Source of the DNA: Lachnospiraceae bacterium oral taxon 500
Lineage (GTDB): Bacteria > Bacillota > Clostridia > Lachnospirales > Vallitaleaceae
Length of the DNA stretch: 64,000 nucleotides
Assembly: GCA_002999035.1 (NCBI GenBank)
Contig: CP027241.1
Coordinates: 2,111,001-2,175,000 of the forward strand
Direction of reading: 5' to 3'
Of this stretch, positions 1-64,000 are shown piece by piece (within the stretch, counting starts at the first letter, position 1; the number at the start of each line of letters is the position of its first letter). The position numbers and the translations under genes were made by a program. The notes under the pieces are model-generated. The model was not told the origin of the DNA. It was given only the letters and a program-made list of their open reading frames with translations, and ran no database searches.

Positions 1-15
1 GGTATAAGACTGCTG

Positions 16-1026
16 TTGGAGAAGTCGAAGGAAGCGAAACTGTTTGGAGTGATGGCGATAATTTTGGGCTTAGGGGATTCGTTTCACTTACTTACAAGAG
101 TTATATCACATCTGAGCTATGGGGGCTTTGAAGCTAACGCTCCCGCTCTTTCGTGGGGCAAGTTTATAACCAGTATAACCATGACAATTTTTTATGTTTT
201 GTTCTACTACTATTACAGAAGTCAAAGCCAGGATGACAGCACATTGAAAAGGAACATCATATATGCTTTGGCATTGATTAGAATTGTGTTAACGGTTCTT
301 CCGCAAAATAACTGGGGTACGATGTCTGAAAATTATATGTTCGGGATATACAGAAACATTCCCTTTGCGATAATGGGAGCCTTGTTGATTTATTGGTCTT
401 ACAAGGAAAGGGCCAAACCCGGGCTGAAAAATATGAGCTTATATATTTTGCTGAGCTTTGCATTTTATGTTTCGGTGGTGCTTTGGGCGGATAAATATCC
501 TATGATAGGGGCTCTTATGATGCCGAAAACTATGGCATATTTAATCATCGTTGTTTTGGGATATCGCCATTTCATCACCGGATTTGAAAAGAAAAACATA
601 TTAGGGTTATCCTACACATCCTTAATTATGGGATTGATCGGCGGTGTTTTTTACAGAGAATTCACAAAGTTTTATGGCTATCAAGCCGAAAATCATCTTT
701 CAAAGCTGCATGTCCATGTTTTAGTCCTTGGATTTTTATTAATGTTGATCCTTTATATGATATCTAAAGAATATGAGGCTAAGAGAATGGTATCTCTGAA
801 AAAACCGATTTATGTGTTTATGTCAGGATTTACCTTTACCATAGTAAATATGACGCTCTTAGGAATTTATGAGGTCGTTAGTGAAGGAAAAGATATAGTA
901 AGCAAACCTGCTCTGGAAGGGCTTTCCGGCCTTGGACATATTGTTTTGGCAATAGGGCTTGTCCAGATAGTTCTAAAAGTTTTTCAACATGAAACGGTTA
1001 GCGGTTTTAAGCAGACAGAAGCATAA
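16..1026 (+). CDS. DUF2871-like polytopic membrane protein, possibly 5'-incomplete
   Basis: A 336-residue protein with about nine hydrophobic segments. The C-terminal half (from GGVFYREFTKFYGY through HLSKLHVHVLVLGF) resembles the DUF2871 family of uncharacterised integral membrane proteins. An internal segment with GDSFHLL precedes it, so the protein looks like two fused membrane modules. The first in-frame start is TTG at 16, but the frame stays open to the window edge, so the true start may lie outside. No catalytic motif is visible and no function is assigned. A hairpin and T-run follow 40-80 bases after the stop. Confidence 0.6.
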   Translation: MEKSKEAKLFGVMAIILGLGDSFHLLTRVISHLSYGGFEANAPALSWGKFITSITMTIFYVLFYYYYRSQSQDDSTLKRNIIYALALIRIVLTVLPQNNWGTMSENYMFGIYRNIPFAIMGALLIYWSYKERAKPGLKNMSLYILLSFAFYVSVVLWADKYPMIGALMMPKTMAYLIIVVLGYRHFITGFEKKNILGLSYTSLIMGLIGGVFYREFTKFYGYQAENHLSKLHVHVLVLGFLLMLILYMISKEYEAKRMVSLKKPIYVFMSGFTFTIVNMTLLGIYEVVSEGKDIVSKPALEGLSGLGHIVLAIGLVQIVLKVFQHETVSGFKQTEA

Positions 1027-1064
1027 TAAGTGTTTGCTGATTAAATAATTTCAAAGCGATTTAT

Positions 1065-1108
1065 GCCCTTGTTTCCCTTCCTTTCGGGTTCGGAATGAGG
1101 GCTTTTTT
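1065..1108 (+). terminator. Rho-independent terminator after the DUF2871-like gene
   Basis: GCCCTT at 1065 can pair with GAGGGC at 1097-1102, with an inner CCC/GGG pairing, followed by six Ts at 1103-1108. It sits 40 bases after the stop codon. Confidence 0.55.
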
Positions 1109-1228
1109 ACATGCTTTTGCAGCAAAAACCTTCGCCTGTATCGGGGAGCCAAAAGATTTAGCTACAAGTAAAAAACTTTCTGTGGTATAATATACGCGAA
1201 TATACTGTGAGTGCAGCTTCCTGCGAAA

Positions 1229-1568
1229 ACAGGCGTAAAACGCTTGCGTTTTAAAGCCCGCTTTCGCAGGAAGCTATATGAGCGGTAACGCGAATCGAAA
1301 AATGGTTTCATTTTTCGATTGCCCTGACAGCTTAATGGTGGAGTATATGCGAATCGTTTCCTGAGAAACAGGCGTAAAACGCTTGCGTTTTAAAGCCCGC
1401 TTTCGCAGGAAGCTATATGAGCGGTAACGCGAATCGAAAAATGGTTTCATTTTTCGATTGCCCTGACAGCTTAATGGTGGAGTATATGCGAATCGTTTCC
1501 GGAGGAACAGGCGTAAAACGCTTGCGTTTTAAAGCCTGCTTTCGCAGGAAGCTATATGAGCGGTAACG
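1229..1568. repeat. 139-bp tandem repeat, about 2.4 copies, with nested inverted repeats
   Basis: Units begin at 1229, 1368 and 1507. The first two are full length and nearly identical; the third stops at about 1568, just before the ribosome binding site of the next gene. Each unit carries two dyads: AAAACGCTTGCGTTTT, and AATCGAAAAATG paired with CATTTTTCGATT. The array is framed by GCTTCCTGCGAAA (1215-1227), which pairs with TTTCGCAGGAAGC in each unit. The region is not convincingly coding. It could be a structured RNA leader or a mobile intergenic repeat. Confidence 0.9.
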
Positions 1569-1607
1569 AAGGAGAGCCGCAAGAGAGCCGCATGTGGAGG
1601 ATGATTT

Positions 1608-1970
1608 ATGAATGAGGAAAGGATAGAAAAGAATCGAAGGGATGAAATACAGCTCGTCTCCCGGATGATTGAACTTTATTGTCGTAAAAAACACAAAAAC
1701 TTATATAATACCACGGTATGCGATGATTGTAAAAAATTGCTGGAGTATGCTTGTTCAAGAAGTGAACGCTGTCCGTTTATGGAAAATAAGACGTTTTGCA
1801 GCAACTGTAAGGTTCACTGCTATTCCCCGACAATGCGAAAGAAGATAAAGGAGGTGATGCGTTATAGCGCTTCAAGAATGCTCCTGTATCATCCGGTTAT
1901 GTGCATCCGGCATGCAGTGGTAAGTTTAAAAGGAAAATTTAAAAGGGAAAGTAAGATGCGGAAACGATAG
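1608..1970 (+). CDS. YgbA-family cysteine-rich protein (nitrous oxide-stimulated promoter family)
   Basis: A 120-residue basic protein matching the YgbA_NO family. Conserved features are a MIELYCRKKH segment, paired cysteines CDDCKKLLEYA and RCPF, then CSNCKVHCYSPTMRKK and MRYSASRM. Cysteines near residues 38, 41, 48, 54, 63, 66 and 70 could bind metal or sense nitrosative stress; the biochemical role is not known to me. In enterobacteria the family is named for a promoter responsive to nitric/nitrous oxide. The start is well supported by GGAGG at 1596-1600. The upstream 139-bp repeat array ends 40 bases before this start. Confidence 0.8.
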   Translation: MNEERIEKNRRDEIQLVSRMIELYCRKKHKNLYNTTVCDDCKKLLEYACSRSERCPFMENKTFCSNCKVHCYSPTMRKKIKEVMRYSASRMLLYHPVMCIRHAVVSLKGKFKRESKMRKR

Positions 1971-2047
1971 GCAAATTGATACGCCAATTCCTTTCGGAAA
2001 AGCAAATGATACCAGAGAATGATAAAAGGGTACGAGGAGTAAATGAT

Positions 2048-2635
2048 ATGAAGATAAGCAGCGAGTTAAAAAAGATAGAAAAGTATATATGTGAAAATTT
2101 TGAAGATTGGGATTTGGATGATCCGGTGGAGGAAGAATATCTTGATGATTATCAGGAAATAGCGGGAGCCTCTGAGGAAGATATGGCATCATTTGAGGAG
2201 AAATTTGGTATCATTTTGCCTGATGAGGTAAAAGAGCTTTACAGGTATAAAAATGGAAGTAAATATCTAAGTATATTGCCATGTGTTATTGATGAAAGAG
2301 AGATGGCATTTTGCTTAATGAGTTTAACGGAGATGGAAAACAAAAAGAATTATTTTCAAAACAGGGATGCCCTCTTAACAGAGTTTACTGAGTATTTTAC
2401 AAGTGAAGACCTTGATAAAATGCGAAACAGCAAGATAAAGCCTTATCTCTTTAATAAAAAATGGATACCTTTTGCCCGGTATTGCGATAGCTGTTATCTG
2501 ATACTTGACTTTGATCCGGATAAAGAGGGAAAAGAAGGTCAAATTATTTGCTATATCCATGATCCGGATGAAGTTATCTATGTTGCAGAGGGGATTACGG
2601 AATTGATTTCTAAAATTATGGAAGAGATTAATTGA
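2048..2635 (+). CDS. SMI1/KNR4 (SUKH)-like protein
   Basis: A 195-residue acidic soluble protein. The core ASEEDMASFEEKFGIILPDE followed by VKELYRYKNGSK, and later WIPFARYCDSCYLILDFDPD, fit the SMI1/KNR4 (SUKH) fold. That fold is common in immunity proteins against contact-dependent or polymorphic toxins and in housekeeping regulators. I place the start at ATG 2048 because GAGGAG lies at 2034-2039. An upstream in-frame TTG at 1976 has no ribosome binding site. No toxin partner is visible next door, so an immunity role is only a possibility. Confidence 0.7.
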   Translation: MKISSELKKIEKYICENFEDWDLDDPVEEEYLDDYQEIAGASEEDMASFEEKFGIILPDEVKELYRYKNGSKYLSILPCVIDEREMAFCLMSLTEMENKKNYFQNRDALLTEFTEYFTSEDLDKMRNSKIKPYLFNKKWIPFARYCDSCYLILDFDPDKEGKEGQIICYIHDPDEVIYVAEGITELISKIMEEIN

Positions 2636-2765
2636 TATGACAAATTTTTAAGAGGAATCATTATGAATGGGCAAATGTTTCCAGTGGGAGAGTGACGGAA
2701 AGCTTAGATGAGTTGTTTTGTTTAAGACAGGAGCAGCGAAAACGATTCAAAAGGAGGTGGGACAA

Positions 2766-3980
2766 ATGTTACAACTGAAAGCATTATCAGGGGTGATACT
2801 GTCGCTATTATTCACTCTGTTTTTAACCAATGCTGTATTGGCAGACCTTCAGCACATCATCCAAAATATGCCCCCCTTTATCGATGTGGATAGGGCGGCT
2901 TGGTATTATGCGGATGTACAGATTGCTTATCAGAGCAAATTAATCAACGGCAAGACAGATACTTTATTTGCGCCCGAAGATGATATGACAGTTGTGGAAG
3001 CCGTTAAACTTGCGGCGTGTATGCACCAGCTAAAAAAAGAAGGTGCGGTCAGTTTATCGGCGGGAGCCGATATTTGGTATCAGCCCTATGTGGACTACGC
3101 TAAGGATAAGGGCATCATAGCTTCCGATCTTAATTGGGGTCAAAAAATCACTAGGGCAGGCTATATGCAAATCTTTGCCCGGCTTATTACGGATGACGAG
3201 ACGAAGCTGAATGATGTACCGGATGACTTCATACCCGATGTCAAGATGACCCACCCGGATGCAGATGCTATTTACAAGCTCTATAGGGCGGGCATTGCCC
3301 AAGGGGTAGATGCCGACAGAAACTGTCAGCCATCCGCCTATATTAAGAGAAGTGAGATTGCGGCCATCCTCACCAGAATGGTAAAGGAGAGTTCAAGGAT
3401 AGTATTTATGCCGGGGCAGAACTTAATGATCAGAGTGCAGCCCCAAGACGCTGAGGATAGGTTGGGCAATAGGGTAAGTCTCGAAGTTATAGTTAGTGGC
3501 GGCAAGGAACCTCTAAGCTACCAATGGGAATATTTTGATGAAGCGGATAGAGTATTTAAGAAAAGCGTATCCGAAGGCAATACCAGCAATCAACTGAAAG
3601 TTCTGGTAGAAGATAGAGTCTGCGAATACCGCTGCATAATTCGAGATGCGGCCGGCAAACAGATTATAAGCAATACGGTGAAAGTAGAAAGATACATTTC
3701 TGAGAAACTAACGATAACAAAGCAGCCGGAGCCCCAAAAGGGAAATATCGGGAAAATTGTGAAGCTAAAAGTCGAAGTGAGCGGAGCGAAGGCCCCCGTC
3801 ACTTATCAATGGGAGTATTCTGAAAATTCGGATGGACCTTTTTATAAAAGTGAAGCGATAGGCAATCATACGAAAGAGCTGACCGTAGCCATAGAGAATA
3901 CAGCCTACTATTATCGCTGCTATATCAAAGACAAAGAAGAAAAATCCATCCATAGCGCCGCCGTCCTTGTGGCAAAGTAG
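2766..3980 (+). CDS. Secreted protein with S-layer-homology-like and two Ig-like repeats
   Basis: 404 residues. The N-terminus is a signal peptide with a hydrophobic core and an AVLA-D cleavage site around residue 26. Residues 35-205 contain three SLH-like segments (PFIDVDRAAWYYADVQIAY, IWYQPYVDYAKDKGII, AIYKLYRAGIAQG), which suggest binding to a cell-wall polymer. Residues about 222-308 and 315-404 are two homologous Ig-like repeats sharing YQWEY and a YxCxI core with paired cysteines. The start at 2766 is chosen from AGGAGG at 2752-2757; the longer TTG reading at 2718 lacks a site. A cell-surface adhesion role is inferred. Confidence 0.75.
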   Translation: MLQLKALSGVILSLLFTLFLTNAVLADLQHIIQNMPPFIDVDRAAWYYADVQIAYQSKLINGKTDTLFAPEDDMTVVEAVKLAACMHQLKKEGAVSLSAGADIWYQPYVDYAKDKGIIASDLNWGQKITRAGYMQIFARLITDDETKLNDVPDDFIPDVKMTHPDADAIYKLYRAGIAQGVDADRNCQPSAYIKRSEIAAILTRMVKESSRIVFMPGQNLMIRVQPQDAEDRLGNRVSLEVIVSGGKEPLSYQWEYFDEADRVFKKSVSEGNTSNQLKVLVEDRVCEYRCIIRDAAGKQIISNTVKVERYISEKLTITKQPEPQKGNIGKIVKLKVEVSGAKAPVTYQWEYSENSDGPFYKSEAIGNHTKELTVAIENTAYYYRCYIKDKEEKSIHSAAVLVAK

Positions 3981-4232
3981 GACGAAGGGGATGAAGATGA
4001 AAGTGTAAATAAGCGTTTGTTGATGAATGATTGCAGCTTAGGCTTACTAATTTTCCTTCTTTGTTTTTTTATATTCATTTTAGATACCTCTTGTGTTTTT
4101 AGATTTTGCCAACTGTCAGGTCAGTAATAATCTAAAGTTACTTGAGGTATTTTCTTTGTTAATTTCCGACCATATTTTATAAACAGAGAAGGGACATTTT
4201 CTACCGGGAATAAAAAAATATTTTTTGTCCCA

Positions 4233-4266
4233 AAATGTATACATTTGTCCTAATGTGTGATATAAT
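4233..4266 (+). promoter_or_regulatory. Candidate promoter/operator of the ATPase-protease pair
   Basis: A perfect 14-bp palindrome AAATGTATACATTT lies at 4233-4246, and TATAAT follows at 4261-4266. The palindrome covers the place where a -35 box would be, and no consensus -35 exists there. TTGTCC with a following AATGT occurs twice, about 20 bases apart (4225 and 4245), roughly two helical turns. This layout suggests a regulator site, either repressor or activator. The remainder of the 390-base gap from 3981 is A+T-rich with nothing else recognised. Confidence 0.5.
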
Positions 4267-4373
4267 GATTATCAAAAATAGAAATGGAATAAGCCAAACA
4301 GATATAAGATTATAATTGCCGAAAAACTTTCGATACATACCCAAAAATAAAGTAGTAAACAGGAGGAGTCGCC

Positions 4374-5438
4374 ATGAAGAAACAAAATGTGCTCAATTTA
4401 ATAAAGTTTCATGTAGAGAGAAATGAAACAGCCTTTCGCAATGAAGCCATTCAGATCGCAAGGTATTTTGATAGCATTGGGGATAGTGAATTAGCAGAGT
4501 ACATTATGGGATTAATTTCAGAAGCTAATTTATATATTCCGCAAAGTAGTGATTTTGAAAGTGAATTTTTAAAGCAAATGGATATCAGAGAAATGAATCC
4601 TTTAAATCTTCCTGTAGAGATTACAGATGATATTAAAGGGATTATCAATGCAGTCAACCATAATGTAGGTATCAATAAGTTCCTATTTGAAGGGCTTCCG
4701 GGGAGTGGAAAAACGGAAGCGGCTAAGCACATAGCAAGATTGCTGGACAGGTCGCTTTTTTATGTTGATTTTGAGAATTTGATTGATAGTAAGCTGGGAC
4801 AAACCAATAAGAATATTACAAATGTTTTTCAGGAAATCAATATGCTTCCTTATTCCAATCGGGTGGTAATATTGTTTGATGAGATTGATGTGATTGCTCT
4901 GGATAGGATTAATTCTAATGATGTTCGGGAAATGGGGAGAGTGACATCTACTATTTTAAGAGAACTGGACAGATTGACGGACTTAAATAAAGAAATTGTA
5001 ATTATTGCAACAACCAATCTATTTTCAAATTTTGATAAGGCATTAATTAGGAGGTTTGATGCGGTTATTAGCTTTAATCGTTACAGTACGGATGATTTGA
5101 TTACCGTTGCAGAACATTATTTGTCTTCTTTTATAAAGAAATTTAAGGGCATTTCCAAAGATAGCAGATTATTTAAAAAAATTCTCAAATCAGCGGATAA
5201 ATTGCCTTATCCGGGAGAGTTGAAAAATATTATTAAAACTTCCTTGGCATTTAGTGATACTCATTTGGAGCATGATTATTTAAGACGGCTTTATAACAGT
5301 CTGGTTGGAAATCTGGAACAAACAAGTATCAGTGAGCTATATGAGAAAGGTTTTACAGTTAGGGAAATAGAAAAACTAAAAGGAGAATCTAAAAGCACGA
5401 TTTCCAGAAAACTGAACAAGGAGGATGTGAATGAATAA
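4374..5438 (+). CDS. AAA+ ATPase paired with subtilisin-like protease
   Basis: 354 residues with an intact AAA+ core: Walker A GLPGSGKT at 107-114, Walker B VVILFDEID with D169 and E170, sensor-1 asparagine in IATTN (N215), and an arginine pair R226/R227 in the arginine-finger position. The helical N-terminal 95 residues are not recognised. The C-terminal tail (GFTVREIEKLKGESKSTISR) looks like a helix-turn-helix. Its stop overlaps the protease start by 8 bases, so the two are translationally coupled. Such AAA+/S8 pairs recur in bacterial accessory loci. A role in protease activation or substrate delivery, possibly in phage defence, is inferred. Confidence 0.8.
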   Translation: MKKQNVLNLIKFHVERNETAFRNEAIQIARYFDSIGDSELAEYIMGLISEANLYIPQSSDFESEFLKQMDIREMNPLNLPVEITDDIKGIINAVNHNVGINKFLFEGLPGSGKTEAAKHIARLLDRSLFYVDFENLIDSKLGQTNKNITNVFQEINMLPYSNRVVILFDEIDVIALDRINSNDVREMGRVTSTILRELDRLTDLNKEIVIIATTNLFSNFDKALIRRFDAVISFNRYSTDDLITVAEHYLSSFIKKFKGISKDSRLFKKILKSADKLPYPGELKNIIKTSLAFSDTHLEHDYLRRLYNSLVGNLEQTSISELYEKGFTVREIEKLKGESKSTISRKLNKEDVNE

Positions 5439-7665
5439 TGTATTGGAGCTTAAGGGAAAACGGTTCATTCAAGCTAACAAAGATGGAAGTGGAGGTGGGC
5501 CGGCAATCAATGGCAAGGTAATCGTATCAGAAGAAAAGATGATTCAGTTAGCAAATAAACTCCATCAAATCAAAATGTTTTGGAAAACACAGAAAAGACC
5601 ATTTCCGGGACTTTTAATTAGCGTTCATTATAATAAAATTGCGGCCAAGAGCAATCGAATCAGTGGACTGTTTAAGGGAAAAGATTCCAATTTTTTAGTG
5701 GTTGGTGTCAAATTTAATAAAGAAAAAACGAGGCATATTATTACATATTACTTAGAAGAAAAAGACATAGATAAAAGTATTCAACTGTTATTAGAAGCAA
5801 GAGAAGTGATGAGCAAGCATTTCTCAAAAGGGATACAGAAAGCAATCTTTGATAATAAAAAACAGATGGCTGCCGTTCCCTATAATAATTTTTCAATCAA
5901 TAAATCGAATTTTAAGCAGGTGGTAGCAGATGTTTCGTATATTGATGATTTTGCAATAGAAGAACCGGAACTTGTAAAAAAACAAAGCATTATCACTTTA
6001 TATAATGTGGGGATAGATACGAAAAGTCTTTTAAGGGAAATAGGAATTGATATTTTATCCAGTAGAATTTTGGATAACCAAACTATTTTCTTAGATGAAA
6101 ATCAATTGGAAATTTTATTTGAGAAAATGCCATATTTGGTTTCAATGGCAACGGTTGATTTATCGGAATTATCTCCCGAAGATTTCATCAAAGAAAAGCA
6201 ACAAGATTTACGCTATATTCCGAGTCCTACGATAGAGCCGACCATTGGGGTAATTGATACTCTGTTTGATAAGACAGTCTATTTTCGTGAATGGGTGGAT
6301 GCTTATGATATGATTGATGAAAATATTCCAACAAATTCAAAGGATTATCGACATGGAACGGCAGTATCTTCCTTGATTGTTGATGGGCCAAAGTTGAATC
6401 CGTGGTTAGAGGATGGATGTGGCAGGTTTCGGGTTCGTCATTTTGGAGTAGCTACGGGAGGACAATTTTCATCTTTTTCGATTATAAAAAAAATAAAAGA
6501 GATTATCATGAAAAATAGAGATATCAAGGTTTGGAACATTTCTATGGGCAGTAATCAGGAGATCAATGATAATTTCATATCAGCCGAAGCGGCTGTATTG
6601 GATCAAATCCAATATGAAAATGATGTGATTTTTGTAATTGCAGGCACTAATAAACCAAATGAGAGTATAGAAAAAATTGGTTCACCGGCAGATTCCATCA
6701 ATGGCTTGGTAGTAAATGCAGTGACTAAGCAAGGACTATCCACCAAGTATACAAGAAAAGGTCTTGCTTTATCTTTTTTTGCAAAGCCGGATGTCAGCTA
6801 TTATGGCGGCAGTGAGGAGCAATATATAAGAGTATGTGAACCATTAGGCGCGGCGTATGTAGCAGGAACTTCTTTTGCTGCCCCTTGGATTGCCCGTAAG
6901 CTATCCTATCTTATAGATATACTGGGATTTAGTAAGGAAGTGGCAAAGGCGTTGATTATTGATGCAGCTAGAGGATGGAAAGAAAATCCGACCCCAGAGG
7001 AAGTGGCTGTTTATGGGCATGGGATAGTGCCGACTAGAATAGCAGACATTGTACAAAGCCAAGAGGATGAAATAAAGTTTATTGTGTCCGATATTAGTGA
7101 AAAATGGAATACTTATAATTATTATTTTCCGGTTCCATTAAAGGAGGAGAAATATCCTTATATTGCCAGAGCAACTATGTGCTATTTTCCAATGTGTAAT
7201 CGTTCGCAAGGAGTTGATTATACGAATACAGAATTAAATTTACATTTTGGCAGAATTAATAACAAAGGAAAGTTAAAAGATATTGTCGGGGATAAACAAA
7301 ACCAAGAAAACATAGCAGGGGAGGAGATAAGCTATATTCTGGAAGAGGAAGCAAGGGAGCGATTTCGGAAATGGGATAATGTCAAGTATGTAGCCGAAGT
7401 GCCAAAAGAAAGTATGCGCCCCAAAAAATCATACACTAATAAAAACTGGGGCATGGAAATTAAAACAAGTAATCGTCTAAATCCCGAAGACGGTAAAGGG
7501 ATTCGCTTTGGTGTTATTGTCACGTTAAAAGAAATAGAGGGTGTCAACCGGATTGATGAGTTCATAAGAAACTGTACTCTAAATGGCTGGCTGGTAAACC
7601 AAATTGACATTCAAAGCAAGGTTGATATTCATAGGAAAGTGAATGAGGAGATAGAATTTAGGTAG
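5431..7665 (+). CDS. Subtilisin-family (S8) serine protease, cytoplasmic
   Basis: 744 residues, no signal peptide. The catalytic triad is complete: D276 in TIGVIDTLFD, H308 in YRHGTAV, S481 in AGTSFAAP, with oxyanion asparagine N407 in VIAGTNKPN. The protease domain spans about 265-540. An N-terminal region of some 260 residues and a C-terminal region of 200 residues are unassigned. The lack of a signal peptide and the coupling to an AAA+ ATPase point to an intracellular regulated protease rather than a secreted digestive enzyme. The N-terminal region could keep it inactive until triggered, which is inference. Confidence 0.85.
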   Translation: MNNVLELKGKRFIQANKDGSGGGPAINGKVIVSEEKMIQLANKLHQIKMFWKTQKRPFPGLLISVHYNKIAAKSNRISGLFKGKDSNFLVVGVKFNKEKTRHIITYYLEEKDIDKSIQLLLEAREVMSKHFSKGIQKAIFDNKKQMAAVPYNNFSINKSNFKQVVADVSYIDDFAIEEPELVKKQSIITLYNVGIDTKSLLREIGIDILSSRILDNQTIFLDENQLEILFEKMPYLVSMATVDLSELSPEDFIKEKQQDLRYIPSPTIEPTIGVIDTLFDKTVYFREWVDAYDMIDENIPTNSKDYRHGTAVSSLIVDGPKLNPWLEDGCGRFRVRHFGVATGGQFSSFSIIKKIKEIIMKNRDIKVWNISMGSNQEINDNFISAEAAVLDQIQYENDVIFVIAGTNKPNESIEKIGSPADSINGLVVNAVTKQGLSTKYTRKGLALSFFAKPDVSYYGGSEEQYIRVCEPLGAAYVAGTSFAAPWIARKLSYLIDILGFSKEVAKALIIDAARGWKENPTPEEVAVYGHGIVPTRIADIVQSQEDEIKFIVSDISEKWNTYNYYFPVPLKEEKYPYIARATMCYFPMCNRSQGVDYTNTELNLHFGRINNKGKLKDIVGDKQNQENIAGEEISYILEEEARERFRKWDNVKYVAEVPKESMRPKKSYTNKNWGMEIKTSNRLNPEDGKGIRFGVIVTLKEIEGVNRIDEFIRNCTLNGWLVNQIDIQSKVDIHRKVNEEIEFR

Positions 7666-7679
7666 GGGGAATATTATCT

Positions 7680-9410
7680 ATGGGAGGAGAAAAGTTGAAA
7701 TCTAAGATATTTTTGAAAAAAGTTAAACTTGAAAAATATAAATGCTTTGAAAATATGGAGATATCGTTTAAGGATTTAACGATTATTGTAGGGGAAAATA
7801 ATGCAGGGAAGTCATGTTTAGTTGAAGCATTGAGACTGATTGCTACTGCAGCACGGCAGTCAAAATCTAGAGAATTTAAACAAGCACCGGGGTGTCTTGA
7901 ATTACCATTAGCAATTAGAGGTTTTGTTATAAAAGTGGAGAAATTAAAAATCGATTTAGAAAAAGCGATATATTTTTACGGTGATGAAGCAGCAAAAATT
8001 ACAGCTGTTTTTTGCGATGATTGGAAAATAGAAATACATGTAACAAAAGAAGTAGCGTTTGCAGTTTTCTATGATTCCGATGGAATGAATATTAAGAAAA
8101 AGATCAAGCCAGATGTGTCGCATTTTAATAATATTGCTATTCTTCCACAGATTGGATTAATTAGAGATAATGAAAGACTCTTGAGTACTAAAACTGTTGA
8201 AGAAGATAAAGACACTTATCTAACTTCTTTACATTTTAGAAATGAAATTTTCCTGCACAAAGAAGAATTTTTTGAGGAGTTTAAAAAATTATCAGAAACT
8301 ACATGGTTTGGATTGGAGATAAATGAAGTTGAATATAATTATGGTACAAGTGAATATTTAGAGTTTTTTTTAAAAGACAATTCTTTTCCAGCAGAAATTG
8401 CAGACATGGGAAGTGGTATAAAGATGTGGTTACAGATAATGTGGTTTTTAGCTAGAACTAAAAATAATGATATTATTATATTAGATGAACCGGATGTGTA
8501 TATGCATGCAGATTTACAAAGAAAGCTATTAGACATTGTAAAGATGAGATATCCACAAGTCATTATTGCAACGCACTCCTTAGAAATAATAGGTAGAGTA
8601 GAACCAGAAAATATTGTATCGGTAAATAAAAAAGATAAACAGTTACGATATGCTACAGACTCAAGTGCAGTACAAAATATAGTTGATAATATTGGAGGTA
8701 TACATAATTTGTCACTAATTAGGCTTGGATTAGCAAGAAAATGCCTCTTTGTTGAGGGAAAAGATTTGCCATATTTAAATCGATTTAATGAGATTCTTTA
8801 TGGGAAAAAGATTGATCTACCAATTTTAGAATATGGTGGCTTTTCGAAACTATCAAATACATTTGGGGCGTCTAATTTATTGTTTTCGGAGAGCAAAGGG
8901 AATATTAAATGCTATGCACTTGCGGATAGAGATTATAGAACTGATGATATAGTTGATCAGCAAATAAAAGAAGCTACAAAACAACATTTAGAACTTCATA
9001 TTTGGGAGAAAAAAGAAATTGAAAACTATTTGATAGATACAAAAGTATTATATAGAATAGTTGAAAGGTATCAGGAAGAATCTTATGAAGATTTTTGTGG
9101 CCGGATTGAGGAGCTTGTTGAGGGGATGAAGGATTTAGTCATAGATGGATATGCGGATATGCTGCAGCAGAGAAACAGAGGTATGGAACTTTCTACCTGT
9201 AATATTAAGGCAAGAGAAATTATAAAGAATTGTTGGGGGACTCTGGAAAGTAAAATTTCTCTAGTAAATGGAAAAGATTTATTAGCTAAGATTAGAGAAT
9301 ATTGCCAAAGTAAGTATAAAGTTACTCTAACGGATAACTTAATACAAAAAAGTTTTACTATGGAGGATGTACCGATGGAAATAAAAACTGTGCTAGCAAA
9401 GGTGCAGTAG
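7680..9410 (+). CDS. OLD-family ATPase/TOPRIM nuclease
   Basis: 576 residues. The ABC-type ATPase half has Walker A GENNAGKS (38-45), a signature-like MGSGIKMW (243-250), Walker B IIILDEPD (D269, E270) and H-loop H299. The C-terminal half is a TOPRIM domain with E359 in LFVEGKD, D416 and D418 in ALADRDYR, then KKEIENYLID typical of OLD proteins. OLD nucleases act in phage exclusion, and GajA of Gabija is one. No UvrD-like GajB partner is present. It lies 14 bases after the protease gene. ATG 7680 and TTG 7695 (preceded by GGAGGAG) both have plausible ribosome binding sites. Confidence 0.85.
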   Translation: MGGEKLKSKIFLKKVKLEKYKCFENMEISFKDLTIIVGENNAGKSCLVEALRLIATAARQSKSREFKQAPGCLELPLAIRGFVIKVEKLKIDLEKAIYFYGDEAAKITAVFCDDWKIEIHVTKEVAFAVFYDSDGMNIKKKIKPDVSHFNNIAILPQIGLIRDNERLLSTKTVEEDKDTYLTSLHFRNEIFLHKEEFFEEFKKLSETTWFGLEINEVEYNYGTSEYLEFFLKDNSFPAEIADMGSGIKMWLQIMWFLARTKNNDIIILDEPDVYMHADLQRKLLDIVKMRYPQVIIATHSLEIIGRVEPENIVSVNKKDKQLRYATDSSAVQNIVDNIGGIHNLSLIRLGLARKCLFVEGKDLPYLNRFNEILYGKKIDLPILEYGGFSKLSNTFGASNLLFSESKGNIKCYALADRDYRTDDIVDQQIKEATKQHLELHIWEKKEIENYLIDTKVLYRIVERYQEESYEDFCGRIEELVEGMKDLVIDGYADMLQQRNRGMELSTCNIKAREIIKNCWGTLESKISLVNGKDLLAKIREYCQSKYKVTLTDNLIQKSFTMEDVPMEIKTVLAKVQ

Positions 9411-9514
9411 ATAATAAGATGTGTGTAAGAAGAAAATATAGAAAATAAATAAATAGATAGATAATATATAGAACAAAAAATAGATTTAAAACAAATGATT
9501 TTAGAGGAGCAAAA

Positions 9515-10384
9515 ATGAAAACATTATACGATGTACCATCATATAGAAATATGATGAAAGAATTATTTCAAGCAATTAAGGAGTTAGGCGGTTCAGGAAC
9601 CATTCGTGAAATTGATGAAAAAACGATTGAAATATTAAAATTACCAATAGAAATACAGGAAATAATGCATGGAACTACTAGTGAAACAGAGGTGGAATAT
9701 CGGCTCGCATGGACGAGAACATATTTGAAAAAAGTAGGAATTTTAGAAAATTCTGCGCGGGGAATATGGGTGCTAACGACTAAGGGAAGAGAAATTCAAG
9801 AGATTAATCCAGATGAAATTGTAAAAAAGGTTCAAGAAATGATACTTTTAAAAGAATCAGGTAAAAAAGAAATCAATACAGAAGATGAAAATTTGGAGAA
9901 TGACGGTATTGATATCCCAGAAGAAATTCAATCTTGGAGAGAAAAGTTAAAAAATGTTCTATGCAACCTAACTCCGGCTGCATTTGAAAGGCTTACGCAG
10001 AGATTATTAAGAGAGTCAGGTTTTATGCAGGTGAAAGTTACCGGTAAAACAGGAGATGGCGGGATTGACGGTATGGGTATTGTAAAATTAAACGGTATCA
10101 TCAGCTTTCACATGTTATTCCAATGTAAACGTTATGCAGGAACGGTTGGAGCGGGTGAAATACGAGATTTTAGAGGAGCCATGCAAGGGCGAGCAGATAA
10201 GGGACTTTTTATTACAACAGGAAAATTTACAAATGCAGCCATTGAAGAAGCAAATCGAGCGGGAGCTGCACCGATAGATTTAATTGATGGGGATGAATTA
10301 GTAGAAAAATTAAAAGATTTGCGATTAGGTGTTATTCCTATCAATGATTATAGTATTGATGAAGAATGGTTTCTGTCAATATAA
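9515..10384 (+). CDS. mrr: Mrr-type restriction endonuclease
   Basis: 289 residues. Residues 1-95 form an N-terminal winged-helix DNA-binding domain (Mrr_N type). Residues 150-270 form the Mrr catalytic domain of the PD-(D/E)XK fold, with GDGGIDG (D185) and FQCKRY (Q203, C204, K205) as active-site motifs and conserved GxFT and AxxAGA segments after them. Mrr enzymes cut DNA carrying methylated bases (type IV restriction). A 104-base A+T-rich gap separates it from the OLD gene. A good GAGGAGC site lies 9 bases before ATG. The length is close to that of full Mrr proteins, so it appears intact. Confidence 0.88.
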   Translation: MKTLYDVPSYRNMMKELFQAIKELGGSGTIREIDEKTIEILKLPIEIQEIMHGTTSETEVEYRLAWTRTYLKKVGILENSARGIWVLTTKGREIQEINPDEIVKKVQEMILLKESGKKEINTEDENLENDGIDIPEEIQSWREKLKNVLCNLTPAAFERLTQRLLRESGFMQVKVTGKTGDGGIDGMGIVKLNGIISFHMLFQCKRYAGTVGAGEIRDFRGAMQGRADKGLFITTGKFTNAAIEEANRAGAAPIDLIDGDELVEKLKDLRLGVIPINDYSIDEEWFLSI

Positions 10385-10411
10385 TTTAGCGAATTTAATT
10401 ATCTCCCAACC

Positions 10412-10815
10412 GTAAATACGGGAAGAAAATTTTATCTTAGCTGGTCGCACTATTTGAAACTGATGCGAATTGACAACGTTGAAGAACGTCACTTTTATGA
10501 AATTGAGTGTATTACAATCGTATATTGCGTTGTTTTGTATTGTTTGATTTGAAAATTGGTGAACTGAAGCATCAGGATATCGGTCAAATGCAGATGTATG
10601 TAAATTTCTATGACCGCAAAGTTAAATTAGAAGAAGAAAATAAAACGATAGGCATTATTTTATGTAAGGATAGGAATAAGGCTATTGTTGAAATGACTTT
10701 ACCTGAGGACAATGCTCAAATTTTTGCGAGTAAATATGAGACTGTTCTGCCTCAAAAGGATGATTTAAAAAAACTATTGGAAGAACATAGAGCGGATGAG
10801 GAAGAAGATTTGTAA
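10412..10815 (+). pseudogene. Broken DUF1016 (YhcG-type PD-(D/E)XK nuclease) gene
   Basis: Two pieces of one family lie in different frames. Bases 10412-10507 read FYLSWSHYLKLMRIDNVEER then HFYEIE, the end of a DUF1016 N-terminal domain. From 10507 the next frame reads VYYNRILRCFVLFDLKIG and runs to the stop at 10815, the DUF1016 C-terminal nuclease domain including the DLKIG active-site strand. The roughly 150 residues between them are missing, so an internal deletion also changed frame. The family accompanies restriction systems. The fragment of 102 codons at 10507 could still be translated but has no start site of its own. Confidence 0.8.
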
Positions 10816-10979
10816 TTACCTACGATGCCATGGACGAGAAGTACGATACAAAAGCCTTTGCTCCTACTATGAAAGGGGCGACTTGGTAAAAATGCAATAA
10901 TTGGAGATATTCGTGCATAAAATGTAGCGGGAAAATGATAGATAGTGTTAAACCAGAATTGATAGGGGGGAGGAAACTC

Positions 10980-11702
10980 ATGAGTCTGATTCAGGAATTA
11001 CATCAAATAGGAGCAGAAAATGTAAAAGAGGCATTTGTTGACTTTTTAGAACAATATTTAAATCCGGCATTTGGTTCAATGTCAAAGCGGGATATTGATA
11101 TTTTATTGTTTATGAAATTGCAAGATTTAGGGTTAATTCAGCATAATCCGGAACTATATGAAATTGTGTCAAGCCTTAAGGTCACCAGAGCAAAAGCAAG
11201 GAATCTGCTATATGAAGCCAAAATGCGGACAACTACCGTGGAGGAGCTGGATAATGAATTAAAAAATATTCTTAAGTCCCCTGTTTTCCTGAAGGAGAAT
11301 GATAAGATTTCTTTAGAAATTGGGAATCCGCTGTTAATTGATCATTTAAGAGACAAACTAAAAAAATTGAAACATATAACAGATGGCTCATTTTCCCCGG
11401 AGTTAGTAAAACTGACAATAGGAGCGTATGCAGCTTTATTTGAAAGTATGTTAAATGAAAAGAGTAAAGATACCATCCGAAAAGCATTGATCCAGTGCGG
11501 TGCAATAGAAGAACCTACATTAAAAGGTATTTTAACCAATGTGTTTAAGAGTTTGGCAGGCAAGTTTTTAGGAAAAATGGGAGATGAAATAGTGGCAGGC
11601 ACATCTGAATATTTTTCAGCTATTATGGAGGAAGATATACGATTGATCCAACAACTTTTTCCCCGCTTGCTGCAAAGTGACGATAGTGAGCCAAGCAACT
11701 GA
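10980..11702 (+). CDS. Unknown 240-aa protein with possible HTH
   Basis: No family is recognised. The start at ATG 10980 follows GGGGGGAGG at 10965-10973; an ATG at 10935 has no such site. The sequence is helical and soluble. Residues near 38-80 (SKRDIDILLFMKLQDLGLI, later KVTRAKARNLLYEAKMR) look like a helix-turn-helix or small DNA-binding bundle. No nuclease or membrane motif is visible. It sits at the downstream end of the defence-like block and on the same strand, so it may be a member of that block or its regulator. Confidence 0.55.
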   Translation: MSLIQELHQIGAENVKEAFVDFLEQYLNPAFGSMSKRDIDILLFMKLQDLGLIQHNPELYEIVSSLKVTRAKARNLLYEAKMRTTTVEELDNELKNILKSPVFLKENDKISLEIGNPLLIDHLRDKLKKLKHITDGSFSPELVKLTIGAYAALFESMLNEKSKDTIRKALIQCGAIEEPTLKGILTNVFKSLAGKFLGKMGDEIVAGTSEYFSAIMEEDIRLIQQLFPRLLQSDDSEPSN

Positions 11703-11913
11703 TTTGTGCATTTTCAAATGAGGATTATAAAATATTTTAGTATCAGCCGGCAATAAGAAAAGTTGTGTTGAAATAAATATGTTTTGCGAAGAAGCAATAA
11801 TTTAAAATAGGAAAGGGGAAATCTTAAGGGAATGATTGGACAAATTTCTGCGACAAGATACTTTTGCGGCACATACTTCAAAAGAGGGTTTCAAGGAATG
11901 CAGAAAATCTGAT

Positions 11914-12801
11914 CTATCCTTTAATGGAACCAACCATAACCCCTTTAACAAAGTATTTTTGAATAAATGGATAAACTGTTAAAATTGGCAGGGTGGTAAT
12001 GACAATGGTGGCTGCCCGAATGGATTGAGAAGGCGGAATGACATCAAGGGAATTGTAGGCTTCTGCGCCCAAATCACCAATATTAGAGGCGGCAGTAATA
12101 ATATTGCGTAAAATATTTTGCATGGGCAATAAGGACGTTTTATTGATATAAAGCATGGCATCAAACCATGCATTCCAGTGAGCAACGGCATAGAAAAGCC
12201 CAATTGTGGCAATGGAGGCTTTGGACAGTGGCAGAACTACTTTAGTTAAAATTTGCATATCATTAGCCCCATCAATAATAGCGGCTTCTTCTAGGCTTTT
12301 GGGGATAGCATAAAAGAAATTACGCATAATCAACAGATTCCAGGTATTGATCAAACCAGGAAAAATCATGGACCAGCGGGAATCGAGCAAATTTAAAGAT
12401 TTAACCAGAATAAAAGTCGGAATCAGGCCACCGGAGAAAAACATAGTAAAAAAGACAAAGGCAGTAAACAGATTGCGGCCTTTTAAGTTTTTTCGGGATA
12501 GACCATAAGCCAGCGTAATGGTAAATAATAAGTTTAAAAAAGTACCAATTAATACCCGAAAAAGGGTATTGCCGTAAGCACGTAAAATATTTTTGCCGCT
12601 GGCAAGCAACATTTTATACGCAGAAAAATCAAACTTTTGCGGAATGATAATAAAAGTGCCGCGCTGAGCAATCTCGGCTTCACTGACAAAGGAAGTCATT
12701 AAAACCGTAAACACCGGGATCAGGACAAGAACCATAAAGATACACATTAAAGTAATGTCAAAGATCTGAAAAATTTTTTCGCCGGAAAATTGTTTTTTCA
12801 T
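11914..12801 (-). CDS. CUT1 sugar ABC permease, LplC type
   Basis: 295 residues with six predicted membrane segments and the inner-membrane permease EAA loop EEAAIIDGANDMQ, followed by VLPLSK, which docks the ATPase. It resembles LplC/YtcP permeases for oligosaccharides. It overlaps the stop/start of the preceding LplB-type gene, so the two are one transcript. No binding protein and no ATPase lie with them. Such Lpl systems commonly borrow a shared MsmX-type ATPase. Its substrate cannot be read from the sequence. The partner permease is truncated, so function of the pair is doubtful. Confidence 0.8.
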   Translation of the reverse strand: MKKQFSGEKIFQIFDITLMCIFMVLVLIPVFTVLMTSFVSEAEIAQRGTFIIIPQKFDFSAYKMLLASGKNILRAYGNTLFRVLIGTFLNLLFTITLAYGLSRKNLKGRNLFTAFVFFTMFFSGGLIPTFILVKSLNLLDSRWSMIFPGLINTWNLLIMRNFFYAIPKSLEEAAIIDGANDMQILTKVVLPLSKASIATIGLFYAVAHWNAWFDAMLYINKTSLLPMQNILRNIITAASNIGDLGAEAYNSLDVIPPSQSIRAATIVITTLPILTVYPFIQKYFVKGVMVGSIKG

Positions 12802-13556
12802 TACCAGATCCCTCCTTGTCCCATTCTTTTGGTGATTTTATTGGTGCCGAGTACCATAATCAAGGAAATGACAGAAGTAAATAAGTTCACAGCCGATGCA
12901 AAAGAATAATTTTGATTAATGACGCCTTCTCGGTAGACATAGGTGCTGATAATATCAGCGGTTGAATAAATTTGTGCTGAATAGAGCAGTAGAATTTTTT
13001 CATATCCCAGATTTAAAATGCTGCCCACTCTTAAGATCAGCATAATTGAAATCACCGGAAAAATACCGGGCAAGGTAATGCTCCACATACGGCGAAAAAC
13101 CCCGGCACCATCAACCATGGCTGCCTCATAAAGTTCTTTATCAATACCGGTCATGGCAGCAATAAAGACAATACTACTCCAACCAATGGTCTGCCATACT
13201 TCCGAAACAGTGTATATCGTCCGAAACCATTCAGCAATCCCCAGAAAATGAATGCTTTCACCGCCAAAAGCATGAATAATCGTATTGATTAATCCACCGT
13301 CAACTGAAGTCAGATTACGAATCATACCGCAGACAATTACTGCAGATAAAAAGTGGGGCAAATAAGAAACGGTTTGCACGACTTTTTTAAAATGACGGTT
13401 GTGCAGTTCATTGATGAATAATGCCAAAGTAATGGATAGGGGAAATGTCCATATCAGAGAATAAAAACTTAAAAGCAGAGTGTTGCGAATCAGCCGTAAA
13501 CAATAGGCTGAGCTAAAATTTAATTGGAATTTGATTTCTTGATATCTTAATGCCAT
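12801..13556 (-). CDS. CUT1 sugar ABC permease, LplB type, N-terminally truncated
   Basis: 251 residues. Compared with the complete LplB-type protein in this same window (28804-27860, 314 residues), it aligns from YCLRLIRNTLLL onward and lacks about 63 N-terminal residues, including the first membrane segment and the GPIYG-like loop. The EAA loop (YEAAMVDGAG) is present. In-frame sequence upstream does not encode the missing part. A weak GAGG lies before the ATG. It may be a decayed gene, consistent with the lack of a binding-protein gene, or a shortened working permease. Confidence 0.7.
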   Translation of the reverse strand: MALRYQEIKFQLNFSSAYCLRLIRNTLLLSFYSLIWTFPLSITLALFINELHNRHFKKVVQTVSYLPHFLSAVIVCGMIRNLTSVDGGLINTIIHAFGGESIHFLGIAEWFRTIYTVSEVWQTIGWSSIVFIAAMTGIDKELYEAAMVDGAGVFRRMWSITLPGIFPVISIMLILRVGSILNLGYEKILLLYSAQIYSTADIISTYVYREGVINQNYSFASAVNLFTSVISLIMVLGTNKITKRMGQGGIW

Positions 13557-14110
13557 GTTGCTACCTCGATTCAGATATTTGTCCGGAAAGTTAGTTAAAA
13601 AATGAATCAGGTTGGTTCGGTGAATAAATTGGTAAAAATAAATATAATAAGAATTGAAAAATGAAAATTAAAAGATATTATTTACAAGCTTTTGCTTTGT
13701 CGTCTCCTATTATTTTAGCAAAAAAGAAAATTAAGTCAATATTTATAGAAAATTTTAGGCATGTTTTTAATAAAAATAGGCTGCTTTTGTAAAATAAGGT
13801 TATTTTTATTCAAAAGAAAAAGAGATATCGCTGTCTGTGGCAATCACCAATTTTCAAACCGCCTATCTCAGATCTGAGGCCTAAAAAGTATGCAAGGAAT
13901 CTTCTCGCGCTCCTGTTGAATATATGGTAAAATAGAGTTTGAAAACAAACACCCTGATAAAGCAAAGAAAGTAGGTTATGCGGGAATGGCGGAACTCTTT
14001 CTTTGTGTTTGATCTGTCAGACAGACGGACGAGCGATTTTCATAGGACAGAATCAAAAAAGTGGCAGGATAAAGCCGAGAATATCAAATCAACTGCCATG
14101 CGGAGGAATC
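13557..14110. promoter_or_regulatory. Divergent intergenic region with extended -10 toward the response regulator
   Basis: A 550-base gap between the truncated permease and the response regulator. It is A+T-rich. TGGTAAAAT at 13926-13933 is an extended -10 element reading toward the regulator, without a clear -35. A 12-bp palindrome CTCAGATCTGAG lies at 13867-13878, about 60 bases upstream, and could be an operator. No missing part of the permease and no binding-protein gene is seen here. Confidence 0.4.
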
Positions 14111-15685
14111 ATGAAAGAGTTTTCATTGCTGATTGTCGAGGATAATATTTCCAGCCGGGAAGGTTTAGCCAAAAGCATTACCGGCATGGAACTGGGAATT
14201 GCGCATATTTATACGGCTAAAAACGGACAGGAAGCATTGACCTATTTGCGGAAGCTAAAAATAGATATTGTCCTGACCGATATTTGCATGCCGCAGATGG
14301 ACGGTCTGGAGCTGATTCAGTGCTGCCGGGCGGAAAAACATAGGGTTGAGTTTATTATCATCAGCGGCTTTGAAGACTTTCGTTATGCCCAAACCGCCAT
14401 CCGTTACGGTGTCAAAGCTTATTTGCTGAAACCGGTATCGGTTGAGGAATTGTGTAAAGAGTTAAAAACAATGATCGAGAGCCTTAAAGAAAAGGGCAGA
14501 GAATCGGGCCTTTCGGGGGCAGCTTTAGCAGAGCGGGAGAAAGAATTATTTTTGCAGAAGATAATAAAAGGCGATATTTTGCCGGAAAATATACAGGCAG
14601 CGTGGCGCCGGTACTTGCAGCCGGAAACCGGTCGGTATTTGGCAGTGGTTATGGATTGTTTGTTTTTTCATGAAGAAGGCTATGATAAAGGCTTGATTGC
14701 TCAGGAGGCAGCGGCTTTTTTCCAAGACCGTGCTTTGAGCGGACGCTATGAGATTATTTTAACAAATGCGAATCAATTTGTTTTGCTCCTTTTTCCGGAA
14801 AAGGAAAGTCCTGAGTTTATGCGGGAAACAATAGAGGAATTTAATCGCCGTTTAAACAAAAAACTGCGGCATGATGTTTATTTCGGTGTGGGGAGCGAAG
14901 TATCCGCGCCGGCGGAGCTGACTTTATCCTGTCAGACAGCGGGGAAAGCGGCTGCTTATTTGTTGTTTGAACCGGAAAATAAGGTGATCTGGGGAGAGGA
15001 ACTGACTTTAAGCAGTGTAATGCCGACGGCCGCACAGACAGAGGCGCCCCTTGCCGTTTATCAGGCGATTACCGAACATGCCGAGGAGAAGATCAAAGAG
15101 CATTTAAACACTTTTTTTTCCGGCTTTTTCAGCGAAGGATTTCCGCCGCCGCATTTTGTCCGCGGTATGTGCACTTATATGGTGATTTCGGTGCAGACCG
15201 AACTGGAGAAATTAGCGGTAGAAAATGACTCTGACTGGGGCGAAGCGCTTTCCTATGACGTAATTAATAATTTATGGACGATTTCGGAAATTCACCGACT
15301 CTTGGAAGGGCTTTTTTTGTCATACAGCCGTTATTTGCAAAAGGCGCACACAATTATTGACCCGATTATGAAAAAAAGTCTTTTCTTTATTAAAAATAAT
15401 TTGGATCAGCCCCTGCATGTCAATGATGTGGCCGGCTATGTTAATTTAAGTCCCGGCTATTTTTCGGCTTATTTTAAGACTAAAATGAAATGCAATTTTA
15501 AGGAATATGTTGTTGAGCGCAAGATGGAGGAAGCGAAACGCTTAATTTCAGCCGGGGATTTAAGTCTGGACGAGATTGCACTCCGCGTGGGTTATGATCA
15601 GTATCGTTCCTTTCACCGGGTTTTTAAAAAAGCAGAAGGCATATCACCGTCAGAATACCAAAAGCAGCGGACGGAGAAGGGGTAG
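14111..15685 (+). CDS. Response regulator with AraC-type DNA-binding domain (YesN type)
   Basis: 524 residues from ATG 14111, which follows GGAGG at 14102-14106; a longer frame starts at 14003 without a site. The receiver domain has acidic pair E10/D11, phospho-acceptor D57 in IVLTDICMPQMDG and a KP motif (LLKPVSVEEL). The middle 250 residues are unassigned. The C-terminus has two AraC helix-turn-helices (VNDVAGYVNLSPGYFSAYF and DEIALRVGYDQYRSFHRVF). It is followed 3 bases later by its kinase. YesN-type regulators usually control the adjacent sugar transporter genes, here probably the divergent permease pair or the 17.7-23.7 kb cluster. Confidence 0.88.
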   Translation: MKEFSLLIVEDNISSREGLAKSITGMELGIAHIYTAKNGQEALTYLRKLKIDIVLTDICMPQMDGLELIQCCRAEKHRVEFIIISGFEDFRYAQTAIRYGVKAYLLKPVSVEELCKELKTMIESLKEKGRESGLSGAALAEREKELFLQKIIKGDILPENIQAAWRRYLQPETGRYLAVVMDCLFFHEEGYDKGLIAQEAAAFFQDRALSGRYEIILTNANQFVLLLFPEKESPEFMRETIEEFNRRLNKKLRHDVYFGVGSEVSAPAELTLSCQTAGKAAAYLLFEPENKVIWGEELTLSSVMPTAAQTEAPLAVYQAITEHAEEKIKEHLNTFFSGFFSEGFPPPHFVRGMCTYMVISVQTELEKLAVENDSDWGEALSYDVINNLWTISEIHRLLEGLFLSYSRYLQKAHTIIDPIMKKSLFFIKNNLDQPLHVNDVAGYVNLSPGYFSAYFKTKMKCNFKEYVVERKMEEAKRLISAGDLSLDEIALRVGYDQYRSFHRVFKKAEGISPSEYQKQRTEKG

Positions 15686-15688
15686 GGA

Positions 15689-17458
15689 ATGTTAGCGTAC
15701 ATGAAAAAATATTTCGGCGATTGGCCGATCCGCTCTAAGATTATGCTGCTGACCATCTCGGTTAATACCGTTACTTTATTTGCGGTGGTACTGGCGATGT
15801 ATTTAATTTATCAGGCAGACTCTCTGGAGCGGATTAACCGCAGTATCGGCAAGAATATGGAGATTGCCGAAGGGCAAGTAATTGAAAAAATCAATAAAAT
15901 TTTAATTGATTCATTTGAACTGACAGCCAATCATCTTTTTCAAGTTTGCACCAAGCAGGAAAATCTGTCCAAGCAGCAGTACCTGATCAATTACCTGACT
16001 CTGCAAAACAGTCTGTATAAGATGACGCAGAGCAGCGTGTTGATCGATACTGTCTTTGTGGCACATAAGCAAAAAAATATTTATAATCTGGAGCGTTTGG
16101 GTATGAAACAGCCGGAGGAAGTATTTTCCGGTTGGGAATTGGAGCGAATTGATGGCATTACCTTTTTGCCGACCTGCATTAATCCCTACGGCGATCACGG
16201 CCGGGTGATACCGCTGGCGATACCGGTGGACGAAATTGAAGGCTTGAATGTTCCGATCATCGGCACGGATATGGCCAAAGCGGAGATGACAATTTTTGTC
16301 CTGTTATCGCAGGAGCGGCTGCAGGGGCTGCTGCAAAGCTTAAATACGGTAGCGGATTCTTACTTATATTTGGCGGATGCTCAGGCTCAAGGATTGTCGC
16401 TGGTCTTACCGGAAAGCTTGGCGCGGAGCCTGAATCAGGATATGACGGCAGATTGGGGAGCGGTTAGGGAAAAAATAGGGGTGGAAAGAAAGGACTATTA
16501 TTTGTCCTTTCGCAGCCTGCCGGATTTTCCGCTGAAACTGGTGCATCTTTTGCCTAAATCCGTGTTTGGTGAAGTAACCAAAAAGGTACGGCCGATTTTT
16601 TTGCTGATTTGGCTTTTGACATCGCTTTTGGCAGCCGGAATGACTGTGCTTTTATCGGATGTGATTACCAAGCCCTTGCTTTACATTATTCAAAAAGTTT
16701 CCGCCAATCAGAGAATTGAGAAAAAAGCGAAATATAAAGATGAAATCGGTATTTTAATCACCGCTTTAACCGGCATGTATGAAACGATTGACCGTCAGAT
16801 TCAAACGATTGAAAAGCAGGCGGAACAGGTGCGGACGGCGGAAATGGAAATGCTGACCCAGCAGATTAATCCTCATTTTTTATATAATGTACTGGATAAT
16901 ACCAGGTGGAAGATTTTGGCGGAAGATAAGGCAGCAGCCGATATTATTGAGAAATTGAGCGCTTTTTTGCGGCTCAGTTTAAATCAGGGCAACCGGGAAC
17001 TGCCCTTTGAGCAGGAAATACGCCATATTCAGCTGTATCTTAATATTATGGCCTATGTCGAACGGCAAGATATCCGACTTTTGGTTGATTACGAAAATGC
17101 GCTGAAAGAATATTCCATCATACATTTGATTTTGCAGCCGATGGTTGAAAACTCGATCAAGCATGGTTTTTCGGAGCCTTTTCCGGAAACGGTGAGCAAA
17201 GAAATCCGAATTGGCTTTTATCAGGACGGTGAAAATCTCGTTCTGGAAGTGACGGACAACGGCAAAGGCATGAATATTGCTAAAATGAAAGCCTGCTGCG
17301 GTGAGCAGGTTTTGGCGGAGGATGCACCGAAAGGCTCAATCGGCCTGCGCAACGTGTATTTGCGACTGTGCCGGCGGTATAATACAGCAATCAAAGCCGA
17401 ATTCTTTTCTATTCCTTACGTGAAGAACTCAATTTGCTTTTATCTTCCTAAGGAATAA
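15689..17458 (+). CDS. Sensor histidine kinase, YesM type
   Basis: 589 residues. Membrane segments near residues 18-40 and 303-325 flank an extracellular sensor region of about 260 residues. A HAMP-like linker follows, then the His_kinase dimerisation motif QQINPHFLYN with phospho-acceptor H396, an N-box LILQPMVENSIKHG and a G-box DNGKGM. This architecture is the YesM/LytS-like class, which pairs with AraC-type response regulators to sense extracellular sugars. The C-terminal codons are part of a 66-bp tandem duplication that continues past the stop. Confidence 0.88.
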   Translation: MLAYMKKYFGDWPIRSKIMLLTISVNTVTLFAVVLAMYLIYQADSLERINRSIGKNMEIAEGQVIEKINKILIDSFELTANHLFQVCTKQENLSKQQYLINYLTLQNSLYKMTQSSVLIDTVFVAHKQKNIYNLERLGMKQPEEVFSGWELERIDGITFLPTCINPYGDHGRVIPLAIPVDEIEGLNVPIIGTDMAKAEMTIFVLLSQERLQGLLQSLNTVADSYLYLADAQAQGLSLVLPESLARSLNQDMTADWGAVREKIGVERKDYYLSFRSLPDFPLKLVHLLPKSVFGEVTKKVRPIFLLIWLLTSLLAAGMTVLLSDVITKPLLYIIQKVSANQRIEKKAKYKDEIGILITALTGMYETIDRQIQTIEKQAEQVRTAEMEMLTQQINPHFLYNVLDNTRWKILAEDKAAADIIEKLSAFLRLSLNQGNRELPFEQEIRHIQLYLNIMAYVERQDIRLLVDYENALKEYSIIHLILQPMVENSIKHGFSEPFPETVSKEIRIGFYQDGENLVLEVTDNGKGMNIAKMKACCGEQVLAEDAPKGSIGLRNVYLRLCRRYNTAIKAEFFSIPYVKNSICFYLPKE

Positions 17459-17592
17459 ACCGTAGCCTTTTCTTTAAATGTCGATGTAAAGAATTCAATC
17501 CGTTTTTATCTTCCTAAGGAATAAACAGTAGCCTTTTCTTTAAATGCCGATGTGAAGAATTCAATCCGTTTTTATCTTCCCAAGGAATAAAC
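17420..17592. repeat. 66-bp tandem repeat covering the kinase 3' end
   Basis: Units begin at 17420, 17486 and 17552, and the third ends near 17592. The first unit contains the last codons of the kinase (VKNSICFYLPKE and stop). Each later unit repeats that end with a stop (VKNSIRFYLPKE) plus a spacer starting TVAFSLN. The period is 22 codons, so the frame is preserved across units. Copies 2 and 3 are closer to each other than to copy 1. Confidence 0.9.
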
Positions 17593-17593
17593 G

Positions 17594-17636
17594 AAAAAAA
17601 GGTAAATAGGCGGCAATAATCTGCCGCCTGCTATTT
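17594..17636 (-). terminator. Terminator between kinase and the 789-aa gene, probably bidirectional
   Basis: AGGCGGCA (17608-17615) pairs with TGCCGCCT (17622-17629) around a six-base loop, extended by AAAT/ATTT. Reading leftward a run of seven Ts (A7 at 17594-17600) follows, suited to ending the 17728-20097 transcript. Reading rightward there is no clear T-run. Confidence 0.55.
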
Positions 17637-17727
17637 ATGTCCGCGTTTTTCCGTCGGCACACAGAATGAATTTTCACGAAACGATACCCCAAAGTCTTTG
17701 TCAGACATGAGAAAGCGCAACTAAGGA

Positions 17728-20097
17728 TTAAACATATTGCGTATCATCGGGATAAGCTTTATACCGCATTTCAATCTGGCTATGATCCGACAGCAGCAGT
17801 TGACTGTTATCCCAATGCGGCGGCGCAGCCAGACAGCTTTTGATAAATTCTTCTCTTTGCTCCGAAACAACGCTTTCACAAATGATATAAAAAGCGGTTT
17901 GCTTACCATAGCAGCGAAGTTCGCAGCCGGTGAAAGCGTCGTCAAAGGGCTCGGGCAGAACCGATGACCACAGGGCAATCGCTCCCTGACCGAAAAAGGC
18001 AAATGTCCAAAGGCCTTCCCGCCGGACTTCATCAAACTTAACTGCAGGCAGGTAAATATGAGTAAAAGTCACCGGATAATCGTCCGGAATTTGATAAATG
18101 ACACCAAGCCGGTTTTGCCGCTGCATGGTCATCGGCATGATGCCGTTGCCGTACCAATAACCGGGGCGCATCCCGGTAAAATCAGCTGCACCGGAGGGAT
18201 GGTTGATAAACAGCAGCGCTTCTTTGCTTAGAGCGGCATACCCAAAATGCTGCTGATAGCCGTATACGCCGGGGCGGAAATTGGTTGTGCCGTGAAACTT
18301 TTCATTTAAGAGCTTAACCGCTTCCTGCTCGGAGTCAGCCGGCTGGCTGCGACGGCCGGCCGAAGCGGGGCTTTGCACCGAGGTTAATATATAGTCCTCG
18401 GTTTTATGGAGCGTTACTTCAGCGTTGCCGGAAAAATAAGTCTTGCTGACCGGTGTCTGCGCGAGACTCCGTAAATCTGCCGGAAAGCGATAGGCCGAGG
18501 TGGCAAAACAAATATTCCACATACATTCCCGGTCAGAATAGGGGAGCTCTGGGAAAATTAAGCAAAGCAGGCCTTGGACTGTCTGACGGTAAGGATAAAG
18601 GACATCCCGGTAAACCCGGCCTTGCGGACTGATGACAGAGCCGTCAAAAACATGGGTCGCCGCCTGTTGCAGCAACTGGTCGGTAATGCTTTGCGCCAAA
18701 GCGGCAATATCTTTCGGGGCAAAGTCAACTAAAAGCAGAAGGGCGGCTAAGGTAACGGACAAATAGCCGGCGCTGTTAAACTCTTCCGTTCCGTTTTCGG
18801 CAACATCGGCCAGCCAAAGCCGGCAGCGGGCGGCGCCAATTTGAGCCTGAAGGGTGCCGGTTCGGCCGCTGCACCGGAAAATATCATTGGGATACATTTC
18901 CCCGATCATCATTTGAATGGCATAGAACATTAAAGAATGATTTTCACTGAAGAAGCACATACCGTCCTGACCGGCTTCATCCATAAAATAGCGAAAATCC
19001 AAAAAGCTTTCTTTTATTTCATCCAGCAAATCCTGGGGCAGAGAGTACTTTTTCATCAGCCGGAGAAAGCCGATAATCAGGAAATCCGAGCAGTCAACCC
19101 GCTGCCGGATCAGCTTTAAATCCTCGCGCAGGAGCTGCAAATCTTCAGCAGTTTGCTTACCAAAATAATAGCGGGCCAAAACATGATACACGCTGAAAAA
19201 AATGCCGGTGGCTCGGGGCTGTCTCTTTTTTTCGGCAATCAGGCGATAAACCGCGTCGGCACCGCCGGCGATATAGCGCGGCCGGATTTGGCTGATGGCT
19301 TCCAGCTTGCGCCGCAGCAAAACCTGATCATTTTCATCCGTCCAGTAAAACTCCGCTTCGGTTGCCGGCGCGGGTAATTCCCATGTCTGGCTGTGATTGG
19401 CCAGTGAGAGGGTTTGACCGGAATAGGTTACAAACAGTCCATTCTTATCGCCTGCCGGTAAAGAAAAAAAATTTTCCCGGCAGTTAATTTGAAACAAAAG
19501 TTCTTTTTTGCGGCGCAGCTCTGCCACCGGCAGGCCTTGTAAATCAAGACGCAGATCAGGTGCGGCCGGCAGCTGAAGGCCAAGAATATCGCGCGAATCG
19601 CGGACGCCAAGACCGGTCATATAAATCAGAACTTCATTATAGCCCTCCGCTAAGGGCAGAGAAAAGGGATAACGGCCGATTGGCTTATAGCGGGAATCAG
19701 TGGCTTGAAGTAAAAGTGAACCGCCGCACCAGACCAAAACATTTTGATAAGTCCATAAAACCGCCGAAACAGTCTGCTTGACCGGTGAATAAATCCCGGT
19801 TTTCAGCCACAGCGTGTTTTGTACCGGTGTGCTGTAAAAGTCACTTTGATCGACAAAATAGTCGTGTCCCGTGCTGAAATAGGAAAATGGTAAACCATCC
19901 GCTTCTTTTTCGCTTACGCCGGCTAATTGGCGGCCGATTTCCTGACGCAAATAGGCCTCATAGGCAAGCTGATCGCTGAAATGCCGACTGTCGGCAGTCG
20001 GGCTGATATAACCCTTGCTTTTTAGCGGCGTCGCTAAAAAATCGCGGATAAAGCCATCCTTTTCTAAAGGAAAATACATCATATCATCTGGAATCAT
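17728..20097 (-). CDS. Unknown 789-aa protein of a sugar-transport operon, possibly a carbohydrate-active enzyme
   Basis: No signal peptide, so probably cytoplasmic. I cannot name the family. Residues around 300-560 are helical and include CFFSENHSLMFYAIQMMIGE and GTEEFNSAGYLSVTLAALLL. ENH and E-F-N-S-x-x-Y motifs of this kind occur in alpha-toroid carbohydrate enzymes (lyase/hydrolase-like), so a catalytic role on an imported glycan is suggested. The C-terminal third is beta-rich. It is the last gene after a binding protein and two permeases on the same strand, the usual place for the intracellular enzyme that degrades the transported sugar. The start lacks a strong ribosome binding site. 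Confidence 0.6.
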   Translation of the reverse strand: MIPDDMMYFPLEKDGFIRDFLATPLKSKGYISPTADSRHFSDQLAYEAYLRQEIGRQLAGVSEKEADGLPFSYFSTGHDYFVDQSDFYSTPVQNTLWLKTGIYSPVKQTVSAVLWTYQNVLVWCGGSLLLQATDSRYKPIGRYPFSLPLAEGYNEVLIYMTGLGVRDSRDILGLQLPAAPDLRLDLQGLPVAELRRKKELLFQINCRENFFSLPAGDKNGLFVTYSGQTLSLANHSQTWELPAPATEAEFYWTDENDQVLLRRKLEAISQIRPRYIAGGADAVYRLIAEKKRQPRATGIFFSVYHVLARYYFGKQTAEDLQLLREDLKLIRQRVDCSDFLIIGFLRLMKKYSLPQDLLDEIKESFLDFRYFMDEAGQDGMCFFSENHSLMFYAIQMMIGEMYPNDIFRCSGRTGTLQAQIGAARCRLWLADVAENGTEEFNSAGYLSVTLAALLLLVDFAPKDIAALAQSITDQLLQQAATHVFDGSVISPQGRVYRDVLYPYRQTVQGLLCLIFPELPYSDRECMWNICFATSAYRFPADLRSLAQTPVSKTYFSGNAEVTLHKTEDYILTSVQSPASAGRRSQPADSEQEAVKLLNEKFHGTTNFRPGVYGYQQHFGYAALSKEALLFINHPSGAADFTGMRPGYWYGNGIMPMTMQRQNRLGVIYQIPDDYPVTFTHIYLPAVKFDEVRREGLWTFAFFGQGAIALWSSVLPEPFDDAFTGCELRCYGKQTAFYIICESVVSEQREEFIKSCLAAPPHWDNSQLLLSDHSQIEMRYKAYPDDTQYV

Positions 20098-20292
20098 TCT
20101 ATAAACCTAACCTTTCTGTGAATATAACGGATGAAACGATTTGTCGCAGGAGGGAAACCATTCTTGCCGCTGTTTTCATTTCTCTGCAACAATATCGGAC
20201 TGTCACGAATGAAGCGGCTTGGCAAAGGAATATCCTTGTAGCTGTTTTCGCGCCTGCCAAAAGCGTCGGAATTCTCCCGCAAGAGGGGACAA

Positions 20293-21141
20293 TCAGCCTT
20301 TGACAGCGCCGACCGTCATGCCGGACATAAAATACCGGCTAGTCAGCAAAAAGAGTATAATAATCGGCATAATTGACATGGTTGAGCCGGCAAACATAAT
20401 ATTCCAGGCGGCGGCGCCGTCGGAAACGTTCTTCAGGGAAATAACGCCGACCGTTAAAGGCCGCTTATTCGGGTCGTTGATGGTAAAGACCAGCGGCAGA
20501 ATGTATTCGTTCCAAGCTTCCCGGAAGGAGAGCAAGGCAATTGTTGCCATAACCGGCTTTAAGAGAGGCAGAATAATCCGGTAGTAAATGCCGAAAAAAC
20601 TACAGCCGTCGATGGCGGCAGCTTCATCTAATTCCTTGGGCAGCGTATTCATATAGCCCCGAACCAGGAAAATATTGGTCGCCTGCGACATGCCGATGCA
20701 AATCAAAATAACCGACCAGAGCGAAGTGTGGAGATTAAAATGGATTGTCAGCTCAAACAGCGGCCGCAGGCTGACGCTGCCGATATTGACAAACATAAAG
20801 GCAATCAGCAGACCGTAGATCACATTTTTCAGCGGAAAATCCTTGCGGGCAAAGCAGTAGCCGGCCATACTGGAAAGCAGCAGAATACCGAGCATGACCA
20901 TGGTACTGATAAAGATGCTGTTTAAAGTATAGCGGGCAAAGTTAGCCAGCTGCCAGGCCTCAATATAATTATCGATAATAAAGACTTCCGGGAACAGTCT
21001 GGCGCCGCCCAGCACCAGTTCCTGATTGGTTTTGAAAGAGCCTAAAACAACATATAAAATAGGATAGAGAATAAAAACCGTCAGAATGAGAAGAAAAGCA
21101 TAGGCCAATAGGGTTGAAGCTTTTATTTTTCGTTTGTTCAT
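20293..21141 (-). CDS. CUT1 sugar ABC permease, MalG/UgpE type
   Basis: 282 residues, six predicted membrane segments, EAA loop DEAAAIDGCSFFGIYYRIILP and a C-terminal SGMTVGAVKG typical of this permease class. AAAGGCGG lies 7 bases before ATG. It follows the MalF-type gene by 15 bases. Together with the binding protein at 22304-23752 it forms an importer without its own ATPase. A 195-base gap separates it from the 789-aa gene. Confidence 0.85.
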   Translation of the reverse strand: MNKRKIKASTLLAYAFLLILTVFILYPILYVVLGSFKTNQELVLGGARLFPEVFIIDNYIEAWQLANFARYTLNSIFISTMVMLGILLLSSMAGYCFARKDFPLKNVIYGLLIAFMFVNIGSVSLRPLFELTIHFNLHTSLWSVILICIGMSQATNIFLVRGYMNTLPKELDEAAAIDGCSFFGIYYRIILPLLKPVMATIALLSFREAWNEYILPLVFTINDPNKRPLTVGVISLKNVSDGAAAWNIMFAGSTMSIMPIIILFLLTSRYFMSGMTVGAVKG

Positions 21142-21156
21142 AAAAATACCGCCTTT

Positions 21157-22080
21157 CTAATATGCTTCGTCCATTTTTTTGCTGACGCGCAGGTAAATTA
21201 CAGTGATAATGGCGATAATGATTGAAGATGCCAGACCGACAGTTGAGCCGTAGCCGATCTGTACCGCGCCGTCGCCGTTTTCATTGCCGAACATCAGTTG
21301 ATAAACGTATAAAAACATAACCTGACTGCGTCCGGCCGGACCGCCGCCGGTCAGAACCATAATGCTCTGATAGTCCTTCAGCGCAGTGGTGATGGCTAGC
21401 ATCAGGATGACTTTCAGCATGGGCTGAAGCATAGGGATGGTGATATAGAAAAAATCCTGCAGCTTATTGGTGCCGTCGATTTTGGAGCTTTCATAAATAC
21501 TGTCGGGAATGGATTGCAGACCGGCTAAAAAAAGCACCATATAATTACCAAGCCCGCCCCAGATTGCCACGAAGATAATTGACAACATAACCAGACCGGG
21601 ATTGCCCAGCCAGTCAATTTTCATATTAGTGATATGCAGTGCTTTCAGCGTTCCGTTTAAAATACCGTTGTAGGGGCTGTACACAAAGTAAAAGACCAAA
21701 CTGGCCACGGCGGCGCTGATAACAGTCGGGATAAAAAAGACCGTCCGGAAAAAGTTTTTGCCGCGTAGCTTTTGATTGAGCAGAACCGATACAATCAGGG
21801 CCAGAGGAATAATGGTAATCAGTTTAAAAAAAGCGTATTCCAAGGTATGCAGAATACTGACGTCAAATAATTTATCTGAAAATAACCGTTTGATGTTATC
21901 CAAACCGATAAAATATTCAACGAAGCCGTTGTAATCATAGAAAATATATTTACTGATCCAAATAAAGGGATACACCGATACTACTAAAAACAGAAAAATT
22001 GTCGGGCTGAGCATCAGCCAGACAGTGAACCGATCTTTATGGGCGCTGGTTCGGAGAGAGCTTTTTTTCTTGGAAGTCAT
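21157..22080 (-). CDS. CUT1 sugar ABC permease, MalF/UgpA type
   Basis: Start placed at ATG 22080 (MTSKKKSSLRTSAHKDRF), giving 307 residues, the usual length; AGGAG lies 11 bases upstream. A longer frame to 22173 would add 31 unconserved residues. Six membrane segments and the EAA-like loop YESSKIDGTNKLQ followed by ITIPMLQP are present. GGGPAGRS near the fifth segment is typical of MalF/UgpA proteins. It is co-transcribed with the MalG-type permease. Confidence 0.82.
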   Translation of the reverse strand: MTSKKKSSLRTSAHKDRFTVWLMLSPTIFLFLVVSVYPFIWISKYIFYDYNGFVEYFIGLDNIKRLFSDKLFDVSILHTLEYAFFKLITIIPLALIVSVLLNQKLRGKNFFRTVFFIPTVISAAVASLVFYFVYSPYNGILNGTLKALHITNMKIDWLGNPGLVMLSIIFVAIWGGLGNYMVLFLAGLQSIPDSIYESSKIDGTNKLQDFFYITIPMLQPMLKVILMLAITTALKDYQSIMVLTGGGPAGRSQVMFLYVYQLMFGNENGDGAVQIGYGSTVGLASSIIIAIITVIYLRVSKKMDEAY

Positions 22081-22190
22081 TAGCGTCAACACTCCTTTCT
22101 TAAAGGGGAAATGCCGTGATAAGAGGGCTTTAGGTGATAGATGCTGTCTGGGGTCTATATTAGAAAATGACAAAGGAAGAGTTATAAAAA

Positions 22191-22228
22191 TTTCACCTGC
22201 CGGATAGAAATCGGATCCGGCGGGTGAA
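22191..22228 (-). terminator. Intra-operon hairpin after the binding-protein gene
   Basis: TTTCACCTGCCGGAT (22191-22205) pairs almost completely with ATCCGGCGGGTGAAAA (22213-22228). On the minus strand the stem is followed by ATTTTTAT. It lies between the binding-protein gene and the permeases, where partial terminators or RNA-stabilising stems commonly keep binding protein in excess over permease. Confidence 0.6.
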
Positions 22229-22303
22229 AATGATTTTAAAACTTAATTACGCTGTGAGGTATTCGCTTTTCCGTTTGGCTTTTACACGGAAAGCCGACAG
22301 ACA

Positions 22304-23752
22304 TTATTCGGATAAATATTCCAAAGTTCCGGCCAACGGTTTCATCGGATCAAAGTCCTTAATCACCAAACGTTTGATTTTTCCGGCTTTGACATCGCGA
22401 TCAAGTGCTTCGTTGTAGATCTTGTTCATTTCTTCAATGGTTTGATCAATATCGGTACCTTGCGGAATAACAGTTTCCCACAGTGCATCTTTCCATTCTT
22501 TGCCTTGCGGGGTAACAGCCGGCGGCATCGGATAAACACCTTCGTAGCTGATGGGCAGGAATTCCTGAAGCTTACCGATTTTGCTCATATCAACCTTGCT
22601 CATGATATCTTGAGTGATGGACAAAGCCAAACCGTTTTCGACATACTCAACCATAAAATCTTCACTGCTGAACCAGCGGATGACTTCAAAGGCTTCCTGC
22701 GGATGCTTGCAACTGGCACTCAAAGCCAAACCATCAAACGGAGTTGCGGATAAAGCACCTTTAATTTCTCCGGTCAGTGACGGCAGTTCAGCGGCTTTCC
22801 ATTCCATTTGTGCCGGGAATTGAGTAGTCAAAACACCGACTTCCTGAGAAGCGTTGCCGTAAAAACCGACGTTTCCGGCTGAAAACTGAGCTCTGGTCGG
22901 GTCAACCTTCATGCTGGCACAGCCGGGCAGCATGCTGCCATCGGCAAACATTTGCTTAAAGGCTTCCAGTACCGGCTTGTAGCCGCTGAAATCATATTTA
23001 CCGTTCTTATAATCATAATATTGGATGCCGCTGATTTCAGCAATCGGAATAATCATTCGGCCGATGGCGGCGGATTGTCCGGGCACAACGCAGCCAAACT
23101 TTTCGCCTTTGCCGGCTTCGGTGATTTTTTTAGCGGCTGCGACCATTTCCGGTACCGTCTTAGGCGGGGTAACACCGGCTTCTTCCAGCAGCGGCACATT
23201 GTAAATTAGCCGGTTGCCGCTGCGCAGTGTGCGCGGGAACCAGTAGACATCGGAGCCTAGCACATTAACGCCTTCCATTTTATAGTTATCGACATTGGTA
23301 AACTTGCGGAAATCGGGATCAGCGTCTAAAAACTCGTTAATCGGCCGAACGATTTTAGCTTCGGCGTAGGAACGCAGGTCATAACCGCCGGTGACACCGC
23401 TGATACTGAAAACATCAGGTGCCTGATTGGATTTGGCGGCCATGGTGATCATATTGGTGTAGTTGTCGGTTTGAATAACATATTCAATCTCGATTTGTCC
23501 CTTATGGGCTTCATTGAATTCGGCAATCTTTTTCAGGGTGTATTCCGAATCATGACGGTTATTACTCCAAACCAGAACTTTAACGGCTTCGCCGTCCTTG
23601 ACAGTCGGGGTTTCTTTGGCCGACTGTTCCGCCGTATTTTGATTGTCTGTTTTTGTTTGGTTTTGCGGAGCTGCTTCTTTATTGCCGCAGGCGCTGAGAG
23701 TCATGGTTAAGACCAACAGCAGTGAAATGATAAATGATACAGATTTTTTCAT
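22304..23752 (-). CDS. Family 1 extracellular sugar-binding lipoprotein
   Basis: 482 residues. The signal peptide ends in the lipobox LSAC followed by GNKEAAPQN, so the mature protein is anchored by a lipidated cysteine. The rest fits the family 1 solute-binding proteins of CUT1 importers (VKVLVWSNNRHDSEYTLKKI at the start of the mature domain, later GVTGGYDLRSYA and TPFDGLALSASCKHPQ). GGAGGGA precedes the start. It is the first gene of the four-gene minus-strand operon ending in the 789-aa protein. The sugar is not predictable from the sequence. Confidence 0.88.
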   Translation of the reverse strand: MKKSVSFIISLLLVLTMTLSACGNKEAAPQNQTKTDNQNTAEQSAKETPTVKDGEAVKVLVWSNNRHDSEYTLKKIAEFNEAHKGQIEIEYVIQTDNYTNMITMAAKSNQAPDVFSISGVTGGYDLRSYAEAKIVRPINEFLDADPDFRKFTNVDNYKMEGVNVLGSDVYWFPRTLRSGNRLIYNVPLLEEAGVTPPKTVPEMVAAAKKITEAGKGEKFGCVVPGQSAAIGRMIIPIAEISGIQYYDYKNGKYDFSGYKPVLEAFKQMFADGSMLPGCASMKVDPTRAQFSAGNVGFYGNASQEVGVLTTQFPAQMEWKAAELPSLTGEIKGALSATPFDGLALSASCKHPQEAFEVIRWFSSEDFMVEYVENGLALSITQDIMSKVDMSKIGKLQEFLPISYEGVYPMPPAVTPQGKEWKDALWETVIPQGTDIDQTIEEMNKIYNEALDRDVKAGKIKRLVIKDFDPMKPLAGTLEYLSE

Positions 23753-23925
23753 ATTCCCTCCTTAATTTGCGGTGAAAGCCGCTGCTCCCGGTCTATGTTC
23801 CGGCAAAGCCGGTATGGGGCATACAGTCGCTTTCGCTTTTGTTTTGTTAGGACGGTTTTATCTTATCATTTACCTCAAAGTTTTGCGAGGACAATTTTCA
23901 AGGAATACAGGACATTTTTTAAGAT

Positions 23926-24777
23926 TCACTGTATCTCAAATTCTGTCGTATATCCAACCGCCTCAAGGCGGTATTTGCCGCCCGTAAGAGGTTCTTCCAG
24001 TTCAATGGAACCTTTCTTTGTGGAGTTCGCATCAATTTCTGCTGTGACCTCGGAGGATCTTTCATAGATCGGAGTGCTTTCACCATCCCTGTAAAGGCGG
24101 ATAACAAATTCGGCCTTCTTTGTCTCCTTTGTACCGTTTGCAAGGCGGTAGCAGAGACATTTCTGATAATACGAATACGAATAAACGGACAGAACAATTT
24201 TTCCGTTATTAAGGTCATACGGCAGTTCCCAATCGTCTTTCGTAACGGTATCGTCAATCCGAAGTCCCGGAAGGAGCGTTGCATTTTCCCAATACTTATC
24301 CCATACTTCATTGAGCTCTTTAAGTTTGGAAGCATACTTTTCCGGATAATGCTGGGAGGAGAATGACACGATCTTTGTTTCAAATTTGAAGTAGTGGCTG
24401 CTGCTTGCACCGTCGGCAATAAACATGTTCGTAAACTTCTTATTGTCCCAGTTTTTCATCCGGTATTTAACAAATACGGCCTTTAATTCATTAAGGATTT
24501 CTTTATCAACAAGATACTCTTTTATCACATCATCAGCACCGTGCCATTTGCGCTGCATGATAGTGACAATAGCACTGTCCTCATTGTATTCCTGCACCGA
24601 TTGGGAATAGGAACCTCCAAGCATATCACCGCCACTGCTGTATTCATATTTTTTAAGCCTTTCTTTTTCAATGCCTGCAAACTCTCCAAATAAACTCATA
24701 GCTGCAAATACACCTCCTGTAACGAATAGAGTAGCAACAACGACTGCGCACACAATTTTCGTACTCCTTTTCATCAT
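23926..24777 (-). CDS. Unknown exported or membrane-anchored protein
   Basis: 283 residues with an N-terminal hydrophobic segment (about residues 8-28) that could be a signal peptide or anchor. The extracellular part is mixed alpha/beta and the C-terminal 100 residues look like a beta-sandwich (LYRDGESTPIYERSSEVTAE, GGKYRLEAVGYTTEFEI). No family is recognised. AAGGTGGTG lies before ATGATG, so the start could be 24777 or 24774. An extended -10 promoter lies 120 bases upstream. It is separate from the sugar operons on both sides. Confidence 0.55.
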   Translation of the reverse strand: MMKRSTKIVCAVVVATLFVTGGVFAAMSLFGEFAGIEKERLKKYEYSSGGDMLGGSYSQSVQEYNEDSAIVTIMQRKWHGADDVIKEYLVDKEILNELKAVFVKYRMKNWDNKKFTNMFIADGASSSHYFKFETKIVSFSSQHYPEKYASKLKELNEVWDKYWENATLLPGLRIDDTVTKDDWELPYDLNNGKIVLSVYSYSYYQKCLCYRLANGTKETKKAEFVIRLYRDGESTPIYERSSEVTAEIDANSTKKGSIELEEPLTGGKYRLEAVGYTTEFEIQ

Positions 24778-24899
24778 TCACACCACCTTCATGCATCATT
24801 GGTCGTTAATTACACCTTAGCAAGCTGTATAAGCTCTCCATGTTACATTCCATAAAAAACGCTTTGCCGTCATCAGCCGAAACTTCTTTTCATGCCTTG

Positions 24900-24908
24900 A
24901 TTATACCA
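24900..24908 (-). promoter_or_regulatory. Extended -10 promoter for the unknown exported protein
   Basis: On the minus strand TGGTATAAT reads toward the gene starting at 24777. No good -35 box is seen at the usual distance. It is the best promoter candidate in this 350-base gap for that gene. Confidence 0.45.
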
Positions 24909-24958
24909 TAAAGACGATATGTTTTCTATCTAAAGTAAAAATAGAGAGAGTTCTATAA

Positions 24959-24987
24959 TTGAATAGGCAAATAGGGTATAGTATAAA
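24959..24987 (+). promoter_or_regulatory. Orphan plus-strand promoter
   Basis: TTGAAT (24959-24964), a 17-base spacer and TATAAA (24982-24987). It reads rightward into about 70 bases without a credible gene and then into a strong hairpin, so it could drive a short RNA. Confidence 0.4.
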
Positions 24988-24993
24988 AAAGCT

Positions 24994-25120
24994 TGATCTT
25001 AAGGACTCTGATTCATAGAAAGGCAATTGTCAAAGCAGCAGAGGAAATAGAATGGGAAAATAAAAGGAATCGCCGGTTTCGGATAAATATCCTTAACCGG
25101 CGATTCCTTATTTTATCGTT
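24994..25120 (+). ncRNA. Candidate small RNA between promoter and hairpin
   Basis: The segment from the predicted start point of the orphan promoter to the end of the strong hairpin is about 125 nt and carries no convincing ORF. The hairpin is followed by ATTTTAT. If transcribed, this would be a short terminator-ended RNA next to a sugar-binding-protein gene. Support is positional only. Confidence 0.25.
25057..25116 (-). terminator. Strong terminator after the LplA-type gene
   Basis: AAGGAATCGCCGGTT (25064-25078) pairs perfectly with AACCGGCGATTCCTT (25095-25109). On the minus strand a T-rich tail (TTTTATTTTCCC) follows the stem, and on the plus strand ATTTTAT follows, so it may act in both directions. 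It starts 10 bases after the LplA-type stop codon. Confidence 0.8.
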
Positions 25121-25126
25121 TGACTT

Positions 25127-26809
25127 TTATTTTCCCAAGTTCTCCTTAACCTGCGCATTCATTTCCTGCTCAATGGCCGTGCCGCCGTTTTCATAGAATA
25201 ATTTAACATATTCGTCAAAATAGTCGGCCGGTTTTTCGCCGGTGATAATGCTCATATAGGTTTCTACCGTCAGGCGTTCCAAGGCACTGATGTTCTTGGA
25301 GTAGCTTTCGGTTTTGGGATACATTTCATCGGTATAGCTGGGGCCATTGTATTTTTCGATGAATTCGTAGTAGTCGGGCAGTGCTTTTTTGCGGAAATCC
25401 GGCTGCTGCAAAAGCTCGAAGATATAAACCCCGTCTTTTCTCAAATCGTTATCCTTGGGGAAATCGGTAGAATTGCGGACGAGTTTGCCATCAGCATTCT
25501 TGGTGTAATGCACGCCTTCAATTCCTTTGGTTAAAAGCAGGTAAAAATCATAATCGGTGAAAGTATCTTCAATCAACTGAAGCAGGGCATTGGTTTTTCT
25601 TTCATCCTGGACACACTTGGTAGTAAATACGCCGATATTGGAATTGACGGCGCCCCATTTATGCAGACCGGACTTGCCGTGCGGACCTTCGATGGCAGTA
25701 CCGATATCAAAGGTTTCCCCAAACTTGGCGTTGGGGTTGGCAGCCAGCATTTCCTGATAAACCGCACCGCCTTGGCCTTCGTTGTCATAAGGCGGATTCC
25801 AGTGGGTAGGAAGAACTTTGCCGGTTACGCCGATACGGCCGTTGATAAAAGCGTGAGAGGTTGCCCAATAGCCGCCCGTGTTTTCACCGGTTACAAATTC
25901 CGGATCAATGACACCGTCCTTATAATACTGCTGAAGTTTAGCCAGTGCTTCTTTCATTTCCGGCCGGGTACAGGCAAATGCCAACTCACCGGCTTCGTTT
26001 TTGGTGATGAACAGCACTTGCCGGCCTTTGCCCAGTGTCTTGAGCGGAATTGCACCAAATGCTCCAAATACAGCGTCAAACGCGGTTTCGGATAAGCCGT
26101 AGGTGTTGGCCTGCCCGTCTTTATCCGGGTCTTTTTCTTTGAAAGCATACATTGCCTTTTCAAACTCTTCCAAGGTTTTGGGGATTTCATTAATGCCGAC
26201 ATTTTTGAGCCAGTCTGTTCTCCAGATTAAGACGGTCGGATAAGCGCCTTGCGAGGAGATGGGCTTTAAACCGTAAAGCTTACCATTGCGCTTGGCATCA
26301 ACCCACATATTGTTGTTTTCATCATATTTTTCCACAACTTCAAAATAAGTCGGGATTTTAGCTTGCATTTCCGGGGTGATTTCGGCGGCTAACCCCTGTT
26401 TGATATACTTGTTGATATCACCGGAATCGGGCAGCATCACGAAATCAGGCATTTCTCCGGCGGAAAGCTTAACGCCCATAATTTCGTTAAACTTTTTATT
26501 GTCGACTACCCAGTCCCAATTAAACTTGACATTGTATTTTTCTTCTACCATTTTAACAATTCGGGCATCAACGTCTGGTTGGGCAGAAGAAACAATTTGA
26601 ATTTCGACCGGTGCTTCTTTTGGAGCATCTTTGGCGGTGTCTTTTTCAGCAGCACCATTGTCCGCCGGTTTTTCACTGCCGGTTTGAGCAGCTTTTTCAT
26701 CGGTTTTTGTTTCCGGTGCTTTGGTTTCTCCACAAGCAGCCAGACTGAGCAGCATAGTCAGCGCCAGCAGCAGGGAGAACATTTTTTTAAGTGCATTTTG
26801 TTGTTTCAT
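25127..26809 (-). CDS. LplA-type extracellular sugar-binding lipoprotein
   Basis: 560 residues, the longer size typical of binding proteins that accompany LplB/LplC permeases. Lipobox LAAC follows the signal peptide, then a low-complexity linker rich in Lys, Ala, Glu and Pro. The mature domain begins EIQIVSSAQPDVDARIVKMV and contains LSAGEMPDFVMLPDSGDI and YGLKPISSQGAYP, the region that contacts sugar in this class. GGAGG precedes ATG. It is the last gene of the lplB-lplC-lplA order read leftward. Oligosaccharide substrate is inferred. Confidence 0.88.
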   Translation of the reverse strand: MKQQNALKKMFSLLLALTMLLSLAACGETKAPETKTDEKAAQTGSEKPADNGAAEKDTAKDAPKEAPVEIQIVSSAQPDVDARIVKMVEEKYNVKFNWDWVVDNKKFNEIMGVKLSAGEMPDFVMLPDSGDINKYIKQGLAAEITPEMQAKIPTYFEVVEKYDENNNMWVDAKRNGKLYGLKPISSQGAYPTVLIWRTDWLKNVGINEIPKTLEEFEKAMYAFKEKDPDKDGQANTYGLSETAFDAVFGAFGAIPLKTLGKGRQVLFITKNEAGELAFACTRPEMKEALAKLQQYYKDGVIDPEFVTGENTGGYWATSHAFINGRIGVTGKVLPTHWNPPYDNEGQGGAVYQEMLAANPNAKFGETFDIGTAIEGPHGKSGLHKWGAVNSNIGVFTTKCVQDERKTNALLQLIEDTFTDYDFYLLLTKGIEGVHYTKNADGKLVRNSTDFPKDNDLRKDGVYIFELLQQPDFRKKALPDYYEFIEKYNGPSYTDEMYPKTESYSKNISALERLTVETYMSIITGEKPADYFDEYVKLFYENGGTAIEQEMNAQVKENLGK

Positions 26810-26842
26810 AAAATCCTCCTTATATTTGATAAGTTGTTAAAA

Positions 26843-26914
26843 GTTCAGGCAAGCACAAAAATAACGCATACACTCATAATTCGCGAAAGCGAATTATGAG
26901 TGGCTTGCCTGAAC
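26843..26914. repeat. Two-level inverted repeat between lplC-type and lplA-type genes
   Basis: An outer stem GTTCAGGCAAGC (26843-26854) / GCTTGCCTGAAC (26903-26914) encloses an inner stem CACTCATAATTCGC / GCGAATTATGAGTG (26871-26902), both perfect or nearly so. It lies inside the operon between the permease and binding-protein genes. A role in RNA processing or differential stability of the two parts is likely; only a short T-run follows it on the minus strand. Confidence 0.8.
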
Positions 26915-26962
26915 ATTAGTGAACGGTAGTTTTTACGGCTTGCCCAAACGGTTTTCCGTTTT

Positions 26963-27844
26963 TTACTCTTTTACGCCGCCCAGCTTTAAGCCTTGAACGA
27001 AATGCTTTTGCAGGAAAGGATAAATCATCAGTACCGGAATAATCGAAAGAATCAGTGCAGCCATTTTCATGGTGTCGGAGTTCACAAAAATTTGTGTGCC
27101 GGCGGCCATTTCTTCTTCAATCGAAGTGCCCTCTAACAGTAGTTTCCGGAGCACAAACTGGAGCACCTGTTTCTTTTCATCCCGAATATAAAGCATAGAA
27201 TCAAACCATTCGTTCCAATGTCCAACGCCGACCCATAAAGAAACCGTAGCGATAATCGGTTTAGACAGGGGCAGATAAACCTGGCGCAAAATCTGAAAGT
27301 GAGAAGCGCCGTCGATTTTAGCCGCTTCTTCATAGGAGAGGGAAATATTGCTGAAAAAGTTTCGCATAATGATCAAGTTAAATCCGCTGGCTAAGCCCGG
27401 AATAATCAAAGCAAACATCGAATTTCCCATTTTCAGAACATTATTCACCAAAATATAGCGGGGAATCAGGCCGCCGCTGAAATACATGGTGAAGACAATA
27501 AACAGCGTCCAAAACCGACGGTGCGGGAAATAGGGCTTGGATAGGGCATAAGCACCCAAAAGCAAGGTACAAATACTTAAAGTCGTGCCGCTGACGGTCC
27601 GGATAATGGTATTTAGATATGCCAGCCAGATGGGAGCATAGGACAGCACCCGTTCATAGCCGGCCAAGGTAATTTGCTTCGGGAAAATGTGCATTCCGTA
27701 TTTGGCCAATTCTTCCTGTGGACTGAGGGAAATGGTGATTACCTGCAAAAAGGGCGTAATCGTAAGGAGGCCCAGTCCGATCAGCAGGAAATAGACTACC
27801 GCATCAAAAACTTTATTTTCAGTTGTCTTCTTTTTTCTTCGCAT
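26963..27844 (-). CDS. CUT1 sugar ABC permease, LplC type
   Basis: 293 residues with six predicted membrane segments, EAA loop YEEAAKIDGASHFQILRQVYLP and the C-terminal FVQGLKLGGVKE. GGAAAGGCGGAG precedes ATG. It lies 15 bases after the LplB-type gene and before the binding protein. It is closely similar in layout to the LplC-type permease at 11914-12801. Confidence 0.87.
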   Translation of the reverse strand: MRRKKKTTENKVFDAVVYFLLIGLGLLTITPFLQVITISLSPQEELAKYGMHIFPKQITLAGYERVLSYAPIWLAYLNTIIRTVSGTTLSICTLLLGAYALSKPYFPHRRFWTLFIVFTMYFSGGLIPRYILVNNVLKMGNSMFALIIPGLASGFNLIIMRNFFSNISLSYEEAAKIDGASHFQILRQVYLPLSKPIIATVSLWVGVGHWNEWFDSMLYIRDEKKQVLQFVLRKLLLEGTSIEEEMAAGTQIFVNSDTMKMAALILSIIPVLMIYPFLQKHFVQGLKLGGVKE

Positions 27845-27859
27845 AGTCTCCGCCTTTCC

Positions 27860-28804
27860 TTAAAACAGGGTTTCCTGACCCATCTTTTGAGCCAGCCAGT
27901 TGGCACCCATTACAAAGATAAAGGAAATGGTATTTTTAAATAAACCAACTGCTGTCGCATAACCGTAGTTCATTTCCTTGATGCCTTCACGATAGGTATA
28001 AGTACTGATCACATCGGCCACCTGCATTACTTGATTGTTCATCAGGTTAAAAATTTGGTCGAAGTTGTCATTGATAATCTTACCGACTGCAAAAATCAGC
28101 ATGATCACAACGACATTGGCAATGCCCGGCAGAGTGATGTAAAAAATCCGCTGCAGGCGGTTAGCGCCGTCGATTTTAGCCACTTCATATAAAGTCGGGT
28201 CAATATTGGTAATTGCCGCTAAATAGATGATAGAACCCCAGCCGATTTCTTTCCAGATATTGGAGCCGACCAGTACCGTCCGGAACCATCTGACATTGGC
28301 CACAAAAAAGATAGGCTCAAAACCCAGCCACGACAATAAGATATTGATCGGCCCGCGCGAAGGCGAAAGCATTTCATAAACAATACCGGCCAGTACAACC
28401 CACGAAATAAAATGCGGAAAATAAGTAACTGTTTGAATCACCTTTTTAAAGCGGCGACTGGAAACTTCATTTAACAGGATGGCTAAAAGAATCGGAGCGG
28501 GAAAGCCGAAAATCAGGTTATAGCTGCTGTTGATTATAGTGTTTTTTAACACCGGCCAGAAATAAAGTCCTTGAAACATCGTCTTAAAATGCTCCAGGCC
28601 CACCCAATCGCTGGCCAAAATTCCTTTCGTCGGATAAAAATCCTTAAAGGCAATCAACAGCCCATAAATCGGTCCATAATGAAATATGGCAAAATAAATC
28701 AATAAGGGCAGTGCCATCAAGATCAGCGATTTATGTTTTTTGTAATCCTGCCAGGTTGTTCTTTTTTGTTTTTGTTTCAGATAAATTTCACTTGCTTTTT
28801 CCAT
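27860..28804 (-). CDS. CUT1 sugar ABC permease, LplB type, full length
   Basis: 314 residues with six membrane segments. The N-terminal segment (LILMALPLLIYFAIFHYGPI) and loop are present, unlike in the truncated paralogue at 12801-13556. EAA loop YEVAKIDGANRLQRIFYITLP. First gene of a three-gene operon (lplB-lplC-lplA types), divergent from the membrane-bound AraC regulator at 29251. Its promoter at 28828-28856 has a near-consensus spacing. No ATPase is encoded with it. Confidence 0.88.
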   Translation of the reverse strand: MEKASEIYLKQKQKRTTWQDYKKHKSLILMALPLLIYFAIFHYGPIYGLLIAFKDFYPTKGILASDWVGLEHFKTMFQGLYFWPVLKNTIINSSYNLIFGFPAPILLAILLNEVSSRRFKKVIQTVTYFPHFISWVVLAGIVYEMLSPSRGPINILLSWLGFEPIFFVANVRWFRTVLVGSNIWKEIGWGSIIYLAAITNIDPTLYEVAKIDGANRLQRIFYITLPGIANVVVIMLIFAVGKIINDNFDQIFNLMNNQVMQVADVISTYTYREGIKEMNYGYATAVGLFKNTISFIFVMGANWLAQKMGQETLF

Positions 28805-28827
28805 AAATTAACTCCTTTCCGGCTGCT

Positions 28828-28856
28828 ATTTTATCGTTTTTTCGTTAAAATCACAA
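28828..28856 (-). promoter_or_regulatory. Promoter of the lplB-lplC-lplA-type operon
   Basis: On the minus strand TTGTGA (rc of 28851-28856), 17-base spacer, TAAAAT (rc of 28828-28833), 24 bases before the start codon. The rest of the 450-base divergent gap is A+T-rich. It contains the forward promoter of the AraC-type gene and a 19-base stretch (29075-29093) that recurs with one mismatch at 57966-57984. Confidence 0.5.
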
Positions 28857-29181
28857 GAATAAAAACTTATTATCTTAGTGAATTCCTTATCGTTTATGGG
28901 AAGAAGCTCAAAAGATACAGGGTTTTTGAAAACGGATTATTCTTTTTGAACAATCAGCGGGTATTCATATTTGAAATAACCGAAAACTTGTTTTCGTGGA
29001 AAGCACTAAGCATAAGCGTTCATTTATTTAACACCAACATCGTCATTCATTGAACGCTCAACAAATTGCGGAGAGCTTACCTGAGCTGTTACAGAAGTCC
29101 AGGAAGAATATAAACGGTAAAATAAAGTGTTCGCTTTTTAGGCCAGAAGAATCGTTTAATAGGGAAGAAAAGAATTTTGAC

Positions 29182-29210
29182 TTGTTTTTTTTCAGGTTTT
29201 CTTTTACAAT
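29182..29210 (+). promoter_or_regulatory. Promoter of the membrane-bound AraC regulator
   Basis: TTGTTT (29182-29187), 17-base spacer, TACAAT (29205-29210), then GAGGTG and the ATG at 29251. Confidence 0.45.
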
Positions 29211-29250
29211 AGGAAATAAGTATTTTAGTTGCTGCTTTGAGGTGAAAATT

Positions 29251-31422
29251 ATGTTTTTGCGAAAAAGTCATTCCTATTTTTATTCCATCAGCCTGGCACA
29301 AAAGATTTTTTTGGTGTGCTTTTTTCTGTCAACTCTCAGCCTGACGATTGTGCCGGGGTTACTTATGCTGCAATATACCAATCTGCTGCAAAGTCAGATT
29401 GAGCAAAAAAATATCAATGTGCTGAACCAATTAGCCAAGCATGTCGACGCAGCTTTGGCAGAAGAAAACTTTCGGCATCTTCAGCAGCTGACTTCCATTT
29501 GGGAGGATTCGGATTTTACAGTGGCGGGGTCATCGGTTGCGGCGTACCATCTGTTTAAAAGCTGGGAACATTATACGATGCTGCATCCGACACTTGATTC
29601 GGCTTGCCTTTATCATTTGCCGTCAGATACGATGCTTTCCAGCCAGGAGGGTCTGAGATATCATTTTTTAAGTCGGGCCGAAACGCCGTACGCCCAGTAT
29701 TTAAAGGACAATGCCGATTTCTCTAAAAAAGCGCAGTGGTTTCCGGCCTTTGCCTTGGTAAGAGCCGAAAATAAGAAAGAACCGATTCAGCTGATTTCGT
29801 TTTTTCAGCCCAGTTCCGATTTGTTTTTGTTTAATCCGCCGCATTATTATTTATTGCTGAATTATGACGTGGCATATTTGGAGCGTCAGATTTTGCCGGT
29901 TCTCGACCCGAACGGCTATTTTGAAATAGCTGATGCCGGTCAGCTTTTGTATTCCGGCCGGCCGGGCGGAGCAGAAGACAGAAAGTTTTTGATGTATTCT
30001 ATGGTTTCTTCGGTCAGCGGCTGGACCTATCGCTATTTTGTACCGGTTTCTTTTTGGGGCAGCCCGTGGCTGCTGATGCTGTGCTTTGGGGTGGGCGTCA
30101 GCTTGACCGGTCTTTGTCTGGCGTTTTTTTTAAGTAAACTTTTATCGAAAAAATTATATCGTCCCTTGGGCAATCTGCTTGCGGCGATAGGCGCGCATTC
30201 GCCAGAAAAAGAAATTTCGCCGAATGAGATTGATTTTATCCAGACCGTTTTTCATGAGTTGTATTCTTCCAAGGAAATTTTGGAGGCCAATCTGCCTTTG
30301 TTTGAATATCAAATCGGCCGCTTGATTTTTAATGGAAAAATTACTGGGCAAGAAGAAATCGCCGATAAATTAAAGCTGACTTCCCTTACGCTGTCAGCGG
30401 AGCAATTTCGTTTGTTTTTGCTGGCATTTCCCCAGACGGCGCTGCACAAAAATCCAATGCTGCCGTATGAAAGCGTTGCCTATATAAAGGAAGCATTTTT
30501 CTCCGAGCATAACGCGTTGTGCGTTCCCTATCCGGAAAACTGCATTAGTATTTTGATAGCGGCAAAGGAAACGGCGGCGGATTTCGAGCAGATTCGGCGG
30601 GAAGTTTCGGCGGTGTTTGAATCTCCCTGCGGTCTGTTAATATCGGACTGCTTAAAGGATTTTTCGGGGATCGGCAAGGCCTTTTCGGTGTTAAAGGCAG
30701 GGCGTTCCTATTTTGCTTTATATGGCTATGAGGCTGTTTTGACGCAGAAACAGATCCAGCAGCATCAAGAGACCAGACTGCATTTAGCGCCTTTATTTAT
30801 GGCGTCTTTGGAGGAAAGTCTGGCGCATAATCCGGACAAGTTTTTGGAAAAATGCCGGGAGGTCTTGTGCTTTGCCAAAGAAAAAACGATTCATTTTGAG
30901 GATTGGATTGATTTTTGCCGGGGGCTTTTTTATATGCTGGAGGCTCATAGCCAGACGGTTGGCTTATCCTCGGCTTTTCTGGGGTTAAAGAAATCTTGTT
31001 TTTCTATTTCTTGTCCGCAGGATTATGAATATTTATGTGAAAGTTACAGTGATTTATGGAAAGCGGCAGCCGGCGCCGGCAAAGAAACCGATTCATCGGC
31101 CGAGTATATTGAGCGGATTAAACGATATGTTTTGCAGAACATTAACGCAGATTTATCTTTGGAGGCGGTGGCGGATAAGTTCGGTCTGACTCCGAATTAT
31201 TTAAGCCGAATATTTCATGAATACAGTCAAATCACATTTTCTAATTTTTTAAAAGAAGCCAAGCTGAAAAAAGCGGCAGATTTGCTGAAAGAAAAAGATA
31301 CACAGGTTCAAAATGTAGCGGCGGCGGTCGGTTATCAAACGCCCAACTATTTCAACCGTATTTTTAAAGAATATTATGGGGTAACACCCTTGCAGTATCG
31401 GCGGAAGTATTTACAGACGTGA
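29251..31422 (+). CDS. Membrane-anchored AraC-family regulator (YtdP/YesS type)
   Basis: 723 residues from ATG 29251, which follows GAGGTG; a longer frame to 29050 adds 67 residues of no evident family character. A membrane segment near residues 17-40 and another near 265-295 bracket an extracellular sensor domain. A cytoplasmic region follows, then two AraC helix-turn-helices at the C-terminus (LEAVADKFGLTPNYLSRIF, VQNVAAAVGYQTPNYFNRIF). Such one-component regulators bind extracellular sugar or its binding protein and activate the adjacent divergent lpl-type operon. The position here fits exactly. Confidence 0.85.
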   Translation: MFLRKSHSYFYSISLAQKIFLVCFFLSTLSLTIVPGLLMLQYTNLLQSQIEQKNINVLNQLAKHVDAALAEENFRHLQQLTSIWEDSDFTVAGSSVAAYHLFKSWEHYTMLHPTLDSACLYHLPSDTMLSSQEGLRYHFLSRAETPYAQYLKDNADFSKKAQWFPAFALVRAENKKEPIQLISFFQPSSDLFLFNPPHYYLLLNYDVAYLERQILPVLDPNGYFEIADAGQLLYSGRPGGAEDRKFLMYSMVSSVSGWTYRYFVPVSFWGSPWLLMLCFGVGVSLTGLCLAFFLSKLLSKKLYRPLGNLLAAIGAHSPEKEISPNEIDFIQTVFHELYSSKEILEANLPLFEYQIGRLIFNGKITGQEEIADKLKLTSLTLSAEQFRLFLLAFPQTALHKNPMLPYESVAYIKEAFFSEHNALCVPYPENCISILIAAKETAADFEQIRREVSAVFESPCGLLISDCLKDFSGIGKAFSVLKAGRSYFALYGYEAVLTQKQIQQHQETRLHLAPLFMASLEESLAHNPDKFLEKCREVLCFAKEKTIHFEDWIDFCRGLFYMLEAHSQTVGLSSAFLGLKKSCFSISCPQDYEYLCESYSDLWKAAAGAGKETDSSAEYIERIKRYVLQNINADLSLEAVADKFGLTPNYLSRIFHEYSQITFSNFLKEAKLKKAADLLKEKDTQVQNVAAAVGYQTPNYFNRIFKEYYGVTPLQYRRKYLQT

Positions 31423-31571
31423 ACAAGAAGTGGAGTTATCAAAGATTTTTGCCGGGACTACGGATTTCCGAGACTATGGTTTTACCTCATGATCAGGCAA
31501 TTAAGGACGGAATGCTGGACGGGACTTTAAAACCTATTGCTCGGGATGGTGAAATTTACCATATTTTTTAA
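31419..31571 (+). CDS. Possible 50-aa protein or gene remnant
   Basis: A GTG at 31419 overlaps the AraC-type stop (GTGA) and opens a frame of 50 codons ending VLPHDQAIKDGMLDGTLKPI and then ARDGEIYHIF. The composition is protein-like, and it could be the C-terminal remnant of a larger gene. No separate ribosome binding site is clear. No family was recognised. Confidence 0.3.
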   Translation: MNKKWSYQRFLPGLRISETMVLPHDQAIKDGMLDGTLKPIARDGEIYHIF

Positions 31572-31623
31572 AAATCAATTAAAATTGATTAAAATTATTT
31601 TTCGGATAATTCGTCGGTTTGAC

Positions 31624-31652
31624 TTGACAAATTAGGTAAAAAGTAATAAACT
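31624..31652 (+). promoter_or_regulatory. Promoter of ribonuclease Y gene
   Basis: Consensus TTGACA (31624-31629), 17-base spacer, TAAACT (31647-31652), 55 bases before the chosen start. Confidence 0.5.
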
Positions 31653-31706
31653 AATTATAGTGTTCGGCGTAAGCCGGATGCAAAATAAATGAGGAGGTCT
31701 GTGGGT

Positions 31707-33263
31707 ATGCCACAAGAAGCATTGTACGGCATAGCAGCAGTTGCAATTCTTCTCGTAAGTTGTTATATTTCATATAGGGCGGGGGAAAATCACCGCAAAA
31801 AGGTAGCCGAAGCTCAGTACGGCGGCGCAGAACAAAAAGCGCGGACAATCGTTGATGAAGCGATTAAGGAAGCGGAAACTGTGAAGCGGGAAGCAGGACT
31901 GGCGGTCAAAGAGGAAACCTTTAAACTGAAAAATGAATTAGAACAAGAAGTGAAAGAACGACGGAATGAGCTGTCCCGGCTGGAAAAACGCGTTCTTCAA
32001 AAGGAAGAAGCCTTGGATAAGAAAGCGGCGGATTTTGAACGGAAGGAACAATCCGTAGCCGACAAGGAGAATTCCCTGAAGAAAGCGAAGCAGGAAGTGG
32101 AAGAGCTCAAAGCACAACACCTGTCAGAGCTGGAGAAAATCTCCAGTTTATCTACGGAACAGGCCAAAGAATATCTTCTCCAGTTAGTTCGGGAAGATGT
32201 TCAGCATGAATCAGCAATTATTATCAAAGAGTTTGAAGCCAAAGTTAAGGAAGAATCAAACAAAAGAGCCAAAGAAATCCTGTCGACAGCCGTTCAGCGC
32301 TGTGCATCGGATTATGTGGCCGAGTCCACGGTGTCGGTAGTTAATTTGCCGAATGATGAAATGAAAGGCCGGATTATCGGGCGGGAAGGCCGGAATATCC
32401 GGGCGCTTGAAACTTTGACCGGCGTAGACTTTATCATTGACGATACACCGGAAGCCGTTATTTTATCCGGCTTTGATCCGATGCGGCGGGAAATTGCCAG
32501 AATTGCTCTGGAAAAGCTGATCGTTGACGGTCGGATTCATCCGGCGCGGATTGAGGAAATGGTAGAGAAGGCCAAAAAGGAAGTCGATGAATCCATTCGC
32601 GAGGCCGGAGAGAATGCCATTATGGATACGGGTGTTCATGGACTGCACCAGGATTTAGTTAAGATCTTGGGTCGAATGAAATACCGGACCAGCTATGGTC
32701 AAAACGTTCTCAAACATTCGATTGAGGTTTCGATTTTATGCGGCCTCATTGCCAATGAATTGGGTGCGGACGTGAAATTGGCCAAGAGAGCGGGACTTCT
32801 GCATGACATCGGCAAGGCGATTGACCATGAAACGGAAGGCTCGCATGTCGAGATCGGGGTAAATCTTTGTAAGAAATACAAAGAAAATAAGATTGTTATC
32901 AATGCCGTTCAGGCGCATCATAATGATGTCGAGCCGGAAACGGATATTGCGGTAATCGTTCAGGCGGCCGATACCATCAGTGCCGCTCGCCCCGGAGCCA
33001 GACGGGAAACTTTGGAATCTTATGTCACCAGGTTGACGAAACTGGAAGAAATTGCTGACAGCTTTGACGGCGTGGAGAAATCCTTTGCCATTCAGGCCGG
33101 TAGAGAAGTCCGAGTTATGGTAGTACCGGAGAGAATATCGGACGATAAGATGGTGTTGCTATCACGAGAAGTTGCAAAACGAATTGAAGAAGAACTTGAT
33201 TATCCGGGACAAATCAAGATCAATGTCATTCGGGAAACAAGAGCTGTTCACTATGCCAAGTGA
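31707..33263 (+). CDS. rny: Ribonuclease Y
   Basis: Membrane-anchored endoribonuclease that starts mRNA decay in Firmicutes. From ATG 31707 (MPQEALYG) the protein is 518 residues, the family's usual length; the upstream ATG at 31689 overlaps the GAGGAGG site at 31691-31697. Order: N-terminal membrane helix (about 5-22), long charged coiled coil (25-185), KH domain with [15 protein letters not shown] (near 213-227), and HD domain with the metal-binding HD of [10 protein letters not shown] and upstream NVLKHSIEV. All key motifs are intact. A terminator follows closely. Confidence 0.97.
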
Positions 33264-33281
33264 TTGACTGAAAATGAAAGA

Positions 33282-33319
33282 AAAAAGAGCGGTTGTGGGT
33301 ATCATAGCTGCTCTTTTTA
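33282..33319 (+). terminator. Terminator after rny
   Basis: AAAAAGAGC (33282-33290) pairs with GCTCTTTTT (33310-33318), ending in a T-run. It lies 20-55 bases after the rny stop. Its presence also argues against a coding start at 33274 for the next gene. Confidence 0.75.
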
Positions 33320-33390
33320 TACATTCAGCGGTATTTTCGGTTTGTGAAAAAACGCTTCTGCTCAAGATTAAAATGATAGGAGATGGAGAA

Positions 33391-33699
33391 ATGGACGCAG
33401 AGCTTTATATCAAAAAAGCTTCCTTACAGATGGCAAAAGGGGAAATAGAAAAAGCGGTTGACAGTATGAAAAAAGCGATCGAGGTCGGGGGTGACATCGT
33501 TGCTGCGGTTCAGGCCCGTTGTTTTCTGGGAGAATATTATTTTGTTCATCAAAACTATATGTTATCAAAGGAAAACTTAGAATGGATTTCGGAACGGGCG
33601 GAGGAATTGGAAACGGACTATGACGACTTGCTGAATGATGAAATGGCCAAGGCTGATATGCTGTTGGAAATGATGGAGACATTTGCTTTAATTAAATAG
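33391..33699 (+). CDS. Small TPR-like protein
   Basis: 102 residues from ATG 33391, which follows GGAG at the right distance. A longer frame from 33274 runs through the rny terminator and is unlikely. The protein is helical and acidic. IKKASLQMAKGEIEKAVDSM and AVQARCFLGEYYFVHQNYML look like two TPR-type helix pairs, suggesting a protein-binding role. No membrane segment or catalytic motif. Confidence 0.65.
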   Translation: MDAELYIKKASLQMAKGEIEKAVDSMKKAIEVGGDIVAAVQARCFLGEYYFVHQNYMLSKENLEWISERAEELETDYDDLLNDEMAKADMLLEMMETFALIK

Positions 33700-33705
33700 T
33701 ATAAT
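33676..33705 (+). promoter_or_regulatory. Promoter of the ATC-hydrolase-like gene
   Basis: GAGACA (33676-33681), 18-base spacer and a perfect TATAAT (33700-33705), partly inside the end of the upstream gene, 28 bases before ATG 33733. Confidence 0.4.
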
Positions 33706-33732
33706 GGCTGAATGAGAAGGTGAGGAAAAGTC

Positions 33733-34449
33733 ATGCATAAATACTACGCGGAGAATAGAGAAAAACTAAAAAAGGATATGGATAAAATGCTCTCCCTGAT
33801 AGCACCTGAATTAGAGGAGGTCAGTCAAAAAAGCTACCGCCAGGTGTTTTCTGAAATATGGAACTATTATCAGGCGGAGCTCTTGGAACGGTTTCCTTAT
33901 ATTGGGGGAAAGAGCGTCAGTGGAACGCATAATTTAACCGGCGCGTACTGTTTTGTCGCTATGGGTGAAGTCCTGAAAAAGTATGGCTGCACCGTAGAAA
34001 AAAGCGGCTACCTCATGATGTTGTCTTATGAGCGGATGGCGTTAAAGATTCCCAGAATTGCCCGTTGGCTGATCCGTCGGCTGTCCGGCAACACCAAACT
34101 GCTGACCAGACTATTTGTTAAAAGGGACGCTAAAAACAGAGCCAATGCCGCAAAGAACGCCGGCAGCTTTGAAACCAAAACGCAGATTCCGCCAGAGGCG
34201 GGCTATGCGTTTAGTTTTCATAATCTGGTCTGCCCGCTGGCAAACTTTGCTAGGCACTATGGCTATGAGGAATATATGCCCTATCTTTGCAATTTGGATT
34301 ATGTGGCCTGCGGCGTTATGGGCGTACCGCTGTTCCGGGAGCATACCTGCTTTGAGGATGGGGATTACTGCGATTTCAAATTAAAACTCGGTGCCGAACC
34401 GATGCCGTACTGGCCGCCGGTGTTTGCGCAGGGCAAGGGGTATAAGTAA
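33733..34449 (+). CDS. L-2-amino-thiazoline-4-carboxylate hydrolase family protein
   Basis: 238 residues. The C-terminal half carries the pattern of this family: FHNLVCPLANFARHYGYEEY, then LCNLDYVACGVMGVPLFREH and CFEDGDYCDFK, with cysteines and acidic residues in conserved places. The N-terminal half is a helical region. The founding enzyme acts in L-cysteine synthesis from a thiazoline, but most anaerobe homologues have unknown substrates, so only family membership is claimed. A GGTGAGG site lies before ATG. It appears to be a single-gene unit. Confidence 0.75.
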   Translation: MHKYYAENREKLKKDMDKMLSLIAPELEEVSQKSYRQVFSEIWNYYQAELLERFPYIGGKSVSGTHNLTGAYCFVAMGEVLKKYGCTVEKSGYLMMLSYERMALKIPRIARWLIRRLSGNTKLLTRLFVKRDAKNRANAAKNAGSFETKTQIPPEAGYAFSFHNLVCPLANFARHYGYEEYMPYLCNLDYVACGVMGVPLFREHTCFEDGDYCDFKLKLGAEPMPYWPPVFAQGKGYK

Positions 34450-34490
34450 TCCAACTTTCCCCGTTAGTCATGGAAATTTCAGGCTTTTTC

Positions 34491-34519
34491 TTGTACTGAC
34501 GAGGGGAACGTGTTATAAT
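34491..34519 (+). promoter_or_regulatory. Promoter of the aminopeptidase-xpt operon
   Basis: TTGTAC (34491-34496), 17-base spacer, perfect TATAAT (34514-34519). It gives a leader of about 145 bases before ATG 34672. Confidence 0.6.
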
Positions 34520-34671
34520 TAAAGATAGTAGTTGACTGGCATGGTCAAGTTATGTGAAAAGTTCAAAAAACAAGTTCTCGAATTTCCGATGTTTGATTGG
34601 CAGTTTGTAGGCGGATTGTGCGTTTCTGTAAAAGTGCAGGGCTTTCGGCGGAGGAAAGGGGAGATAATCTT

Positions 34672-35919
34672 ATGAATAAAGGAGCAGTTATGGAAGATTT
34701 AAAAAAATTAAAAAATTATGCGAAATTAGCAGTTGAAATCGGAGCCAATCTGCAAAAGGGGCAGCCAGCGATGATTATATCATTAGTGGAAACAGCCGAT
34801 TTTGCCCGGATGCTGGCGGAATGTGCCTATGAGGCCGGAGCCAGTAATGTAATAATTTATTGGCGGGATGAAAAGCTGGCCAGATTAAAGCTGCAATACG
34901 AAAGCAAGGAAACACTGGCCGAAGTGCCGGCCTGGCAGAAGCTGCTAGAAGATACCTATGTTGAAAAGGATGCCTGCTTTATTTATGTTTCAGCGGAAGA
35001 TCCTTGTGCTTTGCAGGGACTGGATATGGAAAAGGTGACGATTTATAAAAATGCGATGAATCAGGTAGCGGAAAAACGGCGGGAAGCGCTGATGAACAGT
35101 GAAAATACCTGGACGATTGTGTCAGTGCCAAGTCAGGCCTGGGCAGAGCAAGTGTTTGCGCCGGAAACCGGCAAAAAGGCAATGGAACTTTTGTGGGATG
35201 CGATTTTCAAGGTAACGCGTATGAATGAGGCCGATCCGATTCAGGCATGGCGGCAGCATATCCGGACTTTAGGCCAAAAGGCAGATGAGTTAAATACCCA
35301 TAATTTTAAATATTTGCGCTATAAAAGCAGTAATGGCACCGATTTGACGATCGAGCTGCCGGAGGGGCATATTTGGCTGGCAGCGGCTGAAAAGAGCCGG
35401 AAAGGAATCGATTTTGTGGCCAATATGCCGACCGAAGAAGTCTTTACCCTGCCAAGGCGTGACGGTGTCAACGGGATTGTGTACAGCTCCAAGCCGCTGG
35501 TTTATTTGGGCAATGTGATTGATGAGTTTTATATTGAGTTTAAGGACGGAGCGGTTGCCCGATACGATGCCAAGGTCGGCAGAGAGGTTTTAAAATCGCT
35601 GATCGAGGCTGATGAAGGCTCGAACCGGCTGGGCGAAGTAGCGCTGGTGCCCTATGATTCGCCAATCAGCAACAGCAATATCTTGTTTTATAATACTTTA
35701 TACGATGAAAATGCATCCTGCCATTTGGCTTTGGGCAAAGCCTATCCGACTACGGTCAAGGGCGGCGACGGAGCGGACGAAGAACAGCTGAAAGCGCTGG
35801 GCGCGAATGTATCGGCGGAACATTCGGATTTTATGGTGGGAACCAAGGATTTGGAAATTGTCGGTGAAACGCATGACGGCCGATTGATTCCGGTTTTTAA
35901 AAACGGCAATTGGGCCTGA
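34672..35919 (+). CDS. M29-family metallo-aminopeptidase
   Basis: 415 residues from ATG 34672 (preceded by GGGGAG); ATG 34690 with AAAGGAG is also possible. The sequence follows the M29 (AmpS/PepS-type) aminopeptidases throughout: N-terminal QKGQPAMIISLVETADFARM, then in the C-terminal domain the metal-ligand region with NRLGEVALVPYDSPISNSNI, LYDENASCHLALGKAY and AEHSDFMVGTKDLEI, which supply the conserved Glu, His and Asp residues. Cytoplasmic peptide turnover is the expected role. First gene of an operon with xpt 27 bases downstream. Confidence 0.93.
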   Translation: MNKGAVMEDLKKLKNYAKLAVEIGANLQKGQPAMIISLVETADFARMLAECAYEAGASNVIIYWRDEKLARLKLQYESKETLAEVPAWQKLLEDTYVEKDACFIYVSAEDPCALQGLDMEKVTIYKNAMNQVAEKRREALMNSENTWTIVSVPSQAWAEQVFAPETGKKAMELLWDAIFKVTRMNEADPIQAWRQHIRTLGQKADELNTHNFKYLRYKSSNGTDLTIELPEGHIWLAAAEKSRKGIDFVANMPTEEVFTLPRRDGVNGIVYSSKPLVYLGNVIDEFYIEFKDGAVARYDAKVGREVLKSLIEADEGSNRLGEVALVPYDSPISNSNILFYNTLYDENASCHLALGKAYPTTVKGGDGADEEQLKALGANVSAEHSDFMVGTKDLEIVGETHDGRLIPVFKNGNWA

Positions 35920-35946
35920 GCGGATTTTATCAGGAGGTGAAGGAAG

Positions 35947-36525
35947 ATGAAGCTATTAAAAGACCGAATTCGGGAAGAAGCGAAAATTGTATCTTCGGAA
36001 GTTATACGGGTAGATTCCTTTATCAATCATCAGTTGGACGTTGATTTTTTGGAGCTGTTGGCGCAGGAGTTTTACGCCCGTTTTAAGGATAAAAAAATTA
36101 CCAAAATTCTGACGATCGAAGCTTCCGGCATTGCGATCGCAGTACTGGCGGCCCGTTATTTTAAGGTGCCGGTTGTTTTTGCCAAAAAAACAGCCTCCCG
36201 CAATTTGGATAAGGAAACCTACCGCAGCAAAATCTATTCCTTTACCAAGCAAAAAGAGTATGATATTCAGGTCGGAGCCGAATATTTAAATGCTGAAGAT
36301 ACCGTCCTGATTTTGGATGATTTTCTGGCTAACGGCAAGGCGGCACTGGGGCTGGCAGATATTATTGAGCAGGCCGGTGCGAAGGTCGGCGGTTTTGGCT
36401 TTGTGATTGAAAAAAGCTTTCAGGAGGGCGGCAAAACCTTAAGACAAATGGGTTTTGCGGTGGAATCTCTGGCAATAATCCGGGAAATAAAAGATAATAA
36501 GATTGTTTTTGAAGAAGTGGAATAA
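35947..36525 (+). CDS. xpt: Xanthine phosphoribosyltransferase
   Basis: 192 residues, the normal size. Converts xanthine and PRPP to XMP for purine salvage in the cytoplasm. The PRPP-binding loop VLILDDFLANGKA is at 120-132 with D124/D125, and the N-terminal segment (IEASGIAIAVLAAR) matches Xpt of Bacillus. AGGAGGTGA precedes ATG. Unlike xpt of many Firmicutes, which follows a purine riboswitch, this copy lies within an operon after an aminopeptidase gene and no such riboswitch is seen. An NCS2 purine permease lies at 50.9 kb. Confidence 0.95.
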   Translation: MKLLKDRIREEAKIVSSEVIRVDSFINHQLDVDFLELLAQEFYARFKDKKITKILTIEASGIAIAVLAARYFKVPVVFAKKTASRNLDKETYRSKIYSFTKQKEYDIQVGAEYLNAEDTVLILDDFLANGKAALGLADIIEQAGAKVGGFGFVIEKSFQEGGKTLRQMGFAVESLAIIREIKDNKIVFEEVE

Positions 36526-36550
36526 ATCAAGACCCGGGAAGGAAAAAGAA

Positions 36551-38527
36551 ATGACGGCGGAAAAGCGGATGCAAAAAGTTTCCCTGAAAAAAGAAACCTG
36601 GCTTGGGATTTTGTTTTTTGGTCTGATTTGCCTGCACGGCGGTTATTTTTATCATGAAAGTATTCTTTTCGGGCTGATTGGTTCCGGGCTTTGGGCGCTG
36701 GCGCTTTGGCGGAGCCGGAAAAGCCGAATTAAAATCAAACTGTTTGAAGGGCGGGAGCCGTTCCTGCCCTTTTTGTATTGGCTGGCTTATGCGATTCCGC
36801 TTCTCTGGAGCGGGCCGATGCATCTTTACGGTATTTGGAAAATGCTGGCGCCGCTGTGGCTGGCGCTGACGCTGCTTCTTTTTGCGGAGCCGCTGACTTT
36901 GCTGCAGCAAGCATTGCAGGCGTATTTGTGGTCGCTCTTAGCGGCGCTGCTTTTGTATGCCGTTCAGCTGGCTTTGGCTAAGCTGGGCTGGCCGGCAGCG
37001 GATAACTTTTTAACGACGGTGGCAATCAAGGGCCGATTTACCGGCTTTTTGCAGTATGCCAATGTCAATGCGATTCTTTCTCTGCTGGCTGGGGTTTATG
37101 CGGTGTATGCCGGAGAAAAGCTTGGTTTTGTGATGCTGGCCGGTTTTAGTTTGGGACTCTCGGGCAGCCGGACGGCATGGCTGATTGCCGTGATTTTGTG
37201 GTTTGGCGGCCTGGCGGAGCAGGTTTGGGCGGCCAGTCAAAAACGGAAAAAGAAGTTGTCAGCGAAAAACAGGGAAATGGCACTCAAACAGCAAGAGCAG
37301 ACAGATCAAGAAGAACAAGAGATTCAGATAAAACAAGAGATTCAGATAAAACAAGAGATTCAGATAAAACAAGAGATTCAGGAAAAACAAAACAGTCAAG
37401 AGCAAAAAGATGCCGACCGGCTGAAACGAAAAAAGGAAATCATCAGCGGTTTTCTTTTTATAGCGGCGCTGTTTTTGGGCGGACTGCTATTGACGCTGAG
37501 TTTGGGCGGCGGTCGCTGGGGCGAGGGTCTTAGGGCGTCGGAATGGCAGACCCGGCTGCTTTATTATAAGGATGGCCTGATGATGCTCTTAAAAAAGCCG
37601 TGGGGCTACGGAACATACGGCTATTATATGGTTCAGCGCCGGTTTCAAACCGGATCGACCTATTTTGTCAAATATATTCATAACTTTTTTCTTCAGATTT
37701 TGTTAGATGGCGGGGTAATCAGCGGTTTGCTGTTTGGCCTGCTTTTATTGAAAACACTGTATTCTTTGATTTGGGGTCGAGTTTCTGTGACGGCGAAACG
37801 GCAGACCGGGCTAATTGGGGTCTTGCTTTTGGCGCTGACAGGCCATGCTTTTTGGGATTTTGATTTGGAGTTCAGCTATGCTTTTTTATTGATTTGGCTG
37901 ATTTATTTTTATGCGGCCGGGTTCAAAAGGCAGGCATCGCCCAGCCGAGGTTTGGAGTGGAAAAGACGATGCCGGACGGGTGTTTTCGCTTTTTTTATAG
38001 CCGTTTTAACCGGCGGCGGATTGTTTTTAGGATTGTTGTCCTGGCAGACCTATGAAGGGCAATATGATCTGCCTGCCAGCCTGGGCTTTCCCGACGCGGC
38101 GCTTGGTATTTTGCAGGATCCGAATCGGCCGGTCGAGGAGAAATGGCGGGCGGCTAAAAAAATGGAGCGGGCGGCAGTAAAAAATGTGGAAACATTTGCA
38201 TTTTTGCGGGATTATTATTATAATAAAGGAGAATGGGAGCCGGCGATTGCTTACGGCCGGCAGGCGGTTGAACTGGCGCCTTTATGGCTGCGGCACCGGC
38301 AGGAGCTGATGCGGATTGAATATGCCTATGCTTTGACGCATCCGGCTGATTTAGCGGCGGTGGCAGAGGATATTTTGGGTGTGCCGGAGGCGCTTGACCG
38401 GTTAAGGCAGGAACGCGCCACGATGCTGAATGTCAGGCATCGTCCGGTATGGGAAATGACAGAGGAAATGAAGATTTGGTACAGGCATTTTCAGGAATTG
38501 GATAAGGCTTGGAAGGAGAGATTATGA
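36551..38527 (+). CDS. O-antigen-ligase-like (Wzy_C) membrane protein
   Basis: 658 residues from ATG 36551 (AAGGAA upstream). About eleven hydrophobic segments; the central LSGSRTAWLIAVILWFGG and the later GYGTYGYYMVQRRFQTGSTY with YIHNFFLQILLDGG and HAFWDFDLEF match the Wzy_C/WaaL class, which ligates or polymerises surface glycans from lipid carriers. Between membrane segments lies a hydrophilic loop (about residues 235-305) expanded by an 18-bp minisatellite. The C-terminal 150 residues are soluble and TPR-like. It overlaps the PEGA gene by 4 bases. A surface-polysaccharide role is inferred; no glycosyltransferases are next to it. Confidence 0.75.
   Translation: MTAEKRMQKVSLKKETWLGILFFGLICLHGGYFYHESILFGLIGSGLWALALWRSRKSRIKIKLFEGREPFLPFLYWLAYAIPLLWSGPMHLYGIWKMLAPLWLALTLLLFAEPLTLLQQALQAYLWSLLAALLLYAVQLALAKLGWPAADNFLTTVAIKGRFTGFLQYANVNAILSLLAGVYAVYAGEKLGFVMLAGFSLGLSGSRTAWLIAVILWFGGLAEQVWAASQKRKKKLSAKNREMALKQQEQTDQEEQEIQIKQEIQIKQEIQIKQEIQEKQNSQEQKDADRLKRKKEIISGFLFIAALFLGGLLLTLSLGGGRWGEGLRASEWQTRLLYYKDGLMMLLKKPWGYGTYGYYMVQRRFQTGSTYFVKYIHNFFLQILLDGGVISGLLFGLLLLKTLYSLIWGRVSVTAKRQTGLIGVLLLALTGHAFWDFDLEFSYAFLLIWLIYFYAAGFKRQASPSRGLEWKRRCRTGVFAFFIAVLTGGGLFLGLLSWQTYEGQYDLPASLGFPDAALGILQDPNRPVEEKWRAAKKMERAAVKNVETFAFLRDYYYNKGEWEPAIAYGRQAVELAPLWLRHRQELMRIEYAYALTHPADLAAVAEDILGVPEALDRLRQERATMLNVRHRPVWEMTEEMKIWYRHFQELDKAWKERL
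37316..37387 (+). repeat. Four-copy 18-bp minisatellite inside the O-antigen-ligase-like gene
   Basis: Unit CAAGAGATTCAGATAAAA starts at 37316, 37334, 37352 and 37370 (the last copy has two changes). It encodes repeats of Gln-Glu-Ile-Gln-Ile-Lys in a hydrophilic loop. The unit is a multiple of three, so copy-number changes would keep the frame. Confidence 0.95.
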
Positions 38528-39909
38528 AAAAAGATTTGCTTACCAAAATGCTGATGATCGGCGGCGCCGGTTTCGGCAGTTTGATTGTAACCATTGCACT
38601 TATTTGGGCGATGTCCGGCGAAAAAACGGGGAAACCGAAAAATAATCAGAATCATACGATTCCGCAGGAGATGACGGGAGATAGTTCATCTCCGGTGCTG
38701 GACAGTTTAGATGGCGAGCGTTTTTTTGCGCTGGTGCGGACGGCCCCGACCGAGGACGGTATTTTGCCGGTATATGATTTGGATAAGAAAAAGGAACTTT
38801 TGCTTAAAATCAAGGGAGAAACCAGTATCAAAAGCCGGTACGGCGAACCGATTGCGGCGGCTCAAGTGCGGCCGGGTCATATTGTTGAAGGAAAATATGA
38901 AGCGGAAAGCTTTGCTGTTTATGCCGTGCAGATTTCCGGCCGAGCATGGGAAAAGAAAGATCCGGCCGGGCTGGTGATTTCCGCCGAGCAGAAAAAAATT
39001 GGGATTGGCAGCGATGAATACACTTATGATCCCGATTTTTTAATGGTGCTTAAAAATGGGAAAGCCATTACTTTGGCCGAGGTATCGGCTTCGGATGAGG
39101 TGATTGTCCGCGGCTATAAAAAAGAGGTCTGGTCGGTTGAAGTAACCGCCGGGCACGGCTTTTTAACGCTGAAAAACGCCGATGCTTTTACCGGCGGAAC
39201 GATTGAAATCGGTAATCGCGATATTCGGACGATTGAAAAGGATATGCGGATTGAGCTGTCGGCCGGGGTGAAACGGATTATTATTTCCAAAGACAATATG
39301 AATCCCTATGCCAATGACGTGTTTATTGAAGAGGGCAAAGAGGCGGTGATTGACCTCGGTGAGTTCAAACCTAAGGTGGGCAAGGTTACTTTCAGCACAG
39401 TGCAGGACGGAGTGACACTCTATATTGATGAGGAAAAGCAGGCCTTGGCCAATGCCGAGGTTACGCTCGATTTTGGCCAACATAAATTAAAGGCGGAAAA
39501 AGACGGCTATGTGCCGTGGGAAAGTACTCTGACGGTCAATCAGGTGGTTATGCAGGTGAAAATCGACATGAAGGTGGAGCCGCAGTATTTGGATGTGCAA
39601 ACGCCGCTGGGGGCTGAGCTTTATATTGACGGAGCCAGAGTGGGTGTGATTCCGGTCAGAACGGCGATTACGCCGGGCGAACATACACTTAGTATCCGCA
39701 AGGAGGGATACTATTCCAAGAATCAGGCGATTACCGTGGAAAATAACGGCAAAAATGTAAATTATGCTTTCCCGGATTTAATCCGAATCGGCAGCAATGA
39801 AACCGAGCAGCCGAATAATGGCCTAAGTCCGACCGCGCCGAATGTGACAACTCCGCCAACGCCAGCCAATCCGAACCTTAAATTGAATCCGACCGAAGAT
39901 AATTATTGA
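38524..39909 (+). CDS. Membrane-anchored PEGA-domain protein
   Basis: 461 residues from ATG 38524, with AAGGAGAG upstream and a 4-base ATGA overlap with the previous gene. One N-terminal membrane anchor (residues about 8-30). Residues 60-280 form beta-rich regions. Two PEGA domains follow, one with TLYIDEEKQALANAEVTLDF, the other with AELYIDGARVGVIPVRTAIT, then PGEHTLSIRKEGY. The tail is rich in Pro, Thr and Asn, as in wall-spanning linkers. An extracellular surface role linked to the Wzy-like partner is inferred. Confidence 0.8.
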   Translation: MKKDLLTKMLMIGGAGFGSLIVTIALIWAMSGEKTGKPKNNQNHTIPQEMTGDSSSPVLDSLDGERFFALVRTAPTEDGILPVYDLDKKKELLLKIKGETSIKSRYGEPIAAAQVRPGHIVEGKYEAESFAVYAVQISGRAWEKKDPAGLVISAEQKKIGIGSDEYTYDPDFLMVLKNGKAITLAEVSASDEVIVRGYKKEVWSVEVTAGHGFLTLKNADAFTGGTIEIGNRDIRTIEKDMRIELSAGVKRIIISKDNMNPYANDVFIEEGKEAVIDLGEFKPKVGKVTFSTVQDGVTLYIDEEKQALANAEVTLDFGQHKLKAEKDGYVPWESTLTVNQVVMQVKIDMKVEPQYLDVQTPLGAELYIDGARVGVIPVRTAITPGEHTLSIRKEGYYSKNQAITVENNGKNVNYAFPDLIRIGSNETEQPNNGLSPTAPNVTTPPTPANPNLKLNPTEDNY

Positions 39910-40009
39910 CTCAACTTTCCCATAGTCTCCAAAACCAGAACAGCCTTTTTTAGGCAGATTGCCCGCCCGGGCAGAAACGCGCGGCACTTCGATCAGGGGA
40001 AAGTTGAAT
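39909..40009. repeat. Intergenic dyad element, copy 1
   Basis: ACTCAACTTTCCC (39909-39921) at one end faces GGGGAAAGTTGAAT (39997-40009) at the other. In between lie AGGCAGATTGCCCGCCCGGG and CAGAAACGC. A diverged copy with the same ends and the same central block lies at 52298-52424. It follows the PEGA gene directly and may also serve as its terminator. Confidence 0.7.
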
Positions 40010-40086
40010 TATTGATTATCAGGCAACCGGAGTTATAGAATTAAGAAGAAGATTTCTTACTATTTTAGTAAAATGATGAAACAGAT

Positions 40087-40252
40087 AACCAGCCGACAAA
40101 TTAGAATTTGAAGCGCGCAAGCATAAATGAATGCGACCGCGTAGCGGGCATATTCATTTTGCGGCGCTTCACCGGCAGATAAAGAGCACGAAGTACGGCA
40201 AATGCGAAGCATTTGGTCTGACGGTGAACAACCAGCCGACAAATTTGAATTT
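40087..40252. repeat. 23-bp direct repeats flanking a hairpin-rich 120-bp segment
   Basis: AACCAGCCGACAAATTAGAA with TTT at 40087-40109 recurs with one mismatch at 40230-40252, immediately before the VOC gene. The segment between contains potential stems such as GAAGCGC(40109-) facing GCGGCGCTTC (40161-40170). The layout is that of a small inserted element or a local duplication. Nothing else is seen in this 350-base gap. Confidence 0.65.
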
Positions 40253-40266
40253 TATGAGGAGCTTGT

Positions 40267-40656
40267 ATGGATTTTAACAATTTGATTCCTGAATTATCAG
40301 TTTTTGATATTGTTCAGACTAAAAATTTTTATGAAGAATTAGGATTTAAAATAGAGTACGAACGACAGGAAAAGAAATTTGTGTTTATGTCTTTTCAAGG
40401 CAGTCAGCTTATGTTTGAACAAATTCACGATGAGGGGTGGAACACAGGGGAATTAGTTTATCCTTTAGGAAGAGGAATAAATTTTTCAATAGCGGTTGAT
40501 GATATTGAAAAACTATATTCATTGGTGAAAAGCAAACAATTAGAGATTTACAAAGAACTGGTCAGAAGTGTATATCGGGTCAACGAAATAGAAGAAATAC
40601 AAATGGAATTTCTGATTCAAGATCCCAATGGATACTTATTGAGATTTACAAACTGA
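40267..40656 (+). CDS. VOC-family (bleomycin-resistance/glyoxalase-like) protein
   Basis: 129 residues covering one VOC unit pair: PELSVFDIVQTKNFYEELGF, then FMSFQGSQLMFEQ, INFSIAVDDIEKLY and the terminal QDPNGYLLRF. This is the pattern of bleomycin-resistance-type dimeric proteins, which bind drugs or catalyse metal-dependent reactions. The substrate cannot be told. ATGAGGAG lies before the start. Its low G+C composition differs from the flanking serpin gene, which hints at separate acquisition. Confidence 0.85.
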   Translation: MDFNNLIPELSVFDIVQTKNFYEELGFKIEYERQEKKFVFMSFQGSQLMFEQIHDEGWNTGELVYPLGRGINFSIAVDDIEKLYSLVKSKQLEIYKELVRSVYRVNEIEEIQMEFLIQDPNGYLLRFTN

Positions 40657-40871
40657 TAACTCCCAGTTTGTTGAATCAACACAGTTAAATAAAACTACTA
40701 AGAGGAAGTAAAAGCCAAGCCGATACTTCCTTTTTTCTGCTCGAAATTCAATTTTGTTAAAAGAATAAGCCTTTAAAAACTTCCTTTGTTTTTTGAAACT
40801 AAATCTGACTTTGGTGACGCTTTAAAAGTAAAGATGAAGAATAAACAGCAGCAGACAAGGGAGGACGGATT

Positions 40872-42959
40872 ATGAAGAAGATAGCTTTTGTTTTGGCGGC
40901 AGTGTTGATAGTAACCGGTTGTACAGGGCTGGCTCAAACGCCGGCGGGAATGGCAAAAGAAGCTGTGATTCGCAGGCAGGAATTTATTGATTATACCTTG
41001 CCGGAAAATCAAACGAAACTTCAAACCCAGGAAAAATCGGAGCAAACTCTGGCGCGGCATGAGGACTACCGGAAATTTTACCGGGATTACTGGCAGTTTG
41101 CCAATCAAACCTTCCGGGAGATTGCCAGTGAGGGAAATTGGATTTATTCGCCGCTGTCGGCTTATTTGCCTTTAAGCGAACTGTCCTATGCCTTAGAGGA
41201 CGGCAGTGCGCCGCAAGCAGATTTGATTCGGCTGCTGCGGGAAAATGTGCCGAAGGAATACTGGACGGAGCTTTTGATGAAACATTTTCAGGCGCAGGGT
41301 TATTTAACGGCCAGTTCCATTTGGCTGAGCAAGGACTATCAGCCGAATTTGCCGTTTTTGCAGAAAAATCTGACCTCGGATATTTATCGGATTGACTTTG
41401 CGGCGAAAGATGCGGCGCAGCTGCAAATGGATTGGGTTAACCTGTGGACCAAGGGCTTTTTAAAGGATCAGGTCAAGGCCGAAGATTTTAAGGATAAGGT
41501 CGGCCTTTTTTGCCGGCTGATTGGCACGACTTATATCAAGGCAGCTTGGGCAGATGATTTTTTCTCGGAACCGGCAGAGGATGTTTTTTACGGAGCGGAC
41601 GGAAGGGAGCAAAAAGTGCCGTTTTTGTGTTCACGGCCGACGAAGATGGAGTGCTGCTTTACCGACCGGTATCAGGCAGTGCGGGTACCGCTGAAAAGCG
41701 GCTATCTGCTGGTGATGCTGCCGCGGGAAGGGGAAACGGTCGATGCCCTGCTGCAAGGCGACGCGCTGCCGGAAGCAGCGGTCAGCCGGAACTGGTCGGA
41801 AAAGCGGGTGATACTGCATATGCCTGATTTTACAAAGAGCAGCCGAATTGAGCTTCTGCCGGTACTGGAAAAACTGGGCTATGCCGAAATCGGTCGGCCG
41901 AATATCGGCTATGTCAACTTGGCGGGAAAGACAAAGGACGGCCGTGAAATTGAGAGCTTTGTGGACAGAATTTTTCAGGAGAGTAAGATTGAAGTAAAAA
42001 AAGCTGGGGTTGAAGCGGCGGCCTATACCGTGGTGGACGTTTGTGAAGGAGCAGCGCTGGAACCCGAGGTGCCGGAAATGGTTGAGATTTTTGTCAATCG
42101 GCCCTACCTTTATATGATAGCAGATGCCGACGGCCTGCCCAGCTTTTTGGGGGTTAATCGGGATTTTGCGGCAGGACGGGACAGCGGACAAGCACCGGCG
42201 GCAAAAGCGACGGCTGGGCTGCCGCCTTACCGCTATGACGGGACAGATCCTTATGTGGATGCTATTTGCCGGTATTTGCTGAAGGAATCCGGCGATTTGG
42301 AAAATGAGGGGGAGGTTACCATTCCGGCGCCGGTGGTTTTTTATGTTGACGAATCTGGCGATGAAGTTCAGGTTTTCGGTAATTTTTGGCTGTTCCGCTA
42401 CCGGCTAGAGGGCACGACTTTGCAGCTGCAAAGCGGTCGTGAACTGCCGGGGCGGTTCCGGCTGAAAAAGGACGGCAGCGCTTATACAGTGACGGCCTTT
42501 GACCAAGTCAGCCGCGGTCGCGGGTATGAACAGGAGATTCAGGCGCTGTGCGCGGGGAAAAGAGGCGTGTATCCTTCGCTGGAGGCACATTATCAGGAGC
42601 ATGATTATACCGGACAGACCGATATTGCTTATGTTCGTAAAATCTTTATTGACCGTTATGTAGAAAAAAATAATTTGACAATCCGTGCCTATCAGGATCA
42701 TGGGCGGGAATCGGCGGCGGTTGAACCGGTTAAGAAACTCCGGCTGAATGATAAGCTGTATCTGGATACCGGTCAGTTTTCTTATTTATATGGCTGCGGG
42801 ACAATGGATTTCAGTGCCGGCATGGCAGTAGCGGCGAATCAAATACCGATGCGGGACCGGCAGACCAATTTCGGTGACTGCGAAGGGCAATGGGGCTTAG
42901 GCAACCGGATTTTGGTTGTTTATGATGGGAAAAAGCATATTTTTGAGGAAGCGAAGTGA
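40872..42959 (+). CDS. Serpin lipoprotein with extra C-terminal domain
   Basis: 695 residues. Lipobox VTGC (C17) predicts surface anchoring. Residues about 70-432 are a serpin: NWIYSPLSAYLPLSELSYAL, later VFYGADGREQKVPFLC, IELLPVLEKLGY, the hinge AGVEAAAYT at 378-386 and the closing signature FVNRPYLYMIADADG. By hinge spacing the reactive-centre P1 should lie near G393-A394, which would suit an elastase- or subtilisin-like target; this placement is an estimate. Residues 450-695 are a second domain (VFGNFWLFRYRLEGTTLQLQ, SGRELPGRFRL) like those in other secreted Firmicutes proteins, function unknown. Inhibition of host or rival proteases is inferred. Confidence 0.85.
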   Translation: MKKIAFVLAAVLIVTGCTGLAQTPAGMAKEAVIRRQEFIDYTLPENQTKLQTQEKSEQTLARHEDYRKFYRDYWQFANQTFREIASEGNWIYSPLSAYLPLSELSYALEDGSAPQADLIRLLRENVPKEYWTELLMKHFQAQGYLTASSIWLSKDYQPNLPFLQKNLTSDIYRIDFAAKDAAQLQMDWVNLWTKGFLKDQVKAEDFKDKVGLFCRLIGTTYIKAAWADDFFSEPAEDVFYGADGREQKVPFLCSRPTKMECCFTDRYQAVRVPLKSGYLLVMLPREGETVDALLQGDALPEAAVSRNWSEKRVILHMPDFTKSSRIELLPVLEKLGYAEIGRPNIGYVNLAGKTKDGREIESFVDRIFQESKIEVKKAGVEAAAYTVVDVCEGAALEPEVPEMVEIFVNRPYLYMIADADGLPSFLGVNRDFAAGRDSGQAPAAKATAGLPPYRYDGTDPYVDAICRYLLKESGDLENEGEVTIPAPVVFYVDESGDEVQVFGNFWLFRYRLEGTTLQLQSGRELPGRFRLKKDGSAYTVTAFDQVSRGRGYEQEIQALCAGKRGVYPSLEAHYQEHDYTGQTDIAYVRKIFIDRYVEKNNLTIRAYQDHGRESAAVEPVKKLRLNDKLYLDTGQFSYLYGCGTMDFSAGMAVAANQIPMRDRQTNFGDCEGQWGLGNRILVVYDGKKHIFEEAK

Positions 42960-42988
42960 AGTTTGGAAGATATTACTCCGCATTGATG

Positions 42989-43969
42989 TTAGCTGGTGGT
43001 TTCTTTTAAAATCAGTCTGGCTGGAACAATGCTTTCATATAGCCGATAATTATCAAGCGAATCAACGGCAATTTGCGCCATCAAGGAAATATTCTGTGCA
43101 ATCGAGGTAATTGGATAAGCAGCATAATCAGAGACTGGCGAATTATCATAGCCAATTAACTCAATAGTTTGAGGAATAGAGACACGGTTTTTGATGCACT
43201 TTCGTTCGACTAAATTAGCGATGTCGTCGTTAGAGCAGAAAATACCGATTTTTTTATTGGCGTATTTATTCAAAATTCTAGCTAAAAGTTCTTCCATGGC
43301 GAAAGAGGCTTCTTTGGTATAGGCATCACTGAAACGTTGCTCAATGATTCGTTCATAAGTTAAGCTTTTTATGGCATATTCGAAACCAAGAATCCGCTTA
43401 AAAGAGGGCCAATCTTCATGGTAACCGTTATTAATATGAACAAAAACCTCACAACCATTGGCAATTAGGCATTCGCCGGCCATTTTTCCGCCGGCAAAGT
43501 TATCACTGTTAATCTGCATATAGTTTCCACCAGTTCTTTCAATGGAAATAACAGGAATGGTCAACTGTTCAATTTCAGCAGGCGATAATAAATGACTGAG
43601 TAAAATCAGGCCTTTAATGCGGTAGGACACCATGTCGGAAATTAGCGATAGTTCGGATTCTTTGGAACTATTGGAAGTATATACAATAAAATTATAACCC
43701 TTAGTTTTGCCATGTTCAATGACCTGATTCAGCAATTCGGTATAAAAGCTTAAATGTAAATGAGGAAAGATAATGCCGACCAGGTTTGATTTGCCGGTAA
43801 CCAGAATTCGAGCCAGATTATCCTGACTGTAATTTAATTCTTTGATGGCAGTTTCTATTTTTTCTTTTGTTGATAACGCCAGCAATTCTGGTTTATTGAA
43901 ATAACGCGATACCGTTGTCAGGGAAACACCGCTGTGGGATGCGATATCACTGATTTTAACTTTATTCAT
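42989..43969 (-). CDS. LacI-family regulator of the fructan/difructose-anhydride locus
   Basis: 326 residues from ATG 43969 (GGAG upstream); the longer frame to 44038 adds unrelated residues. The N-terminal HTH is KISDIASHSGVSLTTVSRYF, followed by a periplasmic-binding-protein-like effector domain. It is divergent from the binding protein-permease-GH32-GH91 operon. An operator-like TGAAAACGCTTGAC overlaps the -35 box of that operon. It probably represses the operon until a fructoside binds, as LacI/ScrR proteins do. Confidence 0.87.
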   Translation of the reverse strand: MNKVKISDIASHSGVSLTTVSRYFNKPELLALSTKEKIETAIKELNYSQDNLARILVTGKSNLVGIIFPHLHLSFYTELLNQVIEHGKTKGYNFIVYTSNSSKESELSLISDMVSYRIKGLILLSHLLSPAEIEQLTIPVISIERTGGNYMQINSDNFAGGKMAGECLIANGCEVFVHINNGYHEDWPSFKRILGFEYAIKSLTYERIIEQRFSDAYTKEASFAMEELLARILNKYANKKIGIFCSNDDIANLVERKCIKNRVSIPQTIELIGYDNSPVSDYAAYPITSIAQNISLMAQIAVDSLDNYRLYESIVPARLILKETTS

Positions 43970-44313
43970 GACTCTCCGATCTGCCGCTGTAAAGACGGCT
44001 AAAATAGTAATGAAAATAACGTCCTCATAAACGAGCAAACCAGCCGAATTTTATAAAAGTTACAGCTTGTTGCTTAATTGCCTGAAATCTATTTTAACAT
44101 GTTTTTATAAAGATAGCAAGAAACTTATGAAAAATTTTTCATTCACTTGAAAATGAAAAAAATAGTTAGGTAAATTAAGTTTATTAGGCAATTAAGTTTT
44201 GGGATAGAAAGAAGCTAAGTTATAAACAATAAAAATTTGGAAAAGAAATTAAGCAATCCATACAAAATGAACAAAACAATCTGGATAAAATTGACAAAAA
44301 TGAAAATATACAA

Positions 44314-44351
44314 TGAAAACGCTTGACATTTTATTTTTCATAAACTATGAT
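44314..44351 (+). promoter_or_regulatory. Promoter and LacI/CcpA-type operator of the GH32-GH91 operon
   Basis: Consensus TTGACA (44323-44328), 17-base spacer and TATGAT (44346-44351). TGAAAACGCTTGAC at 44314-44327 matches 12 of 14 positions of the cre/LacI-type consensus TGWAARCGYTWNCW and overlaps the -35 box, a site suited to repression. The surrounding 470-base divergent gap is A+T-rich with no other feature recognised. Confidence 0.7.
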
Positions 44352-44500
44352 GAGTATAAGAAAGAAACCAAGGGAGGAGATGAAGAAAAAGATGAAGGGA
44401 TAGGAAGTTAAAAGCGCTGATAGTATAAAGGTGTAGCGTTTAGATAGTGGCAAGGAGAAAAATCCATTTATTATCAAACGAAAAAGCAAGGAGTATGATT

Positions 44501-45814
44501 ATGAAGAAACGCGGTAAAGAAAAAATATTTACTTTCGTATTTGGCATGATGTTGGTTGTATTTTTACTGGCGTCTTGCGGCAAACAAGCAACGAATGAAA
44601 AAAAAGAAGAAACATCAAATGATGGCCAGACTAAAAAATTAACAGTGATGGTTGAAAGCGGTAGTCCGGGAGAAATGGTCGCCAAAGCAACAGCTGCTCA
44701 ATTTAAAGAGCAGACCGGCTGCGAAGTAGTAGTAGACGCCGTGCCGTATACTGGTATTTACGATAAAATTTCAACCGAGCTCAAAGCCGGAGCAGCTACT
44801 CATGATATCGCTACCTTGGATGTTTTATGGTTGCCGGCTTTTGAAAGCGGACTGCTTGCTTTAAACGATGTGGCGACCGAGGAAATTAAGGCGGATTTTT
44901 TGCCGACATTATTGGATGGCGGAACATTAAACGGCAATCTTTATGGATTTCCAATGTGGATTAATTGTAAGGTGTTAGTGTACCGTTCGGACTTATTTAA
45001 TGATGAAGCCAATAAAAAGGCATTTAAGGAAAAATATGGTTATGATTTAATCCCACCGACAACTTGGCAGCAATATTTGGATGCGGCAGAGTTTTTCACC
45101 AAGGACGGAATGTATGGAACGGCTGTTTATGGAGCTAATTCAGGCGATACCGTTTGCAGTTGGTTGGATTTTTGTGGGCAGGCTGGCGCTAAGCCGTTAG
45201 TGCTGGGAGAAGGTAATAGCGTATTAATCGATCAAAAGCCATATGTAGAAGCCTTGCAGTTCATGTGCGATCAATTTGCCAGCGGTTATGTACCAGAAGA
45301 AGCCTTAGCAATGGCAACGACCGAAGTACAGGAAATGTTTAATAATGGAAAACTGGCCATGCAATTGACTTGGAGTCACCAATATCCAGCCTGCTGCACG
45401 GCGCTGCCGGATAAAGTGGCAGTTGCGCCGATGATTGGAGGTCAAGCGGGTGTGGCCGCTACGACTGGTCCATGGTACGAGTGCATTTTGAAAAATTCTA
45501 AGAATATTGATTTGGCCAAGGAGTATTTGAAGTTTATGTACGATCATAATGGTGACTATATGGAAGCGGCTTTAAGAATTGCCGGAAGAACTTCCGTTTA
45601 TGAAAAATACAGCCAACAGCCTGGAAATGAACATTTGATGGCAGTATTGACTACGTTGGCCGCGCCTGCTTCACAAAATCGACCGGCGACACCGCATTGG
45701 ACGGAAATAGAAGAAAAATTAGCCGCGGCTATTCAAAATGCGATGTCAGGAAAAGCCAGTCCGCAGGAAGCATTAAATGCCGCTAAAGCAGAAATTGAAC
45801 AAATTTTGAAATGA
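44501..45814 (+). CDS. Family 1 sugar-binding lipoprotein of the GH32-GH91 operon
   Basis: 437 residues from ATG 44501, preceded by AAGGAG. Signal peptide with lipobox LASC, then a Lys/Glu-rich linker. Mature domain begins KLTVMVESGSPGEMVAKATA and has the features of family 1 binding proteins (LKAGAATHDIATLDVLWLPA, LYGFPMWINCKVLVYR). First gene of a five-gene operon with two permeases and two fructan-active enzymes. A fructo-oligosaccharide or difructose anhydride ligand is inferred from the enzymes. Confidence 0.88.
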   Translation: MKKRGKEKIFTFVFGMMLVVFLLASCGKQATNEKKEETSNDGQTKKLTVMVESGSPGEMVAKATAAQFKEQTGCEVVVDAVPYTGIYDKISTELKAGAATHDIATLDVLWLPAFESGLLALNDVATEEIKADFLPTLLDGGTLNGNLYGFPMWINCKVLVYRSDLFNDEANKKAFKEKYGYDLIPPTTWQQYLDAAEFFTKDGMYGTAVYGANSGDTVCSWLDFCGQAGAKPLVLGEGNSVLIDQKPYVEALQFMCDQFASGYVPEEALAMATTEVQEMFNNGKLAMQLTWSHQYPACCTALPDKVAVAPMIGGQAGVAATTGPWYECILKNSKNIDLAKEYLKFMYDHNGDYMEAALRIAGRTSVYEKYSQQPGNEHLMAVLTTLAAPASQNRPATPHWTEIEEKLAAAIQNAMSGKASPQEALNAAKAEIEQILK

Positions 45815-45911
45815 TTTGAGTGAATTATCCGCTTGAGGCAGAAAAAATACAATCTGCCTCAAGTTCTGCTTAAACAAGACGAAATACTGTTTTTTAGAAA
45901 GAGAGGTTTCT

Positions 45912-46799
45912 ATGAAACTGATTTCACGCAAAACGTTGCTTTTATTTTTTGCGCCGGGAGCAATATTTATGGGATTATTTTTGATTTATCCCATTATAAA
46001 AATGGTTTTTGACAGTATGTTTACTTTTTCCCCCACCGGGGTCCGCTCCTTTGTTGGAATGTTCAATTATGTGGAGGCATTTACAAATGAAAGTTTCCTG
46101 AAACCATTGCAAAATACGATAATTTATATAGTAACGGCCGTTATGACCGAACTGATAATTGGATTTGTGTTTGCGCTTTTTTTAGAAAATGAGTTTAAAG
46201 GCAGCAAGATATTACGTTCGCTGATGCTGACCCCGCTGATGGTTGCGCCTTTAGTGGCGGGTCTTATTTGGCGGTTAATGTTTAGCGGGCAGTTTGGAAT
46301 TATCAATCAAATTTTGATAAATTTTCATATTATTGGGAGCAGCAGTGATATTTTATGGTTGGCAGATGAAAGGATTGCTTTGTTTTCCTGTGCCATTGCA
46401 GATATTTGGCTGACGACTCCGTTTATGATGCTGATGCTTTTGGCTGGACTTCAGGGAATAGACAAAAGTATGCTGGAATCAGCTAGTATCGACGGCGCAA
46501 ATATTTTTCAGCAGATTTTATTCATTAAGCTGCCAATGATTAAACCCATTTTGCTGACAGCTTTGTCGGTCAGAATTATTGATGCCGCTAGGACATTTGA
46601 CATTATTTGGGCCATGACCCAGGGCGGACCTAATCGTTCATCGGAAGTAATCAGCGTTGTAATTTATAAAACCTTGACTCGGTATGGCAAACAAGGGTAT
46701 GCTAGCGCAATGGCGGTTTTATTTGTAATTGCTCTGGTTGCATTCACGTTAATATTTATGCAAAGTTTGTGGCGACCGTCCAGGAAAGGCGAAAAATGA
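45912..46799 (+). CDS. CUT1 sugar ABC permease, MalF type, fructan locus
   Basis: 295 residues with six membrane segments, EAA-like loop LESASIDGANIFQQILFIKLP and the MTQGGPNRSSE segment common to MalF-type permeases. AGAGAGG lies before ATG. Its stop overlaps the next permease start by 3 bases. No ATPase is encoded, so a shared MsmX-type ATPase elsewhere is expected. Confidence 0.88.
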   Translation: MKLISRKTLLLFFAPGAIFMGLFLIYPIIKMVFDSMFTFSPTGVRSFVGMFNYVEAFTNESFLKPLQNTIIYIVTAVMTELIIGFVFALFLENEFKGSKILRSLMLTPLMVAPLVAGLIWRLMFSGQFGIINQILINFHIIGSSSDILWLADERIALFSCAIADIWLTTPFMMLMLLAGLQGIDKSMLESASIDGANIFQQILFIKLPMIKPILLTALSVRIIDAARTFDIIWAMTQGGPNRSSEVISVVIYKTLTRYGKQGYASAMAVLFVIALVAFTLIFMQSLWRPSRKGEK

Positions 46800-47626
46800 T
46801 GAAAAAGCAAAAAATGAAGTTTGGTTTAATTGCCGGCGTAACCGTTATGTTTTTGATTATTTGGCTATTGCCATACCTTTATCTGATTAGTTCTGCCTTT
46901 AAAACCAGCGCAGAAGTGATTTCGATTCCGGTTAAGTTTTTTCCGACCGCATTATCAACGGAAAATTTTATGGCTTTGTTTAGCCGGTTACCGGTTTTGA
47001 CTTATATCAGCAATAGCTTTATTTGTGCGGTAGCCTCGACCGCTGTCGCTGTAGTTCTGGGGTCACTTTCCGCCTATGCCATTGCTCGGTCAGGTGCGAA
47101 GTTGTCTACGCTATTGATTGTATTGATTCTGTGCTTGAAAATGATTCCAACATCCAGCATTGCAGTGCCAATTTATGAATTGATTATTGGTTTGGGTCTC
47201 TATGACACCAGATTTGCCTTAATCATAGTTTATGCGGCAATCAATATGCCCTTTGTTATTTGGACAATGATTAGCTTTTATAGAAATATACCTGTCACAT
47301 TAGATGAAGCAGCTTGTATTGACGGAGCCAGTAGTTTTCAAACTTTTTATAAGATTATTTTGCCGATTTGTGCTCCGGGTATCGCGACAGCAGCCATTTT
47401 TACCGTTTTCTTAGCGTGGAATGATTTCTTATTATCGCTCCTGCTGACTAGCTTGAATGCTAAAACTTTTACGGTTGGTTTATCGGAGTTTTTGTCGGCG
47501 TATAGTCTGGACTTGGGGCCGATGTGTGCTGGGGCTTTTCTCTTTAGCTTTCCGGTTATGATCTTAGCGATGATGGCGCAAAAGTATATTGTTCGCGGGC
47601 AAACGGCCGGGGCGGTGAAAGGATAA
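46796..47626 (+). CDS. CUT1 sugar ABC permease, MalG type, fructan locus
   Basis: 276 residues. Start at ATG 46796 (or 46799), overlapping the TGA of the MalF-type gene; a GTG frame from 46769 is less likely. Six membrane segments, EAA loop LDEAACIDGASSFQTFYKIILP and C-terminal RGQTAGAVKG. The GH32 gene starts 5 bases after its stop, which indicates one transcript. Confidence 0.88.
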   Translation: MMKKQKMKFGLIAGVTVMFLIIWLLPYLYLISSAFKTSAEVISIPVKFFPTALSTENFMALFSRLPVLTYISNSFICAVASTAVAVVLGSLSAYAIARSGAKLSTLLIVLILCLKMIPTSSIAVPIYELIIGLGLYDTRFALIIVYAAINMPFVIWTMISFYRNIPVTLDEAACIDGASSFQTFYKIILPICAPGIATAAIFTVFLAWNDFLLSLLLTSLNAKTFTVGLSEFLSAYSLDLGPMCAGAFLFSFPVMILAMMAQKYIVRGQTAGAVKG

Positions 47627-47631
47627 AAATT

Positions 47632-49140
47632 ATGAACAACGAAAAGCATGAACAACGAATCAAAGAAGCGGAAAAAGCCATTACTGCTGGCAGCTTTTTA
47701 GCCCAGCAGGGAAAATACCGGCAAGCCTACCATTTTATGGCTCCGGCAGGTTGGATTAATGACCCTAACGGTTTAATTTATTTTCAAAAGAAATATCATT
47801 TGTTTTATCAATATAATCCTTATCAGGCAGTTTGGGGAAGTATGCATTGGGGGCATGCCGTTAGTGATGATTTGCTGCATTGGGATCATTGGCCGATTGC
47901 GCTTGCTCCGTCTGAAAGCTATGATGATCATCCGGAAGGCGGTTGCTTTTCTGGTTCGGCTGTAGAGGATAACGGGGAGCTAAATCTGCTCTATACAGCC
48001 GCAGTCAATACGGAATATGGTTCTGTCCAAACGCAGTGCTTAGCAGTGAGCACGGACGGAGCGAAAAGTTTTCAGAAATACGATCATAACCCGGTAATTT
48101 CTGCTTTGCCGGCGGGAATTTCAGAGGATTTTCGGGATCCTAAAGTGATACGTTATCAAAATTTTTGGTATTTAGTACTGGGAGCTTCTTCCGGCAGTGG
48201 AGCCAGAGGAGGAGGTGATGGCTGCGCACTACTTTATCAATCATCTGATTTAAAAAAATGGGAATATCGGGGAGTAATTGCCCGGTCAGATGGAAAATTG
48301 GGCTCAATGTGGGAATGCCCAGATTTGTTTCCACTTAGGGATAAATGGATATTGCTGTTCTCGCCAATGCTTTGTGGGGAGAAAAAAACCATATATCTAA
48401 TTGGGAGTATGAACTTTGAAACGGCTTGCTTTTTGCCGGAGCAGCAAGGAGAATTAGACTTTGGACCTGACTATTATGCGCCGGCTTCCTTTCTTGACCC
48501 AAAGGGAAGGCGAGTTTTGATGGCTTGGGCGAATGGCTGGGAATGGATGCCTTGGCATACGGGTTTTGGGAAAACGGAAAACGAAGGTTGGAGAGGGCAT
48601 TTGGCAATTCCCCGTGAGCTTAGACGATTAGAGAGCGGTCAATTACAGTTTATACCAATTCAGGAATTAGAGACATTAAGAACTAAGCCGAAAAAATATA
48701 CAGCATTTACTCTTCCGGCAGGAGAAGTATTTGAAATTCAAGCAGGGAATGGAATTCAATGTGAATTGATTTTTGAAATTAGTTTAAAGAATACTTCGGC
48801 TGAGTATATTCATTTTAATTTGCGCTGCGGTGCAGCCGAGCGAGTGAGAATAACTGTCAATTTATTAGGAAAAGACTTAATTTGGCAAAAAAAGGAAAGT
48901 TCAGGTGAAATAACGACAATTTGCCGACCGCTTTATGCTGAGCAAAACGAGAATTTTAAAATGCATATCTTTATGGATACTTGTTCTGTTGAAGTGCTGG
49001 CGGATAATTACCGGTTGGCAGCTTCGGGAAATGTTTATTTTTCAGCAGACAGCAATCGAATTTATATTGAAGCCGAAGGTGGCGAGGCGAGCTTTAATAA
49101 TATTTATACATATGGCTTGAAGTCGTGTCAGCAGAATTAA
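47632..49140 (+). CDS. GH32 beta-fructofuranosidase (sucrase/fructanase family)
   Basis: 502 residues, no signal peptide. The three GH32 catalytic motifs are intact: nucleophile D44 in WINDPNG, transition-state stabiliser D169 in FRDP, and acid/base E228 in WECPD. A C-terminal beta-sandwich occupies about 365-500. The five-bladed propeller motif FSGSAV (106-111) is present. Intracellular location and gene context suggest hydrolysis of imported sucrose, inulobiose or short fructans to fructose. A phosphorylated substrate is unlikely because the partner is an ABC importer, not a PTS. Confidence 0.93.
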   Translation: MNNEKHEQRIKEAEKAITAGSFLAQQGKYRQAYHFMAPAGWINDPNGLIYFQKKYHLFYQYNPYQAVWGSMHWGHAVSDDLLHWDHWPIALAPSESYDDHPEGGCFSGSAVEDNGELNLLYTAAVNTEYGSVQTQCLAVSTDGAKSFQKYDHNPVISALPAGISEDFRDPKVIRYQNFWYLVLGASSGSGARGGGDGCALLYQSSDLKKWEYRGVIARSDGKLGSMWECPDLFPLRDKWILLFSPMLCGEKKTIYLIGSMNFETACFLPEQQGELDFGPDYYAPASFLDPKGRRVLMAWANGWEWMPWHTGFGKTENEGWRGHLAIPRELRRLESGQLQFIPIQELETLRTKPKKYTAFTLPAGEVFEIQAGNGIQCELIFEISLKNTSAEYIHFNLRCGAAERVRITVNLLGKDLIWQKKESSGEITTICRPLYAEQNENFKMHIFMDTCSVEVLADNYRLAASGNVYFSADSNRIYIEAEGGEASFNNIYTYGLKSCQQN

Positions 49141-49223
49141 AGGGAATTATGTTATGGCCAGTAATAGAAATAATTACGACGGGAGCTTAAAGTGAGAACC
49201 AAATAACTGAATTGGAGGTAATT

Positions 49224-50558
49224 ATGACAGGTGAAAATTTTTATAATGTTACCGAATGGCAAAACGGTGATCCTTATACAGATATTGGAAGTGTAATTAA
49301 TAGCATTATTGCGGATATTAAAAGACGGCAAAATAGCAAGGATCAAAGAAGCGGAGGCAAACCCGGGGCAGTTATTTATATTCCGCCAGGGGATTATCAT
49401 TTGACCAGTCAGGTAGTAATTGATATCAGTTATCTTAAAATTATGGGATCGGGGCATGGCTTTACATCATCCAGCATTCGCTTTAATACATCGGCACAAG
49501 AACTGGAAAGCTGGCATGAGTTGTGGCCGGGAGGCAGCCGGATACTGGTAGATCTAAAGCCGGAAATAAATGCTGGCGAAGAGGCTGGAGCAGCTTTTTA
49601 TATTAAGCGGGAGGGGAATCCAAGACTCAGTTCAGTTGAATTTTCAGACTTTTGCATAGATGGACTCCATTTTGCTAATGATGGTGAAGAAAAAGATAAT
49701 ATAGAAAACACTTATATTAATGGCAAAACCGGGATTTATGCAGCTAGCGCGCAAGATTCTTTTCGGATTACCGGCATGGGATTGGTTTATTTGGAACATG
49801 GTGTTGTTATGTATTATTCGGACGCATTGAATATTCACGATAATTTTATCGCTGAGTGCGGAAACTGCATTGAATTGAGAGGTTGGGGACAAGCATCTAA
49901 AATTACAGATAATTTGATAGGGGCTGGGTATAGAGGATATTCGATTTTTGCCCAAAACTGCGGAGGACTTTTGATTAGCGCAAACAATATTTTCCCGCGG
50001 GGAGAAAGCAGCATTTATTTTGACGGTGTAACACGCTCGACGATTACCGCAAATCGGCTGCATGCTTTTTATTGGGGAATGATTATATTGATGGGAAATT
50101 GCTCGGAAAACTTGATTTCAGCCAATCACTTTTTACGCGATTATGAGCCGTGGACTCCCATGCAGAAATACAATAACAGACGAGGCAGTAAGTATGGAAT
50201 AGTTTGGATTACCGGCAATTATAATTCAGTGATTGCTAATCATTTTTCGCTGGTTCTTATGCAAGCTGATTTTGAGAGTAATGAGGCGAAACCGGTTATT
50301 ATCCGTATTGCTTCGGGCAGGGGAAACTTTATTTCCACTAATCATATGGTGGCAGTTAAGGGAAAAGCAGAAGCAAGTGATGCTTGTTTTTCAGCGCAGG
50401 TCGGGGCGCTGCTGACCGCTGAATCAGAACTTTTTTCAGTGACAGCCGTGATGGTTGAAGCTAATGCTGTTGATAATACAGTCTTAGACTCAGGAAGTGA
50501 AGGCCAAGTAATTATAGATAAAAACCAAAACTCTTTTCGACCAACTCCGACTTTATAA
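49224..50558 (+). CDS. GH91 enzyme: inulin fructotransferase or difructose-anhydride III hydrolase
   Basis: 444 residues from ATG 49224 (TTGGAGGT upstream). The sequence follows GH91 end to end: GDPYTDIGSVINSIIADIK, GAVIYIPPGDYHL, then IHDNFIAECGNCIELRGWGQ, LIGAGYRGYSIFAQN and a C-terminal NSFRPTP. It is a right-handed beta-helix. D206 and E217 lie 11 residues apart, the spacing reported for the catalytic Asp/Glu of GH91 enzymes. There is no signal peptide, unlike classical secreted inulin fructotransferases. Behind an ABC importer and GH32, the hydrolase activity (difructose anhydride to inulobiose) is the more sensible role. A terminator follows. Confidence 0.9.
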   Translation: MTGENFYNVTEWQNGDPYTDIGSVINSIIADIKRRQNSKDQRSGGKPGAVIYIPPGDYHLTSQVVIDISYLKIMGSGHGFTSSSIRFNTSAQELESWHELWPGGSRILVDLKPEINAGEEAGAAFYIKREGNPRLSSVEFSDFCIDGLHFANDGEEKDNIENTYINGKTGIYAASAQDSFRITGMGLVYLEHGVVMYYSDALNIHDNFIAECGNCIELRGWGQASKITDNLIGAGYRGYSIFAQNCGGLLISANNIFPRGESSIYFDGVTRSTITANRLHAFYWGMIILMGNCSENLISANHFLRDYEPWTPMQKYNNRRGSKYGIVWITGNYNSVIANHFSLVLMQADFESNEAKPVIIRIASGRGNFISTNHMVAVKGKAEASDACFSAQVGALLTAESELFSVTAVMVEANAVDNTVLDSGSEGQVIIDKNQNSFRPTPTL

Positions 50559-50717
50559 TTACATTTGAATAATTAGAGAAAATATAAAAATCTTAAGGTT
50601 CTTTCTGGATTATATGCGTAGTAACAAAAAAATCAATTGTGCAGGGGGAGAGACAAAAGCTTTAATTATAAGTAAAAATCTCCTGCGTTATTACTGGAGT
50701 TTGTCACTTGTGAATGG

Positions 50718-50746
50718 AATAAGGAGCTCGTTCGGCTCCTTATTCT
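50718..50746 (+). terminator. Terminator of the GH32-GH91 operon
   Basis: GAATAAGGAGC (50718-50728) pairs perfectly with GCTCCTTATTC (50736-50746), loop of seven bases, with TTAATTC after. It lies 160 bases after the GH91 stop. Confidence 0.6.
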
Positions 50747-50793
50747 TAATTCAACCCAGCAATCGAACATTATAAACAAAATATAAAAAAATA

Positions 50794-50822
50794 TTTACTT
50801 TTTATGCCTCTTTTGGTATAAT
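50794..50822 (+). promoter_or_regulatory. Promoter of the NCS2 permease
   Basis: TTTACT (50794-50799), 17-base spacer, extended -10 TGGTATAAT with TATAAT at 50817-50822. It gives a leader of about 120 bases before the permease. Confidence 0.65.
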
Positions 50823-50925
50823 AAAAAAAGTAATGATATATCTTTTAAATTTTCCGATTCAGGATGCAACGCCGGTGGAAAAGGGCTGGGCGGAATAAGT
50901 TTGGAAAAGTTGAAAGACTTTTTTT
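50823..50925 (+). promoter_or_regulatory. Permease leader with terminator-like hairpin (possible attenuator)
   Basis: The hairpin AAAAGT-tgaaag-ACTTTTTTT at 50905-50925 ends in a T-run and lies just before the ribosome binding site AAGGAGG of the permease gene. Upstream (50855-50900) a G+C-rich stretch with CGCC (50870) facing GGCG (50889) may fold. This is the architecture of transcription attenuation. I do not recognise it as the common purine riboswitch. Confidence 0.4.
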
Positions 50926-50950
50926 ATTGGTGCTTTAAGGAGGAAATGAA

Positions 50951-52252
50951 ATGGCAGCTTTTTTTGAAAGATATTTTAAGCTGAAAGAAAATTCAACGAA
51001 TATTCGGCAGGAGGCCATTGCCGGATTTACTACTTTTATGACGATGGCCTATATCCTGATCGTCAATCCTTTAATGCTGGCGCAGGACGGGGCGACTGGC
51101 ATGGATTTTGGTAAGGTCTTTACGGCCACAGCCTTATCGGCGCTGATCGGTACGCTGATTATGGCATTTTTGGCGAAACTTCCCTTTGCTTTAGCGCCGG
51201 GAATGGGCTTAAATGCTTTTTTTGTCTTTTCAGTGGTGCTGGCCCGGCAAAAGTCTTTTCAATTTGCACTGACGGCGGTTTTTATGGAGGGTATCATTTT
51301 CCTTCTGCTGTCGGCTTTTAATGTGCGGGAAGCGATCATTAAGTCGATTCCGGTTAATATTAAAAAAGCGGTTTCCGTGGGAATCGGCCTGTTTATTGCC
51401 TTTATTGGGTTAAGCAATGCCGGAATTGTGGTCAATGGGGCAACGCCCTTGGTGCTGGGCGATCTGAAGCAGCCGGCGGCGCTGCTGGCGCTGATTGGGC
51501 TTTTAATTACCGGAATTTTGCTGTGTTTAAAGGTCAAAGGTGCTTTATTCTTTTCTATCATTATTACAACGATAATCGGAATTCCGATGGGGCTGACTCA
51601 GCTGCCGGAGAAGATAATATCCTTGCCGAGTACGCCGTATTTCTTTGACTTTGACTGGAAAAATGCCTTCAGCGGCGAAATGTTTGTTGTGATGCTGACA
51701 TTTTTATTTGTCGATATTTTTGATACGGTCGGCACTTTGGTCGGCGTATCAACCAAGGCAAAAATGCTGGATCAAGACGGCAATGTGCCCAGAGCCAAAC
51801 AGGCGCTGTTGGCGGACGCAATTGCCACCACGGTCGGGGCGGTGCTGGGAACGTCAACGGTGACGACTTTTGTTGAGTCGGCAGCCGGAGTGGCCGAAGG
51901 CGGACGAACGGGTCTGACCTCTTTCTTTACGGCGCTGTTATTTGCGGTTTCTCTGTTTTTATCGCCGCTCTTTATTATGATTCCGTCGGCGGCAACGGCT
52001 CCGGCTCTGATTATGGTTGGTCTTTTTATGATTGAGCCGGTACGGGAACTGGATTTAACCGATTTTACCGAAGCGATTCCGGCCTTTTTGGCGATTATTA
52101 TGATGCCGCTGAGCTATTCAATTTCCGAGGGGATTATTTTTGGAGTTGTATCGTATGTTCTTTTAAAGGTGACAACCCGGCGCTGGCGGGAGATTCCGCT
52201 GGTAACGCTGCTTCTTGCCATTGCCTTTGTGGCGTATAAGCTGTTTATGTAA
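50951..52252 (+). CDS. NCS2-family purine permease (PbuG/AzgA type)
   Basis: 433 residues with about 12-13 membrane segments. Family marks include an N-terminal RQEAIAGFTTFMTMAYIL, LPFALAPGMGLNAFFVF, then FLFVDIFDTVGTLVGVS and TTFVESAAGVAEGGRTGLT. These are diagnostic of the AzgA/PbuG branch that imports hypoxanthine, guanine or adenine with protons. AAGGAGG lies before ATG. A single-gene unit behind a leader with a possible attenuator, it complements the xpt gene at 35.9 kb in purine salvage. Confidence 0.93.
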   Translation: MAAFFERYFKLKENSTNIRQEAIAGFTTFMTMAYILIVNPLMLAQDGATGMDFGKVFTATALSALIGTLIMAFLAKLPFALAPGMGLNAFFVFSVVLARQKSFQFALTAVFMEGIIFLLLSAFNVREAIIKSIPVNIKKAVSVGIGLFIAFIGLSNAGIVVNGATPLVLGDLKQPAALLALIGLLITGILLCLKVKGALFFSIIITTIIGIPMGLTQLPEKIISLPSTPYFFDFDWKNAFSGEMFVVMLTFLFVDIFDTVGTLVGVSTKAKMLDQDGNVPRAKQALLADAIATTVGAVLGTSTVTTFVESAAGVAEGGRTGLTSFFTALLFAVSLFLSPLFIMIPSAATAPALIMVGLFMIEPVRELDLTDFTEAIPAFLAIIMMPLSYSISEGIIFGVVSYVLLKVTTRRWREIPLVTLLLAIAFVAYKLFM

Positions 52253-52297
52253 GGGCAGCAGGGCGGAAGTGATGACAAAATGAGTAAATAATGATCT

Positions 52298-52424
52298 ACT
52301 CAGCTTGCCCATATTCGACAGAACTGTCTTTTTGAGGCAGACCGCCCGCCTGGGCAGAACCGCAAAGCATTTCGTTCAGGGTTTGAGCGGGATAGAGTCA
52401 AAAAAGACGGTGGGAAAGTTGAGT
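52298..52424. repeat. Intergenic dyad element, copy 2
   Basis: ACTCAGCTTGCCC (52298-52310) faces GGGAAAGTTGAGT near 52412-52424. The central GAGGCAGACCGCCCGCCTGG and CAGAACCGC match copy 1 at 39909-40009, with an insertion of about 26 bases near the right end. It lies just after the NCS2 gene. Confidence 0.7.
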
Positions 52425-52527
52425 GATTTATATAAGGAAGCTTTGAAAAGGAATGAAAATGTGACGGTTCCGCCTTATTAGCAACTCGAATAGGAAAGCG
52501 GAGTTAAGGACTAAATTCCCGTCGACT

Positions 52528-52624
52528 GGAGCCTGCATACCTGCTTCCGGTAAATAGGGAAAGAGATGTAATATGGAAATGATAAAAATCCCGCGCCAAA
52601 CTGCAAGCCGGTTTGGCGCGGGAT
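52528..52624. repeat. 97-bp hairpin repeat, copy 1
   Basis: The sequence from GGAGCCTGCATACC to the hairpin ATCCCGCGCCAAAC...GTTTGGCGCGGGAT matches 59027-59123 with the same length and about two differences. The 14-bp perfect stem at the right end would end transcription in either direction. With copy 2 it marks a repeated intergenic family. The rest of the 560-base gap holds the dyad element and the lacI promoter. Confidence 0.92.
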
Positions 52625-52739
52625 CTTTATTTGGAAAGAAATAGAATCAAAAGTGAAAATAGTAAATTTGCTCAATACAAAAACAATAAATAACAGCAAA
52701 ATAGATAAAAAATATTTTTAAAATTATATATTTTGTTCA

Positions 52740-52787
52740 TTTACAACAAAGAAAATAAGGAGTAAGATAAAGCTGTAAGCGCTTACA
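52740..52787 (+). promoter_or_regulatory. Promoter and operator of the ribose operon regulator
   Basis: TTTACA (52740-52745), 17-base spacer, TAAGAT (52763-52768), then the perfect 14-bp palindrome TGTAAGCGCTTACA at 52774-52787. The palindrome matches the cre/LacI-family consensus fully and overlaps the expected start point, so autorepression or CcpA control is likely. Confidence 0.75.
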
Positions 52788-52810
52788 TATAGAAGGATAG
52801 TTAAAAGACG

Positions 52811-53848
52811 ATGAATATACAGGATATTGCCAAACAAGCAGGAACTTCGATTGCCACGGTGTCCAGAGCAATGAATAATTCCGGTTATGTCAAATCGGAA
52901 ACAAAACAAAAAATATTAAAAATCGTGGCCGAAAATAATTTTGTGCCCAGTGCCATTGCCAGAAGCCTGAGCCGCAGTCAAACGGGAAATATCGGCGTGA
53001 TTGTGCCGGATATTGAAAATCCGTTTTTTTCCAAGATTATTGTGGCTTTGGCTGAAGAAATTCAGGGCAGCGGTTATCATTTGCTGTTCTTGACCAGTGA
53101 TGAACAGCGGGAGAAAGAGCATCGCCTGATTAACCTGATTGAACAGCAGCGGGTCAGCGGTTTGGTTATGGCGCCGGTAGCGGAGGATGATGAAATCAGC
53201 CGTCAGCTTTTGATTCAGCTGGAGAAAAAGAATATTCCGGTGGTGCTGGTTGACCGTGATTTACTGGGCGGCAATTTAGATGGCGTTTTTATGGATAATC
53301 TGCTCGGTGCTTATGCCGGAGTGGAGGCCTTGATTCAGGCCGGACATCAAAAAATCGGTATTATTACCGGCCCGATCAGTTCTAAGCCGGGCAAGGAACG
53401 GCTGGACGGCTACACTAAGGCCGTGCGGGATCATAGACTGGAGTATCGGCCGGATTATGTGGTCAAAGGCGATTTTAAGATCCAAAGCGGTTATGAGGGG
53501 GCAAAGCAGCTGTTAAGCCTGCCCGTGCCGCCGACAGCTATTTTTACCTCAAATAATTTAATGACCTTGGGGTGCCTGAATTATTTAAACGAAGCCGGAC
53601 TGCAGATCGGACAGCAGATTTCGCTGGTGGGCTTTGATGAGATTGAGGTCTTAAAACTGATTGGCTATCCGTTGTCGATTATTGACCGGGACGTTAATTT
53701 GCAGGGAAAGCTGGTCATGGATATTTTACTGGAGAAAATGGCGGCGCTGCGGGAAGAAAAAGCTCTGACCGAGCGTGAGGTAAAAAGGCTGACCATTCCC
53801 TATCAGCTGATTTTACGGGGGTCGGAAAAAATAGGCTTAAAAAATTAA
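52811..53848 (+). CDS. rbsR: LacI-family ribose regulator (RbsR type)
   Basis: 345 residues. N-terminal HTH NIQDIAKQAGTSIATVSRAM and hinge helix (FVPSAIARSLSRSQT), then an effector domain of the ribose-binding-protein fold starting GNIGVIVPDIENPFFSKII. It heads the rbsK-rbsD-rbsA-rbsC-rbsB cluster on the same strand, 120 bases upstream of rbsK, and has an operator palindrome at its own promoter. Repression relieved by ribose is the expected mode. Confidence 0.9.
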   Translation: MNIQDIAKQAGTSIATVSRAMNNSGYVKSETKQKILKIVAENNFVPSAIARSLSRSQTGNIGVIVPDIENPFFSKIIVALAEEIQGSGYHLLFLTSDEQREKEHRLINLIEQQRVSGLVMAPVAEDDEISRQLLIQLEKKNIPVVLVDRDLLGGNLDGVFMDNLLGAYAGVEALIQAGHQKIGIITGPISSKPGKERLDGYTKAVRDHRLEYRPDYVVKGDFKIQSGYEGAKQLLSLPVPPTAIFTSNNLMTLGCLNYLNEAGLQIGQQISLVGFDEIEVLKLIGYPLSIIDRDVNLQGKLVMDILLEKMAALREEKALTEREVKRLTIPYQLILRGSEKIGLKN

Positions 53849-53920
53849 ATTATGGGCTATGCCGTGCAGAAAACGGAATGAATAAAAAAGAAGAAACCAA
53901 GAAAGTATTTTAATTAAATA

Positions 53921-53934
53921 TGGAAACGCTTACA
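53921..53934 (+). promoter_or_regulatory. LacI/CcpA-type operator before rbsK
   Basis: TGGAAACGCTTACA matches 13 of 14 positions of the same consensus as the site at 52774 and shares CGCTTACAT with it. It sits between rbsR and rbsK, 39 bases before the rbsK start. Confidence 0.65.
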
Positions 53935-53972
53935 TATTTTGAATGAAGAGGAAATCAGGAGGAGGAAAGACA

Positions 53973-54902
53973 GTGAATGGTAAAATCTTAGTTTTTGGCA
54001 GTTATGTCGCGGATTTAATGGCCAGGGGAGATCATTTGCCGGTGCCGGGAGAAACGATTAAAGGCAGTATGTTTCAAATGGGAGCAGGCGGAAAGGGGTT
54101 TAATCAGGGCGTTGCGGCTTTTAAGTCGGGCGGCCGGGTGCAGCTGGTAACCAAGGTCAAAAAGGATGCCTTTGGCGAATTGGCGCTGAAAACAATGAGT
54201 GATTTAAAAATGGACACATCCAGAGTGTTGATTTCAACCGCAGAGCCAAGCGGAGCGGCGCTGATTTTGGTGGATGAAAATACCAGCCAAAATTCGATCA
54301 TGGTCGTGCCGGGCGCGTGTGATCATATCACGGCCGAAGAAGTGGAGTCGCTTCGGGATTTGGCTCGGGAAAGCGATTATTTGCTGCTTCAGCTGGAAAC
54401 CAATTTATTATCAGTGGAAAAAATGATAGAGCTGGCTGTTCAGGAAAAAGCAATGATTATTTTAAATCCGGCGCCGGTTCAAAAAATTGATGAGGCTCTT
54501 TATCAAAAGATTGATTATTTAACGCCGAATGAAGTGGAAGCCGAGATTTTAAGCGGAATTTCGGTGCAGGATGAGGTAGGCGCGGCGGCGGCGGCCGATT
54601 GGTTTATGAATAGAGGCGTAAAAAATGTAGTCATTACTTTGGGCGAGCGGGGCGCTTATTGTAAAAACAGTCAGGTGGAAAAGCTGATACCGGCGTATAA
54701 AGTAAAGGCAATTGATACAACCGGAGCAGGCGATGCTTTTAATGGTGCGTTTGCCGTTGCTTTGGCGGAAGGAAAAGAACTGCTGACAGCGGCAGAGTTT
54801 GCCTCGGCGACGGCGGCACTGTCGGTCCAAAAGCTGGGTACGGCCGTTTCGATGCCGCTGCGCTCGGAGATTGATGATTTTTTAAAAGCGCAAGAGTCAT
54901 AG
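53973..54902 (+). CDS. rbsK: Ribokinase
   Basis: 309 residues from GTG 53973, preceded by AGGAGGAGG; an ATG at 53943 would put that site inside the gene. PfkB-family sugar kinase: N-terminal GSYVADLMARGDHLPVPGET with GAGGKGFNQ, and the C-terminal anion-hole motif IDTTGAGDAFNGAF containing the catalytic aspartate. It phosphorylates ribose to ribose 5-phosphate after uptake by RbsABC. rbsD follows 13 bases later. Confidence 0.94.
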   Translation: MNGKILVFGSYVADLMARGDHLPVPGETIKGSMFQMGAGGKGFNQGVAAFKSGGRVQLVTKVKKDAFGELALKTMSDLKMDTSRVLISTAEPSGAALILVDENTSQNSIMVVPGACDHITAEEVESLRDLARESDYLLLQLETNLLSVEKMIELAVQEKAMIILNPAPVQKIDEALYQKIDYLTPNEVEAEILSGISVQDEVGAAAAADWFMNRGVKNVVITLGERGAYCKNSQVEKLIPAYKVKAIDTTGAGDAFNGAFAVALAEGKELLTAAEFASATAALSVQKLGTAVSMPLRSEIDDFLKAQES

Positions 54903-54915
54903 AAAGGAGAAAGTT

Positions 54916-55320
54916 ATGCTGAAAACAGAAATTATTCATCCGCAGTTAAACAGGGTATTGGCTGAATTAAGACATAATGATCTGTTAGTGATCGGGGATG
55001 CCGGTCTGCCGGTGCCAAGGGGCGTGGAAAGGATCGACCTCGGCTGGAAAAAGGATTCACCCCGCTATGTCGAAGTGCTGGAGGCAATCACCAAGTATTT
55101 GGTGATTGAGGGGGCAACCTTTGCAAATGAGGCCAAAGAAAACGGAGAAGCCAGTTTGGCGATTCACCGGCGGGCGTTGGAACTGCTGCCGAAAGCGGAA
55201 ATCGATTATATTCCGCACAGCGAACTGAAAGCCCGGTCAGCCGGAGCCAAGGCCATTATTCTGACCGGCGAATATACAGGCTATACCAATGTTATTTTGC
55301 GCTGCGGCTGCGCCTATTAA
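54916..55320 (+). CDS. rbsD: D-ribose pyranase
   Basis: 134 residues, full length. Interconverts pyranose and furanose forms of ribose so that ribokinase can act. RHNDLLVIGDAGLPVPRGVE contains the conserved catalytic-histidine region (H19) and IILTGEYTGYTNVILRCG the C-terminal signature. GAAAGGAGAAAG precedes ATG. Placed between rbsK and rbsA, the standard order for a ribose operon with all components. Confidence 0.95.
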   Translation: MLKTEIIHPQLNRVLAELRHNDLLVIGDAGLPVPRGVERIDLGWKKDSPRYVEVLEAITKYLVIEGATFANEAKENGEASLAIHRRALELLPKAEIDYIPHSELKARSAGAKAIILTGEYTGYTNVILRCGCAY

Positions 55321-55344
55321 ATCTTTGGCAAAAAGGAGACGGGT

Positions 55345-56856
55345 ATGAAAACGGATAAGATATTGGAGCTGGTGGACATTGTAAAGATCTTTCCGGGGGT
55401 AAAGGCGCTGGATAAAGTAAAAATGGACGTCTGCGCCGGAGAAGTCCATGCCTTGTGCGGAGAAAACGGAGCCGGCAAATCCACTTTGATGAGAATCATT
55501 GCCGGTGCAGAAAGACCGACATCCGGTAAGATTTTGCTGGACGGCAAGGAAGTCCGTTTTGCTTCAACCAAAGATGCTGAAAAATTGGGGATTGCCATGA
55601 TTTATCAGGAATTTAACATGATTCCCGATATGACGGTGGCGGAAAATATGTATTTGGGCAGGTACCCGGTTACAAAACTGGGAATAATCGATAAAAAAAA
55701 GCTGAATGAAGATACCGCCCAGGAGCTTAAAAAATTAAATCTGCCGGTTCATCCCAAAACCAAGGTCCGCAGTTTAAGCGTCGCCACCGCCCAAATGATC
55801 GAGATTGCCAAATGTTTAAGTGTCGGCGCTAAAATTATTATTATGGATGAGCCGACATCAGCTCTGACCAATGAGGAAACAGAGATTTTGTTCCGATTGA
55901 TTCAGGAATTAAAGGCCAAAGGGATTGCGGTGATTTATATTTCACATCGAATGGATGAAATTTTTCAAATCGCCGACCGGATTACGGTCTTTCGCGACGG
56001 CAAATATATTAAGACCTTGCCGGTCAAAGAAACCAATTATGATCAGGTGGTGGCGCTGATGGTCGGTAAGGATATTACGCATTTGTACCCGGAGCGCGAG
56101 ACCCATTCCGCGAAGGTGGCTTTTGCAGTCAAAAATCTGACCGGGCAGGGGGTGCATGGGATTTCTTTTCAGGTGCAGGAAGGCGAGATCTTAGGGATTA
56201 CCGGACTTTTAGGTGCGGGCATGATTGAACTGGCCAAGCTGATTTATGGGGCGATGCCGGCGGAAAAAGGCGAGATTTGGCTAGAGCAGAGACCGCTTCA
56301 GATTCAAAGTCCGATGCAGGCGCTGAAAAATGAAATTGCTTTTGTATCCGATGACCGCAAGCAGGAAGGCCTGGTACTGGAACGCGATATCAAGGAGAAC
56401 AGTTCAATGATTGCTTTGGGGCTGGGATATTTTTTAAAGGCCGGCATCATTGATAAGAAAAAAGAAAAGACGTCGGTTCAGGCCGATATTAAAAAGTTAG
56501 CAATTAAATGTCACGGTATGAGCCAAAAAACCGGTAATTTAAGCGGCGGCAATCAGCAAAAGGTGGTGCTGGCCAAGGTGCTGAAAAGTTCGCCCAAGAT
56601 TTGTATTTTGGCGGAGCCGACTAGGGGCGTGGATATCGGTGCCAAAGCTGAGATTTATCAATTAATGAATGAGATGACCAAAGAAGGCAAAAGTATTCTT
56701 TTAATTTCCAGTGATTTACCGGAAGTGATTGGTATGTCTGACCGGATTTTGGTAATGAGAGAGGGACGCTCGGTTTTGTTGCTGGATAGACCGGATTTTT
56801 CACAGGAGCGGATATTGGCCTATGCTTCGGGAGGGATTACAGATGAAGGACAATAG
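55345..56856 (+). CDS. rbsA: Ribose ABC transporter ATPase
   Basis: 503 residues, two fused ABC ATPase domains. The first has Walker A GENGAGKST, Walker B IIIMDEPTSAL and the signature-like LSVATAQ. The second has the degenerate Walker A GLLGAGMIEL typical of RbsA second domains, signature LSGGNQQK and Walker B CILAEPTRGVDIG. Energises import by RbsC. AAAAGGAG precedes ATG. Its end overlaps rbsC by 14 bases. Confidence 0.95.
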   Translation: MKTDKILELVDIVKIFPGVKALDKVKMDVCAGEVHALCGENGAGKSTLMRIIAGAERPTSGKILLDGKEVRFASTKDAEKLGIAMIYQEFNMIPDMTVAENMYLGRYPVTKLGIIDKKKLNEDTAQELKKLNLPVHPKTKVRSLSVATAQMIEIAKCLSVGAKIIIMDEPTSALTNEETEILFRLIQELKAKGIAVIYISHRMDEIFQIADRITVFRDGKYIKTLPVKETNYDQVVALMVGKDITHLYPERETHSAKVAFAVKNLTGQGVHGISFQVQEGEILGITGLLGAGMIELAKLIYGAMPAEKGEIWLEQRPLQIQSPMQALKNEIAFVSDDRKQEGLVLERDIKENSSMIALGLGYFLKAGIIDKKKEKTSVQADIKKLAIKCHGMSQKTGNLSGGNQQKVVLAKVLKSSPKICILAEPTRGVDIGAKAEIYQLMNEMTKEGKSILLISSDLPEVIGMSDRILVMREGRSVLLLDRPDFSQERILAYASGGITDEGQ

Positions 56857-57847
56857 AAAAATAAGATTAACGGAAATCGTCAATTTATATCGTTCGGTTT
56901 TGATTTTAATTATTATCTCTCTGGTTGCTTCAATCGCTTCGCCTGCTTTTTTTAGCATAGGGAATATTTTTAATGTCATCCGGCAGATTGCCATGGCCGG
57001 AATTGTCGGCTGTGGTATGACCTTTGTGATTCTGCTCGGCGGGATTGATCTGTCGGTCGGCTCAATTGTGGGACTGGCCGGAGTGATTGCCGCTGGGGTT
57101 TTGCGTGATACTGGAAATGTAGCGCTGGCACTAGTTCTGGCCCTGATTGTCGGGATCCTGTGTGGAGCGGTGAATGGTCTGATTATTTCTCAGTTTTCGA
57201 TTCCGCCGTTCATTGCTACTTTGGGAATGATGACACTGCTCAGGGGCTGCATTTTAGTCTATACCAACGGTTCTCCGATTCCGATCAAGTCTGATGCCTA
57301 TAAGTTTATCGGCAAGGGCGATTTGCTGGGCGGGATTCCGGTTCCGATCTTGATTTTATTTGTAGTTTACGCGATCGCACACTTTATTTTATCCAATACC
57401 CGGTTCGGCCGCTATATTTATGCACTGGGCGGCAGCCGGGAAGCCAGCCGTTTATCGGGCATCAATGTGCAGAAGATTGAATGGATGGTATATATTATCA
57501 GCGGTATTTTAAGCGCGATTACCGGTGTGATTTTGACAGCCCGGCTGGGGTCGGCGCAGTCAACCAACGGAGAAGGTATTGAAATGGACGCGATTGCCGC
57601 TGTTATTCTGGGCGGAACATCGATGAGCGGCGGAACGGGATTTGTCCTGCCGACGGTTATCGGTGCGATGATCATGGGTATTATTGATAATATTTTGACG
57701 CTTATGAACGTCAATCCACACGCAACAAAAATAGTAAAGGGGGCGGTAATTTTAGCGGCAGTGCTGATTGACAGGAAGTTAAAGGATGTTTCGGTTAAGA
57801 CAGTGGTAATGGAAGAAGCGACAACAGATGCAAAACATAACAATTAA
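56843..57847 (+). CDS. rbsC: Ribose ABC transporter permease
   Basis: 334 residues from ATG 56843 (GGGAGGG upstream; the frame from 56822 adds seven residues). About eight to ten membrane segments. GMTFVILLGGIDLSVGSIVG and ALGGSREASRLSGINV are hallmarks of the RbsC/AraH permeases. Works with RbsA and RbsB. Confidence 0.95.
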   Translation: MKDNRKIRLTEIVNLYRSVLILIIISLVASIASPAFFSIGNIFNVIRQIAMAGIVGCGMTFVILLGGIDLSVGSIVGLAGVIAAGVLRDTGNVALALVLALIVGILCGAVNGLIISQFSIPPFIATLGMMTLLRGCILVYTNGSPIPIKSDAYKFIGKGDLLGGIPVPILILFVVYAIAHFILSNTRFGRYIYALGGSREASRLSGINVQKIEWMVYIISGILSAITGVILTARLGSAQSTNGEGIEMDAIAAVILGGTSMSGGTGFVLPTVIGAMIMGIIDNILTLMNVNPHATKIVKGAVILAAVLIDRKLKDVSVKTVVMEEATTDAKHNN

Positions 57848-58004
57848 GGTAAGACGCTCATAATTCGTTGAAATGGCATCACGAGTGTGGGCGATAAGAA
57901 ATGAATATTTATGCTTGATATCCCATTGGAAAGCGAGTTTTCCGGAGGCATAGGTGTGAATATCCGCTTACCTGAACTGTTACAAAAATGATAGGAGGGA
58001 AATT

Positions 58005-58994
58005 ATGAAAAAAATATTGGCAGTTGTTTTAGCGATGGTGATTGGAGCAGCGATGACCGGTTGCGGCGGGCAGACACAGACACCAACCCAGCCGCAGACG
58101 CAAACGGAAAAGCAAGATCAAAAGCAAACCCAAACCGAAAATAAGCAGTATAAGGTTGGATTATCAATGAATACCCAAACCAATCCGTTTTTCGTAACGG
58201 TGGTTGAGGGCTGCAAAAAAGCGGCGGAAGAAAAGGGCATGGAAATTTTTGTAACTGATGCGCAGGATGATGCCGCTACCCAAATGAAGGACATTGAAAA
58301 CCTGATCACCAAGCAAGTTGACGTTATGATCATTGATCCTTGCGATTCCGATGCAATTGTAGCGGCAGTGGAAGCCTGCAACAATGCGAAGATCCCGGTA
58401 TTCACCATGGACAGAGAATCCAAGGGCGGCGAAGTTGTTGCTCATATCGGCTATGATGCCATTAAATCCGGGAAAATGGCCGGTGAGTTTTTAGCCAAGG
58501 CTTTAAATGGCAAAGGCAATGTGGTTGAGCTGCAAGGCATTATGGGCACCAATGTTGCCCAAAATCGGTCGGAAGGCTTTAATTCAATTATGAAGGAAAA
58601 CCCCGATATTAAAATTGTTGCTTGCCAAACCGCTAATTTTGACCGGTCGCAGGGTATGTCGGTTATGGAAAATATTTTACAGGCCAATGAAAAAATTGAT
58701 GGGTTGTATGCCGCTAACGATGAAATGCTGCTGGGCGCACTGGAAGCAATTCAGGCGGCCGGTCGTCAGGATGAAATCATTATGATTGGCTGCGATGCGC
58801 TGGATGAAACTTTGGCCGGTATCAAAGAGGGTAAGATTAATGCTACGATTGCCGAGCCGCCGTTTTTCTTAGGAAAAGCCATGATCAATACGGCTTATGA
58901 TTATTTGAACGGTCAAAAAATAGAAACCAGAGTTATCCTGGAAAATCAGCTGGTGGATAAGAACAACATAGATACTATTAAGACCAGAGATTAA
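58005..58994 (+). CDS. rbsB: Ribose-binding lipoprotein
   Basis: 329 residues. Signal peptide with lipobox MTGC, then a Gln/Thr/Lys-rich linker. The mature domain (KVGLSMNTQTNPFFVTVVEG, IDPCDSDAIVAAVEACNNAK, DRESKGGEVVAHIGYD, AANDEMLLGALEAIQAAGR) is a type I sugar-binding protein matching RbsB. The gene is last in the operon, 158 bases after rbsC. The 97-bp hairpin element follows and probably terminates the operon. Confidence 0.94.
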   Translation: MKKILAVVLAMVIGAAMTGCGGQTQTPTQPQTQTEKQDQKQTQTENKQYKVGLSMNTQTNPFFVTVVEGCKKAAEEKGMEIFVTDAQDDAATQMKDIENLITKQVDVMIIDPCDSDAIVAAVEACNNAKIPVFTMDRESKGGEVVAHIGYDAIKSGKMAGEFLAKALNGKGNVVELQGIMGTNVAQNRSEGFNSIMKENPDIKIVACQTANFDRSQGMSVMENILQANEKIDGLYAANDEMLLGALEAIQAAGRQDEIIMIGCDALDETLAGIKEGKINATIAEPPFFLGKAMINTAYDYLNGQKIETRVILENQLVDKNNIDTIKTRD

Positions 58995-59026
58995 GGAAAA
59001 CAGGGTTTAAATTTTCCCTGCTTGCC

Positions 59027-59123
59027 GGAGCCTGCATACCTGCTTCCGGTAAATAGGGAAAGAGATGTAATATGAAAATGATAAAAATCCCGCGCCAAAC
59101 TGCAAGTCGGTTTGGCGCGGGAT
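59027..59123. repeat. 97-bp hairpin repeat, copy 2, likely rbs terminator
   Basis: Same 97-base unit as 52528-52624 with about two differences. Its right-hand stem (59087-59123) has 14 perfect pairs. It lies 33 bases after the rbsB stop. A short open frame read through it (59072-59254) is an artefact of the repeat. Confidence 0.92.
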
Positions 59124-59272
59124 TCTTAAATTTTCCTTCTTTTGTTCTGTTATTTGAGCTTCCTATTATTTGGACTAATATGCTTATTACAGCAGTAAAG
59201 GAAGGAATTATAAAAAAATATTCAAAAAAATCAAAGGAATTAATAAAAGGATAAAAGAGAAATGAAATTTTA

Positions 59273-59300
59273 TTGACTTTCCGCTTTCCCATGCTAAAAT
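59273..59300 (+). promoter_or_regulatory. Promoter of the H-NOX chemoreceptor
   Basis: TTGACT (59273-59278), 16-base spacer, extended -10 TGCTAAAAT with TAAAAT at 59295-59300, 79 bases before the start. AGAAAGGA precedes ATG 59379. Confidence 0.6.
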
Positions 59301-59378
59301 TGAGAATGGACATTTAATAGGTATCAGAGACAGCCTGAAGAACTGACATCAGTTTATAAGATATAGAAAGGAAACCAT

Positions 59379-61160
59379 ATGAAGGGAACAGTTGTACGGA
59401 TATGGATCACTACATTACACAAATTATATAATAAAGAAGAAGTTAACCGGGTTTTGAAGAGCGTTTCGTTTGATCCGGACAGAGCAATCTCACCGTTGGA
59501 GGATATTTCCGATCAGACGGTAGACAGTATCATGACAGCGGTTGCGAAGAATTACGGGATGGCGAAAGCCGACCTTTGGAAAACAATCGGCCGGAATAAT
59601 ATCGGAACTTTCTATGAAATGTATCCTATTTTCTTCAAAAAGGCCAATATGTTTTCATTTCTTTGTTCTTTAAATAATATTCATCAGGTTGTCCGGAAAC
59701 GAATTCCGGGTTCGCGGCCGGCCGTTTTAAATATGGAAATCGTTGGCCGGCAGGAAGCGACTTTGACTTACCTGTCCAAGCGGAATATGTATGATTATTT
59801 GTTGGGCCTGCTGGAAGGAACCAAGGAATTTTTTAAAGAAAAAGTGGATATTCAGGTGGCAGACAAAGCCGATGGCAGAATGGTTTTAAAGCTCCGGTTT
59901 GAATATGAATTGCTGGAGGAAAAAAACTTTGCCTTTTCGAAAGCGCTGTCGCTGGGTTTTGTTAAAAATCAGACGGTTAAGCTGCTGCTTTTTACGCTGC
60001 TGCTGGGGTTGCCGACTGCTTTTTTGGTCAGAGAGCCGTGGCTGGCTGTCGGGCTGACGGCAGGATATGCGGGACTGGGCAGTTTTCTCCTGACCCGGCC
60101 GGCAGCACAGGTAAAGGAAGAAGTGATGAGACTAATCAAAAAAGACTATGTCCCCAGCCGGATGATAAAAACGGCCGATGAATACGAAGACCTTTTTCGG
60201 ACAGTGGTGGATTATAAGGAAAGCTTTGCCGAAGGCTTTATTGACTTATCCAGCATGACCGGTGAAATGAAATCTTTTTCGATGGATTTGATTTCCATTG
60301 CTAAGACGATGGAGGAAACCAGCCATAAAATTACAGATTTGATGCAGCAGCTTTATGCCCATGCGACCGAGCAGTCGCAAAGCACGCGCAACAATGTATC
60401 AGTTTTGACTGACGGTGCCGAACAGATCATCCGTTTATCGGAAAAAGAAATGACCAACAAAGTCGAAATTGAGAGAGCGATTCAAACGACAACGGATTCG
60501 TTTGCTAATCTGAGCGATACAACGCGGGATTTGGCGGAAATGCGGGCAAAGTTTGAGGTTTTAAACAAAAACAGCGATAAGTTAAAGATTAAGGGTAAGG
60601 AAACCGAAGAGATTGCCTCCTTTGTATCGGAAATTGCTTATCAGACCAATCTTTTGGCACTGAACGCTTCGATTGAGGCCGCCCGGGCAGGCGAGCTGGG
60701 AGAAGGCTTTGCCGTGGTGGCGGAAGAAGTCCGAAAGCTGGCGCAGAACTCGGAACAGGCTGCCAGCCGGATTAAGGAAAATATCAGCAGCTTTTTAAGC
60801 GATATTGAAGCAATGGTAGCTGATATCCATGAGCAGAATGAGATTTTGGAAAAAGGCACCGGCACGATTCATGAAGCGATTCAGAACAATCAAAACGCCA
60901 AAGCGGAAATGGACGGCGTGGCCATTAAAATGGCGGAGTCAGCCGTAGAACTGGAAGAGCGGTCTCTTAATTTAAGCGATATCGTTGAGCAAATGCAGGC
61001 GCTGAGTGATTCTTCGACCGAAAATGCGGAATTAGCCAGAACTGCCGACAGCGAAGTCAGCACCTATACCGAGCAATTAAAGCAGTTGACGGAGAATGTG
61101 CGTAATTTCGAGGGAATGATTGTCACATTCCATAAAATGTTGGAAGAGTATAGGCTATAA
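59379..61160 (+). CDS. H-NOX (haem NO/O2-binding) methyl-accepting chemotaxis protein
   Basis: 593 residues. Residues 1-185 are an H-NOX domain starting [17 protein letters not shown]. The proximal haem ligand H102 and the Y131-x-S133-x-R135 motif are intact. W9, N74 and Y140 are present at the same numbers as in the O2-binding H-NOX of Thermoanaerobacter tengcongensis. Two membrane segments (about 204-222 and 224-243) follow, then a cytoplasmic MCP signalling domain with [20 protein letters not shown] and methylation-type helices. No HAMP is evident. It probably steers the cell away from oxygen. No che genes lie in the window. Confidence 0.93.
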
Positions 61161-61263
61161 CCGGCTTTTTTGATAAAAAGGGTGCATTTGCATACAACAA
61201 TAAAGTTGAGATAAAAACAAAGAATACAATGATATTAAAATCAAATTCAAAAGAGAGGAAATG

Positions 61264-61722
61264 ATGCAGCTTTATATTGATGCATTTCAAAAACTTGGAG
61301 TTAGTATACTCAGTAACGATTTTATAATACTTATCGCTGCCATGGTCGCTTTCGTATTTATGTTACTGACAAAAGGTTTTGTGCTGGCAATAAAAAAACG
61401 GACAAATGAATGGAAGAAAAGTAAAAATGTAAAATTTTCAAAATTTCTGTTAAACGGAGCCAGTAAATTTTATACCTTATTTGTAACTATGATATCCATA
61501 TTTCCGCTGTTAGGTATGCTGGGGACTGTCGTCGGACTACTAGGGCTGGATCTGGCAAGCGGGGATATGGAAAATATAAAAAACAATTTTTTTATTGCGT
61601 TGACTTCAACTGCCTGGGGAATAGTCTTTGCAGTCTTATTCAAATTGCTTTATGCGCTTATAGCCGATGATGTTGAAGAGCAGATTGAAATCGCTAAAAA
61701 AATGTCAGAAGAAACGGAATAA
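61264..61722 (+). CDS. MotA/TolQ/ExbB-family proton channel protein
   Basis: 152 residues from ATG 61264 (61261 is also an ATG; AGAGAGG upstream). Three hydrophobic segments. FPLLGMLGTVVGLLGLDLAS and NFFIALTSTAWGIVFAVLFK are the conserved channel helices of ExbB/TolQ. It is shorter than ExbB of diderms and lacks a large cytoplasmic loop. The ExbD-like gene starts 18 bases later. Proton-driven force transmission to an unknown partner is inferred. Confidence 0.85.
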   Translation: MQLYIDAFQKLGVSILSNDFIILIAAMVAFVFMLLTKGFVLAIKKRTNEWKKSKNVKFSKFLLNGASKFYTLFVTMISIFPLLGMLGTVVGLLGLDLASGDMENIKNNFFIALTSTAWGIVFAVLFKLLYALIADDVEEQIEIAKKMSEETE

Positions 61723-61740
61723 TAAGATGAGAAATAGACT

Positions 61741-62319
61741 ATGAAAAAAAGAGATGTGATTTTAGACTTTACCTCTTTGTTAGACGTAACTTTGATAGTA
61801 ATATTCTTTTTTGTGTTGTTCAGTCATTTGGATGGGCAGGCTAATAAAATAAAAACAGAGCAAAAGGTACAGGAATTAGAACTTGCTATCGAAAAAATAA
61901 GGGATCGGGAAGCAGAGATCAGCAAATTATCAGAGCAGCTGACTAAAGAAATTTCAATAGTAAGAGATTATAGCGGCAGACATGGATCAAACCTATCCGA
62001 ATTGCTGGATTACAACAGAAGTCAAAACTTTAAAATGATACTTGATATGAATGTTACTGACTGGAGCATTAGAGTGATTGACAAAGGCGAAGTCATTGCT
62101 ATAATAAAAAATAAGGATAGGGTCGGAGAAAATATAAAAAAGGCATTGTTAAATGCCGGATATGATAATTCCGAAACTATTTTTTGTGATTTTGTATTTG
62201 ACGGAAGTTTGCCGGGAACGGCATCGGCATATCGAAAAATAAAAGAAGGAATAGAAGATGTAATAAAAGAGTATAATTACCTATATACTTCAGAAACGGA
62301 TTTATCAATAGGAGAATAA
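61741..62319 (+). CDS. ExbD/TolR-like stator partner
   Basis: 192 residues. A single N-terminal membrane segment preceded by DFTSLLDVTLIVIFFFVLF; the aspartate D16 in SLLDV sits at the membrane entry, where ExbD/TolR/MotB have their essential proton-carrying Asp. A coiled coil (about 35-75) and a C-terminal alpha/beta domain outside the membrane follow. The C-terminal domain is not an evident peptidoglycan-binding OmpA domain. It lies in an operon with the ExbB-like gene and a small second ExbD-like gene. Confidence 0.7.
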   Translation: MKKRDVILDFTSLLDVTLIVIFFFVLFSHLDGQANKIKTEQKVQELELAIEKIRDREAEISKLSEQLTKEISIVRDYSGRHGSNLSELLDYNRSQNFKMILDMNVTDWSIRVIDKGEVIAIIKNKDRVGENIKKALLNAGYDNSETIFCDFVFDGSLPGTASAYRKIKEGIEDVIKEYNYLYTSETDLSIGE

Positions 62320-62322
62320 TAA

Positions 62323-62751
62323 ATGAAGAAAAAATTATCGACAGTATTTGTAATAGCAGTAATTGCGGCGGTTATTATTTTATTTAAGTTTGGAAATGGA
62401 TTTGGTATTGGATTTGGCATAGGACAAGGAAAAGGAGATGGTAACGCCAAAGAATCGGCTGCACAGAAAGAAGCTTCTAAAATCGAAGATGACCGGGCGA
62501 AAGAGGAAGTAAAAAAAGAACAGGGCAGTTCGGAAGATGTCAATAAGGATGCAACATTAAAAGTCAGTGTTGTCGGAAATGAGTATTTTTATGATAATGA
62601 TAGAATTTCTTTGGATGATCTTATAAAGAAAATAAAAGAAGTCGAAGGCGATATGATGATCGAGGTAAAAGATGATAATGCGTCATTAAAGGCATATAAC
62701 GCCTTGCTGGATAAATTGACGGAGCTGCAAATTCCATTTACAAAACAATAA
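62323..62751 (+). CDS. Small anchored protein with ExbD-like C-terminal domain
   Basis: 142 residues. N-terminal membrane segment with a glycine-rich patch (FGNGFGIGFGIGQGKGDGN), a charged linker, then a domain (VSVVGNEYFYDNDRISLDDL, IEVKDDNASLKAYNALLDKL) that resembles the external domain of ExbD proteins. It lacks the aspartate in the membrane segment, so it is not a second stator core. It starts 3 bases after the ExbD-like gene. A role in coupling the stator to its target is inferred. Confidence 0.6.
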   Translation: MKKKLSTVFVIAVIAAVIILFKFGNGFGIGFGIGQGKGDGNAKESAAQKEASKIEDDRAKEEVKKEQGSSEDVNKDATLKVSVVGNEYFYDNDRISLDDLIKKIKEVEGDMMIEVKDDNASLKAYNALLDKLTELQIPFTKQ

Positions 62752-62762
62752 TTTGTGTCATA

Positions 62763-62889
62763 TCCTTTTATCCGGATCGATTGCCGTTTCGATTCCGGCA
62801 CTGGTGATAGACGGTGCGGTGATAGCAAGCGCAGGGTTTTATCCGTCACCGAAATGAAAGAGGTTTTAAAGCAGTACCGGAAAGCTTAA
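62763..62889 (+). pseudogene. Thioredoxin-like protein remnant, frameshifted
   Basis: One frame reads SGSIAVSIPALVIDGAVIAS and another continues VLSVTEMKEVLKQYRKA to the stop at 62889. Together they match the C-terminal half of small thioredoxin-fold proteins (PALVIDGKVVSSG then a VEEIKELL-type helix), with a frame change near 62834-62838. The N-terminal half with the CxxC motif is missing. Confidence 0.55.
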
Positions 62890-62899
62890 AAGAAAATAT

Positions 62900-62942
62900 A
62901 AAACAGCAGGCACTAAGATTTTTTCTTGGTGCTTGCTGTTTC
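62900..62942. terminator. Bidirectional terminator
   Basis: AAACAGCAGGCACTAAG (62900-62916) pairs with CTTGGTGCTTGCTGTTT (62925-62941) with one G-T pair. T-rich sequence follows on both strands. It lies between the plus-strand ExbB/ExbD cluster and the minus-strand dehydrogenase. Confidence 0.75.
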
Positions 62943-62947
62943 ATTTT

Positions 62948-63739
62948 TCAGGCATACAGCCGCGCGATCAAAAAGAGAACCAATCGCCGGGGCAGCAGTC
63001 TTTGCAGCAGCAGGAACAAATGATACTGCCAGCCGACGGTCTGCACAGGCGGCAGCTTTGCTTTTTGACAGCGCCGGTAAATACAGGCAGCTGTTGCTTC
63101 CGGGCTGAGACCATGTTGTTCGTCATATTCCATTTTAGCGATGGAGCGGACATATGCTTGTTGATATTGAGGATGAAAAGTCATGCTTTTTTGCCGGGCG
63201 GCGGTAAAGCCGGTTTTGGTATCCCCCAGCAAAAAGGTAGAAACTTGAATACCGAACGGGCGAAGTTCCAGCTGCCAGGCCTCTAACAGTTTATTGGCTG
63301 CTGCTTTGGAAGCGGAATAAAAGCTCTGGAAGGGGATAGCCAATTCACCGGCGGCCGAGCTGATCAGAATGATTTTGCCGCGGCTTGGCTTTAATAAAGG
63401 CAAAAACTCCTGTATCGTCAGAAAAACCCCAAAAAAATTGACATCAAACTGTTGTTTGGCGGCACTTAGTTCCGTACCTTCCGTCGGCCCGGCGATTCCG
63501 TATCCGGCGCAACAAATCAACTGCTGAACCGGCCGCCCTTCGGATTGGATGGTTTTGGCGGCTTGCGCCAGTTGTTCCGGGCTGGTTACATCGCAGCAAA
63601 TATGTTTTAAATTCGGCTGCTGCCAATGCGGATTACTGCGGCTTAAAGTATATACAAAATAAGAATGAGCGGCGTAAGTCAGAGCCAGTGCCCGGCCGAT
63701 GCCATTGCTGCCGCCGGTGATAATAATGCTTGGTTTCAC
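62948..63739 (-). CDS. Short-chain dehydrogenase/reductase
   Basis: 263 residues from GTG 63739, which follows GGGGGGAG; an ATG at 63760 overlaps that site and is unlikely. NAD(P)-binding motif TGGSNGIG (8-15), CCAGYG in place of NNAG, catalytic serine in LISSAAG (S127/S128) and Y141-x-x-x-K145 in YSASKAAAN. Classical SDR fold and size. The substrate is unknown. It is transcribed away from the right edge of the window. Confidence 0.9.
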   Translation of the reverse strand: MKPSIIITGGSNGIGRALALTYAAHSYFVYTLSRSNPHWQQPNLKHICCDVTSPEQLAQAAKTIQSEGRPVQQLICCAGYGIAGPTEGTELSAAKQQFDVNFFGVFLTIQEFLPLLKPSRGKIILISSAAGELAIPFQSFYSASKAAANKLLEAWQLELRPFGIQVSTFLLGDTKTGFTAARQKSMTFHPQYQQAYVRSIAKMEYDEQHGLSPEATAACIYRRCQKAKLPPVQTVGWQYHLFLLLQRLLPRRLVLFLIARLYA

Positions 63740-63820
63740 GATACTTCTCCCCCCTTCCATGTGGAAATTACTTTTTCACTTTACCTTGTGCGAAATTTGA
63801 AAAATTAACAAAAGTTTGTA

Positions 63821-63849
63821 TTGTAACCGCGGACAAAACTAAGTATAAT
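63821..63849 (+). promoter_or_regulatory. Promoter candidate at the right edge
   Basis: TTGTAA (63821-63826), 17-base spacer, perfect TATAAT (63844-63849), reading rightward out of the window. Confidence 0.5.
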
Positions 63850-63881
63850 AGGAATTGTACCTTATTTCTTTGGAAACCTTA

Positions 63882-63968
63882 ATGGTTCAGCTCGAATTAT
63901 ACGATATCGGAAAGCGGCTGTCAAGGCAGGAACTGTTAGAGCATACAAAAAATGAGCCGGCAGTTTAG
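63882..63968 (+). CDS. Possible 28-aa small protein
   Basis: An ATG 32 bases after the edge promoter opens a 28-codon frame (VQLELYDIGKRLSRQELLEH near its start) ending TAG at 63966-63968. GGAA at 63872 is a weak ribosome binding site. It might be a leader peptide for a gene beyond the window. No family is recognised. Confidence 0.2.
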   Translation: MVQLELYDIGKRLSRQELLEHTKNEPAV

Positions 63969-64000
63969 GTAACGTAATTCGCTGAAATAAGAAGTAATCA

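Follow-up and report, generated by a model that had tools for sequence, protein, structure and literature searches.

The window analysed here, a stretch of 64,000 nucleotides, contains between positions 4,374 and 11,702 six adjacent open reading frames or remnants on the same strand, and the question raised by this locus is whether they work together as one defence system or whether the ATPase-protease pair at their head is a unit of its own. They are the following:

4374..5438, + strand: IetA, an AAA+ ATPase with a C-terminal helix-turn-helix (HTH), matched by PADLOC profile PDLC02196 over residues 4-351.
5431..7665, + strand: IetS, an S8 subtilase with D276, H308 and S481 motifs, assigned by family profiles and motif reading.
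7680..9410, + strand: OLD-like AAA_15 and TOPRIM protein, likely start TTG 7695; a neighbour outside the IetAS unit.
9515..10384, + strand: Mrr-type restriction endonuclease with Mrr_N and Mrr_cat; a neighbour.
10436..10815, + strand: YhcG/DUF1016 remnant, the end of its N-domain (10436-10507) being out of frame with YhcG_C (10507-10815).
10935..11702, + strand: orphan ORF of 255 aa (P255), likely start ATG 10980.

Judged from motifs and profiles, 4374-7665 belongs as a divergent member to the known IetAS family of defence/toxin-antitoxin pairs and is composed of an AAA+ ATPase of the unfoldase type (IetA) and a subtilase (IetS). Their overlapping reading frames are both intact, and this adjacent same-strand pair is matched by PADLOC profiles at 1.2e-37 (IetA) and 2.6e-62 (IetS), the IetS profiles covering residues 253-732 and 34-683. 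All AAA+ motifs are present in IetA (Walker A GLPGSGKT at 107, Walker B VVILFDEID at 164, arginine finger RRFD at 226). DnaA likewise has an AAA+ module with an HTH behind it at the C-terminus, and its promoter is autoregulated; the likeness lies in layout alone, the IetA core being nearer to NVL, proteasome ATPases and FtsH in a structure comparison that gave Z of about 20 against AAA unfoldases and whose alignment rows span mostly residues 59-313, the HTH fold being read from the model itself. IetS has the subtilase motifs GVIDT (273), HGT (308) and GTSFAAP (479) and a Peptidase_S8 match at 4e-29; a family profile search gave it no match to a DNA-binding domain. As in known IetAS/IteAS systems, the AAA+ gene overlaps or abuts the subtilase gene, profile matches extend over most of both proteins, and relatives occur on plasmids, phages and islands, phage records containing IetS relatives at 27-52% identity. 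By contrast, this pair falls far under the NCBIfam equivalog cut-offs for IteA/IteS (NF042959, NF042956; 97.3 against 510 bits and 162.1 against 900 bits) and has a promoter with twin GTCCY boxes.

IetA was found at 57 of the 62 IetS genome loci; L058, L067, L068, L071 and L072 are partial matches without IetA. Two congeners share a conserved DNA block, with edges at 4211-7665 and 4225-7688, which covers the promoter and IetAS and ends at the IetS stop or at most 23 bases from it; the genes that follow differ in both. An earlier note had proposed that the protease might act with the OLD nuclease as a single system, infection setting off proteolysis and then nuclease action. Both families are indeed tied to defence, and IetS and OLD lie on the same strand with 14-29 bases between them, so they probably share one transcript. 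However, homologue searches (phmmer, E <= 1e-5) at the 62 IetS loci returned OLD at none, YhcG at none, P255 at none and Mrr at one, an absence of OLD that is not complete because nine of 61 IetS loci have less than 2 kb of downstream sequence and phmmer with one OLD query may overlook remote OLD-type proteins. Among 146 genomes, that of the window included, eight have IetS (E <= 1e-10) and three have OLD (E <= 1e-15), and both occur only in the window's own genome. As far as these collections go, IetS and OLD share no loci elsewhere, the very outcome named in advance as speaking against a joint system, and together with the different genes behind IetS in the congeners this makes a single protease-nuclease machine very improbable and corrects that idea. 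A conserved block of IetAS, OLD, Mrr and YhcG was rejected on the lack of co-occurrence at these IetS loci and across these genomes. OLD, Mrr, the YhcG remnant and the orphan ORF are island neighbours, and the IetAS unit is independent of the first three.

No fixed partner was found near IetAS, as the 428 neighbouring proteins (at least 130 aa, within 6 kb) fall into 330 families. The commonest at the 61 IetS loci, named by eye, are ABC-transporter-like (13), a second family (9), recombinase-like (8) and a 277-aa family (8). Among the 25 commonest families matched by the 42 immediate downstream proteins, CBASS effectors, GmrSD, AbiO and a helicase resembling GajB account for one to three proteins each. 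These defence-like genes behind IetS in other genomes, together with the family matches in the window, bear out the description of the locus as a defence-type island. The six same-strand reading frames or remnants are real as well (IetA and IetS motifs, OLD ATPase with TOPRIM-like part, Mrr domains, YhcG_C remnant); the statement that all six are tied to restriction went too far, because P255 matches no family above a cut-off and has no homologue in the collections searched, the other five having family matches. Similarly, G+C is lower at 4-12 kb (30-38%) than at 14-24 kb (42-52%), as had been claimed with respect to the sugar genes, but G+C is similarly low at 2-3 kb (37%) and in the sugar-transport genes themselves, which occupy 12-14 kb (36-39%), and composition thus gives no clean island edge. 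We found no tRNA genes within the window and no structured RNA in 4000-12000.

The OLD-like protein has the ABC-type ATPase motifs Walker A GENNAGKS (38) and Walker B IIILDEP (265), with AAA_15 at 7.7e-24, followed by a TOPRIM-like Glu and DxD (FVEG...D and DRDY at 416), which we take to be the TOPRIM motifs and which have counterparts in a homologue at 48% identity. That homologue, the closest relative found, is surrounded by restriction-modification-like genes, and no IetS match was obtained in its genome. The alignment with this homologue starts only at residue 12, and GGAGGAG stands inside the first codons after ATG 7680, ahead of TTG 7695; the gap of 14 bases between IetS and OLD given in the earlier note depends on that ATG, and the two genes are probably separated by 29 bases. 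The best profile is AriAB (6e-25), followed by GajA (1.2e-20), PtuA (7.6e-19) and Old (4.9e-18). The protein resembles OLD, GajA, PtuA and AriAB in combining an ABC-type ATPase with TOPRIM, and differs from GajA, PtuA and AriAB systems in that no GajB, PtuB or separate AriB was found among the window neighbours scanned, although a fusion of the AriAB type could do without a partner. Mrr retains its PD-(D/E)xK residues (DGGID at 181, QCK at 203) and is also present in congener L062. The YhcG_C match is restricted to profile positions 64-155, and the remnant is not an intact nuclease in one frame; its N-domain piece was recognised by eye through a motif presumably belonging to that domain. P255 gave no family above cut-off in profile searches and no homologue besides itself in 146 or 398 genomes, plasmid records or phage records, and its single-sequence model (pLDDT 38) is unusable. 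In IMG/VR, patterns reaching close relatives only gave no confirmed viral relative of OLD, P255 or this IetA.

The conserved block begins upstream of ietA, where the following promoter elements lie:

4227..4231, + strand: putative operator box 1, GTCCC, with a T-tract ahead; the pair is present in 57/57 upstream regions.
4238..4243, + strand: -35-like TATACA between the boxes, weak (4/6 matches to TTGACA).
4247..4251, + strand: putative operator box 2, reading GTCCT in this genus (three genomes) and GTCCC in 52/57.
4261..4266, + strand: -10 TATAAT, starting 14 bases downstream of the first base of box 2.

The -35 of the ietA promoter thus stands between two GTCCY boxes (4227-4251) spaced by 20-21 bp. 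The pair recurs in all 57 ietA upstream regions from Clostridia through Campylobacter (L021, with a truncated IetA, is left out of the upstream sets and L176, at a contig end, out of one), with a spacing of 21 in 40 regions and 20 in 17, and it is kept in all 31 upstream sequence clusters; box 2 lies 14 bases from the -10 in 50 of the 57. Over 2.03 million strand-bases, 56 GTCCY pairs stand at ietA against 6 elsewhere. A strict box pattern matched four of 146 genomes, every site being at ietA (reversed control 0), and a looser one gave eight matches in 398 genomes (reversed control 4), four of them at ietA, three of which repeat genomes of the first set. Seven of the 146 genomes have a close IetS, four with the strict pattern and three with variants. 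In a phylum sample, all nine genomes with IetS of at least 48% identity carry the pair, five of them being new relative to the first set.

A host regulator might read these boxes, leaving the IetA HTH to some other role, and the relatedness of the rows compared means that box types could track lineages instead of HTH contacts. Nevertheless, these boxes stand upstream of ietA in Clostridia, Pasteurellaceae, Gilliamella, Snodgrassella, Campylobacter and a Lentisphaerae MAG, and nowhere else in the 146 genomes does the strict pattern occur, so that whatever reads the boxes should travel with the operon. IetS matches no DNA-binding domain, and we regard a host reader as unlikely. The candidate reader within the operon is this part of IetA:

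5304..5429, + strand: C-terminal helix-turn-helix of IetA (residues 311-352), from an HTH_38 match, model helices and a conserved motif.

The HTH_38 match is barely above cut-off (27.1 of 27 bits); the model places helices at 319-324, 329-336 and 340-352 with mean pLDDT 85-94, and the motif is kept in 58 of 58 close IetAs. Across IetAs, box type follows HTH type. In 92 IetA rows, mutually related and five of them repeated, the GTCCY pair occurs in 67 of 68 class-A rows against 0 of 24 others; these 68 correspond to 63 distinct rows, 62 with the pair (L156, L159 and L160 repeat first-set genomes, and two further pairs share identical upstream DNA). AAC triplets with a 21-bp period occur in 7/7 class-B rows against 1/85 others, that one being class A, and TTCGAYAAA in 3/3 class-C rows against 0/89 others, the class B and C boxes having been defined on the very few rows later counted. 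In a repeat test, none of 200 shuffles equalled the class-B upstream regions at d=21; for the remaining 15 regions one of 200 did at d=20, unremarkable given 29 distances. The correspondence has exceptions: 14 of the 92 IetAs, classed as other, have none of the three box types, L099, a divergent class-B-like phage copy, lacks the 21-bp repeats, and the E. durans IetA has the class-A HTH motif but no spaced GTCCY pair. Nine IetAs that are distant or class-A-like were scanned for HTH families at E 0.1; for three of them (L182, L184 and L162) there is none among the matches listed. Searches for additional class B or C members yielded L099 alone from phage records, none for class C from plasmids, none from viral scans, and already known genomes only from genome sets of 3, 105, 9 and 10. 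In the literature we found no report of ietA promoter boxes matched to the IetA DNA-binding tail; this tracking is the new point, the ATPase-protease pair itself being already known.

We consider that 4211-7665 is probably a self-contained IetAS unit (promoter, IetA, IetS) set among unrelated defence genes, with IetA controlling its own operon. The match between boxes and HTH suggests that IetA binds its own promoter, the sign of control being offered as a proposal. Through the HTH, IetA oligomers would attach to the direct repeats, which are helically phased, and would control the operon, most likely by repression, so that levels of the toxic protease would stay low and in step with those of its ATPase. 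If infection or plasmid entry disturbs IetA, operon control might be lost, and IetS might then cleave host or phage proteins, leading to growth arrest or loss of the intruder. Such autoregulation agrees with the promoter travelling along with the pair. In a reporter study on the distant relative sgiAT, the promoter was strong and apparently became more active when the island was supplied in trans (PMC9927553), a poor fit to simple repression.

The HTH might instead mainly sense invading DNA that carries such boxes, the promoter boxes serving as a calibration site. HTH-like tails do align by eye in IetAs, among the 33 of 72 aligned rows listed, and a title cited in PMC8562856 ties IetA to plasmid incompatibility in pTiC58. 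By contrast, 45 viral contigs have a related pattern, none with ietA in the DNA examined and several being recurrent unrelated elements, and we find invader sensing as the main role improbable. More speculatively, and with a small chance of being right, IetA could be a DNA-bound antitoxin ATPase, rows of which on the phased promoter boxes would hold IetS inactive until incoming DNA, or titration off the boxes, frees the protease. Each IetAS lineage would have its own HTH-box pair, so related systems would not cross-regulate, and a single switch would account for toxin-antitoxin behaviour, phage defence and the incompatibility of plasmids.

Returning to the autoregulated unit, several genome surveys, as far as their available text goes, annotate IetAS as a defence system, and the accessible portion of a 2025 paper states its mechanism as unknown (PMC11878078). 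A conserved putative operator matched to the DNA-binding tail of the ATPase offers a concrete hypothesis for how a toxic protease may be restrained. For relatives, published work describes proteases of the IetS type as toxic and as neutralised by ATPases of the IetA type (PMC5006074, PMC8562856). According to the literature, ietAS of pTiC58 and the sgiAT operon on Salmonella genomic island 1 likewise combine an ATPase antitoxin and a subtilase toxin in one operon (PMC5006074), self-regulation being hinted at in print (PMC9927553). A relative in M. hyorhinis, with 40% identity to IetS, differs in an IetA tail without recognisable HTH (by eye) and a promoter without boxes. The Mycoplasma mycoides pair A132/T133 (353 and 757 aa) has similar protein sizes and the same gene order and, in the portion of the report available, its toxin is toxic and neutralised (PMC8562856).

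The island lies on a single strand (window 4374-11702) and comprises:

4374-5438 (+), AAA+ ATPase, IetA
5431-7665 (+), S8 subtilase, IetS
7680-9410, OLD-like protein
9515-10384, Mrr endonuclease
10436-10815, YhcG/DUF1016 remnant
10935-11702, orphan ORF of 255 residues (P255)

The ietA and ietS reading frames share eight bases, stop codon included, and code for an ATPase with Walker A, Walker B and arginine-finger motifs and a protease with all three subtilase motifs, Ser 481 included. Judged from its sequence, the pair is a divergent member of the already known IetAS, reportedly first described on pTiC58 and said to act in phage defence. What is new here is a pair of GTCCY boxes in the ietA promoter, conserved together with IetAS; searches of an open-access library turned up neither an operator nor a DNA-binding tail described for IetA, which is weak evidence of absence. 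The OLD-like protein matches best the fused PARIS AriAB profile (6e-25), followed by GajA, PtuA and Old (1e-20 to 5e-18). The A+T-rich character attributed to the island in the earlier note holds for its own low G+C, not for a limit at its edges, as low G+C extends over 4 to 14 kb of the window. By eye, the stretch 10436-10507 at the YhcG remnant is the end of an N-domain, out of frame, and a second short fragment, in frame 2 and from another gene, lies nearby (10818-10887). Upstream (1608-3980) are found a YgbA_NO (nitrous-oxide-stimulated promoter family) protein, a SUKH-1 protein that matches a profile for candidate defence genes, and a protein with SLH and Ig domains.

The proposal that protease pair and OLD nuclease form one system is not supported by comparison with other genomes. 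A single scan of 84,980 species genomes yielded 62 loci with IetS relatives, whose open reading frames were searched with phmmer (E <= 1e-5). IetA was found in 57 of them, the other five having only partial IetS matches; OLD, YhcG and P255 were each found in 0/62, and Mrr in one. Among 146 genomes including the window's own, IetS occurs in eight and an OLD homologue in three, and the window's genome is the only one with both. The nearest OLD relative (48% identity) adjoins genes that, judged from their sequences, are methylase, endonuclease and Vsr-like. DNA conserved with two other genomes of the genus runs from 4211 to 7665 (85% identity) and from 4225 to 7688 (83%), stopping near the IetS stop; beyond it, these congeners carry helicase-like genes in place of OLD, with Mrr recurring in one of them after a 905-residue helicase-like protein. 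In other genomes the genes after IetS are diverse, defence-like ones among them. The edges of the conserved block and the differing genes behind it therefore point to IetAS as a unit that retains its own promoter and exchanges its neighbours. In three loci (L045, L049 and L050), IetS is closely followed by genes for a 235-residue protein, a cyclase-like protein of about 490 residues (by eye) and a third protein. Among the matches listed, 3/42 downstream proteins matched 2TM effector and SMODS-associated NUDIX profiles; they are probably the genes of these loci, whose gene set is in line with a CBASS operon.

The upstream edge of the conserved DNA takes in the ietA promoter, where the two GTCCY boxes (4227-4231 and 4247-4251) precede a TATAAT -10 element (4261-4266). 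Both boxes are present in all 57 upstream regions compared (56 loci and the window), spaced by 21 bp in 40 and by 20 bp in 17; the second lies 14 bases before the -10 in 50/57, and an exact TATAAT stands there in only 40/57. These regions form 31 sequence clusters, the largest of 25, and the pair is kept in every one. Over 2.03 million strand-bases of the 62 loci, it occurs 56 times at ietA versus six times elsewhere. A strict pattern found four sites in the 146 genomes, every one at ietA (by position relative to IetS matches), against none for the reversed control; three further genomes with close IetS have variant boxes that it missed. In 398 genomes, a looser pattern gave eight sites, four at ietA (three of these in genomes already counted), and its reversed control four, so the pattern without its T-tract is only half specific. 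IetS occurs in 19 of the same 398 genomes: the pair accompanies it in 9/9 at 48% identity or more, five of them new to the set, and in 0/9 with readable upstream DNA among the ten at 26-32%. In this genus (three genomes) the leader from the -10 to the ietA start (4267-4373 in the window) measures 107-113 bases, versus roughly 10-40 in most other loci. One locus with the box pair (L158, genome G324) has an IetS interrupted near its start by one stop within the match, and is a broken copy. In two prophage contigs (L115 and L124), CGTCCC boxes flank a TTGACT element in a shared promoter before a gene of about 130 codons, a layout similar to that of ietA; the contig DNA examined contains no IetA.

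IetA itself is the likely reader of these boxes. The C-terminal 45 residues score just above the curated cut-off for HTH_38 (27.1 versus 27 bits), and a model built from 57 sequences gives this tail three helices (mean pLDDT 85 to 94). The tail falls outside the core (residues 59-313), an AAA domain of the unfoldase type (Z about 20 to NVL, proteasome ATPases and FtsH). Its motif is retained in 58/58 close IetAs, and distant ones (21-26% identity) have an HTH-like tail at the same place when aligned by eye. Among nine IetAs scanned, the HTH match at the tail is above cut-off in three (L192, L175, L194), weaker in three, and absent from the matches listed for three (L182, L184, L162).

As read from sequence, box type goes with tail type across 92 IetA rows grouped by a short recognition-helix motif. 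Class A (KSxVxR type) has the GTCCY pair in 67/68 versus 0/24 other rows (62/63 without repeated upstream DNA), the lone exception being an E. durans plasmid copy in which a single GTCCC is accompanied by an inverted one. Class B (SLRKV type) has three AAC boxes with a 21-bp period in 7/7 (six exact) versus 1/85, with a 21-bp repeat signal above all 200 shuffles (six loci), and class C (SxSTVxHH type) has TTCGAYAAA in 3/3 versus 0/89; 14 other rows have none of the three box types. Fisher values (3e-21, 9e-10 and 8e-6 for A, B and C) are descriptive rather than proof, because the rows share ancestry and the boxes of classes B and C were recognised in the very rows used for the counts. In one further class-B-like copy (L099) the tail differs and the 21-bp repeats are absent.

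Relatives of IetAS are described, in two studies, as toxin-antitoxin pairs of a toxic subtilase and a neutralising ATPase (PMC5006074, PMC8562856). We infer that IetA would also govern the ietA promoter, where its binding might repress or activate. The box geometry, direct repeats two helical turns apart, would suit a head-to-tail row of identical IetA subunits better than a classical dimer. For the distant relative sgiAT, one study describes a strong promoter without LexA control, seemingly more active with the island present, in agreement, according to its authors, with self-regulation (PMC9927553); in an earlier study, positive activation was considered necessary (PMC5006074). One genome (G041) carries two differing distant IetAS pairs (L086 and L087), and in the record of Pseudomonas phage PfAC08 (L194) the two names are swapped relative to the protein families, the ATPase being annotated as IetS and the peptidase as IetA.
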